A stretch of 42,133 bases of DNA, taken from an uncultured Flavobacteriales bacterium. GTDB lineage: Bacteria > Bacteroidota > Bacteroidia > Flavobacteriales > Flavobacteriaceae. The notes under the pieces were generated by a model, which did no database searches, was not told the origin of the DNA, and worked only from the letters and a program-made list of their open reading frames with translations. The first letter of the stretch is position 1. The number at the start of each line of letters is the position of its first letter. The position numbers and the translations under genes are program-made. The stretch lies in the NCBI GenBank assembly GCA_913031385.1, contig CAJWCT010000003.1:1-42133 (forward strand), written 5' to 3'. Shown in pieces: positions 1 to 42,133 of the stretch.

Positions 1-2
1 TA

Positions 3-275
3 AAAAGTATCGAATTAATGTGGATAGGTATAAAGTTAGGTTTTGATAAGATTATACTAAAAAAAAATACATTGATATGTCATTATATTGGAAATTCTGA
101 AGATATGAATGATAGTAAAAATTTTAAAACATTAATTAATTTTGTTAATACAAATTCTGAATTATCTGATATTTCAGAAAAAAATACAAAGAACGGCAGT
201 AGAATGGTTATTAAATTTTTCAAGATCTTTTCTATAAATTCAGCTTATGAATTATTAGAAAAAATTATCATATAA
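3..275 (+). CDS. mfd: Mfd transcription-repair coupling factor, C-terminal end (5' partial)
   Basis: The reading frame is open from the left edge of the window, so only the last 90 or so codons are seen. Residues such as WIGIKLGFDKIILKKN, YIGNSED, a FVNTN stretch and a closing AYELLEKI match my memory of the C-terminal regulatory domain (D7) of Bacteroidota Mfd, which links stalled RNA polymerase to nucleotide-excision repair. The in-frame ATG at 18 is internal and not a start, because the frame continues upstream as KSIEL. metG follows 65 nt downstream on the same strand. The call rests on recalled family similarity of a short tail; the helicase motifs lie outside the window. Confidence 0.65.
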   Translation, partial: KSIELMWIGIKLGFDKIILKKNTLICHYIGNSEDMNDSKNFKTLINFVNTNSELSDISEKNTKNGSRMVIKFFKIFSINSAYELLEKIII

Positions 276-340
276 TTTCAATCATATAACAGAAAATAAA
301 TTGGGAAAATGGTTACATTTACTAATATAATCAATAAATA

Positions 341-2038
341 TTGAAGAAAACTTTTACTATAACAGCTGCACTCCCTTATACTAATGGGCCTATTCATATA
401 GGACATTTAGCAGGAGTGTATATACCTGCGGATATCTTTTCAAGATTTATGAGATTAACTGGAAATGATGTTGCATATATATGTGGCAGTGATGAGCATG
501 GAGTGCCAATTACTATAAAAGCCAAGAAAGAGGGTTTAAGTCCAAAAGATATTGTAGACAGATATCACAGAAATATTAAAAAATCATTTGCAGACTTTGG
601 AATTTCTTTTGATAACTATTCTAGAACCTCTTCAAAACTACATCATAAAACTGCATCTGAGTTTTTTTTAAATTTATATGATAATAATTTTTTTAAAGAA
701 ATAACTACGGAACAATTTTTTGATTTAGAAGCAAATCAATTTTTACCGGATCGATTTGTAGTAGGTGTTTGTCCTAAATGCAATTATGAAAAATCTTATG
801 GAGACCAGTGTGAAAAATGTGGAACTAGTCATAATGCAATAGATCTAATTGATCCAAAATCATCAATAAGTGGTAATTCTCCATCACTGAAAGAGACTAA
901 GCATTGGTATTTGAAATTAGATGAGTTCCAGCCCTTTTTTGAAGATTGGATATTAAAACAACATAAATCTGATTGGAAACAAAATGTATATGGCCAGTGT
1001 AAATCATGGTTAGACGATGGATTAAAACCAAGAGCTGTTACAAGGGATTTAGATTGGGGTGTGTCTGTACCTTTAAAGGATGCTAACGGAAAGGTTTTAT
1101 ATGTTTGGTTTGACGCACCTATTGGTTATATATCCTCAACTAAAGAATGGGCAGATAAGAACAATTTAGATTGGGAAAAGTATTGGAAGAATCCTCAAAC
1201 AGAATTAATTCACTTTATTGGAAAGGATAATATTGTATTTCATTGTATAATTTTTCCTGCAATGCTTAAAGCACATGGAGAATATATTCTTCCAAAAAAT
1301 GTTCCTGCTAATGAATTTCTAAATTTAGAAGGAGCAAAAATATCTACATCTAATAATTGGGCTGTATGGTTACCTGATTATTTAAAAGAATTTCCAAATA
1401 AACAGGATGCTTTAAGATATGTATTAACTGTAAATGCACCTGAAAACAAGGATAATGATTTTACATGGAAAGATTTTCAGGCAAGAAACAATAATGAATT
1501 AGTAGCAATTTATGGAAATTTTATTAATAGAGTTGTCGTTCTAACAAATAAGTATTATGACGGTGTTGTTCCTAAACCAACCGACTTGGATAAGGAAGAC
1601 TTGCATGTTTTACAAAAAGTAAATGAATCGGTAGTATTAATTAATAAACATGTTGAAAAATTCAAGTTTAGAGAATCTTGTAATGAATATATAAATATAG
1701 CTAGGCATGGAAACAAATATTTGGCTGATCAGGAGCCGTGGAAAATTTTCAAAACTGATCTAAAAAGAGTTAATAATATAATATTTGTATCACTTCAAAT
1801 TTCATCTATTTTGGCTACTTTAGGAGAACCTTTTTTACCTTTTGCATCTAATAAATTAAAGAAAATACTTAATCATAATAACCATGATATTAAATGGGAA
1901 TGGGGAAAGATCATAGCCGGGGATCTATTAATAAAACCAGGTATTAGAATTAATGAACCAGAATTATTATTTACAAAAATTGAGGATTCAGAAATAGAAT
2001 TTCAACTTGAAAAATTAAGAAATTCAAAAATTAGTTAG
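341..2038 (+). CDS. metG: Methionyl-tRNA synthetase, short form
   Basis: Class I aminoacyl-tRNA synthetase charging tRNA-Met in the cytoplasm. The HIGH motif is at residues 19-22, a zinc knuckle has C144, C147, C157 and C160, and the KMSKS-equivalent is KISTS at 333-337. The start is TTG at 341: an in-frame stop lies just upstream at 335 and the first in-frame ATG would remove HIGH, so TTG is effectively forced. The protein ends at 565 aa, after the anticodon-binding helical domain. Bacteroidota MetG is, as I recall, usually near 690 aa with a C-terminal Trbp111/EMAP-like tRNA-binding domain, which is missing here. The catalytic core is complete, so it is probably functional. The next gene is convergent and begins the catabolic island. 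Confidence 0.96.
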
Positions 2039-2073
2039 CAGACATTAGTATCCACTTATATTTGCATATCTAT

Positions 2074-3153
2074 TTAAAATAAATTATCTAATTTCTTTTT
2101 ATTAATTGATTGATTTGCAATTAATGCTAAATCTTCTATCCACAAATTTAGATTTTTAAACCTCATGTCTTTTGTTAAACCCTTGTTATATCTGAAATAG
2201 ATTTGTTGTATAATTACAGCGATTTTAAACAAACCATATACGTAATAAAAAATTAAATTATTAATATTAATTTTTGATTTTAATGCATATTGATTAACAA
2301 ACTGGTCTCTTGTAGGGTTCCCCTCAACCGATGACGGATTAAGATTTAGTTTTTTCATAAAATCTGGATCATTATGGTTTATCCAATAACCAAGTGAAGT
2401 TCCTAAATCCATTAAAGGATCTCCGATAGTAGACATCTCCCAGTCTAGAACTGAAATTATTTCACTTATATTCTTAGAATTTAAAACAATATTATCATAT
2501 TTATAATCATTGTGTATTAATGAGGCTGAACTCTCTTTAGGAATATTATTCAATAACCATTTTGCAGTTTTTTTTAAATTAGCACATTCATCTACTATAG
2601 AATTATTATATCTTTTTATCCAGCCATTAATTTGTCTTAAATTATATCCATCTATTTTTCCAATTTCATTTAATTTTGATTTATGTATATCAATTGAGTG
2701 AAGCTCAACAAAATTATTAATAAAATTATTGGCTATTTTACCCATATTATTTTTATCTAGTTTATTGATTGTTTTAGAGTTTCCCCTGATGATAACCCCA
2801 TTGATTTTTTCCATTAAGTAGAATGGAGCCCCAATAACTTTTGCATCTTCACAATAGCATATAGCTTTTGGAACTTTATTAAAAAAAGGATAGAGTTTTG
2901 ATAAGATATTAAACTCTCTAAACATATCGTGCCCTGTTTTTATTTTAGCACCATGAGGAGGTCTTCTTAACACATATTCATCTTTGCCAATTTTAATCAA
3001 ATAGGTAAGGTTAGAAAAACCACTCGGAAATTGAAAGATTTCAATATCACTTTTTATCGATAATATTTTAGTTAAGTATTCTTGTAAATTTGAAGAATTT
3101 ATTTCTTCTCCTTGTCTAATTTTAGTGGCTTTATCAATATAGTTTTCGTACAT
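2074..3153 (-). CDS. APH-fold phosphotransferase, LvaA / ACAD10-11 kinase-domain type
   Basis: Small-molecule kinase of the aminoglycoside-phosphotransferase fold. The catalytic loop is H214-N-D216 with N221, and the metal-binding motif is D237-W-E. The N-terminal lobe has a Gly-rich FPSGFSNLTYLI strand-turn (42-53) and VLRRPP at 61-66. This is the subfamily found fused to an acyl-CoA dehydrogenase in mammalian ACAD10/11 and beside one in bacterial levulinate (lva) operons, where the kinase phosphorylates the 4-hydroxyl of a 4-hydroxyacyl-CoA. It is not expected to be an antibiotic-resistance enzyme. It is the last gene of the eight-gene minus-strand operon, starting 2 nt after the stop of the ACAD10/11-like gene. 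Kinase fold: confident. 4-hydroxyacyl-CoA as substrate: inferred from family and neighbour. Confidence 0.88.
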   Translation of the reverse strand: MYENYIDKATKIRQGEEINSSNLQEYLTKILSIKSDIEIFQFPSGFSNLTYLIKIGKDEYVLRRPPHGAKIKTGHDMFREFNILSKLYPFFNKVPKAICYCEDAKVIGAPFYLMEKINGVIIRGNSKTINKLDKNNMGKIANNFINNFVELHSIDIHKSKLNEIGKIDGYNLRQINGWIKRYNNSIVDECANLKKTAKWLLNNIPKESSASLIHNDYKYDNIVLNSKNISEIISVLDWEMSTIGDPLMDLGTSLGYWINHNDPDFMKKLNLNPSSVEGNPTRDQFVNQYALKSKININNLIFYYVYGLFKIAVIIQQIYFRYNKGLTKDMRFKNLNLWIEDLALIANQSINKKKLDNLF

Positions 3154-3155
3154 AG

Positions 3156-4337
3156 TTAGACATCTCTATATTTTTTTAGGATTTGTCTGGCAACTCTACT
3201 TTTATGAACTTCATCTGCACCATCATATATTCTTGCTGCTCTCTCGTGCCTATAGTATGAAGCAAGTATAGTATCATCAGTTACTCCAAGAGCTCCATGG
3301 ACCTGAATAGCATAGTCTACAACCTTTTGTAGAACATTAGCACAATAGAACTTAATTATTGAAATTTCATTTCTAGTTTTATAAACTCCTTGTGCATCAA
3401 TTTTATGTGCAGCGTCCTTAATCATTAACCTTGCAGCATTAATCTCTGCTCTACATTCAGCAATCCAATTTTGAATTGTTTGTTTGTCTGCAAGTAATTG
3501 GCCATGTGCTAATTCTCTACTGGCAGCTCTTTTACACATCAAATCAAATGAACGTTCACACATGCCTATCCAACGCATACAATGGTGTATTCTTCCTGGG
3601 CCTAGTCTCTTTTGTGCTATTGAAAATCCTTCTCCATCTCCACCTAGCACATTTGAAAGTGGAACTTTAACATTTTCAAATTTAATTTCAGCATGGCTTT
3701 CCCAACCTCCACCAGGGTGTCCCATTACAGATATATTTCTGATAAATTTAACTCCTTCAGAATCTGTAGGAACAATTATTTGACTTGCTTTTTTGTATGG
3801 ATTTTCATTATTAGGATCTGAAATTAACATTACTATAGCAAATTTTGCTCCATCAAAACTAGAGGTAAACCACTTGTGTCCATTTATTATATAATTGTCA
3901 TTTTCTTTAGTTGCAATAGTCCCCATATTTACAGGATTTGATCCTGCAAAATTAGGCTCTGTCATAGCAAAACAACTCCTTATTTTACCATCTAGAAGTG
4001 GATTTAAATATTTTTCTTTTTGTTCTTCAGTACCAAACTCTATTAATATTTCCATATTTCCTGCATCTGGAGCTTGACAATTAAAGACATAAAAACCATA
4101 TGGACTAGCGCCTAAAATTTCGCTAACCTCCCCATGTTGTTCAAGAGTTAACCCTAGTCCGCCATATTCTTTTGGGATTTGAGGAAGCCAAAGCCCCATC
4201 TTTTTAACTTTTCCTCTTAGTTCATTTAGTTTTGGTAATTTTTCTTCCCAACTTGAATCCAAGATCCAGGGTTCTAAAGAAAACAATTCCTTTTCAACAA
4301 ATTCTTTTATAGTATTCTTTATTTCTTTAAAATCCAT
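3156..4337 (-). CDS. Acyl-CoA dehydrogenase, ACAD10/11 (LvaC-like) subfamily
   Basis: A 393-aa flavoprotein with the ACAD layout: N-terminal helices, a central beta domain (CFAMTEPNFAGSNP, then KWFTS) and a C-terminal four-helix bundle. Near the C-terminus it reads RIYDGADEVHKS, so Asp (about D372) sits where MCAD-type enzymes carry the catalytic Glu of IYEG. As I recall, this Asp-containing motif is characteristic of the ACAD10/11 group. LvaC and ACAD11 convert 4-phosphoacyl-CoA to enoyl-CoA rather than simply dehydrogenating a saturated thioester. The kinase gene follows 2 nt downstream and the MaoC hydratase gene ends 9 nt upstream. The family assignment is strong; the dephosphorylating reaction is inferred. 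Confidence 0.9.
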   Translation of the reverse strand: MDFKEIKNTIKEFVEKELFSLEPWILDSSWEEKLPKLNELRGKVKKMGLWLPQIPKEYGGLGLTLEQHGEVSEILGASPYGFYVFNCQAPDAGNMEILIEFGTEEQKEKYLNPLLDGKIRSCFAMTEPNFAGSNPVNMGTIATKENDNYIINGHKWFTSSFDGAKFAIVMLISDPNNENPYKKASQIIVPTDSEGVKFIRNISVMGHPGGGWESHAEIKFENVKVPLSNVLGGDGEGFSIAQKRLGPGRIHHCMRWIGMCERSFDLMCKRAASRELAHGQLLADKQTIQNWIAECRAEINAARLMIKDAAHKIDAQGVYKTRNEISIIKFYCANVLQKVVDYAIQVHGALGVTDDTILASYYRHERAARIYDGADEVHKSRVARQILKKYRDV

Positions 4338-4346
4338 ATTTAATTT

Positions 4347-4835
4347 TTATTTATAAGCTATAGAAATAAACTCAGCCACACATGCTGGTTTTTCTTGATC
4401 TTTTAATTCATAAATGATCTTTAATTTATACTTAATTCCACCTTTTATATCTTCACATGAAATTACTGAAATTCTAGCTCTAATTGGAGAATTAACCCTT
4501 GTAGCATTCATAAATCTAACTTTATCGCAGCCATAATTGATTGCCATGCTTACATTATTAAGTTTAAGAGTCTCATAACAAAACTTAGGGGCAAGTGATA
4601 ATACTAAGAATCCATGAGCTACAGGCTTTTTGTATGGAGAATGTTTTTCACATAGTTCAGGGTTAATATGAATCCATTGATTATCATCAGTAATTCTTGC
4701 AAAAGTGTTTATTTGATCTTGCGTTATTGTAGTCCATTCTGAAAGTCCAACTTCTTTGCCAACATAATTTTTTAGATCAGATAATTCATCAATCTCTGTA
4801 GAATAAGCTTTATTTATAATATTTTGTTCTGACAT
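4347..4835 (-). CDS. MaoC-like (R)-specific enoyl-CoA hydratase
   Basis: A 162-aa single hot-dog domain. The hydratase-2 signature lies at about residues 43-60, TFARITDDNQWIHINPE, with D51 and H56 as the probable catalytic pair, followed by the typical AHGFLVLSL segment. It should hydrate a trans-2-enoyl-CoA to the (R)-3-hydroxyacyl-CoA in the cytoplasm. The gene sits between an SDR gene (13 nt upstream) and the ACAD10/11-like gene (9 nt downstream). Its product could be oxidised by one of the two SDRs and its substrate supplied by either ACAD. MaoC proteins of this length also occur in polyester and branched-chain metabolism, so the chain specificity is open. Confidence 0.88.
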   Translation of the reverse strand: MSEQNIINKAYSTEIDELSDLKNYVGKEVGLSEWTTITQDQINTFARITDDNQWIHINPELCEKHSPYKKPVAHGFLVLSLAPKFCYETLKLNNVSMAINYGCDKVRFMNATRVNSPIRARISVISCEDIKGGIKYKLKIIYELKDQEKPACVAEFISIAYK

Positions 4836-4848
4836 TTTATTCTTTTTA

Positions 4849-5622
4849 TTATGCTGAAATCATATGACCTCCATCAGCAACAAATACTGATCCTGTACAA
4901 TAATTAGATGCTTCTGATGCAAGGAAACATGCTAATCCTGCCATGTCATCTGGTTCAGCAATTTTCCTTAATGGTAAATCATTTTTTACTTTACTTAGCA
5001 CGTTTTCATTAGTCCATAGAGCCGAACTAAATTTAGTTTTTATTAATCCCGGACATATAGCATTTGATCTAATTCCATATTTCCCCCATTCTTTAGCCTG
5101 TGATTTTGTAAGCATGATTAATGCAGATTTACTAATACTATATACTCCTAAATTTTCACTCGGTTTAAGGCCCTCAACTGAGGCAATATTAATAATACTT
5201 CCACAACTATTTTTTTTCATAAAAGGAAGACACTTATTTGCTAATAGATGAGGAGCTTTCAAATTTACATTAATAACTTTATCAAATAATTCATTGTCAG
5301 TAGCTGTTAATTCACCATAAAGAGGATTAGTTGCTGCATTATTAACCAAAATATCTATTCTTCCAAAAGTTTTAGCTACTGAATTGACTAAATTAATTAT
5401 ATCTTCATCCTTTCCAACATGACATTGAATTGGTAAAATATTTTCTTGCCCTAATTCTTTTGCAACTTCTTCCAAAGAATTTTGATTTCTAGAACTTATA
5501 GCTACTTTTGCTCCAAATTCAATAAAACCTTTAGCAATAGATTTTCCTATTCCCTTACTTGCACCAGTTATTATGGCAACTTTCCCCTCTAGATTAAATT
5601 TATTTTTTATTGATTCTTTCAT
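4849..5622 (-). CDS. SDR-family oxidoreductase (DHRS4-like)
   Basis: A 257-aa classical short-chain dehydrogenase/reductase. It has TGASKGIG at 19-26 (dinucleotide-binding loop), NNAA at 94-97, and the catalytic set N120, S148, Y161 and K165 in INIAS and YSISK. SSRN at 43-46, after the second beta strand, is compatible with NADP(H). Similar SDRs often accompany ACAD10/11-type dehydrogenases. In the lva scheme an SDR (LvaD) reduces a 4-oxoacyl-CoA to the 4-hydroxyacyl-CoA; alternatively this enzyme oxidises the 3-hydroxyacyl-CoA made by MaoC. The upstream SDR gene ends 9 nt before this start, indicating co-transcription. Fold and activity class are secure; the substrate is not. Confidence 0.88.
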   Translation of the reverse strand: MKESIKNKFNLEGKVAIITGASKGIGKSIAKGFIEFGAKVAISSRNQNSLEEVAKELGQENILPIQCHVGKDEDIINLVNSVAKTFGRIDILVNNAATNPLYGELTATDNELFDKVINVNLKAPHLLANKCLPFMKKNSCGSIINIASVEGLKPSENLGVYSISKSALIMLTKSQAKEWGKYGIRSNAICPGLIKTKFSSALWTNENVLSKVKNDLPLRKIAEPDDMAGLACFLASEASNYCTGSVFVADGGHMISA

Positions 5623-5631
5623 ATACTAATA

Positions 5632-6375
5632 CTACATTGTCATTGCTCCTCCATTTGCATGCAATACAATACCGCTAACAAAACTAGCTTCTTTTGAAGC
5701 AAGGAACAGATATACATGACCCATATCTTCAGGAGTACCAATTCTGCCAACAGGAATCATTGCAATACCTGCTTTAACAATTTCTGGAGGTATTGAAGCA
5801 GTCATTTCAGATTTAATAAAACCAGGAGCTACTGCATTAACTGTTATATTGTATCTTCCTGTTTCTTTACAAAGAGCTCTTGTGAATCCAGCAATTGCAG
5901 CTTTAGAAGCAGCATAATTAGTTTGTCCAAATGCTCCCTGAAAAGCATTAATTGATGATGCATTTATAATTCTTCCATATTTCGCTTCTTTCATATGAGG
6001 CAATACTGTTCTTGTAGTTATGTATAAAGAATTAATATTTACATCAATTACTCTATCCCATTCATCCCTTGACATTTTTAAAAATGATCTATCTCTTATA
6101 ATTCCAGCATTATTGATTAGAATATCAATTTTTCCGTATTCTCTGATTAATTCTTCAACGGCCTTATCTACCGATGATTGATCTGATACATTTACCTTTT
6201 GAAAAATTATTTCTCCCCCTTCATCTTTTATTCTATCAGCAGTATTTTGACCCTCATCCATAATGTCCCATAAAGCTACCATAGCTCCTTCATTACAGAA
6301 TACTTTACATATTCCCTCTCCAATTCCTCTGGCTCCACCAGTTATAATAGCCACTTGACCATTTAATTTACCCAT
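5632..6375 (-). CDS. SDR-family reductase, FabG/PhaB-like
   Basis: A 247-aa SDR close to 3-oxoacyl-ACP/acetoacetyl-CoA reductases. It has TGGARGIG at 13-20, NNAG at 88-91, N113, the Ser pair in INASS at 140-141, Y154 and K158 in YAASK. The acidic residue in ALWDIMDE at the end of the second strand could favour NAD(H), in line with a catabolic hydroxyacyl-CoA dehydrogenase. It lies between an ACAD gene (25 nt upstream) and the second SDR gene. The two SDRs are clearly different, so they probably act at different carbons, one on the 3-hydroxy and one on a 4-oxo/4-hydroxy position. That division of labour is inference. Confidence 0.88.
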   Translation of the reverse strand: MGKLNGQVAIITGGARGIGEGICKVFCNEGAMVALWDIMDEGQNTADRIKDEGGEIIFQKVNVSDQSSVDKAVEELIREYGKIDILINNAGIIRDRSFLKMSRDEWDRVIDVNINSLYITTRTVLPHMKEAKYGRIINASSINAFQGAFGQTNYAASKAAIAGFTRALCKETGRYNITVNAVAPGFIKSEMTASIPPEIVKAGIAMIPVGRIGTPEDMGHVYLFLASKEASFVSGIVLHANGGAMTM

Positions 6376-6400
6376 AATTAAAAATTTATATTAATACTTA

Positions 6401-7570
6401 TTATATTCTACTTGTTTCTGCTTCATAATCCTTGCCGTCAATAACAATTTTGGCAATTATATCTCTCATAATTTCAGAAGTTCCACCTCCAATTGTTCCA
6501 ACTCTACAATCTCTATACATTCTTGCCATTGGATAATCTTCAGTATATCCATTTCCACCAAAAAATTGTAAACATTGAGTAGAGACTTTTTCATGTAATT
6601 CTGTGCAAAGTAATTTGCCCATAGAACAGAGTTTTACATCATATATGTTTTTGTCAAATAGATTACAGCAATAATAGCTAAATACTTTTAATGCTTCTAT
6701 TTCAGATGATAATTGCGCAATTCTATGTCTTAATACTTGGAGTTTATTAATACTTTTCCCAAATGCTTTTCTTTCATTCATGTAACTTAATGATTCAGAA
6801 ATTGCAAATTCCATTGTAGCAATGCTACTAGGCATGAAACAAAGTCTTTCTAATTGTAAGCCATTCATTAGATAGTAGAATCCTTTTCCTTCTTCACCTA
6901 CAAGATTTTCTGATGGAACAACTACATTGTCAAAGCTAAGTTCTGCTGTATCAGATGAACGCCACCCAAGTTTGTCAATTTTGGTTTTAGTTATTCCAGG
7001 CGAATCTAGATCTATAACTAATAAACTGATTCCTTTTGATCTAGCTGCTGGATCAGTTTTCACAACTGTGACTATAAAATCTCCATAGACTCCATTAGTA
7101 ATAAATGTTTTTGATCCATTGACAATGTAATTGTCTCCTTTTTTTATAGCATTTGTTTGAATATTTTGAACATCAGATCCAGTATTAGGTTCTGTAATTC
7201 CAATACAGCTTATCAAATTACCAGATATTATCCCTGGAAGATATTTGCTTTTCAGTAGATCACTTCCATATTTTAGGATATATGGTCCAGACATGTATTG
7301 TACTGCTTGTTGAGTTATTGTAAAGCCTCCTGAATTTAGTCTACCCATTTCTTCATTTAGAACTACTTCAAAGAAGAAATCTAGATTACCTCCACCATAT
7401 TTCTCTGGATATGATAGGCCAAGAAATCCCATTTTGCCCATTTTTTTCCAAATTTCTTTAGGAATTTTTCCATCCTTTTCCCATTTATTTAAATTTGGTT
7501 TAACTTCTCTTTTTAGAAAATCCCTAAGGCTTTTTCTAAACATTTCATGTTCTTCAGAAAAATAATTCAT
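6401..7570 (-). CDS. Acyl-CoA dehydrogenase, LCAD/IVD-like
   Basis: A 389-aa FAD-dependent acyl-CoA dehydrogenase with ITEPNTGSD at 125-133, SKTFITNG at 153-160 and a C-terminal IGGGTSEIMRDIIAK. The usual IYEG glutamate is replaced by Gly. As in LCAD and isovaleryl-CoA dehydrogenase, the base is probably on the other helix: E259 in the segment ISESLSYMNERKAFGK aligns with the LCAD position. It should introduce the alpha,beta double bond into a long or branched acyl-CoA, passing electrons to ETF. It differs from the ACAD10/11-like protein of the same operon. The gene follows the poly-lysine-tailed protein with a 16-nt gap. Confidence 0.9.
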   Translation of the reverse strand: MNYFSEEHEMFRKSLRDFLKREVKPNLNKWEKDGKIPKEIWKKMGKMGFLGLSYPEKYGGGNLDFFFEVVLNEEMGRLNSGGFTITQQAVQYMSGPYILKYGSDLLKSKYLPGIISGNLISCIGITEPNTGSDVQNIQTNAIKKGDNYIVNGSKTFITNGVYGDFIVTVVKTDPAARSKGISLLVIDLDSPGITKTKIDKLGWRSSDTAELSFDNVVVPSENLVGEEGKGFYYLMNGLQLERLCFMPSSIATMEFAISESLSYMNERKAFGKSINKLQVLRHRIAQLSSEIEALKVFSYYCCNLFDKNIYDVKLCSMGKLLCTELHEKVSTQCLQFFGGNGYTEDYPMARMYRDCRVGTIGGGTSEIMRDIIAKIVIDGKDYEAETSRI

Positions 7571-7586
7571 TTTTTTATTTATTTAA

Positions 7587-7916
7587 TTAGTGCCTTTTTT
7601 TCTTCTTCTTCTTCTTCTTCTTTGTAGATAATGATATAGTTCCTAAATCAGAATCTCCGTCAAAAGATAAAGTAATTGTAGTATAACGTAAATAGGAAAT
7701 TTCAATCTCACCAGACTCTCCGGTTATCTTAAGTGAAAAATTACCATCAAAGTCTGATATTGTTTCATTAGTTGTGCCTTTTTCAATAATGCTTGCACCC
7801 GGAAGAGGAGCATTTATTTTTTCATCCATAACAGTACCAGATACTACAGTTTGTGCTATAGTAGTTGTTAAAGATAAAAACATAAAAGGAGCAAGAATTT
7901 TGAATTTTATTCCCAT
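7587..7916 (-). CDS. Small exported protein: single CarboxypepD-reg-like domain with poly-lysine tail
   Basis: A 109-aa protein. Residues 1-22 form a Sec signal peptide (hydrophobic core, TTTIAQ cleavage region). Residues 24 to about 90 resemble the beta-sandwich (VSGTV, LPGASIIEKGTTN, SDFDGNFSL, YLRYTTITL) that normally forms the N-terminus of SusC-type TonB-dependent receptors. Here it stands alone and ends in nine consecutive lysines plus Arg-His, encoded by seven AAG and two AAA codons. The start overlaps the CoA-ligase gene by 10 nt, so the two are probably translationally coupled, and the first ACAD gene follows 16 nt downstream. It could be a degraded SusC remnant, but the intact signal peptide, operon position and defined tail argue for a real periplasmic or surface protein. 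Function unknown. Confidence 0.75.
   Translation of the reverse strand: MGIKFKILAPFMFLSLTTTIAQTVVSGTVMDEKINAPLPGASIIEKGTTNETISDFDGNFSLKITGESGEIEISYLRYTTITLSFDGDSDLGTISLSTKKKKKKKKKRH
7602..7622. repeat. (CTT)7 trinucleotide tract
   Basis: Seven perfect CTT units, preceded by seven T residues. Read on the minus strand these encode the lysine tail of the small exported protein. Slippage by whole units would change only the number of lysines and keep the frame. Confidence 0.9.
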
Positions 7917-9583
7917 ATCACAGCTTCACTATTTTCATGCCATTGCTTATATTTAGACATAAATTTTTCATCTATTTTAACCCTTTTAATTTTCAGTGTA
8001 GGAGTACACAGACCATTTTCGGGTGTCCATGCCTCTTTCATAATAACAATGGTTGAAACCTTTCTAAAACTTACTTGATCTTTATTTACAGATTCTAATT
8101 TATTATTAAGCTGCTGTTTTAATGTGTCTTTATCAATAGAATTAGCTCCTTCAGAAGGTACAACAAGAAGAATTGGTGCTGCTATTCCAAATCCAGCCAC
8201 ACACATCTGTTCAAATTCAGTAACATCTCCAAATAGTGCTTCAATTTTCCCAGGCTCAACAAATTCACCTGTAGTTGTTTTAAATGCGTCTTTGACTCTT
8301 CCAGTAATGTATAGATTGCCTTCATCATCAATTCTACCTCTATCTCCAGTATACAGCCATCCGTTCTTTATAGTGTTATTTGTGGTCTCTGAATCATTGT
8401 AATATCCTTTCATTACATATGGCCCTCTCATTAGTATTTCCCCAGTTTCAGAATCTATCTTAATATCAACTTTCGGTTGTGCTTTACCAACAGAACCAGG
8501 CTTGTCAGTAATTTCTCCTGGAAGTTGAGTGCATATTGCACAATTCTCAGTCATTCCATAGCCATTGGTTATCTTCACTCCAAGGCTCCTGTACCATACT
8601 CTTTGTGATTCTTGCATTGGCGCAGCTCCAGTTACAATTGCTTTTGCCTTGCTTAATCCTAATTTTTTCTTTAAAACCATTTTAAGTAAAGAAGAAACTA
8701 TAGGTATACTTAAGAGTTTATTTAACTTTTCTTGAGGGAATTTGGATAATATACCCATTTGAAATTTTGTATATATTCTTGGAACTCCAAAGAAAACGGT
8801 TGGTTGAACAGAGCCTAGATTTTGAGCAAATGTTTCTATAGATTCTGTAAAAGAAATGGTTCCTCCATATCTAAAACATGTCCATTCCACTACAATTCTT
8901 TCAGCAATATGATTTAATGGTAAATAAGAGAAGAATGAATTTTTTCCATTAAAATCTACTCTCAATGGATTGTGCTCTGGAGTTGTTAAGCATTCTGTAT
9001 TTTCATTGGTTTGATAATCTAGAACTACTCCCTTTGGCGTACCAGTTGTTCCAGAAGTAAATATGATTGTCCATACATCACTACGGTCTGGGTAAAAATC
9101 TTCTTGTTGAGGTTCAAATTTATTAATAAAATCAAACCATTGATGACCCACAGAAATTTCTGAGCAATCCTTATAGTGTGGAAATGCAATTAACGGCATA
9201 TCATCTGGAATTCCGTTTTTAATTTCATCCCATGCATTAACTTTACCCATAAAAAGGGCACTTACATCTCCAAAATGTAAGAGACTTTTTAGTTCTTTGG
9301 AATTTAATGTTGGAAAGAAAGGAACAGACACATATCCTGCCATATATATGGCTAAATCAGCAATAATCCATTCTCTACAATTTTTAGACATTAACCCAAT
9401 ATGACTTTTAGGAGGTAGTCCAAGAGTTTTTAATCCAGTAGCTAATTTTCTGGCCATTTGACCAGTTTCTCCCCAAGTATATTCTTCCCATTTATCACCA
9501 AATGGTTGCCTTAAAAAAGGTTTGTCTTTTAATTTTCTTTCCCATTCATAGAAGTTGAATTTGAATTTATTATTGCTTTCCAT
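7907..9583 (-). CDS. Long-chain-type acyl-CoA synthetase (AMP-forming)
   Basis: A 558-aa adenylate-forming ligase of the fatty-acyl-CoA synthetase group. The P-loop is IIFTSGTTGTPKG at 173-185. A GYGMTE motif lies in the middle third, followed by YTGDRGRIDDEGNLYITGRV and KDAFKTTTGEFVEP, the hinge and C-terminal region, which resembles eukaryotic-type long-chain ligases. It activates a free carboxylic acid to the acyl-CoA with ATP and CoA, the expected first step for this operon. It is the first gene of the minus-strand operon and is divergent from the carboxyltransferase operon across about 310 nt. Chain length cannot be read from the sequence; in lva operons the equivalent ligase (LvaE) activates levulinate. 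Confidence 0.9.
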   Translation of the reverse strand: MESNNKFKFNFYEWERKLKDKPFLRQPFGDKWEEYTWGETGQMARKLATGLKTLGLPPKSHIGLMSKNCREWIIADLAIYMAGYVSVPFFPTLNSKELKSLLHFGDVSALFMGKVNAWDEIKNGIPDDMPLIAFPHYKDCSEISVGHQWFDFINKFEPQQEDFYPDRSDVWTIIFTSGTTGTPKGVVLDYQTNENTECLTTPEHNPLRVDFNGKNSFFSYLPLNHIAERIVVEWTCFRYGGTISFTESIETFAQNLGSVQPTVFFGVPRIYTKFQMGILSKFPQEKLNKLLSIPIVSSLLKMVLKKKLGLSKAKAIVTGAAPMQESQRVWYRSLGVKITNGYGMTENCAICTQLPGEITDKPGSVGKAQPKVDIKIDSETGEILMRGPYVMKGYYNDSETTNNTIKNGWLYTGDRGRIDDEGNLYITGRVKDAFKTTTGEFVEPGKIEALFGDVTEFEQMCVAGFGIAAPILLVVPSEGANSIDKDTLKQQLNNKLESVNKDQVSFRKVSTIVIMKEAWTPENGLCTPTLKIKRVKIDEKFMSKYKQWHENSEAVIWE

Positions 9584-9614
9584 TATTAGTTTTTTACTGT
9601 AGTTTTTATAATTT

Positions 9615-9631
9615 AGGTGTGTTCAACACCT
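9615..9631. other. Short perfect hairpin in the CoA-ligase leader
   Basis: AGGTGT (9615-9620) and ACACCT (9626-9631) are perfect inverted copies around a 5-nt loop, with T residues following on the plus strand. It would lie in the 5' leader of the minus operon. No plus-strand gene ends here, so it is not an obvious terminator. Confidence 0.4.
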
Positions 9632-9680
9632 TTTTCTATAGAAAATGAATATAGAATGTAACTTTTTTTATTTAAAACTA

Positions 9681-9706
9681 CAAAAATATATGTATCTCGT
9701 AGTCAA
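9681..9706 (-). promoter_or_regulatory. Candidate promoter of the CoA-ligase operon
   Basis: On the minus strand TATTTTTG (9688 to 9681) matches the Bacteroidota -7 consensus TAnnTTTG. A TTG (9706 to 9704) lies 15 nt upstream, shorter than the usual 17-23. The predicted start would leave a leader of about 90 nt before the ATG at 9583. Confidence 0.35.
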
Positions 9707-9893
9707 TAAATAGATTTTCAAATTTCTACTTCTATAGATTTTTTATGTATGATTTAGAATCTCAGATTTGGCTTTGTGCCTCATTAATTCTTTAAATTCT
9801 CGACTTGAAAAGTCCAAGAATTTCATTATATTAAATAAATTACTAACAAATGAAAAATATTATAAATAATCTATTAAAATAAATTTTTATTTA

Positions 9894-11492
9894 ATGAAAG
9901 GTAAAAAGTCAAATATTGATGTTTTAAGTTCAAATTTTATTGAAAATGAGATTTCTATGAAGAAATTATTGAAAGAACTTAATTCCTATTTTAAATTGTC
10001 AAAGTTAGAAGGCAATAAAGATAAAATTAAAAGAGCTAGAAGAAGAAAGAAACTCCTTGCTAGAGAAAAAATAGACTTATTACTTGATAAAAATAAACCT
10101 CATATAGAATTGATGTCACTTGCTGGCTTAAAACATGAAAACGGATTTGGAGCAGGTGGAACTACAGTAGTTGTTTTGGGTTATGTTTCTAATGTTCTTT
10201 GTTTAATTAACGCAAATGTCGCAACAAGAAAGGCAGGTGCAATTGATTATGCTACAAGCTTAAAAAATCTAAGATTATCACAAATTGCTAATGAAAATAA
10301 ATTATTAACTATAAATCTAGTCGAAAGTGGTGGAGCTAATTTGCCAGATCAGGATAGGGTTTTTAATAATTACGGAAAGTTTTTTATGGAGATGTCTAGA
10401 AGATCTAAGGAAGGAATCCCAACAATTTCTGTAGTATTTGGTAATGCAACGGCAGGTGGCGCATATGTTCCTGGAATGTCTGATTATTCAATTCTCCAGA
10501 AGAATGCAGCTAAAGTCTTTTTGGCAGGACCACCATTAGTAAAGATGGCAACTAATGAAGATGCTAATGAAGAGGAATTAGGAGGAGCTCAAATGCATAG
10601 TAGTATTTCTGGCGTTTCAGATTTTTTAGCTAATGACGAAAAACATGCTATAGAAATAGCAAAAAATTTAATCAAAAAAATTAAGCAACCTGAGGCTAAC
10701 AACTATGAGAGCGATGCATCTTCCCCAAAATTTGATAAAAATGAGATTTTAGGGATTATTCCTTCTAACTTGAAAAAAGCTTTTGATATTAGAGAACTTG
10801 TCAAAAGATTTGTTGATAGTTCTGAATTTATTGAATTCAAAGAAAATTATGGTAGAACAATGTTTTGCTGTTGGACAAAAATTAATGGTTATCCTATTGG
10901 AATTATTGCTAATAATGGAGTAATTTTTATTGAGTCAGCAAGAAAGGCTACCCATTTTATACAATTAGCTAATAAATCTAATACTCCTTTACTATTTATT
11001 CATAATACTACAGGCTTTATGGTAGGAAAGAGATATGAACAAAATGGAATGATTAATAGTGGATCTCAATTAATTCATGCTGTTGCTGGAAGTACAGTTC
11101 CACACATTAGTCTACAGGTTGGTAATTCATATGGTGCTGGAAACTATGCAATGTGTGGTAGATCTTTTGACCCTAGGTTCCTTTTTTCATATCCAAATGT
11201 AAAATCTGGTGTCATGGGAGCAGATCAGTTGTCTGGTGTTATGGAAATTATTAAAAGAAATTCAGCATCATCATTAAATAAAGCTATTGATGAAGAAAAA
11301 CTTAAAATAGAAAAGGAAAAGTTGGCTGAACAGGCTGATAAAAAGGCAAGTGTTTGGCATACTACTTCTGAGGTCTGGGACGATGGAGTTATTGATCCAA
11401 CAGACACCAGAAAATATTTGTCTTTAGCATTAGCAGCTGTTTACAACAATGAAATAAAGGGGTCTAGTTCTTTTGGAGTATTTAGAATGTAA
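9894..11492 (+). CDS. Acyl-CoA carboxylase, carboxyltransferase (beta) subunit
   Basis: A 532-aa protein of the biotin-dependent acyl-CoA carboxyltransferase family (PccB/MccB/AtuC type). It has two crotonase-like domains: the N half carries NLVESGGANLPDQ, NATAGGAYVPGMSDY and FLAGPPLVKMAT, and the C half carries IGIIANNGVIFIESA, FIHNTTGFMVGKRYE and NSYGAGNYAMCGR. The overall pattern is nearest to methylcrotonyl- or geranyl-CoA carboxylase beta subunits. It would transfer carboxyl from carboxybiotin to an acyl-CoA. No biotin carboxylase/BCCP alpha subunit gene is in the window, so a partner must be encoded elsewhere or be shared. It is the first gene of the plus-strand half of the island; the crotonase gene follows after 9 nt. 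Confidence 0.92.
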   Translation: MKGKKSNIDVLSSNFIENEISMKKLLKELNSYFKLSKLEGNKDKIKRARRRKKLLAREKIDLLLDKNKPHIELMSLAGLKHENGFGAGGTTVVVLGYVSNVLCLINANVATRKAGAIDYATSLKNLRLSQIANENKLLTINLVESGGANLPDQDRVFNNYGKFFMEMSRRSKEGIPTISVVFGNATAGGAYVPGMSDYSILQKNAAKVFLAGPPLVKMATNEDANEEELGGAQMHSSISGVSDFLANDEKHAIEIAKNLIKKIKQPEANNYESDASSPKFDKNEILGIIPSNLKKAFDIRELVKRFVDSSEFIEFKENYGRTMFCCWTKINGYPIGIIANNGVIFIESARKATHFIQLANKSNTPLLFIHNTTGFMVGKRYEQNGMINSGSQLIHAVAGSTVPHISLQVGNSYGAGNYAMCGRSFDPRFLFSYPNVKSGVMGADQLSGVMEIIKRNSASSLNKAIDEEKLKIEKEKLAEQADKKASVWHTTSEVWDDGVIDPTDTRKYLSLALAAVYNNEIKGSSSFGVFRM

Positions 11493-11501
11493 AATTTGCT
11501 T

Positions 11502-12320
11502 ATGAATTTTTATAACAAAAAGGATGTTCAAAATATAAAATCATACAGATTTGATTTTATTGAAATAAGTGAAAACAATCACGTTTTTACAATCACTTTG
11601 AATCGCCCAGAAAAGAAAAATGCATTACATCCACAAATGACTAATGAAATAGCTTTTGCTATGCATTATGCACATTTTAATAATTCTGTTTGGATAGTTG
11701 TCTTTAAGGCAAATGGTGATACATTTTGTGCAGGTGCAGATCTTAATGCTATGATGGGGAAAGTTGATCCTCATAATTCGACAATACCAGTCCCTGAAAA
11801 AGAAATTTTAATGGGTGATCTTTTTAATGCTATAAGTAAACCTACAATAAGTGTTGTAGAAAAAAATGTTTACGCAGGCGGGTTTTTAATATTAGCTGGG
11901 TGTCTGTATGTTATTGCAGATAAAAATTTAAGATTCAGTCTGCCAGAAGTTAAAAGGGGGCTTTTCCCAATGCAGGTAATGGCTAGTCTAATTCAAGTAA
12001 TACAACCGAGAAAAGTTTTAGATTGGTGTGTTAGAGGATATAGTATTTCTTCAATGCAAGCAAAAGAATATGGCCTTGTAACACATCTTTCAACTCAGGA
12101 TAATATTGATATTGAGCTATCTAATTTAATTAAAGAAATATTAGATAATTCACCTACAGCAATTAGGCTAGGAATAGAAGCATACAATTATATTACTAAT
12201 AAACCTGATCAGCATCAATATTTATTAGAAATGTTGAATAAAGCAATAAAATCTAATGATGCTAAAGAAGGAATTAGTGCATTTAAAGAAAAAAGAAAAC
12301 CAAATTGGAAAGGCAGGTAA
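11502..12320 (+). CDS. Enoyl-CoA hydratase/isomerase (crotonase) family protein
   Basis: A 272-aa crotonase-fold protein with LNRPEKKNAL at 33-42, the first oxyanion segment FCAGAD at 75-80, AGG at 125-127, and SLPEVKRGLFP at 146-156. E149 corresponds to the second catalytic Glu of classical hydratases. The first (Glu of GGCEL) is replaced by Leu in GGFLI, and the usual PGAGG is absent. It may therefore be an isomerase, a hydratase of branched glutaconyl-CoA type, or another crotonase reaction. I prefer the ATG at 11502; a TTG six bases upstream is possible. It lies 9 nt after the carboxyltransferase stop, a pairing also seen in liu/atu clusters, where the hydratase acts on the carboxylated product. 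Confidence 0.85.
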   Translation: MNFYNKKDVQNIKSYRFDFIEISENNHVFTITLNRPEKKNALHPQMTNEIAFAMHYAHFNNSVWIVVFKANGDTFCAGADLNAMMGKVDPHNSTIPVPEKEILMGDLFNAISKPTISVVEKNVYAGGFLILAGCLYVIADKNLRFSLPEVKRGLFPMQVMASLIQVIQPRKVLDWCVRGYSISSMQAKEYGLVTHLSTQDNIDIELSNLIKEILDNSPTAIRLGIEAYNYITNKPDQHQYLLEMLNKAIKSNDAKEGISAFKEKRKPNWKGR

Positions 12321-12321
12321 T

Positions 12322-12363
12322 TATAGTTAAATTTACTATGCGTGCATAGTAAATTTAACTATA
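12322..12363. repeat. Perfect 42-nt palindrome (20-bp arms, 2-nt centre)
   Basis: Bases 12322-12341 are the exact reverse complement of 12344-12363, apart from a GT centre at 12342-12343. It starts 2 nt after the crotonase stop and ends 23 nt before the MDR ATG. No U-rich tract follows, so it does not look like a standard terminator. It could be an operator, an mRNA processing or stability stem, or a cruciform-forming site. Confidence 0.9.
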
Positions 12364-12386
12364 TTTGTTGTCTAAAAAAAATAATT

Positions 12387-13385
12387 ATGATAAATAAGCA
12401 AGTCCTTTTTACTAAAAGACCAATTGGTACACCTGATGAATCAATTTGGAAGCATGTTGAATCTAAAGTAAGAGATTTACAAGACAATGAATTCCTAATT
12501 AAAAATCACTACATATCTTTAGATCCAGCCATGAGGGGATGGATGAATGATGCACGATCATATATTGAACCTGTTCAATTAGGAGAAGTAATGAGAGCAG
12601 GTACAGTTGGTGAGGTAGTTAAATCAAACAATGAAGATTTTAAGGTTGGTCAATTTGTTTCAGGATGGGGAGGTGCTCAAGAATATTGTATAAGTTCAGG
12701 TGATAATTATAATAAAATTTATCCTGCTGATATTCCATTACCTACATTTCTTGGATATTTAGGAATGCCTGGAATGACTGCGTATTTTGGAATTTTACAG
12801 GAGGGTAAAATTAAAGAAGGTGACATAGTCTTGGTTTCAGCTGCAGCTGGGGCCGTAGGTAGTTTGGTAGGTCAAATTGCCAAAATAAAAGGATGTAGGG
12901 TTATTGGAATAGCTGGAGGAAAAGAAAAGTGTGACTTTCTTGTTGATGAATTAGGATTTGATGATGCAATAGACTACAAAAATGAAGAAATCTACACTTC
13001 ATTAAAAGAAAAATGCCCTAATGGAATTGATGTATATTTTGATAATGTTGGAGGAGAAATTTTAGATGCTGTTTTAACTAGAATTAACAAAAATGCTAGG
13101 ATAGTAATATGTGGAGCTATATCCCAGTATAACAACAAAACTAAAGTAGTGGGGCCGTCAAATTATATGTCATTATTAGTTAATAGAGCTAGTATGAAAG
13201 GTATGGTAGTTTTTGATTATAAGGATAATTATATGAAAGCTCTTACTGATATAGCAACTTGGTTTAAAGAAGGAAAGTTAAAAAATAATGACACAATTAT
13301 TGAAGGAATTGAAAACTTTCACGAGGCATTTCTTAAACTATTTTCAGGTGATAAATTAGGGAAGCTTGTATTAAAAATTGTATAA
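12387..13385 (+). CDS. NADP-dependent oxidoreductase, MDR family (prostaglandin-reductase / CurA-like)
   Basis: A 332-aa zinc-free medium-chain reductase. It opens with MINKQVLFTKRPIGTP, has ISLDPAMRGWM at 43-53, and the NADPH-binding Rossmann segment VSAAAGAVGSLVGQIAK at 150-166 followed by VIGIAGG. Relatives reduce the C=C bond of alpha,beta-unsaturated ketones, aldehydes or 15-oxo-prostaglandins. In this operon it may reduce an enone or unsaturated side chain before beta-oxidation, or detoxify reactive enals. The start is ATG at 12387. An in-frame GTG at 12342 would put the N-terminus inside the palindrome and add 15 residues not typical of the family. The next gene starts 9 nt after its stop. 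Confidence 0.9.
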   Translation: MINKQVLFTKRPIGTPDESIWKHVESKVRDLQDNEFLIKNHYISLDPAMRGWMNDARSYIEPVQLGEVMRAGTVGEVVKSNNEDFKVGQFVSGWGGAQEYCISSGDNYNKIYPADIPLPTFLGYLGMPGMTAYFGILQEGKIKEGDIVLVSAAAGAVGSLVGQIAKIKGCRVIGIAGGKEKCDFLVDELGFDDAIDYKNEEIYTSLKEKCPNGIDVYFDNVGGEILDAVLTRINKNARIVICGAISQYNNKTKVVGPSNYMSLLVNRASMKGMVVFDYKDNYMKALTDIATWFKEGKLKNNDTIIEGIENFHEAFLKLFSGDKLGKLVLKIV

Positions 13386-13394
13386 TAGTTACAA

Positions 13395-14372
13395 ATGAAA
13401 AATAAAATTTCTTTATTTGATGGTTTGTCAATACCGGTAATTGCTGCTCCATTATTTTTAATTTCTGGACCTAGACTTGTTATAGAATGTTGTAAGAATG
13501 GAATTGTAGGTACATTTCCTGCTCTTAATCAAAGAACTAGTGAAGGTTTTGAGGAGTGGCTAATTCAAATAAAATCTGAACTTGATGAATTCGAAAAGGA
13601 GACAGGGAAAAAACCTGCACCTTTTGGAGTCAATTTAATTGTTCATAATACAAATCCAAGAGTTAGGGCTGATTTGAAAATATGCATAAAACATAAGGTT
13701 CCTATAGTTATAACATCTCTAGGGGCAGTTTCAAGATTAGTTGATGCAGTCCATAGTTATGGAGGACTAGTATTTCATGATATTGTAAAAAAGAGACATG
13801 CTGAAAAAGCAACTGAAGCTGGGGTTGATGGATTAATCTTAGTTGCTGCGGGTGCTGGAGGCCATGCTGGGACAATTAATCCAATGGCATTAATTTCTGA
13901 AATAAAAAGTTTTTTTAATAAAACAGTTATCCTTTCTGGATGTATAAGTAATGGCAGGGATGTAGCTTCAGCATTGCAAATGGGAGCAGATTTAGCATAT
14001 ATGGGAACTAGATTTATTAATACAAAAGAAAGTAGAGCCCCAGAGGATTATAAACAAATGATTATAGATTCTAGTGCAACTGATATTGTATATACAGCTG
14101 CAGTTTCTGGTGTCCCTGCTAGTTTTTTAAGACCTAGCCTAGAATCTATGGGAATAACTGAAGAAATGTGGGGAAGAAAAGCTAAAATGGATTTTGGAAA
14201 GGAACTTGATGCTGCACAAGCTGAAGCAAAAGCATGGAGCACCATTTGGTCTGCAGGTCAAGGAGTTACAAGTATTTCTGATGATCTTCCTGTTCAAGAA
14301 TTAGTTGATAAAATTACCAATGAATTTAAGGAATCCATAAAAGAGCAATCGAAACTTTTAGACAAGTATTAA
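13395..14372 (+). CDS. Nitronate monooxygenase-like FMN enzyme (2-nitropropane dioxygenase family)
   Basis: A 325-aa TIM-barrel flavoprotein. It begins with SIPVIAAPLFLISGPRL, has AAGAGGHAG at 151-159 with H157 at the catalytic His position, and carries the FMN-phosphate region SGCISNGRDVASALQMGADL and MGTRF at 181-206. Members oxidise nitronates. Many homologues occur in acyl-CoA catabolic clusters, including steroid side-chain and ring degradation, where the real reaction appears to be oxidation or reduction of a CoA ester. The operon context favours such a role over nitroalkane detoxification. It is the last gene of the plus operon and overlaps the convergent DASS transporter gene by 4 nt. 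Confidence 0.88.
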   Translation: MKNKISLFDGLSIPVIAAPLFLISGPRLVIECCKNGIVGTFPALNQRTSEGFEEWLIQIKSELDEFEKETGKKPAPFGVNLIVHNTNPRVRADLKICIKHKVPIVITSLGAVSRLVDAVHSYGGLVFHDIVKKRHAEKATEAGVDGLILVAAGAGGHAGTINPMALISEIKSFFNKTVILSGCISNGRDVASALQMGADLAYMGTRFINTKESRAPEDYKQMIIDSSATDIVYTAAVSGVPASFLRPSLESMGITEEMWGRKAKMDFGKELDAAQAEAKAWSTIWSAGQGVTSISDDLPVQELVDKITNEFKESIKEQSKLLDKY

Positions 14373-15835
14373 TTTATCGGAATTAGTTCAGTAGAAACAT
14401 CAAATATTGATGGTAGGAAATAATATACAATAAGAGTAATTATAATTATTGATATTATATTCATCCAAATTCCTTTTTTAAACATATCTTCTATTTTTAA
14501 TAGTCCTGAACCAAAGACTACGGCATTTGGAGCAGTTGCAGTAGGCAACATAAACGCACATGATGCTGCTAGGGTTGCACTAATTAATAAAAAATATGGA
14601 TGAACATTAATTGCAAGAGCAATTGTTACCAATACTGGGAGTAGCATTGCTGTTGTAGCCATATTGGATGTCAGTTCAGTAAGTAAATTAATAGTTGTAA
14701 CAATTGTAAGAATTACAAGTATTAATGGGATACCATCAAGGTTTATAAGTAGATCAGCAATCCAAAGTGAAAGCCCACTTTTTGTAAATGCACTTGCTAT
14801 AGCCATACCACCACCAAATAATAGTAATATGCCCCAAGGTAATTTAACAGTATCTTTCCATACCAGTAAAGTTTTATCAACTGAATTTTTTTTGGTTGGA
14901 ATAATGAATAAAATTACAGCAAATGAAATAGCGATTATGGTATCATCAATTGTTGGTATAATTCTTTCAAGATAACCTCTTAAAATCCATGCAACTGCTG
15001 TTAGAACAAATACAATTAAAACTCTAGATTCTTCATATGAAAATTTACCCAATAGCTTAATTTGTTTTAATATTTCTTTTCTTCCTTCTGAGAATTCTTC
15101 ATTAGAAAATTTGTAAGCAACTTTAGTTAGATATAACCAACAAATAATTAGTAGGGTAGCGCTTATTGGAATACCAAATTTCATCCAGTCAAACATACTA
15201 ATTTTTATTCCATAGCTTTGTTCAACAACTCCGGCAAAAATCATATTTGGAGGTGTTCCAATTAATGTAGCCATACCACCAATAGATGCACTATAAGCTA
15301 TTGCTATCATAAGAGATTTACCAAAAACTACATTTTCATTTTCTATTGTATTTGGATCATCTTTTAGTTGTGCGATAATTGCTAATCCTACTGGAAGAAT
15401 CATAATTGAAGTTGCTGTGTTTGAAATCCACATTGATAAAAATGCAGTAGCAATCATAAATCCTAAAATAACTTTTGATTTTTTTGACCCTGTTAATCTA
15501 ATAATATTTAAAGCTAATCTTTTGTGTAAATTCCATTTTTCAATTGCTAGAGCAATAATAAATCCACCAACAAATAAGAAAACTAACTTGTGCCCATAAG
15601 AGGCAGTTGTCGATTGGAGATCTAAACCTCCAGAAAGCGGAAAAAGAACAATTGGAAGTAAGGCAGTTACAGCTATTGGCACACATTCAGTAACCCACCA
15701 TATAGCCATCCACATAGTGGATGCTAATATACATTTGGCCTCATAGTTTAGTCCCTCAGGATTAAAAAAGAATAATATTAAAGTAAATACTATTGGACCT
15801 AGAAATAAACCAACAATTTTTTTTGAAAAATTCAT
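14369..15835 (-). CDS. DASS (SLC13/INDY) sodium-coupled di/tricarboxylate transporter
   Basis: A 488-aa polytopic inner-membrane protein with many hydrophobic segments. Both halves carry the substrate/sodium signature of the family: WISNTATSIMILP (SNT at 138-140) and a second copy, SNMATTAMLLP, in the C half. ESVG-type and IGTPPN motifs (MATLIGTPPNMIF) are present. It should import C4 dicarboxylates, citrate or related organic acids with sodium; sulfate is less likely. It lies convergent to the acyl-CoA island and divergent (78 nt) from an outer-membrane porin gene, suggesting uptake across both membranes. The exact substrate cannot be read from the sequence. Confidence 0.92.
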   Translation of the reverse strand: MNFSKKIVGLFLGPIVFTLILFFFNPEGLNYEAKCILASTMWMAIWWVTECVPIAVTALLPIVLFPLSGGLDLQSTTASYGHKLVFLFVGGFIIALAIEKWNLHKRLALNIIRLTGSKKSKVILGFMIATAFLSMWISNTATSIMILPVGLAIIAQLKDDPNTIENENVVFGKSLMIAIAYSASIGGMATLIGTPPNMIFAGVVEQSYGIKISMFDWMKFGIPISATLLIICWLYLTKVAYKFSNEEFSEGRKEILKQIKLLGKFSYEESRVLIVFVLTAVAWILRGYLERIIPTIDDTIIAISFAVILFIIPTKKNSVDKTLLVWKDTVKLPWGILLLFGGGMAIASAFTKSGLSLWIADLLINLDGIPLILVILTIVTTINLLTELTSNMATTAMLLPVLVTIALAINVHPYFLLISATLAASCAFMLPTATAPNAVVFGSGLLKIEDMFKKGIWMNIISIIIITLIVYYFLPSIFDVSTELIPIN

Positions 15836-15913
15836 AATTAATTAAAAATTAGTGATATTTGACCAATATTTTAGATTAAATAAAGTAAAATTATAATATA
15901 AATAAATTAACAA

Positions 15914-17143
15914 ATGAAAAAAAGTCTAATAACAATTATTATTATATGTTTTTCAGTTATTATAAATGCACAGGAAAAGCAAATAAATAATTCAAGTTAT
16001 GATTTAGGAGATGGAATATCATTTTCTTTTAATGAAGGTAATTATCTTTTTAATATTTATGGTTTTATAAGACCAGCATATATTTACAATGATATTTTAT
16101 CTTATGAACAAGAAGGGACATATAAGGAAATATCAAGACAGTTCAAGGCTAAAAATTCAAATTTATTTATCGAGGGTAGAGCTTTTAAGGAAAAGGTCAG
16201 TTTTACAATTCAAATGAATTATAGTAGCTCACAGCCATTAGTTGAAGCTTTTATTGGTTATCATATAGATAATTCAACCGCAATTTATTTTGGAAAAAGA
16301 CAAGTCTTCCACAATAATTTGGAGATGACTCACAATGAAGACACATTGCGTTTTACTGACACGAGTCTTCTTGGTCAAAACTATACTCAAAGTAGTGAAG
16401 AAGTTGGAATATTTGTTGAGAGTAGCTTTGGAGAAAAGTTTGTAGTAGAACCAAAACTAGCCGTTACTTCAGGTGATAGAAGAAATTCATTTGGAGAGGA
16501 TTCTGGAGATTTTGATCTTGGAGGTTTCAAATTAGGATCTAGGCTTAACCTGTACCCATTAGGACCCTTTAGTGATGGAAATGAAAATACTGCAGTTGAT
16601 TTAATTGGTGAGGAAAAGCTAAAAATACAATTAGGGGGTGCATATTCTAAAACCTTTGGAGTTAGTAGCTCTATGGGAGAAGATCATCCTGGATTATATG
16701 ATAGTAGTGGAAATCACAATTTTCCTGATTATTCACAATTATTTTTTGATTTACTATTAAAGTACAAAGGTTTTTCATTTTTGTTTGAATATGCTGATTC
16801 ATATACAAGTAACCCAAATCTGGTATATACAGATGAAAATGCATTTAATATTCTTATTCCACAACATATTAGTGAACACCTCATTTTAGGAGATAGTTAC
16901 AATATTCATTTAGGTTATATAATTGAAAATGGACTAGGAGTAGATTTTAGATATGAAATGGCTAACCCAGAATTTGACATGAATACGGAGTCACTATTAC
17001 AATCATTTGATAGTTACGGATTTGGTATTTCTAAATACCTGGATGGAAATAATTTAAAAATGCAATTAGGGGCTTATAAAGCAGATTTTGATTCAGGAAA
17101 TGAAATAACTTATGGAGAATTTTTAGTACAAATTGCATTTTAA
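15914..17143 (+). CDS. Outer-membrane porin (phosphate-selective porin O/P or DcaP-like)
   Basis: A 409-aa protein with a signal peptide (residues 1-20, ending IINAQ) and a body of alternating polar and aromatic strands (YLFNIYGFIRPAYIY, SFTIQMNYSS, FLFEYADSY, FGISKYLDG). It ends in phenylalanine (EFLVQIAF), the usual C-terminal signature for beta-barrel assembly. The first strand and the FGKRQVFHN region resemble OprO/OprP- or DcaP-like porins. It is divergent from the DASS transporter gene and is followed after 43 nt by a TPR protein gene. It probably provides outer-membrane entry for anions or organic acids; the specificity is inferred from the neighbour only. Confidence 0.78.
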   Translation: MKKSLITIIIICFSVIINAQEKQINNSSYDLGDGISFSFNEGNYLFNIYGFIRPAYIYNDILSYEQEGTYKEISRQFKAKNSNLFIEGRAFKEKVSFTIQMNYSSSQPLVEAFIGYHIDNSTAIYFGKRQVFHNNLEMTHNEDTLRFTDTSLLGQNYTQSSEEVGIFVESSFGEKFVVEPKLAVTSGDRRNSFGEDSGDFDLGGFKLGSRLNLYPLGPFSDGNENTAVDLIGEEKLKIQLGGAYSKTFGVSSSMGEDHPGLYDSSGNHNFPDYSQLFFDLLLKYKGFSFLFEYADSYTSNPNLVYTDENAFNILIPQHISEHLILGDSYNIHLGYIIENGLGVDFRYEMANPEFDMNTESLLQSFDSYGFGISKYLDGNNLKMQLGAYKADFDSGNEITYGEFLVQIAF

Positions 17144-17186
17144 ATATTAATTATTATTAGTTTCGTCATTATTAAATAGTAAAATT

Positions 17187-17873
17187 ATGAGAAATTTATA
17201 CATTCTATTATTATTATCTATTGCTTCCTTGAGTTATAGTCAGGATAGTAATTCTCTATTAGATCATTATGAGAAATATTATGAGCAAATGAAATCTCAA
17301 GGAGATATTCAAGGAGTAATAAACGGTTTAACTCATTTAAACGTATTAGACCCAAGTCAAGCTAGGGCTGATACACTTGCAGTATTATATATGAATGAAG
17401 GAAGACATGTTCAAGCTTTAAATACAATTGGTATTGAAAGTAATAAAAGCGATTCTGATATGGCAGTTGAAGTAAAAGCAATTTCACTTCAATTTTTAAA
17501 TCAGCTTGATAGATCTATTGTTCATTATGAGGAATTGTTTAGAAGAAAACCTAATCCACTAGTTGCATATGAATTAGCTGATATAAAAATTCAATTAGAT
17601 GATCTAATGGGAGCTACAAAAAATATAACTTTTGGAATAGCAAATTCAAATAATGATGTTATGAGAACATATTATGAGTCTCAAGGTCAATATCAGGTTC
17701 CTATGAAAGCAGCTTTTTTATATTTAAAAGGTTTGGTAAAATTTAAGGAAAATAAGGAAGAAAATATAGATGCAGCAATTGCTATAATGGATCAGGCATT
17801 AGAAATAGCACCAAATTTTAATTTGGCAATACTTAGTAAGGATGCATTGAATGCTCAAAAGAAGAAAGATTAA
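17187..17873 (+). CDS. Exported TPR-repeat protein
   Basis: A 228-aa protein with a signal peptide (MRNLYILLLLSIASLSYSQ) and tetratricopeptide-like helical pairs through the rest (for example INGLTHLNVLDPSQARADTLAVLY, ALNTIGIE, IVHYEELFRRKPNPLVAYELADI, AAIAIMDQALEIAPNFNLAIL). It is most likely a periplasmic scaffold protein. It follows the porin gene after 43 nt and its stop overlaps the convergent lipoprotein gene by 4 nt. Nothing in the sequence indicates a more specific role. Confidence 0.75.
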   Translation: MRNLYILLLLSIASLSYSQDSNSLLDHYEKYYEQMKSQGDIQGVINGLTHLNVLDPSQARADTLAVLYMNEGRHVQALNTIGIESNKSDSDMAVEVKAISLQFLNQLDRSIVHYEELFRRKPNPLVAYELADIKIQLDDLMGATKNITFGIANSNNDVMRTYYESQGQYQVPMKAAFLYLKGLVKFKENKEENIDAAIAIMDQALEIAPNFNLAILSKDALNAQKKKD

Positions 17874-18385
17874 TCTTCAATTTTTTGATTTGATCTTTCA
17901 ATTAACTTATTTATCTGATATATAAAATTCAAATTTGCAGATAATACATCGTTTATTCTGTTTTTCTTTAGTTTTTCATCAATAATATTTGATGCAAAGT
18001 GGCTTTCAAGTATTAGAAATTTTGTTTCTAATACAGAAATTCTAGCTATAATTCCAGGTTTATTAATTGATTTTGGCGTGCTTTTTTTTAAACTATCAAA
18101 GAATCTACTAATATATTCTTTATTATCCTTAAAGAATGAGAATTCATTCTTTTCCAATGAACTAATTACTTCTTTTAATTCTTGATATTCAATCCAATTA
18201 TTTAAAACATTTATAGTAGTTAAACTTATATTATCTATTCTAACGGTATTAATTGAATCGGAATAATAAGCTATTTTTTCATAATTCTCTTCAGAAGAAC
18301 TTTTGTTTTGTTGTTCATTACAACCTAGAAGGATAGTATAAATTATAACTAGACTTAGTAAACGAAATTTAAGTATCATTTTCAT
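17870..18385 (-). CDS. Predicted lipoprotein of unknown function
   Basis: A 171-aa protein with a type II signal peptide and lipobox YTILLGC (C22 lipidated), then a Ser/Glu-rich linker and a mostly helical, charged body with no motif I recognise. It is likely anchored to the inner or outer membrane facing the periplasm. It is the second gene of a short minus-strand unit, 22 nt after the YwaF-like membrane protein. Coding status is supported by the clean signal peptide and by tight packing against both neighbours. Confidence 0.65.
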   Translation of the reverse strand: MKMILKFRLLSLVIIYTILLGCNEQQNKSSSEENYEKIAYYSDSINTVRIDNISLTTINVLNNWIEYQELKEVISSLEKNEFSFFKDNKEYISRFFDSLKKSTPKSINKPGIIARISVLETKFLILESHFASNIIDEKLKKNRINDVLSANLNFIYQINKLIERSNQKIED

Positions 18386-18407
18386 TTTCTATTAGTGGTT
18401 GATAAAA

Positions 18408-19103
18408 TTAGACCTTTTTTGGTTTAGAAAAATAATATGTAATTAATATTAGTGCAAATACAATTGGCTCCCAAGTTAGAACATATAATGGCCACTGAGT
18501 AGTTAGAATTAGAGGATTATCCACCGCAGGTGCCTCAGCTAAATACATATAATTTGAACCAATATAAAAGTTTAATGGCATTATTATAGCTAGCAATACA
18601 TTTACGGCAATAAATGCTCTTAACCATGAATATGTTCTTAGTTCCATATTCAAATGATTCCTTAAATAAATAGGGAAGGCTATAATAATTGCATGTTTTA
18701 TAAAAAATTGTAAGTAGAAAAAGTTAATGCTTCCATAGTAATTATCAATTAGAGGAGTTAGTATAGACATCGCTCCACCTATAATTCCGAAATAAAAAAG
18801 AAACTCAAATAAAAATTGTCTTTTATTTTCCGGTATAAACATAATTACGCAACAGATCAATGCAGAAATTCCACAAAGATGTATTGGAATTTGTTTGTCT
18901 AATGTCCAGGTTCCATTAATTAAATGAATAGTATGATTAGCAATAGTGAGAAATATCATTATGAAAGCAAGAATTTTGGCATATTTAATTTTATCACTTT
19001 CATTACTAATTTTACCCATATATAAAACCAAAAAGATAAAGGCAAGACTACATCCTAAGGTAATCATCCATTCAATGCTTAGTGGCTCTATTGCATAATC
19101 CAT
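18408..19103 (-). CDS. YwaF/TIGR02206-type integral membrane protein
   Basis: A 231-aa polytopic membrane protein with about six hydrophobic segments. The family hallmark is visible as PIHLCGISALICCVIM, corresponding to the LPLHLC-type motif, with WPLYVLTWEPIVF near the C-terminus. The family is common in Bacillota and Bacteroidota and has no established function. The gene lies just downstream of tRNA-Phe and its terminator on the same strand and is followed by the lipoprotein gene. Confidence 0.75.
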   Translation of the reverse strand: MDYAIEPLSIEWMITLGCSLAFIFLVLYMGKISNESDKIKYAKILAFIMIFLTIANHTIHLINGTWTLDKQIPIHLCGISALICCVIMFIPENKRQFLFEFLFYFGIIGGAMSILTPLIDNYYGSINFFYLQFFIKHAIIIAFPIYLRNHLNMELRTYSWLRAFIAVNVLLAIIMPLNFYIGSNYMYLAEAPAVDNPLILTTQWPLYVLTWEPIVFALILITYYFSKPKKV

Positions 19104-19146
19104 AAATATTATTTTTGAAATTTTTTAAAGTTAATAATAAATAATC

Positions 19147-19170
19147 AAAAAACCCCCTTGAAGGGGGGTT
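19147..19170 (-). terminator. Rho-independent terminator after tRNA-Phe
   Basis: On the minus strand AACCCCC, CTTCAA loop and GGGGGTT form a strong G:C stem followed by a run of T residues. It begins immediately after the tRNA 3' end and should stop tRNA transcription before the YwaF-like gene. Confidence 0.85.
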
Positions 19171-19171
19171 G

Positions 19172-19244
<73 letters not shown>

Positions 19245-19257
19245 ATAAAATGAGTGT

Positions 19258-19288
19258 CAAATATAGATGCATTTTTATTATTGAGCAA
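19258..19288 (-). promoter_or_regulatory. Promoter of tRNA-Phe
   Basis: On the minus strand TTG (19288 to 19286), a 20-nt spacer and TATATTTG (19265 to 19258) match the Bacteroidota sigma-A promoter TTG-N17-23-TAnnTTTG. The expected start is a few bases before the tRNA 5' end at 19244. Confidence 0.75.
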
Positions 19289-19313
19289 AATAATTATTAT
19301 AAAAATCCTTTTG

Positions 19314-19321
19314 TAAATTTG
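19314..19321 (+). promoter_or_regulatory. Candidate -7 element for coaX
   Basis: TAAATTTG matches TAnnTTTG and lies 16 nt before the coaX ATG. No TTG is seen at the usual distance upstream, so this is a partial match. Confidence 0.4.
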
Positions 19322-19337
19322 ATGCTCAAGTTATAAT

Positions 19338-20069
19338 ATGAATTTAATTATTGATATAGGAAACACTAATGCTAAAATTGCAGTTTTTGATCATGATAAT
19401 ATTGTTGAAGCTGATACTATCAAAACTTCAAATATCATAGAAGGTATAAACAAATTTACTCAGAAATATAAGGCTGTCAATAGAGCTATTATATCAAATG
19501 TCTCTATTAGTGATAATCATGAAATAAAGGAACATTTAAGTTTACAATCTGTTTGTTTTCTATCTGAAAACTTAAAATTGCCTTTTAAGAATCTATATAA
19601 GAGTAAGGAAACACTTGGTTCTGATAGAATAGCTCTTGCAAGTGCTGTAATAAAACACTATCCTAATTCAAATGTATTAGTTATTGATGCTGGAACTTGT
19701 ATTACTATGGATTTTATTGACAAAAATGGCAATTATCACGGCGGCTCTATATCTCCTGGTATTGATATGAGATATAATTCATTAAGTAACAATACTTCTA
19801 ATTTACCTGAATTAGAAAAAAAATACCCATCAGATATTATTGGCTCCTCAACAGAAGAATCAATTCATTCAGGTATAGTAAATGGAGTTATATTTGAAAT
19901 TAGAGAATCTATATCAGAATATCAGGGAAATTATAAGGACATTAAAGTTATTTTGACTGGAGGTGATTCAGTTTTCTTGTCTAAACCATTAAAAATTAGC
20001 ATCTTTGCGAATCAAAATTTTTTACTAGAAGGCCTAAATTTTATTTTGAATTTAAATATTAACAGTTGA
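19338..20069 (+). CDS. coaX: Type III pantothenate kinase
   Basis: A 243-aa CoaX-type kinase catalysing ATP-dependent phosphorylation of pantothenate, the first step of coenzyme A synthesis. Motifs: IDIGNTNAKIAVFD at 5-18 (phosphate-binding loop), ETLGSDRIALASA (about 94-106), VIDAGTCITMDFID with the catalytic Asp, and GGSISPGIDMRYNSL. The length is slightly below the 250-260 aa usual for the family and no motif is missing. It opens the coaX / outer-membrane protein / TPR / lptC run, an order I recognise from flavobacteria. Its TGA stop overlaps the TTG start of the next gene (TTGA), so the two are probably translationally coupled. Confidence 0.93.
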   Translation: MNLIIDIGNTNAKIAVFDHDNIVEADTIKTSNIIEGINKFTQKYKAVNRAIISNVSISDNHEIKEHLSLQSVCFLSENLKLPFKNLYKSKETLGSDRIALASAVIKHYPNSNVLVIDAGTCITMDFIDKNGNYHGGSISPGIDMRYNSLSNNTSNLPELEKKYPSDIIGSSTEESIHSGIVNGVIFEIRESISEYQGNYKDIKVILTGGDSVFLSKPLKISIFANQNFLLEGLNFILNLNINS

Positions 20070-21373
20070 TAAAACGAATTTTTCTCATAATCATATTTTT
20101 TATATGCTATAATTTTCAAGGACAAGAAGGAACTTCTTCTCCCTATTCATTTTATGGTATTGGTAGTCTTAAGTTTAAGGGTACAACTGAAAACAGAGCT
20201 ATGGGAGGACTAAGCATATATACTGACAGTATTCACATGAACTTTAGAAATCCAGCTTCATATGTTAGTAATAATTTATTTTCCTTTAATAATGAAGCCA
20301 GATTGGTCAAATTTACTGTTGGTGTTGGCCATACAATGACAGAATTAGAAACTTCTGATGCTTCTGATAATTCAAATACTACAACATTTGATTATTTAGG
20401 ATTGAATGTGCCAATGGGCAAATTTGGTATGGGATTTGGTGTAATTCCTCATTCTTCAGTTGGCTATAATTTAGAGTCTAGAAATAATATTGATTCATTA
20501 GAGTATAAATACTCAGGAAATGGTGGAGTAAATAAAGTATTTTTAGGATTTGGATATCTCATTTCTGAAAATCTAAGTATTGGTATTGATGCCCATTATA
20601 ATTTCGGAAATATTCAGAATAATGCAATAGAATTTCTTTATGATGACGAACAGCTTCCATTGGATTATCAAGCGAGAGAAATAAATAGATCAGATTTAAG
20701 TGGTATCAACTATAACTTGGGGATTTCATACAAACCAATGATTAACGAAAAGACCCAATTAGTTACCTCCTTTACTTATTCACCTAGTTATAATTTAACT
20801 TCTAAAAATAAGAGAACCTTTGCCTCTGTTATTATAAGTGAAAACACTGGTATTGAGTATCCAATTAATGAAATTGAGGTTGATTTATTATCACTAGGAC
20901 TTGAAGAAACTGACCTAAAAATGCCTTCTAAGATGTCCATTGGAGTAGGAATAGGCTCTGTTAGAAGCTGGTTTGTTGGTACAGAGTATAATATTATAAA
21001 AAGTAGTGTTTTTTCTTCTGATCTTTTAGATATTCAAAACACTTATTTTGAGGACTCTTCTATTTTATCTATAGGAGGCTTTTATATACCTGATTATAAT
21101 TCTTTTAATAAGCTATTACAAAGAATAGTTTATAGATCGGGTATATACTTTGAAAAAACAGGATTAAACATTAATAATCAGTCAATTAAAGAGTTTGGCA
21201 TATCTTTTGGATTAGGTATTCCAGTTAGTAGCCTTTTTTCAAACATAAATACTGTAATTGAAATTGGTAAGCGAGGAACTACAGATCAAAATTTAGTTAA
21301 AGAAAATTTTATTAATTTTCAATTGAGCTTATCTTTAAATGATAGATGGTTTATAAAAAGAAAATACAATTAA
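20066..21373 (+). CDS. Outer-membrane beta-barrel protein, fatty-acid-transporter-like fold
   Basis: A 435-aa protein with a signal peptide (MIKRIFLIIIFFICYNFQGQ) and many predicted amphipathic strands. The mature N-terminus, TSSPYSFYGIGSLKFKGTTENRAMGGLS, resembles the plug region of FadL/OMPP1-like barrels common in Bacteroidota. The start is TTG at 20066 overlapping the coaX stop; the signal peptide begins exactly there and no better start exists. It sits in the conserved coaX-lptC neighbourhood, which suggests an envelope housekeeping role rather than a specific substrate. The N-terminal pattern supports a FadL-like barrel only weakly. The next gene begins 2 nt after its stop. Confidence 0.72.
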   Translation: MIKRIFLIIIFFICYNFQGQEGTSSPYSFYGIGSLKFKGTTENRAMGGLSIYTDSIHMNFRNPASYVSNNLFSFNNEARLVKFTVGVGHTMTELETSDASDNSNTTTFDYLGLNVPMGKFGMGFGVIPHSSVGYNLESRNNIDSLEYKYSGNGGVNKVFLGFGYLISENLSIGIDAHYNFGNIQNNAIEFLYDDEQLPLDYQAREINRSDLSGINYNLGISYKPMINEKTQLVTSFTYSPSYNLTSKNKRTFASVIISENTGIEYPINEIEVDLLSLGLEETDLKMPSKMSIGVGIGSVRSWFVGTEYNIIKSSVFSSDLLDIQNTYFEDSSILSIGGFYIPDYNSFNKLLQRIVYRSGIYFEKTGLNINNQSIKEFGISFGLGIPVSSLFSNINTVIEIGKRGTTDQNLVKENFINFQLSLSLNDRWFIKRKYN

Positions 21374-21375
21374 TT

Positions 21376-22764
21376 ATGAGACTATACAGAATAATAATAG
21401 TATTGAGTTTTTTATTTGTGTCACTAAATGTTAGTTCACAAGTTAATGAAGATGATATTAATTCATTATCCATTTTTAGTGAATATGTAAAGGCAAAAAA
21501 TTATGATGCTGCTTATCAGCCTTGGATGGAACTTAGGGAAAGAAATCCAAAATTCAATAGCGCAATATTTGTCTATGGAGAAAGGATTCTAAAACACATG
21601 ATTAAGAATTCTTCTGGAGATCAAAAAGTTGATTATATAAATGATTTGCTGAAGCTATGGGATGAAAAAAGAAACAATTTTCCTAATAAAACTCCACTTG
21701 GAGATGTAATGGCAAAATCTGCACAGCTTCTATACGATTATATGGGTGAGTTAAATATGTCTAAATCTGAGGTATATAATAAGTTTGATAATGCATTTAT
21801 TACTGATTCAAAAACATTTAACAACCCAAAAAATTTATACACATACTTTAAATTGACTGTTATGCTTTATGATGGGCAGCTAAAATCTGCTGAAGAACTC
21901 TTTACTAAATATGATGAAATTTCTGAGAAGGTAGAAAGAGAAATTAAGAATTATACTAATAAGGTTAACAAGTTTGTATCTGAAGATATGTCAGAATCTG
22001 AAGTTGAGTTATCTAAAAAAAATGCAAGTAAAGTTAGATCATATAACAGTTTTTTAAAGGCATATGATCAAATTGCTAAAGGAATGGAAATTGATCTTGG
22101 AGATAGAGCAAATTGTGTCAATTTGATCCCATTATATGAGAAAAGCTATGAAGAGAAGAAAAATGATGGAATTTGGTTAGGAAGAGCTTTAACTAGATTA
22201 AGTAAAAAGGACTGTATGGATTCTGAGCTATATGTTAAAATTCTTGAGCAAAAAAATATTCTAGATCCAAATGCAGATGTATATTATTATTTAGGAATTA
22301 TTAAAGATAAAGAGGGTAAGTCAGCTGAGGCTCTTGAGTATTACAATCAAGCAATTGATTTAGAGAATGACGGCTATGAAAAAGCAAAGATTTTATTTAG
22401 GATTGCAACGAAATATAAGAAGGATGGTTTGTTTTCTAGAGCTAGATCATATTATGTCAAAGCACTTAGGTTTAACCCATCTATGGGAAAATGTTATTTA
22501 GCTATTGCTGATATGTATTCTAAGAGTGCAAAAAATTGTGGATCTGACAACTTTACGCAAAGAGCTGTTTATTGGTTGGCTTCAAAAGAAGCACTTAAGG
22601 CAGGAAGGGTTGATAGTAAACTAAAAAAAGCAGCTAATCAGAGTTCAAGAAATTATTTAGCAAAAGCTCCACAAAAAAGTGAAATATTTTCTTCAGGAAG
22701 AGAAGGTGAAATAATTAGAGTAAGATGTTGGATAGGAAGACCTGTGAGAGTACCTAAGCTATAG
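21376..22764 (+). CDS. Exported TPR protein of the coaX-lptC cluster
   Basis: A 462-aa protein with a signal peptide (MRLYRIIIVLSFLFVSLNVSSQ). It has a helical body with TPR units that are clear in the C half: NADVYYYLGIIKDKEGKSAEALEYYNQAI, followed by AKILFRIATKYKKDGLFSRARSYYVKAL and MGKCYLAIADMYSK. The end reads IIRVRCWIGRPVRVPKL. The start is taken as ATG at 21376; an earlier in-frame ATG at 21346 lies inside the previous gene and would bury the signal peptide. It is probably a periplasmic or outer-membrane-associated scaffold. lptC starts 2 nt after its stop. Confidence 0.8.
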   Translation: MRLYRIIIVLSFLFVSLNVSSQVNEDDINSLSIFSEYVKAKNYDAAYQPWMELRERNPKFNSAIFVYGERILKHMIKNSSGDQKVDYINDLLKLWDEKRNNFPNKTPLGDVMAKSAQLLYDYMGELNMSKSEVYNKFDNAFITDSKTFNNPKNLYTYFKLTVMLYDGQLKSAEELFTKYDEISEKVEREIKNYTNKVNKFVSEDMSESEVELSKKNASKVRSYNSFLKAYDQIAKGMEIDLGDRANCVNLIPLYEKSYEEKKNDGIWLGRALTRLSKKDCMDSELYVKILEQKNILDPNADVYYYLGIIKDKEGKSAEALEYYNQAIDLENDGYEKAKILFRIATKYKKDGLFSRARSYYVKALRFNPSMGKCYLAIADMYSKSAKNCGSDNFTQRAVYWLASKEALKAGRVDSKLKKAANQSSRNYLAKAPQKSEIFSSGREGEIIRVRCWIGRPVRVPKL

Positions 22765-22766
22765 AT

Positions 22767-23294
22767 TTGAAAACAATTAGTTTTATTATATCTTTTTTTC
22801 TATTGATTTCATGTGGTAATGATCTAGAAAATGTTATAGATGTTGGTTCAGAAAAATCGTCTATATCATCTGCTGTTAATATAAATACAGTTTACACTGA
22901 TTCAGGACTTGTTAGTTCAATATTGAAAAGTCCAAAAATGTTCAATTTTACTAATATGGATTTTCCATACTTTGAATTTCCTAACAAGGTTGAAATTACT
23001 GTATTTGATAAAAATAATAATAAGAGTATAATCACGGCAGATTATGCAATCTCATATTCTAATACCGATTTGATTGATTTAAGAAAAAATGTTGTTATCA
23101 CAACTCATCTTAATGATACGCTAATTACTGATCAAATGTATTATAATAGAATAGAAGAGTGGTTGTTTACAAATTACCCCTTTCGATTTATTTCAGCTGA
23201 TAAGGATATATATGGATCAGGATTTGATTCTGATAAAAGCTTTGAAAAAATCACTTTTTTAGATGTAAGCGGTTATGTAACTTTAGAAGAATAA
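22767..23294 (+). CDS. lptC: LptC-like LPS export lipoprotein
   Basis: A 175-aa protein with a lipoprotein signal (MKTISFIISFFLLISC, C16). The body of beta strands (VEITVFDKNNNKSIITADYAISYSNTDLIDLRKNVVI, then LITDQMYYNRIEEWLFT) has the repeating pattern of the LptC/OstA beta-jellyroll that forms the periplasmic LPS bridge. Bacteroidota LptC is typically a lipoprotein rather than a single-pass protein, which fits. The start is TTG at 22767, 2 nt after the TPR gene; the signal peptide begins there and no ATG is available. lpxB further on shows that lipid A is made. Confidence 0.82.
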   Translation: MKTISFIISFFLLISCGNDLENVIDVGSEKSSISSAVNINTVYTDSGLVSSILKSPKMFNFTNMDFPYFEFPNKVEITVFDKNNNKSIITADYAISYSNTDLIDLRKNVVITTHLNDTLITDQMYYNRIEEWLFTNYPFRFISADKDIYGSGFDSDKSFEKITFLDVSGYVTLEE

Positions 23295-23310
23295 ATGATA
23301 TTAAATATTT

Positions 23311-23745
23311 ATGGATAAAGATTTTAAAAAATATTTAGATTTTCATAGAACTAAAGGTGGAACAGGAAAAATATTTAACTTTAATCTTATTGAGTATAAA
23401 GAAGGTTTTCTAAAGTTAGGAGCAGAATTCACTGAAACAACTCTTAATCCAAATAGAACTGTTCAAGGAGGTATGATGACTTCTTTATTAGATGATGTTA
23501 CAAGTTTACTTGTGATTTATGAATCTAAAGGAGGTTTATATCCTAATTCTACAAATCTTCACAGCCTTCATCACAGGCCATTATTTGAAGGAAAAGTAAT
23601 TGCTACAGCTAGCATTATTAAAAAGGGAAAAAATATAGCAACCTTAAAAGGGGAATTATTTAATGCAGATGGAAAACTAGCGGCAACCCTTATGCATACA
23701 GTTGTACTGACAAAAGCTGATTTTCAATCAGATATACCTAATTAA
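23311..23745 (+). CDS. PaaI-family hot-dog thioesterase
   Basis: A 144-aa single hot-dog domain. The active-site helix region reads NPNRTVQGGMMTSLLDDVTSLL, where Gly-Gly and Asp match PaaI/YbgC-type acyl-CoA thioesterases, though the usual His before GG is Gln here. Later strands include NLHSLHHRPLFEGKVIATASIIKKGKN and ATLKGELFNADGKLAATLMHTVV. It should hydrolyse an acyl-CoA in the cytoplasm. The gene lies 16 nt after lptC and before the small membrane protein, an unusual enzyme in an envelope run; possibly a later insertion. Confidence 0.82.
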   Translation: MDKDFKKYLDFHRTKGGTGKIFNFNLIEYKEGFLKLGAEFTETTLNPNRTVQGGMMTSLLDDVTSLLVIYESKGGLYPNSTNLHSLHHRPLFEGKVIATASIIKKGKNIATLKGELFNADGKLAATLMHTVVLTKADFQSDIPN

Positions 23746-23799
23746 TTATTAAATTTATAAGATGTATAATCTACTGGCAGCATTTAATAGAGTATTGTT

Positions 23800-23991
23800 A
23801 TGAAATTATTAGGTTTTTTTAAGTATGCTTATCTAGGTTTTTTTGTATTATTTTTTATAGAATTTCTTTTAAATTTTAAAAGTGATTTTAATAAGTCAAT
23901 AGTTTTCTTACTCCTTTCAATCTTATCAGTTGTAGTATATTGGTTTAGAAATAAATATCAAAAGAGATTTAAAGATAGAGGTAAATTATAA
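23800..23991 (+). CDS. Small two-helix membrane protein
   Basis: A 63-aa protein with two hydrophobic segments (about 7-27 and 34-48) and a very basic C-terminus (RNKYQKRFKDRGKL). It starts with ATG 54 nt after the thioesterase gene and ends 6 nt before the CNNM-family transporter gene. I recall small hydrophobic proteins at this position in flavobacteria, but no function is known to me. The size, positive-inside tail and tight spacing support a real gene. Confidence 0.65.
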   Translation: MKLLGFFKYAYLGFFVLFFIEFLLNFKSDFNKSIVFLLLSILSVVVYWFRNKYQKRFKDRGKL

Positions 23992-23997
23992 TTTCTT

Positions 23998-25230
23998 ATG
24001 TCTGAGATACCGATCATAATTATTTCCCTTATTTTTTCTGCTTTTTTTTCTGGCATGGAAATAGCCTATATCTCCAGTAATAAGATTTCTATTGAAATTG
24101 AAAAAAAGAAAACAGGGTTTATTTCTTCAATAATTAAGATTCTAACAAAAAAACCTTCAAAATTTATTACCACTATGCTTATAGGCAATAACATTGCATT
24201 GGTAATATATGGATTTACAATGGGCGCATTATTAACTAGAGAATTTGATCTAAATCTAATTAATCAAACACTTGTTTCAACATTTATTATTCTTATTACT
24301 GCTGAATTTCTTCCAAAAGTATTTTTTCAGATTTATTCATTGAAGTTTTTTAAAATCTTTATACTACCTGCTTATTTTTTCTATATAGTTTTTTATTTCG
24401 TTTCTGATTTTGTTATATGGATTTCTGATATTTTTCTAAAAATATTTTTCAAATCAAAGGCTGATAACAAACAAATGCTCTTTTCAAAAGATGAATTAGG
24501 ACATTATATTAATGAACAAATGGATGCAGTTGAAAAGGATCAAGAGATTGACAGTGAAGTTCAAATTTTTCAAAATGCATTGGACTTTTCAGAGTTAAAA
24601 TCAAGGGATGTAATGATTCCTAGAATTGAATTAGTAGCAGTTGAAATACATGATTACATTTCTAGCTTAAAATCCCTATTTATTTCCTCTGGTTATTCTA
24701 GAATATTGATTTACAAAAGCACAATTGATGATGTTTTAGGGTATGCACATTCATCCGATTTATTTAATAAGCCAAAAACGATCAAATCAATATTAATGCC
24801 AGTTGAATTTATTCCTGAGGCAATGCTTATTAAGGATGTATTAAATTTATTAACTGCCAAACGAAGAACTATAGCAATAGTTTTAGATGAATATGGGGGT
24901 ACATCAGGAATGATAACTATTGAAGATATTGTTGAAGAACTTTTTGGAGAAATTGATGATGAATTTGACAATAATGAATTAATTGAGAGAAAGGTATCTG
25001 ATAATGAATATGAGTTTTCTGCTAGAATTGAGGTAGATTATCTTAACGAGAATTATAAATTACACTTGCCAGTAAGTGAGGAATATGAAACCTTAGGCGG
25101 ATTAATTGTAAACAGTACTGAGGAAATTCCTACAATAAAACAGGAAATTAGAGTAGGTAATTTTTTGTTTAAGATTCTAGATGTTTCTAATACTAGAATA
25201 AATTTAGTTTCTCTAAAGATAGATGCCTAA
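23998..25230 (+). CDS. CNNM/CorC-family membrane protein with CBS pair
   Basis: A 410-aa protein of the hemolysin C/CNNM group. It has an N-terminal DUF21/CNNM membrane domain (SLIFSAFFSGMEIAYISSNK, then FITTMLIGNNIALVIYGF and ITAEFLPKVFFQIY), a CBS pair (SRDVMIPRIELVAVE, SGYSRILIYKS, DVLGYAHSSDL, RRTIAIVLDEYGGTSGMITIEDI) and a C-terminal CorC/HlyC domain (about 330-405, LGGLIVNS). It is likely an inner-membrane magnesium/cobalt exporter or a related regulator. GldE of gliding bacteria belongs to the same superfamily, but nothing here singles that out. It is followed by the PpiD-like gene. Confidence 0.9.
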   Translation: MSEIPIIIISLIFSAFFSGMEIAYISSNKISIEIEKKKTGFISSIIKILTKKPSKFITTMLIGNNIALVIYGFTMGALLTREFDLNLINQTLVSTFIILITAEFLPKVFFQIYSLKFFKIFILPAYFFYIVFYFVSDFVIWISDIFLKIFFKSKADNKQMLFSKDELGHYINEQMDAVEKDQEIDSEVQIFQNALDFSELKSRDVMIPRIELVAVEIHDYISSLKSLFISSGYSRILIYKSTIDDVLGYAHSSDLFNKPKTIKSILMPVEFIPEAMLIKDVLNLLTAKRRTIAIVLDEYGGTSGMITIEDIVEELFGEIDDEFDNNELIERKVSDNEYEFSARIEVDYLNENYKLHLPVSEEYETLGGLIVNSTEEIPTIKQEIRVGNFLFKILDVSNTRINLVSLKIDA

Positions 25231-25255
25231 GTTTTCATAATTAACAATAAAATAC

Positions 25256-25263
25256 TACTTTTG
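25256..25263 (+). promoter_or_regulatory. Candidate -7 element before the PpiD-like gene
   Basis: TACTTTTG is a full match to TAnnTTTG, 26 nt before the ATG at 25290. No TTG lies at the expected distance, so it may be a weak internal promoter. Confidence 0.3.
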
Positions 25264-25289
25264 GCCACTATATTTAAAATTAATTTTAA

Positions 25290-27440
25290 ATGGCAATTTT
25301 AAATCAAATACGACAAAGATCATTGTTTCTAATATTAGTTATTGCAATGGCATTATTCTCTTTTGTATTAGCGGATGTAATAAGAAATTCTAGTGGATCT
25401 TCTCTACCAGATCAAAATGTTATTGCAACAATTAATGGTATTGAAATGGAAAGAGAAGATTTTATGAAAAAAGTCGAAAATTTAGAACGCCAAAATAAAG
25501 GTTCAGGAACAAATGTTCAATCTATGAATACAATTTGGGATATTGAATTGAGAAAATCCGTATTAGCCTCTGAATTTGATAAACTAGGAATTACTGTTGA
25601 AAGAGATTTAATGAGAGACTTATTAAAAAACAATTTATTGTCATTTGATGAATTTAAAGACTCTCAGGGTGAATTTGATCAAAGAAAATTAAATGAGTTT
25701 ATATCTAACTTAAAAGAAATATCTCCTGAGACAATGGATTTACAGGGAGCTCAAGTTAATTATGAATCTTGGAACAATTATGAATCAAATATTGCATCTT
25801 CTGGACTTGAAAAGATATATTTTTATTTGATAAGATCAGCAATCAATTCTACTGTTTTTGAAGGAAAAACCAAATACAATTATGAGAATGACAATGTTGA
25901 TTTAAAATATATAAAAATTCCATTTTCAACTATACCTGACTCATTAGTAAAGGTCACAAAATCTGATGTAAAAAAATACATGAAGAAAAATGAGAATGAT
26001 TATGAGGTTAAGGCTTCTAGAAATTTAATATATGTGAAGTTTCAAGAAAACCCATCTAAATATGATGAAAAGCAAATTGAGAATCAACTCACAGAATTAT
26101 TAAATGATCGTGAAGAATTTGATTTTGAATCTAAAACAAATAAAAAAATATTAGGATTTAAAAATACTAGAGATAATGAAGAATTTTTAAATCTAAATTC
26201 TGCTATTAAACTATATGATTCCTATGTCTTTGAGAATTCTTTCTCAAAAGAAATGGCCCCTATAATTTATTCTTTAAATAAGGGTGAAGTATATGGCCCA
26301 TACAAAGAACGAGAATTTATAAAGATTACAAAATTAGTAGACACTAAAAGAATCCCTGATTCTGTTAAGGTTAGACATATATTAATCCCCTATAGTGGGT
26401 CTTTAAGAAGTGATCCTAATGAAACCACAACAGAGGAGCAGGCTAAGAAAAGAGCAGATAGTATATATAGAATTGTTCTAAGAAGACCTAGCAAATTTAA
26501 AAGCCTATTATCATTGTCTTCTGATGTAGCTAGTAATGAAAATGATGGTGAAATTGAATTTTCATATATAGATGGATTTGCTCCTGAGTTTAGAGATTTT
26601 TCTTTTGAAAACAGAGTTGGTAAAATATCAGTTGTTGAAACTGATTTTGGGTTTCATATTATTGAAATCTTGTCTCAATCTAAAAGAAAAAAAGCTGTTA
26701 AAGTTGCAAATTTAGGTCTTAAAGTTGAAGCCTCTGAACGAACTATAGACAGCATCTTTAATATTACTTCAAAATTTGAAATAGCAACTGAAAAATCTAA
26801 TTTTAGAGATGTAGCAAGCGAATTTAACTATAAGGTTAATCCTGTTAATAACATTAGGGAACTAAACGAAAATATTCCTGGTGTAGGTTCTCAAAGAGCA
26901 ATAGTAAGATGGGCTTATAATCCTGATACAAATCTTGATGATATAAGACGATTTAATTTGCAAAATGGGGGCTACTTAGTTGCAATGCTAACTTCAATTA
27001 ATCCTGAAGGATTAATGTCAATTGATAAAGCATCTATTACAGCTATTCCTAAAATTAGAAATGAAAAGAAGGCAAAAATGATTATGGATAAGATAAAAGG
27101 TAGATCTCTTGATGATATCTCATCCAGTCAGAGCCAAACAATTCAAACTGCCCTAGCAGTTAATATGAAAAACCCTGTTCTTTCAGGTACTGGTAATGAA
27201 CCAAATGTTGTTGGACATGCTTTTGGAATAGGTGAAGGAGTAACATCGAAGGGTGTTATTGGAAATAACGGAGTTTTCTATGTAAAAGTTGATAGGATAA
27301 AGTATGCTAATGTAATGAGCAATTATCAAAATTATATGAATCTTTTAAATTCAATAACTCTAGGTTCATATAATTCTAAGGTTTATGAAGCTCTTTTAGA
27401 ATCTGCTGAAATTGAAGATAATAGGCACTTGTTTTACTAA
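25290..27440 (+). CDS. Periplasmic peptidyl-prolyl isomerase, PpiD/SurA-like
   Basis: A 716-aa protein anchored by a single N-terminal transmembrane helix (FLILVIAMALFSFVLADVI, about 12-30). A SurA-N-like chaperone region follows (NVIATINGIEMEREDFMKKVENL), then a central parvulin domain at about 360-465 (DSVKVRHILIPYSGSLRSDP, then EFSYIDGFAPEFRDFSFE and ETDFGFHIIEIL) and a C-terminal chaperone-like tail. It should help fold outer-membrane proteins at the inner membrane, as PpiD does. It ends tail-to-tail with the GHMP kinase gene with one base between stops and no evident terminator. Confidence 0.92.
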   Translation: MAILNQIRQRSLFLILVIAMALFSFVLADVIRNSSGSSLPDQNVIATINGIEMEREDFMKKVENLERQNKGSGTNVQSMNTIWDIELRKSVLASEFDKLGITVERDLMRDLLKNNLLSFDEFKDSQGEFDQRKLNEFISNLKEISPETMDLQGAQVNYESWNNYESNIASSGLEKIYFYLIRSAINSTVFEGKTKYNYENDNVDLKYIKIPFSTIPDSLVKVTKSDVKKYMKKNENDYEVKASRNLIYVKFQENPSKYDEKQIENQLTELLNDREEFDFESKTNKKILGFKNTRDNEEFLNLNSAIKLYDSYVFENSFSKEMAPIIYSLNKGEVYGPYKEREFIKITKLVDTKRIPDSVKVRHILIPYSGSLRSDPNETTTEEQAKKRADSIYRIVLRRPSKFKSLLSLSSDVASNENDGEIEFSYIDGFAPEFRDFSFENRVGKISVVETDFGFHIIEILSQSKRKKAVKVANLGLKVEASERTIDSIFNITSKFEIATEKSNFRDVASEFNYKVNPVNNIRELNENIPGVGSQRAIVRWAYNPDTNLDDIRRFNLQNGGYLVAMLTSINPEGLMSIDKASITAIPKIRNEKKAKMIMDKIKGRSLDDISSSQSQTIQTALAVNMKNPVLSGTGNEPNVVGHAFGIGEGVTSKGVIGNNGVFYVKVDRIKYANVMSNYQNYMNLLNSITLGSYNSKVYEALLESAEIEDNRHLFY

Positions 27441-27441
27441 C

Positions 27442-28350
27442 TTAGTATACAAGATCTTTATAAGGAATAATTTCATCATATCCTCTATTGCTAAAATAAC
27501 TCATACTTGATTTATTTCCTGTTACAAGCATGAAGTCTCCACCCCAAGCACCAAGACTTTTAATAACACCTGACTTGTAATCACTAAATAGTCTCTTTTT
27601 TATTGGCTCTATATTTATGGTCTTTGATATAATTTCTTCATGTGCTACAATTAATTTTTCAAATTCATTTAATGTATTTGATTTCATTATAGATAAATTT
27701 ATTGAGTTGATTTTCTGTATAATATTATTTATATCGTTAGACATGGATCTGTAATTTTCTATTGCTTCTGATGTGTCTTGTTTATGACCTAGATAGATAA
27801 AAAATAAATTTTCTTTAAATGATGGATTAAAATCAACATCTTTTATTATTCTACCATTTTTATTCTTTACATATGTTATAGGATTAATTTTATTACAACA
27901 TGCAATATCGTATCCACTACCCTTAAATGTTAAATCGAGTAAATCGTAAGGATCAATTTTTGCCCACAGTGATAAATTATTAATTAAAGTAGAAGAAGAT
28001 CCTAATCCCCAATTTTTTGAAAATTCTAATCTAGTAGTAAATTCAGCTCCCAAATTAGAAAAGACACCTTCATTAAGTTTTTCAATTCCATTAAAAATTG
28101 AAATGAGTTTATCAGAATATTTATTTTTTTTGTTTTTGTATGAAAATTTATCTTTTGAAAGAACAAAGCACTCACTAAACCAAATTTCTCCGTTGAAATC
28201 GTAGCTTATCCAATTAATTTCATTTTTATTTTCTGTATATTTTACTTCAAGGTTTTGCGATAATTTTGATGGAAGGGCTAATGCTAAAGCACCGTCCAAT
28301 ACTAAGTACTCAGATGTTAATAATATTTTACCATTGCTTTTATATTTCAT
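27442..28350 (-). CDS. GYDIA-family GHMP kinase, putative isoprenoid kinase
   Basis: A 302-aa GHMP-fold kinase. The ATP loop is NWGLGSSSTLIN (about 114-125) and the family-defining GSGYDIACC lies near 144-152. LLTSEYLVLDGALALALP at the N-terminus resembles the mevalonate/phosphomevalonate kinase start, and the C-terminus has SLGAWGGDFMLVT. The upstream HMG-CoA reductase gene overlaps its start by 11 nt, so the two are coupled, which supports a role in the mevalonate pathway. Whether it acts on mevalonate, phosphomevalonate or another compound cannot be told from sequence. Confidence 0.88.
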   Translation of the reverse strand: MKYKSNGKILLTSEYLVLDGALALALPSKLSQNLEVKYTENKNEINWISYDFNGEIWFSECFVLSKDKFSYKNKKNKYSDKLISIFNGIEKLNEGVFSNLGAEFTTRLEFSKNWGLGSSSTLINNLSLWAKIDPYDLLDLTFKGSGYDIACCNKINPITYVKNKNGRIIKDVDFNPSFKENLFFIYLGHKQDTSEAIENYRSMSNDINNIIQKINSINLSIMKSNTLNEFEKLIVAHEEIISKTINIEPIKKRLFSDYKSGVIKSLGAWGGDFMLVTGNKSSMSYFSNRGYDEIIPYKDLVY

Positions 28351-29662
28351 TAGATTTACGAAGTTTGGTTATGAAGCTTTGAACATTGTTGTTATTAACA
28401 ATTTCATCTTTAAAATATTCTACAGCTGACCGTTTTTCAGATTCTGATACTTCTAATGAATTCAAAATATTAATTAGATGCATTTTCATGTGCCCCTGCT
28501 GAATTCCAGATGTTATTAGGGATCTTAATGCACTATAGTTTTGAGCAAGACCTACGGCGGCAGTTATTTCCATTAATTCTTCAGCTTTTGGGTTATCCAA
28601 CATGTTTAATGCTAGTTTAACTAAAGGGTGAAGATTTGTTATTCCTCCAATAGTTCCTAGTGCTAACGGTATCTCAATTGAAAAACAGAAAATACCCTTT
28701 TCAATTTTAGCATGACTTAAACTTTTATATTTTCCATCTTTTGATGCATATGCATGAATTCCAGCTTCAATGGCTCTAAAATCATTTCCAGTTGCTATAG
28801 CAACTGCATCAATCCCATTCATAATACCTTTATTATGGGTAACAGCTCTATATGTATCTAATTCTGCTATTTTTACAGCTTGAACAAACTTTCCGCAAAA
28901 ATCATTAAAATCTTCTTTTTTATTTAATTCTTCGACCTTACAGGATACTTCTGCTTTAACAAGACAGTCAGGGACATAATTAGATACAATACTCATTATA
29001 ATTTTAATGTCGTTAGATTTTATTATAAACTCTTTAAATCCATCAGTTTTATTCCTAAATGATTTTGAAATTTGTTCTAAACAAGAATTTATAAAATTAG
29101 CCCCCATTGCATCAATAGTATCAAATGAAACATTAATTTGATAATACCCTTTCATATCAAGGGTTTTGTCAATTAATGAAATATCAACTATTCCACCACC
29201 TCTCTTTTCCATATTTGATGTTATGGTTTTAGTATCCTGAATTAATATGGACTTTATATAATTGAAATAAGAAGTAATGGCTACTTCATCACCTGTATAA
29301 ATAAAATGAACTTGACCTGTTTTTATTTTTGAAATTACTTTTGATTTAAATCCTCCTAAATCGAACCATAATTTTGCTGATTTTGATGCGGCAGCAATTA
29401 CAGAGCTTTCCTCAATCACCATAGGAATACTATATTTTTTCTCATTTATTAAAAAATTAGGAGCTATTGAAAAAGGCAAATAAAAATTACTCAATGTATT
29501 TTCTGAGAATTCATCATGAAGTTTTTGAAGTTTCTCATCTTCATTCCAATATTGTTTTAATATTCTTTTTGCCGTAGGTGAATTTGTGAAGAAATTATCT
29601 GCTATCCAGTTTATCTTTTCCTCCTTACTTAGTTTTGAAAAACCATTAATTTCTTTACTCAT
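28340..29662 (-). CDS. Class II (degradative-type) hydroxymethylglutaryl-CoA reductase
   Basis: A 440-aa enzyme like Pseudomonas mevalonii HMG-CoA reductase. Motifs: ENTLSNFYLPFSIAPNFLI at 54-72, the catalytic Glu in MVIEESSVIAAAS (E84/E85), HNKGIMNGIDAVAIATGND with the catalytic Lys and Asp region, and the C-terminal GHMKMHLIN with the catalytic His. In flavobacteria this enzyme type normally works biosynthetically, making mevalonate for isoprenoids. It is the first gene of a two-gene minus-strand unit with the GYDIA GHMP kinase. Other mevalonate-pathway genes are not in the window. Confidence 0.95.
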   Translation of the reverse strand: MSKEINGFSKLSKEEKINWIADNFFTNSPTAKRILKQYWNEDEKLQKLHDEFSENTLSNFYLPFSIAPNFLINEKKYSIPMVIEESSVIAAASKSAKLWFDLGGFKSKVISKIKTGQVHFIYTGDEVAITSYFNYIKSILIQDTKTITSNMEKRGGGIVDISLIDKTLDMKGYYQINVSFDTIDAMGANFINSCLEQISKSFRNKTDGFKEFIIKSNDIKIIMSIVSNYVPDCLVKAEVSCKVEELNKKEDFNDFCGKFVQAVKIAELDTYRAVTHNKGIMNGIDAVAIATGNDFRAIEAGIHAYASKDGKYKSLSHAKIEKGIFCFSIEIPLALGTIGGITNLHPLVKLALNMLDNPKAEELMEITAAVGLAQNYSALRSLITSGIQQGHMKMHLINILNSLEVSESEKRSAVEYFKDEIVNNNNVQSFITKLRKSNEI

Positions 29663-29682
29663 TATTTAAATTTAATATATGT

Positions 29683-29717
29683 CAAATATAATATTCTACA
29701 ATAATAATATATTGCAA
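29683..29717 (-). promoter_or_regulatory. Candidate promoter of the HMG-CoA reductase unit
   Basis: On the minus strand TATATTTG (29690 to 29683) fully matches TAnnTTTG, 20 nt before the ATG at 29662. A TTG (29717 to 29715) lies 24 nt further upstream, slightly over the usual spacing. Confidence 0.45.
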
Positions 29718-29790
29718 CTATAATTTATTGTTGAATAATCAAAATTATTAGATAATTTATAATATTTTAGTGAATCTTAATTTATTTACT

Positions 29791-31296
29791 ATGACAGATT
29801 CAAATATATTAGCTAATCAAAAGCAATTTTTAGGTCATCCAGTTGGATTGTATATCTTGTTTTTGACTGAAATGTGGGAGAGATTCTCCTATTATGGAAT
29901 GAGAGCAATTTTAGTACTTTATCTAGTTGGTGAAGTTGGAATTGAAAATGCAGGATTAGGTTGGAGTAATGAAGATGCTCTTGCTTTGTATGGATGGTAT
30001 ACAATGTTTGTTTATGTAGCCTCGATTCCTGGAGGGATTATAGCTGATAAAATAATAGGGCAAAAGAAAGCTGTTTTTGTTGGAGGAATGCTGCTAGTAG
30101 CAGGACATTCAGTTCTAGCAGTAGAAGCCATGTGGGCATTTTATACTGGACTTACTTTAATAGTTATGGGAGTGGGTATGTTAAAGCCTAATATTTCAAC
30201 TATGGTTGGAGGTCTATATCCTAAACACGAGCAGGATAAAAGAGATATGGGATTCTATATTTTTTACATGGGTATTAATCTTGGTGCTGCAGCTTCTGCT
30301 TTAATAGTTGGTTATATTGGAGAGACTATTGGATGGCATTATGGCTTTGGTTTAGCTGGAATTGGAATGGCTATAGGACAGTTAACATACTGGTATGGAC
30401 AGCGATATTTAACTCATGTGGGTAATCTAGTTATTGATGAAAGAGATGAAAGTGAAAAAACAGATGGCAATCTAATTTTTTCAATTTTTAAATCTAATAA
30501 TTCGATAGTAGGATTTATAATAACATTTGTTCTAGGAATGTTTATATGGTTGTTTAATGGTTCGTTAGACTATGGACTATTAGTAATGGGATTAGCCTTT
30601 GCAGTAGGAGTCGGAATTGTAGTTTATAATGATGGAAATGAGATTGAGAAAGATAGAATTTTAGTAACCTATTTGTCTTTTTTAATTATCATTGTTTTTT
30701 GGGGTTCATTTGAGCAAGCCGGAGGATTATTAAATGTATATGCTAAACAAAAAACCGACTTATTAATAGGGAATTTTTTAGTTCCAGCAAGTTGGTTCCA
30801 GTCAGTAAATGCTATTTTTATTTTAATATTTGCCACAGTAGTTGGTAGTTTTTGGGTTTGGTGGAAAAATAGAAAAAAAGAATCATCTTCTTTATTTAAA
30901 ATGGCAATTGGAGTAATTATAATGGGGTGGGGCTTTTTCTTTATGTCCGCAGCTTCTTTGCAATATGATGCAGAAGGATTATCTAGTATGCATTGGTTGG
31001 TATTAGCTTATTTATTCCATACTATTGGAGAATTATGTGCATCTCCTGTAGCATTATCTTTTATTACAAAACTTGCTCCTGATAGATGGATGGCTTTTAT
31101 GATGGGAGCCTATTTTGCAGCAACAGGTTTAGGCAATAAGGTTGCAGGCCTATTGGGTGAATCAGCTACAGAAATGGGTGAATTTGCAATCTTTACTTTT
31201 ATTGCAGTTTTTTGTACAATCTTTGGTTTATTAGTTCTGCTTATAATTAAACCATTAAAAAGATTAACTCATAATGCAGAAGGATCTATAGCTTAA
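29791..31296 (+). CDS. POT/PTR-family proton-coupled peptide transporter (first copy)
   Basis: A 501-aa MFS transporter of the proton-dependent oligopeptide family. The ExxER motif occurs in TEMWERFSYYGMRAIL at about 27-42. The PTR2 signature FYIFYMGINLGAAASALIVGYIG follows around TM5, and further segments bring the total to about 14 hydrophobic helices. The start is taken as ATG at 29791 (MTDSNILANQ); an in-frame GTG at 29770 is possible. It should import di- and tripeptides at the inner membrane. A second POT gene begins 10 nt after its stop, forming a tandem pair. Confidence 0.93.
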   Translation: MTDSNILANQKQFLGHPVGLYILFLTEMWERFSYYGMRAILVLYLVGEVGIENAGLGWSNEDALALYGWYTMFVYVASIPGGIIADKIIGQKKAVFVGGMLLVAGHSVLAVEAMWAFYTGLTLIVMGVGMLKPNISTMVGGLYPKHEQDKRDMGFYIFYMGINLGAAASALIVGYIGETIGWHYGFGLAGIGMAIGQLTYWYGQRYLTHVGNLVIDERDESEKTDGNLIFSIFKSNNSIVGFIITFVLGMFIWLFNGSLDYGLLVMGLAFAVGVGIVVYNDGNEIEKDRILVTYLSFLIIIVFWGSFEQAGGLLNVYAKQKTDLLIGNFLVPASWFQSVNAIFILIFATVVGSFWVWWKNRKKESSSLFKMAIGVIIMGWGFFFMSAASLQYDAEGLSSMHWLVLAYLFHTIGELCASPVALSFITKLAPDRWMAFMMGAYFAATGLGNKVAGLLGESATEMGEFAIFTFIAVFCTIFGLLVLLIIKPLKRLTHNAEGSIA

Positions 31297-31306
31297 GAAA
31301 ATTTAT

Positions 31307-33058
31307 ATGAGTCAAAATTCTAATGCTGAGTTTTTCAAAACTACTGTCTTAGGGCATCCTTCACTTTTATTCGTCCTATTTTTTACAGAAATGTGGGAAA
31401 GATTCTCATACTATGGGATGAGGGCTATTTTAGTTATTTTTTTGACAGGTCTTATTACTGGTGATAATCCCGGTTGGGGATGGACTTCTTCAGAAGCATT
31501 GTCTTTGCTTGGTACGTATGCAATGTTTGTTTATTTAACCCCACTATTGGGTGGTTGGCTAGCAGACAATAAAATTGGTTATAGAATGGCAGTAGTTGTT
31601 GGAGCGCTCTTTATGACTTTTGGGCATGCTTCAATGGCTGTAGAAACTCCAACATTTTTATATATAGGAATTACTTTCTTGATAATTGGAAATGGTTTTT
31701 TCAAGCCAAATATGACTTCTATAATTTCTAAAATATATGAAGGTAGAGATGACAAAAAGGATGGAGCCTATAACATATTTTATATGGGAGTTAATGCTGG
31801 AGCCTTTATTGGAATTATGTTATGTGGATGGATTGGGGAGAAAATAGGTTGGAGTTATGGCTTTGGACTGGCAGGTATTTTTATGTTTTTAGGAATGTTG
31901 CAATTTTATTATGCACAACCTTTATTTGGAAATATTGGAGATAAACCAGATAAGAAAAAAGTTAATGAAATAGAAACAAGTAATAATACTGAAAAACTTA
32001 ATCCTTTTCTATTAGTAGATTATATATTAATAGGAATTTTTATTGTGAGTGCACTTATTTTTATAGTAAATGATCCATTAAGTAAAATAGGAAATATACA
32101 GACATTCAATTTTACAGTATTTGGAATGGAGAATTCTTTGTTTTATGCATTGTTAGCTCTAATTAGTTTTATGGTAATATTATTTATTAGAATCCCCAGA
32201 TATTCTAAGATTGTTAGAGATAGGATGATAGCTTTTTCAATTTTTTGTTTATTTACAGTTTTTTTCTGGGCTGGGTTTGAACAAGGAGCGGGTTCATTAC
32301 CAATTTATACAAGAGATTTCACAGACAGATTATTAGAAGGTGGGGCTGCTACATTATTTAAAATAACGGATTTATTAGTAACAGTTATTCCTCTTGCTAT
32401 AATTACTTATGTTCTTATTAATTTATTTAAAATAACATATAAAAAAATAGCATTGTCAAACACAATATTAGGATTTAGTTTTATAATTATATGGGGAATT
32501 GTTATTTATAAATTATTTATTGAATTTCAGTCTACTGAAACTGAGGTTCCTGTTACTTGGTTCGCAATATTAAATTCATTATTTATAATAGTATTTGCTC
32601 CATTATTTACAAAATGGTGGGATAGTGAATACAATCCTCCAGCTTCAGTAAAATATTTCTTGGGATTGGCCTTATTAGGTGTTGGCTTTGGTTTTTTAGC
32701 TTTTGGTGCACGCAATGTTCCATCTGGAGCTGAAACTGCAAGTTTAAGCATGATGTGGCTAGTTTTAGCCTATTTATTTCATACTTTGGGAGAACTTTGT
32801 TTATCTCCTATGGGATTGTCTTATTTGAGCAAGTTAATACCTGCAAGAATGATAGCATTTATGTTTGGGGTATATTATTTATCAATAGCTATTGGACAGA
32901 AATTAGCACATTATGTTGGAGGCGATATTGATAAGATTACTCAAGAATATAGTTTGTCAGGATTTTTCTTAATTTTTACTATTATACCAATAATATTAGG
33001 AGTTTTATCGTTATTATTGCATCCTCTAATTAAAAGATTAATGCATGGAATCAAATAA
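31307..33058 (+). CDS. POT/PTR-family proton-coupled peptide transporter (second copy)
   Basis: A 583-aa paralogue of the preceding transporter. It has the ExxER motif in TEMWERFSYYGMRAILVIF, FFKPNMTSIISKIY, and the PTR2 signature YNIFYMGVNAGAFIGIMLCGWIG. It is about 80 residues longer, mostly through a larger central region between the two six-helix bundles (about 220-330 and 370-430). The N-terminal 40 residues are nearly identical to the first copy, while the middle has diverged, so this is an old duplication with probable specialisation for different peptides. The next gene starts 2 nt after the stop. Confidence 0.93.
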   Translation: MSQNSNAEFFKTTVLGHPSLLFVLFFTEMWERFSYYGMRAILVIFLTGLITGDNPGWGWTSSEALSLLGTYAMFVYLTPLLGGWLADNKIGYRMAVVVGALFMTFGHASMAVETPTFLYIGITFLIIGNGFFKPNMTSIISKIYEGRDDKKDGAYNIFYMGVNAGAFIGIMLCGWIGEKIGWSYGFGLAGIFMFLGMLQFYYAQPLFGNIGDKPDKKKVNEIETSNNTEKLNPFLLVDYILIGIFIVSALIFIVNDPLSKIGNIQTFNFTVFGMENSLFYALLALISFMVILFIRIPRYSKIVRDRMIAFSIFCLFTVFFWAGFEQGAGSLPIYTRDFTDRLLEGGAATLFKITDLLVTVIPLAIITYVLINLFKITYKKIALSNTILGFSFIIIWGIVIYKLFIEFQSTETEVPVTWFAILNSLFIIVFAPLFTKWWDSEYNPPASVKYFLGLALLGVGFGFLAFGARNVPSGAETASLSMMWLVLAYLFHTLGELCLSPMGLSYLSKLIPARMIAFMFGVYYLSIAIGQKLAHYVGGDIDKITQEYSLSGFFLIFTIIPIILGVLSLLLHPLIKRLMHGIK

Positions 33059-33060
33059 AT

Positions 33061-33612
33061 ATGCTTAGATATTTACTTACAATATTAATTGTTTTTAATT
33101 TTTTTCAGATTTATTCTCAGGATATAAATTGGCTGACTCTTGATAAGGCAATAGAGCTCCAAAAAAAGAATCCAAAAAATATTATAATAGATGTGTATAC
33201 AAATTGGTGTGGCCCATGCAAGCTCTTAGACAAAAAAACTTTTAAAAATAAAGATGTATCAGCATACATTAATAAGCATTATTATGCTGTTAAATTTAAT
33301 GCTGAAGGAGATTCAAAGGTAAATTATGATGGAAAGTTATTTACTAATCCAAATTTTCAACCTGAGAAAACACAAAGGCGAAATGGAACTCATGAGTTAA
33401 CTAGATATTTGAATATAAGTGCATATCCAACTATTATTTTTATGGATAATAGCTCAAAAGTAATTAATTATGTAAGAGGATATAAAACTCCTCAGCAGAT
33501 TGAATTGTGGTTAAAGTTATTTAAGGATGAGGGATATAAATCAATTAAAACTCAAGATGAATTTAACAAGTATTATGAGGCTTTTGTTCCAGAATTTTCC
33601 TCTACTAGGTAG
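33061..33612 (+). CDS. Exported thioredoxin-fold protein
   Basis: A 183-aa protein with a signal peptide (ending QIYSQ, about residue 20) and a thioredoxin active site TNWCGPCK (C50 and C53), followed by AYPTIIFMDNSSKVINYVRGY, where the conserved cis-Pro lies in AYPT. It probably acts in the periplasm as a thiol-disulfide reductase or isomerase. It begins 2 nt after the second POT gene, so it is co-transcribed with the transporters, although no direct link is evident. Its last 40 nt overlap the convergent lpxB gene. Confidence 0.9.
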   Translation: MLRYLLTILIVFNFFQIYSQDINWLTLDKAIELQKKNPKNIIIDVYTNWCGPCKLLDKKTFKNKDVSAYINKHYYAVKFNAEGDSKVNYDGKLFTNPNFQPEKTQRRNGTHELTRYLNISAYPTIIFMDNSSKVINYVRGYKTPQQIELWLKLFKDEGYKSIKTQDEFNKYYEAFVPEFSSTR

Positions 33613-34709
33613 TTATATATAATTTTTGCAGTTTTACTACTTGCTCCTTTTCCTCCCAGACTATTTTCAAGTTTATTATAGTTGTCAATAATTTTTGCTC
33701 TTTCTTCTTTTTCTAAAATTATGTTTAGTTCTTTTATTAAATTTTCCTTAGAAAAGGCATTTTGTATTAATTCTTTTACTATCAATTTATTTGCAATTAT
33801 GTTCACTAATGAAATATAATTTAGATTTTTAATCAATATTTTCCCAATTAAATAGGTAGTCCAGGTTGATTTGTAGCACACAATCTGTGGCACTTTAAAC
33901 AAGGCAGTTTCTAGCGTAGCAGTACCTGAGGTTACAATAGCGGCTGTGCAATTTTTTAATAGACCATATGTTTTGTTCTGAATGATCTCAACATTTCTGT
34001 CTTTTACATAATTTTTATAGACTGATAATTTTTGAGAGGGAGCAGCTCCAATAATAAATTTATAATCTTTAAATTCTGAAACTACACTTAGCATTATAGG
34101 TAGTAATTTTTTAATTTCTTGATCTCTACTTCCAGGTAGCAATAGAATTGTTTTCTCTTTAACTATTTTTTTTTCTAATTCTGAATCTTGTAAATTATTT
34201 GCTTTATAAATTTCATCTAATAAAGGATGACCAACAAATGAAACATCTAGGTTATGTCTTTCTTTATAGAATTCTTTTTCAAATGGTAGTATTACATACA
34301 TTTTGTCAATTACCTTTTTAATTAATTTGATTCTACTTTCCTTCCAAGCCCAGATTTGAGGTGAAATATAATAATGATTTTTAAATCCATGTCTTTTTGC
34401 CCATTCAGCAATTCTTAAATTAAATCCTGGAAAATCTATGTATATTATAATATCTGGTTTGTAGTTAAGAATATCAGATTTACAAAATGAAATATTTTTT
34501 ATTATTGAATATAGATTTAAGAATACTTCAAGAAAACCCATATATGAGTAATCTTTATGATGCCTCACAAGATTATTTGTTTGTTCGTTCATCAGGTCAC
34601 CACCCCAGCATCTGAAACTAGCATTTCTGTCCAATTTTTTTAATTCTTTAATCAAATTAGACCCATGCAGATCACCGGATGCTTCACCAGCTATTATATA
34701 ATATTTCAA
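33573..34709 (-). CDS. lpxB: Lipid-A-disaccharide synthase
   Basis: A 378-aa GT19 glycosyltransferase that joins UDP-diacylglucosamine and lipid X in lipid A synthesis, at the inner face of the cytoplasmic membrane. Motifs: YIIAGEASGDLHGSNLIKELKK at the N-terminus, YKPDIIIYIDFPGFNLRIA, YYISPQIWAWKESRIKLI, VGHPLLDEI, LLLPGSRDQEIKKLLPIML and AAIVTSGTATLETAL. Length and motifs are typical. It is the last gene of a minus-strand unit with surE and a small membrane protein, an order seen in other Bacteroidota. Its 3' end overlaps the convergent thioredoxin-like gene by 40 nt. Confidence 0.96.
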   Translation of the reverse strand: MKYYIIAGEASGDLHGSNLIKELKKLDRNASFRCWGGDLMNEQTNNLVRHHKDYSYMGFLEVFLNLYSIIKNISFCKSDILNYKPDIIIYIDFPGFNLRIAEWAKRHGFKNHYYISPQIWAWKESRIKLIKKVIDKMYVILPFEKEFYKERHNLDVSFVGHPLLDEIYKANNLQDSELEKKIVKEKTILLLPGSRDQEIKKLLPIMLSVVSEFKDYKFIIGAAPSQKLSVYKNYVKDRNVEIIQNKTYGLLKNCTAAIVTSGTATLETALFKVPQIVCYKSTWTTYLIGKILIKNLNYISLVNIIANKLIVKELIQNAFSKENLIKELNIILEKEERAKIIDNYNKLENSLGGKGASSKTAKIIYNYLVEENSGTKAS

Positions 34710-34710
34710 A

Positions 34711-34995
34711 TTAAATTATGTTTAATATTAATGTAATTATAGCTATTACTATTGTGGCCATTAATACACCTCTTGCTCTGTAATCTTGCTTTTTTTTAAT
34801 ATATACAAAAAAAACAAGGAGATTCATGATTGCCCCTAAACTTATCAGCTTACTTAAAAATCCTTCTTCAAAGGATTTGGCAATAATTTCAATAATTGAT
34901 GGATCTTCATGAAGAAACAGAATTGCAAGAATTAAACCAACTATATTAGCAAGAAAACCAACAAAAAATCCTATAAAAATTTCTCTTTTAATCAT
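34711..34995 (-). CDS. Small membrane protein between surE and lpxB
   Basis: A 94-aa protein with about three hydrophobic helices (IFIGFFVGFLANIVGLILAILFL, then LISLGAIMNLLVFFVYI, then GVLMATIVIAIITLIL). I take the ATG at 34995, whose ATGA overlaps the surE stop, a normal coupling arrangement; an in-frame ATG at 35007 would add four residues. lpxB follows 1 nt after its stop. Its place between two housekeeping genes suggests an envelope role, but I know of no function. Confidence 0.75.
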   Translation of the reverse strand: MIKREIFIGFFVGFLANIVGLILAILFLHEDPSIIEIIAKSFEEGFLSKLISLGAIMNLLVFFVYIKKKQDYRARGVLMATIVIAIITLILNII

Positions 34996-35768
34996 TTTAA
35001 ATTCCATTTAGATATTTCATCTATCTCTGGATAAGAAGTCATATCATACATAGTTGGAACTATTGATACATATCCATTACTTAATGCCCATTGATCAGTG
35101 TCTTTTCCTTTATCAAGGTTAATGAATTTTCCGGTTAGCCAATAATAATTTTTTCCATTTGGGTTTTGCCTCTTATCAAATGTTTCTTTCCAATACGATA
35201 TTGCTTGTCTGCAGACTTTAATTCCTTTATAATTTTTTCCTTCATCTATCCTAGGAAAATTTACATTTAATATTATATTTTTTTTCTTGGATTTTATTAA
35301 AACTTCTCTTGATATGATTTCAATATATTTTTCACATAGCTTAAAGTTAGCATTCCAACCATAATCACAAATAGAAAATCCTATTGATGGTATCCCCTCA
35401 ACTCCAGCTTCAACAGCTGCACTCATTGTTCCAGAGTAAATAACATTAATTGATGCATTAGATCCGTGGTTTATTCCAGAAACACACAAATCAGGTTTTC
35501 TTTCTAAGATTTCATTAACTGCTAATTTTACGCAATCTGCTGGTGTTCCTGAAGTACTATATTCAGTCTGAGGTCCATCATCAATATATTCCTTTTTACA
35601 ATAAAGAGTGTCATTAACGGTTATTGCATGCCCCATTCCACTTTGTGGACTATCTGGAGCAACTACTACTACTTCACCAATTCTATTCATAACTTTGATT
35701 AATGTTCTTAATCCAGGGGCTGTGATTCCATCATCATTGGTTAGTAGTATAAGGGGCCTTTTTTTCAT
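34992..35768 (-). CDS. surE: 5'/3'-nucleotidase SurE
   Basis: A 258-aa metal-dependent nucleoside monophosphate phosphatase acting in the cytoplasm. The metal site is LLTNDDGI at 7-14 (adjacent Asp residues), followed by PDSPQSGMGHAIT, then SGINHGSNASINVIYSGTMSAAVEAG. The start is ATG at 35768 (MKKRPLILLTNDDG). A longer in-frame form from 35825 would begin upstream of the predicted promoter and add 19 residues foreign to the family. The length is normal for Bacteroidota SurE. Its TGA overlaps the start of the small membrane protein gene. Confidence 0.95.
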   Translation of the reverse strand: MKKRPLILLTNDDGITAPGLRTLIKVMNRIGEVVVVAPDSPQSGMGHAITVNDTLYCKKEYIDDGPQTEYSTSGTPADCVKLAVNEILERKPDLCVSGINHGSNASINVIYSGTMSAAVEAGVEGIPSIGFSICDYGWNANFKLCEKYIEIISREVLIKSKKKNIILNVNFPRIDEGKNYKGIKVCRQAISYWKETFDKRQNPNGKNYYWLTGKFINLDKGKDTDQWALSNGYVSIVPTMYDMTSYPEIDEISKWNLK

Positions 35769-35788
35769 TTTATCTAATATACTCCTTA

Positions 35789-35796
35789 CAAAAGTA
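35789..35796 (-). promoter_or_regulatory. Candidate -7 element for the surE-lpxB unit
   Basis: On the minus strand TACTTTTG fully matches TAnnTTTG and lies 20 nt before the surE ATG at 35768. A TTG occurs 26 nt further upstream (35825 to 35823), beyond the usual spacing. The position supports the shorter surE start. Confidence 0.45.
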
Positions 35797-35888
35797 AGTA
35801 AATAAATAATTGTAATGTTTAACAAAAAATTATATATAGATTAGAAGAAAATGATGGGTTTTTTATTTATTTTCGAAACATCATTACT

Positions 35889-38003
35889 ATGAAGAAAAAT
35901 ATTATTGTAATATCATTAACTTTTATTTTGGGGCTAGCTTCATGTAGCTTTACCTCAAGAAATTTTGATCAAACAGATAAAGATAAGTTGCTTTTGCAGC
36001 TTATTTCATATGTTTTAGATCAAGGACACTTTGTTGAAAAAGAAATTAATGACGATTTTTCCAGAAAAGTATTTAATGAATACTTAAATATAATTGATCC
36101 TTATAAGAGATATTTTTATAAATCAGACATTGAGGAATTTAAAAAATATGAAGATCAACTTGATGATAAATTTATTAATGCAGAAATAGACTTTTTTGAT
36201 TTAACATATAATAGGGGCCAACAAAGATTTAATGAATCAAAACTTATCTATAAGGAAATATTAAATAACCCATTTGATTATCAAATAGATGAAAATTTTA
36301 ATGCTGATTTTAAATCATTAGATTATGTAAAAAATAAAAGTGAAATGAGGGATAGATGGAGAAAGCAGTTAAAATTTTCATCCATTGAAAGCTATGATGA
36401 TTTATTGATGGAGCAAGAAGAAGAATTAGAAGATAATCCATCTAATCAAATCAAATCAAATACAGAGATTGAATTAGAAGCAAGAGAATCAACTCTAAAG
36501 ACTTTAAACGAGATGTATGATTTTTATGAAGATATCACTAGATCAGATTGGTTTAGTTTTTATATAAATTCTTTTGTAGAGCAATATGACCCTCATACGA
36601 TCTACTATAATCCTGAAGCTAAGGATAGATTTGATGTTGATATGTCTGGAAATTATGCAGGTATAGGAGCTAGATTATCAAAAAAGTTTGATAAAATTGA
36701 GGTGGTAGAAATAATTTCTGGTGGTCCAGCATGGAGACAAAATCTATTAGAAGTTGGGGATATTATTTTAAAGGTTCGTCAAAATGATCAAGATGAATCT
36801 GAGTCTACTAGTATTTTAGGGATGCCAATTAGTGATGCTGTCAAATTGATTAAGGGTCCTAAAGGAACTAATGTAATATTAACTATAAAAAAGGTTGATG
36901 GTGAAGTTTTAGATTTAAAAATAACAAGAGATATTGTTCTATTAGAAGAAACATATGTTAGATCTTCAATTGTAAGTAAGGACGAAAATTTATATGGTTT
37001 TATAAATCTACCAAAATTCTATATTGATTTTGATAATTCAACTAATCGTGATGCTGCTAGAGATGTAAAAAAGGAAATAATTAGATTAAAAAATATAGGC
37101 ATTAAAGGTCTTGTATTAGATTTAAGAAATAATGGTGGAGGCTCATTAAAAACAGTTGTAGAAATGGCTGGTTTATTTATTCAAGAAGGACCAATTGTTC
37201 AAGTACGATCAATGGATAAAGAAAGTCAAATTTTAAGAGATAAGGACAGATCGATAATATGGGAAGGGCCTTTAGTAATTCTTGTAAATGAATTTTCTGC
37301 ATCTGCTTCCGAGATATTAGCTGCTGCAATGCAAGATTATAAAAGAGCTATTATAATTGGAAGCAAGCAAACATATGGAAAGGGAACAGTGCAAAATGTT
37401 CTTGACTTAAACAAAATGGTTAGAAGCAATACAAACGGTGATTTAGGTGCATTAAAATTTACAACTCAAAAATATTATAGAATTAATGGAGGATCAACTC
37501 AATTAGAAGGAGTTAAGAGTGATATTGTAGTTCCAGATAAATACACTTATGTTGATTTTGGTGAAAAAGATCAGGAAAATCCATTGGAATGGGATAAGAT
37601 TGATCCAGTTCCCTATGAGCCTTGGAAGACTTTTTTTGACTATAATAAGAGTATACAAGCAAGTAAAAATAGAATGAATTCAAGTGAATTTATTAGCTTA
37701 ATTGATGAGAATGCCAAATGGATCAAATCAATTAGAGATAAGGATATTTATACTTTGAATTATAGGAAATTTAAGAAGGATTTATTATTAAATGAGGAAA
37801 AAGCAAAGAAGTATAAGAAGCTATCTGATTATTTTTCTGACTTAATATTTAAATCACTTCCATATGAAATTGATTTAATTGCTAAAGATTCAAGTCTTGG
37901 AGAAAAAAGAAATAGGTGGCATAAAAATTTATCTAAAGATATTTATGTAAACGAGTCTTTAAATGTCTTAAATGATTTAAGACTCTCCTATGTTGAGAGA
38001 TAA
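35889..38003 (+). CDS. Carboxy-terminal processing protease (Tsp/Prc), lipoprotein form
   Basis: A 704-aa S41A protease. A lipoprotein signal (LGLASC, C19) is followed by an N-terminal helical region, a PDZ domain (about 250-335, NYAGIGARLSKKFDKIEVVEI, AWRQNLLEVGDIILKV) and the protease core (GLVLDLRNNGGGSL, then EFSASASEILAAAMQDY with catalytic S472, and TYGKGTVQ with K498). A C-terminal DUF3340-like region completes the long E. coli-Tsp-like architecture. It degrades or trims envelope proteins and, in other bacteria, controls peptidoglycan hydrolases. It is a single-gene unit followed by a short permease-like remnant. Confidence 0.95.
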   Translation: MKKNIIVISLTFILGLASCSFTSRNFDQTDKDKLLLQLISYVLDQGHFVEKEINDDFSRKVFNEYLNIIDPYKRYFYKSDIEEFKKYEDQLDDKFINAEIDFFDLTYNRGQQRFNESKLIYKEILNNPFDYQIDENFNADFKSLDYVKNKSEMRDRWRKQLKFSSIESYDDLLMEQEEELEDNPSNQIKSNTEIELEARESTLKTLNEMYDFYEDITRSDWFSFYINSFVEQYDPHTIYYNPEAKDRFDVDMSGNYAGIGARLSKKFDKIEVVEIISGGPAWRQNLLEVGDIILKVRQNDQDESESTSILGMPISDAVKLIKGPKGTNVILTIKKVDGEVLDLKITRDIVLLEETYVRSSIVSKDENLYGFINLPKFYIDFDNSTNRDAARDVKKEIIRLKNIGIKGLVLDLRNNGGGSLKTVVEMAGLFIQEGPIVQVRSMDKESQILRDKDRSIIWEGPLVILVNEFSASASEILAAAMQDYKRAIIIGSKQTYGKGTVQNVLDLNKMVRSNTNGDLGALKFTTQKYYRINGGSTQLEGVKSDIVVPDKYTYVDFGEKDQENPLEWDKIDPVPYEPWKTFFDYNKSIQASKNRMNSSEFISLIDENAKWIKSIRDKDIYTLNYRKFKKDLLLNEEKAKKYKKLSDYFSDLIFKSLPYEIDLIAKDSSLGEKRNRWHKNLSKDIYVNESLNVLNDLRLSYVER

Positions 38004-38092
38004 TTATACCAGGTGTATGCATTATGATGCTTGTTATGGCTTTTATGTTACTTGGAAACTCTTTAAGAGATGTTCTAGATATAAAAAATTAA
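37997..38092 (+). pseudogene. Remnant of a DppC/OppC-type ABC transporter permease C-terminus
   Basis: In the frame shifted from the tsp gene, the last 28 codons before the TAA at 38090-38092 read IIPGVCIMMLVMAFMLLG then NSLRDVLDIKN. Binding-protein-dependent peptide/nickel permeases of the DppC type end in almost the same way, with a PGxxI start, a hydrophobic helix, LLGxxLRDxLD and a few basic residues. Nothing upstream in this frame continues the similarity: a stop lies at 37994-37996, inside tsp. It therefore looks like the tail of a permease gene largely deleted when tsp was joined to it. Chance resemblance of a short hydrophobic stretch remains possible. Confidence 0.55.
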
Positions 38093-38613
38093 TATTGCGG
38101 CGGATATTGAATTAATATTTTATTTACAAAGAGTTTTATTTGTTCTTCTTTCTTTGCTCTCTTGCTAGGAATATATCCTTTTCCTATACCTTGCCATATT
38201 AGTTCGTTTTTTTCATAATCAATCAAGTCAATAAATAATACTCCTTCAGAATAATTGTGATAATAATATGTGTTGTACCATGGCGCAAGAGATGAGCCAT
38301 AACCATAATAATTATAGTTTGGATAATAATTTATTTTTTTGTTAGATTCAGTGAAGAAGTTTACCATAAGGTCTGGTTCAATTGAGCTTTTTCTAAGTCC
38401 TTTACTTGATAGTTCAACATCAATTGCATTAAGAATTCTTTTCTTGTCAATGTCATTTATTTCAGCTTCATCTACCCCTTTTTTAGAAAAAGCATATGTT
38501 TTGTAATCATTGAAATTAATTTTATCATTAAAGTCAGAACTAACTCTAATAGTATTACATGAGGATAGGAGTAATATTGTAGATAACAATGCAATCTTAA
38601 TTATCGTCTTCAT
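38089..38613 (-). CDS. DUF4136-type lipoprotein
   Basis: A 174-aa protein with a lipobox signal (LLLSSC, C19). Its mature part, TIRVSSDFNDKINFNDYKTYAFSKKG, followed by KKRILNAIDVELSSKGLRKSSIEPDLMVNFFTESNKK and LIDYEKNELIWQGIGKGYI, matches the DUF4136 family pattern of short periplasmic or outer-membrane lipoproteins. The middle is unusually rich in Tyr and Asn (YYPNYNYYGYGSS). It starts 2 nt after the hutU stop, so it is probably read through from hutU, although a functional connection is not evident. Its 3' end overlaps the permease remnant by 4 nt. Confidence 0.82.
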   Translation of the reverse strand: MKTIIKIALLSTILLLSSCNTIRVSSDFNDKINFNDYKTYAFSKKGVDEAEINDIDKKRILNAIDVELSSKGLRKSSIEPDLMVNFFTESNKKINYYPNYNYYGYGSSLAPWYNTYYYHNYSEGVLFIDLIDYEKNELIWQGIGKGYIPSKRAKKEEQIKLFVNKILIQYPPQY

Positions 38614-38615
38614 TT

Positions 38616-40607
38616 TTATTTATATTTTTCAATTAATTTTTCATCTACCATATTTGGAATCGTTACTTTAAGAAGTGGTTCTTTTTTCATTGCCCTCTTG
38701 ATTTCAAAAATCGATCCCTTATTTCTAGCCCAACTTCTTCTAGATATACCGTTATTTACATCCCAAAATAACATAGACCTTAAATTGTCTTCACTTTCTT
38801 TAGAACCATCAAGAACCATACCAAAACCTCCATTAATAACTTCTCCCCATCCTACGCCACCACCATTATGTATACTTACCCACGTTGCTCCCCTAAAACT
38901 ATCTCCTATTACATTTTGAATTGCCATATCAGCAGTATACTTTGATCCATCATATATGTTAGAGGTTTCTCTAAAAGGAGAATCTGTTCCTGATACATCA
39001 TGGTGATCTCTACCCAGTACTATAGGGCCACTAATGATCTTCTTTTTTATGGCTTTATTAAATTCTTTGGCAATTTCAATTCTTCCTTCAGAATTTGCAT
39101 ATAATATTCTTGCTTTTGATCCAACTACTAAAGCATTTTCTTTAGCTTGCTTTATCCAGTTTATATTGTCTTTTAATTGTAGCTTAATTTGATTGGGAGA
39201 TATTTTCATTAATTTTTCAAGGACATTGCAGGCAATTTTATCAGTTTTATCTAAATCTTCGAATTTTCCACTACAGCAAACCCATCTAAATGGACCAAAC
39301 CCATAGTCAAAACACATTGGCCCCATAATATCCTGAACATAGCTTGGAAATTTAAAATTAACTCCATCTTTGCTCATTACATCTGCCTTTGCCTTGGCTG
39401 CTTCCAAAAGAAAGGCATTTCCGTAATCAAAGAAATACGTTCCTCTATTAGCATGTTTATTAATTAGTTTGACTTGCTCAACTAAACTTTCCTTAACTTT
39501 TTTCTTGAAAAGTTTAGGGTTTTTATAAATCATTTCATTTGCTTTTTCAAAGCTCAATCCTGCAGGATAATAACCTCCTGACCAGGGATTATGTAATGAT
39601 GTCTGATCGCTTCCAATGTCAATATGAACTTTTTTATTGTAAAATTCTCTCCATACATCTATAACATTTCCATGATATGCTATTGATACTACTTCTTTAT
39701 TGTTTATTGCATCTTTAACCCTTTCTACAAGTGAATCTAAATTATCAATTACTTCATCTACCCAACCTTGTGAAAACCTAGATTGAATTGCTTTTATATT
39801 TACTTCTGCACAAACTGTAATACACTTTGATATATTCCCGGCTTTTGGTTGAGCCCCGCTCATTCCTCCAAGACCAGAGGTTAGAAAGACTTTCCCTTTA
39901 GGATTTTTCCCTATTTTTCTAAAAGCATTTAGCACTGTTATTGTTGTCCCATGTACAATTCCTTGAGGTCCTATATACATATAACTCCCTGCTGTCATTT
40001 GACCATATTGAGTAACACCTAGTGCATTAAATTTTTCAAAATCTATCTTCTTTGAATAATTTGGAATTACCATTCCATTTGACACTACAACTCTAGGAGC
40101 ATTTTTATTTGACGGAAATAATCCAAGAGGATGTCCAGAGTTGATTACAAGGGTTTGCTTGTCTGTTATTTCAGACAAATACTTCAGACAAATTAGATAT
40201 TGAGCCCAATTTTGAAATACAGATCCATTTCCACCATATGTTATTAATTCATGTGGATGTTGAGCTACATTTTCATCCAAATTATTTTGAATCATCAACA
40301 TAATTGCAGCAGCCTTCTTTGATTTATAAGGATATTGATTAATTGGTCTGGCATACATTTTATAGTTGGGCCTATATCTGTACATATATATTCTGCCATA
40401 TCTGTCTAATTCTTCATTAAATTCTTCAATTAATAAGCTATGGTGTTTTTTATCAAAATATCTGAGCGAATTTCTAAGAGCCAATTTTCTTTCATCTTTT
40501 GTCAAGACATTTTCTCGAATTGGAGCATGGTTTATTGTTAAATCATATTTTCTTTTAGCTGGTAGCTTATTTGGAATACCGTTTCTAATCTGCTCTTTAA
40601 AAGTCAT
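38616..40607 (-). CDS. hutU: Urocanate hydratase, long Bacteroidota form
   Basis: A 663-aa NAD-containing urocanase that hydrates urocanate to imidazolone propionate in histidine degradation. Motifs: ITYGGNGSVFQNWAQYLI, INSGHPLGLFPSN, the NAD-binding FLTSGLGGMSGAQPKAGN, the active-site region MGPMCFDYGFGPFRWVCCSG with the reactive Cys, and a C-terminal FRGATWVSIHNGGGVGWGEV. The enzyme is about 100 residues longer than the proteobacterial form (about 555 aa), as I recall for Bacteroidota. The other hut genes (hutH, hutI, hutG) are not adjacent. It lies 8 nt downstream of a DUF5522-like mini-gene and 2 nt upstream of a DUF4136 lipoprotein gene. Confidence 0.96.
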   Translation of the reverse strand: MTFKEQIRNGIPNKLPAKRKYDLTINHAPIRENVLTKDERKLALRNSLRYFDKKHHSLLIEEFNEELDRYGRIYMYRYRPNYKMYARPINQYPYKSKKAAAIMLMIQNNLDENVAQHPHELITYGGNGSVFQNWAQYLICLKYLSEITDKQTLVINSGHPLGLFPSNKNAPRVVVSNGMVIPNYSKKIDFEKFNALGVTQYGQMTAGSYMYIGPQGIVHGTTITVLNAFRKIGKNPKGKVFLTSGLGGMSGAQPKAGNISKCITVCAEVNIKAIQSRFSQGWVDEVIDNLDSLVERVKDAINNKEVVSIAYHGNVIDVWREFYNKKVHIDIGSDQTSLHNPWSGGYYPAGLSFEKANEMIYKNPKLFKKKVKESLVEQVKLINKHANRGTYFFDYGNAFLLEAAKAKADVMSKDGVNFKFPSYVQDIMGPMCFDYGFGPFRWVCCSGKFEDLDKTDKIACNVLEKLMKISPNQIKLQLKDNINWIKQAKENALVVGSKARILYANSEGRIEIAKEFNKAIKKKIISGPIVLGRDHHDVSGTDSPFRETSNIYDGSKYTADMAIQNVIGDSFRGATWVSIHNGGGVGWGEVINGGFGMVLDGSKESEDNLRSMLFWDVNNGISRRSWARNKGSIFEIKRAMKKEPLLKVTIPNMVDEKLIEKYK

Positions 40608-40615
40608 AATTAATC

Positions 40616-40750
40616 TTAATTAGTATAAGGATTATAATCATATGGACAATGTCTACAACTGCTTTGACAACAATAGCCTCTTTTTAAATGATATTTTTCA
40701 GTATAGCATTTATATCCTTCCTCTGTTATGTAATAATCCTTTTCATCCAT
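40616..40750 (-). CDS. DUF5522-like cysteine-rich mini-protein (44 aa)
   Basis: A 44-codon gene starting with ATG at 40750 and ending TAA at 40616. It begins MDEKDYYITEEGYKCYTEKY and ends HLKRGYCCQSSCRHCPYDYNPYTN. The core TEKYHLKRGYCC...CRHCPY is the pattern I recognise from DUF5522 proteins, which are tiny, often alone or fused, and carry a conserved Cys cluster (five Cys here, four of them in CC-x3-C-x2-C). The spacing suggests metal or iron-sulfur binding. hutU follows after 8 nt, so the two share a transcript. The function is unknown; a link to urocanase is suggested by position only. Confidence 0.8.
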   Translation of the reverse strand: MDEKDYYITEEGYKCYTEKYHLKRGYCCQSSCRHCPYDYNPYTN

Positions 40751-40774
40751 ACATAAGTATGATAACTAGCTATG

Positions 40775-40814
40775 CAAAGATAAAGTAAATTCAATTTAAT
40801 TTGAATTATCTTTG
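40775..40814. promoter_or_regulatory. Divergent promoter elements arranged as an inverted repeat
   Basis: CAAAGATA (40775-40782; TATCTTTG on the minus strand) and TATCTTTG (40807-40814, plus strand) are exact inverted copies, each matching TAnnTTTG. They point toward the DUF5522-hutU unit and the GH73 gene respectively. An inner AATTCAA/TTGAATT pair lies between them. No TTG is at the usual distance for either. Confidence 0.5.
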
Positions 40815-40824
40815 AATGATTGAA

Positions 40825-41598
40825 ATGAAAAGGTATTTAGTATTTATATTGTGTGTCTATTTTTTACAAAGTTGTGGTTCAAAAAGAACTATTTATAATT
40901 ATGAAGATGATAGAAAGGAAATTACTTCAAGAAAAAAGAAACCAAAAAAGAAAAAACTCAAGCAGATCGATAAACCTATTATCCCTCTGGTAAGAACTAC
41001 TGAAGACTATATTGATTATTATAGTAGAATTGCAATGGATGAAATGAGGCAGCATGATATACCTGCAAGTATTACTCTCGCTCAAGGCATCCTAGAATCA
41101 GGATCTGGTAAGGGAACATTGGCCGCTAATGCAAATAACCATTTTGGTATTAAATGCCATGATTGGAATGGGCCAAAAATTTATCATGATGATGATAAAA
41201 AACAGGAATGTTTTAGAAAATATTCTTCACCAGAATTTTCTTTCAGAGATCATTCTATATTTTTAATTTCTAGAGATAGATACGCATCACTTTTTAAATT
41301 AAAAAAAGATGATTACAAGTCCTGGGCAAAAGGACTAAAAAAAGCTGGGTATGCAACTGACAGGAAATATTCCCAAAAATTAATTGATCTAATTGAGAGA
41401 TATAAGTTGTACCGTTATGATGATATTGTATTAAAAAAGAAAAAATCAAAACAAAAATTTTACAAAGTTAAAAAAGGAGATACACTTTATTCAATTTCAA
41501 AAAAATTTAATATTTCTATTGATGATTTAATTAATTATAACAATTTAGATTCTGAAGGAATAACTATAGGCCAGCAAATTGTTGTGGGCAATAAATAG
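40825..41598 (+). CDS. Peptidoglycan hydrolase: GH73 glucosaminidase with C-terminal LysM
   Basis: A 257-aa lipoprotein (MKRYLVFILCVYFLQSC, C17), with a Lys/Arg-rich linker, a GH73 (FlgJ-like) N-acetylglucosaminidase domain at about 60-195 (SITLAQGILESGSGKGTLAANANNHFGIKCH, catalytic Glu about E91 in LESG) and a LysM domain at about 211-254 (YKVKKGDTLYSISKKFNISIDDLINYN, then GITIGQQIVVG). It should cut glycan strands while held by LysM and a lipid anchor in the envelope. I prefer the ATG at 40825 because the predicted promoter TATCTTTG ends at 40814; an in-frame ATG at 40816 would lie at or before the transcript start. Confidence 0.92.
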   Translation: MKRYLVFILCVYFLQSCGSKRTIYNYEDDRKEITSRKKKPKKKKLKQIDKPIIPLVRTTEDYIDYYSRIAMDEMRQHDIPASITLAQGILESGSGKGTLAANANNHFGIKCHDWNGPKIYHDDDKKQECFRKYSSPEFSFRDHSIFLISRDRYASLFKLKKDDYKSWAKGLKKAGYATDRKYSQKLIDLIERYKLYRYDDIVLKKKKSKQKFYKVKKGDTLYSISKKFNISIDDLINYNNLDSEGITIGQQIVVGNK

Positions 41599-41599
41599 A

Positions 41600-41700
41600 A
41601 TTCAAGGCATCAACAAATTTTTGGAAAATATCAAGATAGTGGACCAGTGAGGATTACATTGATACATGCCTGTACCAATACTATGTTGATGGCCTTGAAT
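41600..41700. repeat. Long-range inverted repeat (about 16-bp arms, 68-nt spacer)
   Basis: Bases 41600-41615 (ATTCAAGGCATCAACA) and 41684-41700 are inverted copies apart from one extra G in the right arm. An inner pairing, ATAGT (41636-41640) with ACTAT (41680-41684), is possible. No ORF is seen inside it. It begins 2 nt after the GH73 stop. It may be a folded RNA, a terminator-like structure or the remains of a small mobile element. Confidence 0.6.
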
Positions 41701-41779
41701 AGCTATTAAATTTTAAAAAATAAAACTTAGCAAAGTTACCATAAAATTCAAATCAAAAAACACATTATAAATCAAAAAC

Positions 41780-42133
41780 ACTCCGACACCAAACAAATGC
41801 AACCAATCGAAGAATTCGTGTTTCTATTGGATCAATCACGGCTGATCCTCACTCCACATACATCAGTCGACCGCGCCTCACATTGCTCATTGTCCTATCC
41901 GATTCATCACCACTCAGCCATGACGAGCCATCACATATGCATCCCACCAACGCCCGGCTGCGCACAGAGTCCACCAACGCCCAGACTCTGCTGCAGCCAT
42001 CAAAACTCTCTCGTACCACGACAAAATTCGCATTCCTCTGCGATGCCCAATGACAAACTCTTTGCGAATCGGTGCGGATCTTCTCCCGATGCTACTGCAG
42101 ACGCAATCTCGAATTACCAATCATTCTCGATGA
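41780..42133. other. GC-rich terminal segment, probably foreign or chimeric
   Basis: From about 41780 the composition changes: hand counts give 48-65% G+C in the 60-base lines from 41821, 41881 and 41941, against about 25% in the GH73 gene. No protein or RNA feature is recognised. The only longer ORF (minus strand, 41914-42120) resembles nothing I know. An assembly chimera is the simplest explanation. Confidence 0.7.
41944..41982. repeat. 12-bp direct repeat with internal stem
   Basis: CCACCAACGCCC occurs at 41944-41955 and again at 41971-41982, 27 nt apart. CAGAGTC (41966-41972) and GACTCTG (41984-41990) form a 7-bp stem around the second copy. Both lie in the GC-rich tail. Confidence 0.8.

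What the first reader, a model, noticed from the sequence alone, without database searches (positions are those of the whole stretch)
9894..14372. Orphan acyl-CoA carboxyltransferase beta subunit with a crotonase and two redox enzymes, divergent from the kinase operon
The plus-strand half pairs an MccB/AtuC-like beta subunit with a crotonase, as in leucine (liu) and acyclic terpene (atu) degradation, but no biotin carboxylase/BCCP subunit is in the window. An MDR enone reductase and an NMO-like flavoenzyme follow. Together with the minus operon this is a 12-gene island for an unrecognised substrate, possibly a branched isoprenoid-like or oxidised fatty acid.
Basis: partly seen in the sequence, partly recalled or inferred. 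Interest (0 to 1): 0.6.

Follow-up and report, generated by a model that had tools for sequence, protein, structure and literature searches.

The report
Terpene-type carboxylase subunit without its partner
In this group of marine bacteria a subunit of an enzyme that adds CO2 to branched acids has lost the partner gene that should supply the activated CO2, yet the remaining gene is intact and conserved, so it most likely borrows the partner from the cell's fat-making machinery.

Summary
In detail: 9894-14372 encodes an intact acyl-CoA carboxyltransferase (CT), a crotonase, an MDR enone-reductase homologue and an NMO-family flavoenzyme, divergent from an eight-ORF operon, with no biotin carboxylase (BC) or carrier. 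The CT is not MccB: a supported tree and a diagnostic indel put it on the geranyl-CoA carboxylase (AtuC) side. The missing alpha subunit is not an assembly gap. Relatives with CT 54-61% identical carry a ~660-aa alpha directly after the CT (9 of 9 genomes, one in the window's genus at the same locus). Genomes with CT 66-100% identical never showed a second BC (0 of 43; 36 have exactly one, AccC-sized). On the tree this is a single loss. The orphan CT stays under purifying selection, and its ORF alone seems to have moved between genera. The divergent operon contains an ACAD11/Lva-type 4-hydroxyacyl-CoA kinase and dehydrogenase pair by homology; this kinase occurs in 20 of 40 genomes tested, 19 with the orphan CT. 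Best reading: an Atu-like pathway for a branched, possibly hydroxylated acid, in which the CT takes carboxybiotin from housekeeping AccB/AccC. Partner and substrate are inferred. New variant of a known kind.

The parts
9894..11492 (+). Orphan acyl-CoA carboxyltransferase (beta) subunit of GCC/AtuC-side type, 532 aa; both glycine-rich motifs that I recall as the oxyanion holes are present (ATAGGAY from residue 185, GNSYGAGNY from 410); gate residue Tyr160
11496..12320 (+). Crotonase (likely start ATG 11502); keeps the second catalytic Glu (LPEVKRG) but has Leu at the first Glu position, which is also not Glu in the crotonases of four actinobacterial CT-alpha clusters
12387..13385 (+). MDR-family NADPH enone/enoyl reductase homologue (CurA/LTB4-12-HD-like)
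13395..14372 (+). NMO/FabK-like FMN enzyme
9584..9893 (.). 310-bp divergent intergenic region between ligase and CT
7907..9583 (-). AMP-forming acyl-CoA ligase; found beside the CT, usually divergent, in many orphan loci and in several alpha-paired ones
7587..7916 (-). 109-aa CarboxypepD_reg-like ORF ending in poly-Lys; resembles the N-terminal domain of the TonB receptor that sits near here in relatives (possible remnant)
6401..7570 (-). Acyl-CoA dehydrogenase ACAD2 (nearest solved: 2pg0, then LCAD, 3r7k and IVD)
5632..6375 (-). SDR2, short-chain dehydrogenase/reductase
4849..5622 (-). SDR1, short-chain dehydrogenase
4347..4835 (-). MaoC-type hydratase
3156..4337 (-). ACAD1, ACAD11/LvaC-type dehydrogenase with the ACAD10/11-specific Arg/His/Arg and catalytic Asp positions (my reading of the alignment)
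2074..3153 (-). APH-fold kinase, ACAD11-N-terminal/LvaA-type

Best explanation
The island is an Atu-like catabolic pathway for a beta-methyl-branched, possibly hydroxylated (terpenoid- or isoprenoid-like) carboxylic acid. SHOWN by sequence: the CT is of the GCC/AtuC-side lineage; its dedicated BC-BCCP alpha subunit was lost once, at the base of a clade of small-genome (1.1-1.9 Mb) Flavobacteriaceae; the CT stayed intact and constrained; one AccC-sized BC and one AccB are the only BC and AccB-family carrier detected in these genomes. INFERRED: the ligase makes the acyl-CoA, ACAD2 introduces the 2,3-double bond, the CT carboxylates the gamma-carbon using carboxybiotin on AccB charged by AccC, the crotonase hydrates the product, and an HMG-CoA-lyase-like enzyme encoded elsewhere cleaves it. 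The kinase-ACAD1 pair would dehydrate 4-hydroxyacyl-CoA forms of the substrate or an intermediate, and MaoC/SDR would run the remaining beta-oxidation.
For: Tree: window CT, G001 CT, four actinobacterial AtuA-linked CTs and GCC beta are separated from MCC by a 100/98 branch. The MCC three-residue insertion is absent; PMC4673880 (passages) links that insertion and Phe191/Gly162 to a small or large substrate pocket. 9 of 9 genomes with CT 54-61% identical have a second, 656-669-aa BC directly 3' of the CT (G001). 0 of 43 genomes with CT 66-100% identical have a second BC. Orphans form one clade, 100/99, one change. TIGR00531 exceeds its cut-off once in 32 of 39 orphan genomes and never twice. 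CT versus ten orphan relatives: dN 0.02-0.12, dS 0.17-2.8. Ligase, ACAD, CT and crotonase match atu logic (PMC4097962 passages). An HMGL-like lyase at E<=1e-44 is in 34 of 40 genomes. ACAD11-type kinase and dehydrogenase. Precedent for one alpha serving several CTs: AccA3 (PMC5407890 passages).
Against: No physical or biochemical evidence of an AccB/AccC-CT complex. AccC/AccB of the bacterial ACC type have no BT domain (recalled), and PMC4673880 says BT-hook contacts enforce pairing so that GCC-MCC hybrids do not form. The orphan CT carries Lys388Asn and Lys392Gln at positions near-fixed in alpha-paired CTs, which might alter chemistry. Gate residue is Tyr, neither Gly (GCC) nor Phe (MCC). The lyase matches lie below the HMG-CoA lyase family cut-off (0 of 40 over it) and none was found in G000. 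AtuA was found in 0 of 40 genomes, but the control was silent too. Two alpha-paired loci (L217, L218) show no other island gene within the 20 kb fetched, and nine orphan loci have the CT alone, so the CT is not always tied to this gene set.
Confidence: 0.55

Rival explanations
1. Leucine degradation: the CT is a methylcrotonyl-CoA carboxylase beta subunit that lost its alpha.
For: Best solved-structure hit by E-value is MCC beta 3u9r (1.2e-133); IVD is among the ACAD2 relatives; bulky Tyr at the gate.
Against: The MCC rows and the flavobacterial MCC-like CT(a) fall on the other side of a 100/98 branch; the MCC insertion is absent in all 34 orphan rows of the alignment. Linked genes (4-hydroxyacid kinase, MaoC, MDR, NMO, TonB receptor, BVMO-like enzyme in some) go beyond leucine breakdown.
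Confidence: 0.2
2. The CT no longer carboxylates with biotin but has become a biotin-independent crotonase-superfamily enzyme (for example a decarboxylase or hydrolase of the same acyl-CoA).
For: Clean loss of alpha with continued strong constraint; near-fixed K388N, K392Q, Y244F, T325C and G462N coincide with the loss.
Against: Both glycine-rich motifs are retained, and 133 of 155 columns conserved in ten alpha-paired CTs are kept; a shared-carrier solution is simpler.
Confidence: 0.12
3. A draft-genome artefact: alpha is present but lies in unassembled parts.
For: G000 is 72% complete; 6 of 38 relatives show no BC at all, not even AccC.
Against: In all nine alpha-paired relatives the alpha is the next gene after the CT; here crotonase follows within 9 bp. 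0 of 43 orphan genomes have a second BC, including two at 90% and 93% completeness (G644, G009).
Confidence: 0.03

Closest known systems
Geranyl-CoA carboxylase AtuC/AtuF and the Atu (acyclic terpene utilization) pathway of Pseudomonas
   Same: CT on the same side of the tree as GCC beta, no MCC insertion; ligase, ACAD, CT and crotonase set
   Different: No alpha subunit; gate Tyr instead of Gly; no AtuA found (control silent); ACAD11-type kinase module, NMO and MDR added; substrate unknown
Actinobacterial CT-alpha clusters with AtuA, crotonase and ACAD on plasmids (Dietzia, Rhodococcus, Tsukamurella; L136-L139)
   Same: Nearest relatives of the CT seen outside Bacteroidota (44-49% identity; only the plasmid collection was searched); their crotonases also lack the first catalytic Glu
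   Different: They carry a dedicated alpha directly 3' of the CT and an AtuA gene
Methylcrotonyl-CoA carboxylase LiuB/LiuD (MccB/MccA)
   Same: Same protein family and full-length alignment, best solved-structure hit
   Different: Separate clade, 3-residue insertion and Phe gate in MCC, dedicated alpha in MCC
ACAD10/ACAD11 and LvaA-LvaC 4-hydroxyacid catabolism
   Same: Minus operon encodes kinase and ACAD homologues with the ACAD10/11-specific residues
   Different: Encoded beside a carboxylase-type gene set; not compared with the lva operon itself here
Mycobacterial AccA3 serving AccD4, AccD5 and AccD6
   Same: Precedent for one BC/BCCP subunit serving several CTs (PMC5407890)
   Different: AccA3 is a fused alpha; here the only candidates are separate AccC and AccB

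Membership tests
Geranyl-CoA carboxylase beta (AtuC) | Clades with GCC beta and not with MCC beta | tested here: met
   100/98 branch, 38-row tree; GCC row itself is a long branch joined to another long branch, L140
Geranyl-CoA carboxylase beta (AtuC) | No three-residue MCC insertion before the gate residue | tested here: met
   Alignment; criterion from PMC4673880
Geranyl-CoA carboxylase beta (AtuC) | Gly at gate position 162 | tested here: not met
   Tyr160 in the window
Geranyl-CoA carboxylase beta (AtuC) | Dedicated alpha subunit (AtuF: BC-BT-BCCP) | tested here: not met
   0 of 43 orphan-type genomes
Geranyl-CoA carboxylase beta (AtuC) | Carboxylates geranyl-CoA | not testable with these tools
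   needs enzyme assay
Methylcrotonyl-CoA carboxylase beta (MccB/LiuB) | Clades with MCC beta | tested here: not met
Methylcrotonyl-CoA carboxylase beta (MccB/LiuB) | Three-residue insertion with Phe gate | tested here: not met
Biotin-dependent acyl-CoA carboxyltransferase (PF01039) | CT domain with both glycine-rich (oxyanion-hole) motifs | tested here: met
   motif role recalled
ACAD10/11-LvaA/LvaC 4-hydroxyacyl-CoA module (minus operon) | APH-type kinase plus ACAD with catalytic Asp and Arg/His/Arg set | tested here: met
   against residues named in PMC12440821; numbering matched by my reading, one-residue offset
ACAD10/11-LvaA/LvaC 4-hydroxyacyl-CoA module (minus operon) | Phosphorylates 4-hydroxyacyl-CoA | not testable with these tools
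   needs enzyme assay
Atu pathway | HMG-CoA-lyase-type enzyme (LiuE role) | tested here: inconclusive
   34 of 40 genomes have a homologue at E<=1e-44, none over the family cut-off, none found in G000
Atu pathway | AtuA | tested here: inconclusive
   0 of 40, but the control found none either

The most novel reading that the evidence does not exclude
After losing its alpha subunit, a whole clade of marine flavobacterial GCC-type carboxyltransferases acquired a biotin-independent acyl-CoA activity, marked by loss of two conserved lysines (K388N, K392Q), and the single gene now spreads between genera as a one-gene functional upgrade.
Probability: 0.12. Interest if true: 0.8.

Novelty: new variant of a known kind. 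Interest (0 to 1): 0.58.

Why it matters
MCC and GCC are described as alpha6-beta6 machines whose alpha-beta contacts prevent hybrids (PMC4673880). A clade that discarded alpha once and kept beta under selection is a natural experiment on how a carboxyltransferase can be rewired, perhaps to the housekeeping acetyl-CoA carboxylase parts, and the nine alpha-paired sister genomes give matched controls. It also marks a recurring catabolic island for branched, perhaps hydroxylated acids in small-genome marine flavobacteria whose substrates are unknown, and warns against annotating these CTs as leucine-pathway MccB.

Tried and rejected
MccB (leucine) membership was rejected on tree and indel. Assembly gap as the cause of the missing alpha was rejected on 43 genomes and gene adjacency.

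Extreme constraint as the cause of CT identity across genera was rejected: synonymous divergence of the CT is heterogeneous. L063 is closer to L032 in the CT (94% aa, 24% fourfold difference) than to its own group member L041 (87%, 58%), while crotonase, MDR and ligase show the reverse in amino-acid identity (54, 62, 60% against 79, 89, 80%). I take the 'AG-' isolate names of these records for single-cell genomes from memory; two of the three titles say MAG, so chimeric assembly is less likely but not wholly excluded.

Sharing with the common flavobacterial MCC-like CT(a) was considered. CT(a) too can lack a dedicated alpha: 7 of the 23 genomes whose CT(a) I aligned have a single BC. It lies on the MCC side, so the window CT is a separate case.

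AtuA search was uninformative (control silent). No structure prediction was run. Co-expression could not be tested. The search for biotin carriers rests on TIGR00531 only. In one search, two of twelve CT pairs (L052, L054) had saturated dS and are left out of the dN/dS range (their dN is 0.25).
Full report
WHAT IS THERE. The four plus-strand genes are intact: CT 9894-11492, crotonase to 12320, MDR 12387-13385, NMO 13395-14372. The CT stop and the crotonase start are 3-9 bp apart. The minus operon has eight ORFs, 2074-9583. No BC domain was found in the own genome, a 72%-complete draft of 1.21 Mb, so relatives had to decide whether the absence is real.

WHICH CARBOXYLTRANSFERASE. By E-value the nearest solved chains are MCC beta (3u9r), human MCC beta, 9tps, then GCC beta (5ikl). 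A 38-row tree separates MCC beta, human MCC, AccD1, a Sinorhizobium MCC and the common flavobacterial CT(a) from the window clade, G001, four actinobacterial plasmid CTs, L140 and GCC beta with 100/98 support. GCC beta and L140 are long branches that join each other, so their exact place is unsure. An independent character agrees: the MCC-side rows have a three-residue insertion just before the residue that gates the substrate pocket, and the GCC-side rows lack it. PMC4673880 (passages and sections 6-7 read) reports that this insertion and Phe191 shrink the MCC pocket, whereas GCC has Gly162. The window has Tyr160 there, so the loop is GCC-like in length but with a bulky gate. Substrate size is therefore open.

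THE LOST ALPHA SUBUNIT. A scan of named genome contigs gave 38 loci with a CT 68-96% identical. In their genomes, BC domains number one in 32, none in 6 and two in none. TIGR00531 exceeds its cut-off once in 32 of 39 orphan genomes (these 38 and G000) and never twice; further hits are weak. A survey of 397 genomes of the family found 19 with a CT at E<=1e-135. Of the 16 then checked for BC, the 9 with CT 54-61% identical all have a second BC of 656-669 aa on the same contig just after the CT, and the 7 with CT 66-90% identical have only one, AccC-sized (446-455 aa). Adding the non-overlapping genomes, orphan-type genomes with a second BC are 0 of 43 (36 with one BC, 7 with none). G001, in the window's own genus, has CT-alpha-crotonase-MDR-NMO beside the same ligase; its alpha has BC and biotinyl domains, the SSMKM biotin motif, and a Trp that I take for the hook Trp of PMC4673880. 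A 28-row tree puts all 15 orphan rows in one clade (100/99; one change). This is one loss with the CT retained. CT dN is 0.02-0.12 against dS 0.17-2.8 in ten window-orphan comparisons (two more saturated), so it is constrained.

WHAT CHANGED IN THE CT. Of 155 columns conserved in at least nine of ten alpha-paired CTs, the orphans keep 133. Near-fixed changes between 13 paired and 15 orphan rows are Y244F, T325C, K388N, K392Q and G462N. Their role is unknown.

A GENE THAT MOVES ALONE. Between five members of the window's group and 18 of the other-genus group, closest fourfold-site differences are 16% for the CT but 37-52% for crotonase, MDR, ligase, NMO, SDR2 and MaoC. DNA identity to L034, L035, L037 and L063 in 100-bp bins is 83-99% across the CT ORF, 72-81% in the first 200 bp of the crotonase and about 53-68% after that; the upstream intergenic stretch is 28-57%. 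L032 against L063 and L041 shows the same pattern; these bear names that I recall as single-cell genomes. Transfer or gene conversion of the CT alone is the inference.

THE ISLAND. The ligase lies beside the CT in many orphan loci and in four of eight alpha-paired 20-kb loci (L213-L216; not in L211, L212, L217, L218); it is also there in G001. In L215 and L216 the order is ACAD1, ECH2, MaoC, SDR1, SDR2, SDR, TonB receptor, ligase, then divergent CT-alpha-crotonase. Orphans of other genera have NMO, TonB receptor, hydrolase, ligase, sometimes BVMO-like enzyme and MFS transporter, then CT, crotonase, MDR, thiolase, SDR2, MaoC, ECH2 and two ACADs. In a third group the CT stands alone (nine loci, L052-L060). 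The kinase occurs in 20 of 40 genomes: 3 of 6 genus-type, 17 of 20 of the second group, 0 of 5 L048-type, 0 of 9 stand-alone. In G096 the kinase and the CT lie about 11 kb apart.

THE KINASE HALF. The kinase matches the APH entry 9o56 (E 5.5e-83) and ACAD11; ACAD1 matches ACAD11 and, by my reading of the alignment, keeps the Arg, His, Arg and catalytic Asp positions that PMC12440821 (passages) names as specific to ACAD10/11 and LvaC. This is a 4-hydroxyacyl-CoA dehydration module by homology.

THE CROTONASE. It keeps the second catalytic Glu but has Leu at the first. The crotonases in four actinobacterial CT-alpha clusters also lack the first Glu. From memory, LiuC/AtuE-type hydratases share this; that was not tested, and the gamma-carboxygeranoyl-CoA hydratase model is only a mid-list hit, 111.7 bits against a cut-off of 426.

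MECHANISM. Atu logic (PMC4097962, passages) is ligase, ACAD, carboxylase, hydratase, lyase. All but the alpha are in the window or, for a lyase homologue, in 34 of 40 genomes (below the family cut-off, and not found in G000). The carboxyl donor is most simply AccB charged by AccC. This is inference: PMC4673880 argues that BT-hook contacts normally enforce pairing, and AccC lacks a BT domain (recalled).

NOVELTY. Searches for geranyl-CoA carboxylase with Flavobacter (one paper, PMC9561691, listing only, on desthiobiotin), acyclic terpene utilization with marine and Bacteroidetes (one review), orphan carboxyltransferase terms (three papers, listing only) and MCC subunit absence in Bacteroidetes (PMC3199775) gave no listing that describes this. 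Passages of PMC3199775 list acyl-CoA carboxylases in Bacteroidetes and, where I looked, do not mention it. Only open-licence papers are in that library.

Noticed in passing
L008-L030 (other Flavobacteriales), 4.6-kb loci: The common flavobacterial MCC-like CT (CT(a)) has no alpha beside it in the loci listed, and 7 of the 23 genomes have only one biotin carboxylase: a second, separate kind of orphan carboxyltransferase on the MCC side.
   Followed up: partly
window 9894-11492 against L034, L035, L037, L063: The CT ORF alone is near-identical between genera while flanking genes are not: apparent gene-precise exchange.
   Followed up: yes
window 7587-7916: A 109-aa CarboxypepD_reg ORF with a poly-lysine tail lies beside the ligase, near where relatives have a TonB receptor, and resembles its N-terminal domain (E 6e-6); possibly a decayed receptor.
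   Followed up: partly
L040 6188-7669 and homologues in L038, L043, L045: A flavin-binding (Baeyer-Villiger-like) monooxygenase and an alpha/beta hydrolase lie beside the ligase in some relatives, hinting at a cyclic ketone or lactone feeding the pathway.
   Followed up: no
L195 (G001:C4) and L194 (G062:C181): In congeners the kinase-ACAD1 pair near metG is accompanied by a second crotonase (ECH2), and in G001 also by two more ACADs, which the window lacks at this place.
   Followed up: partly
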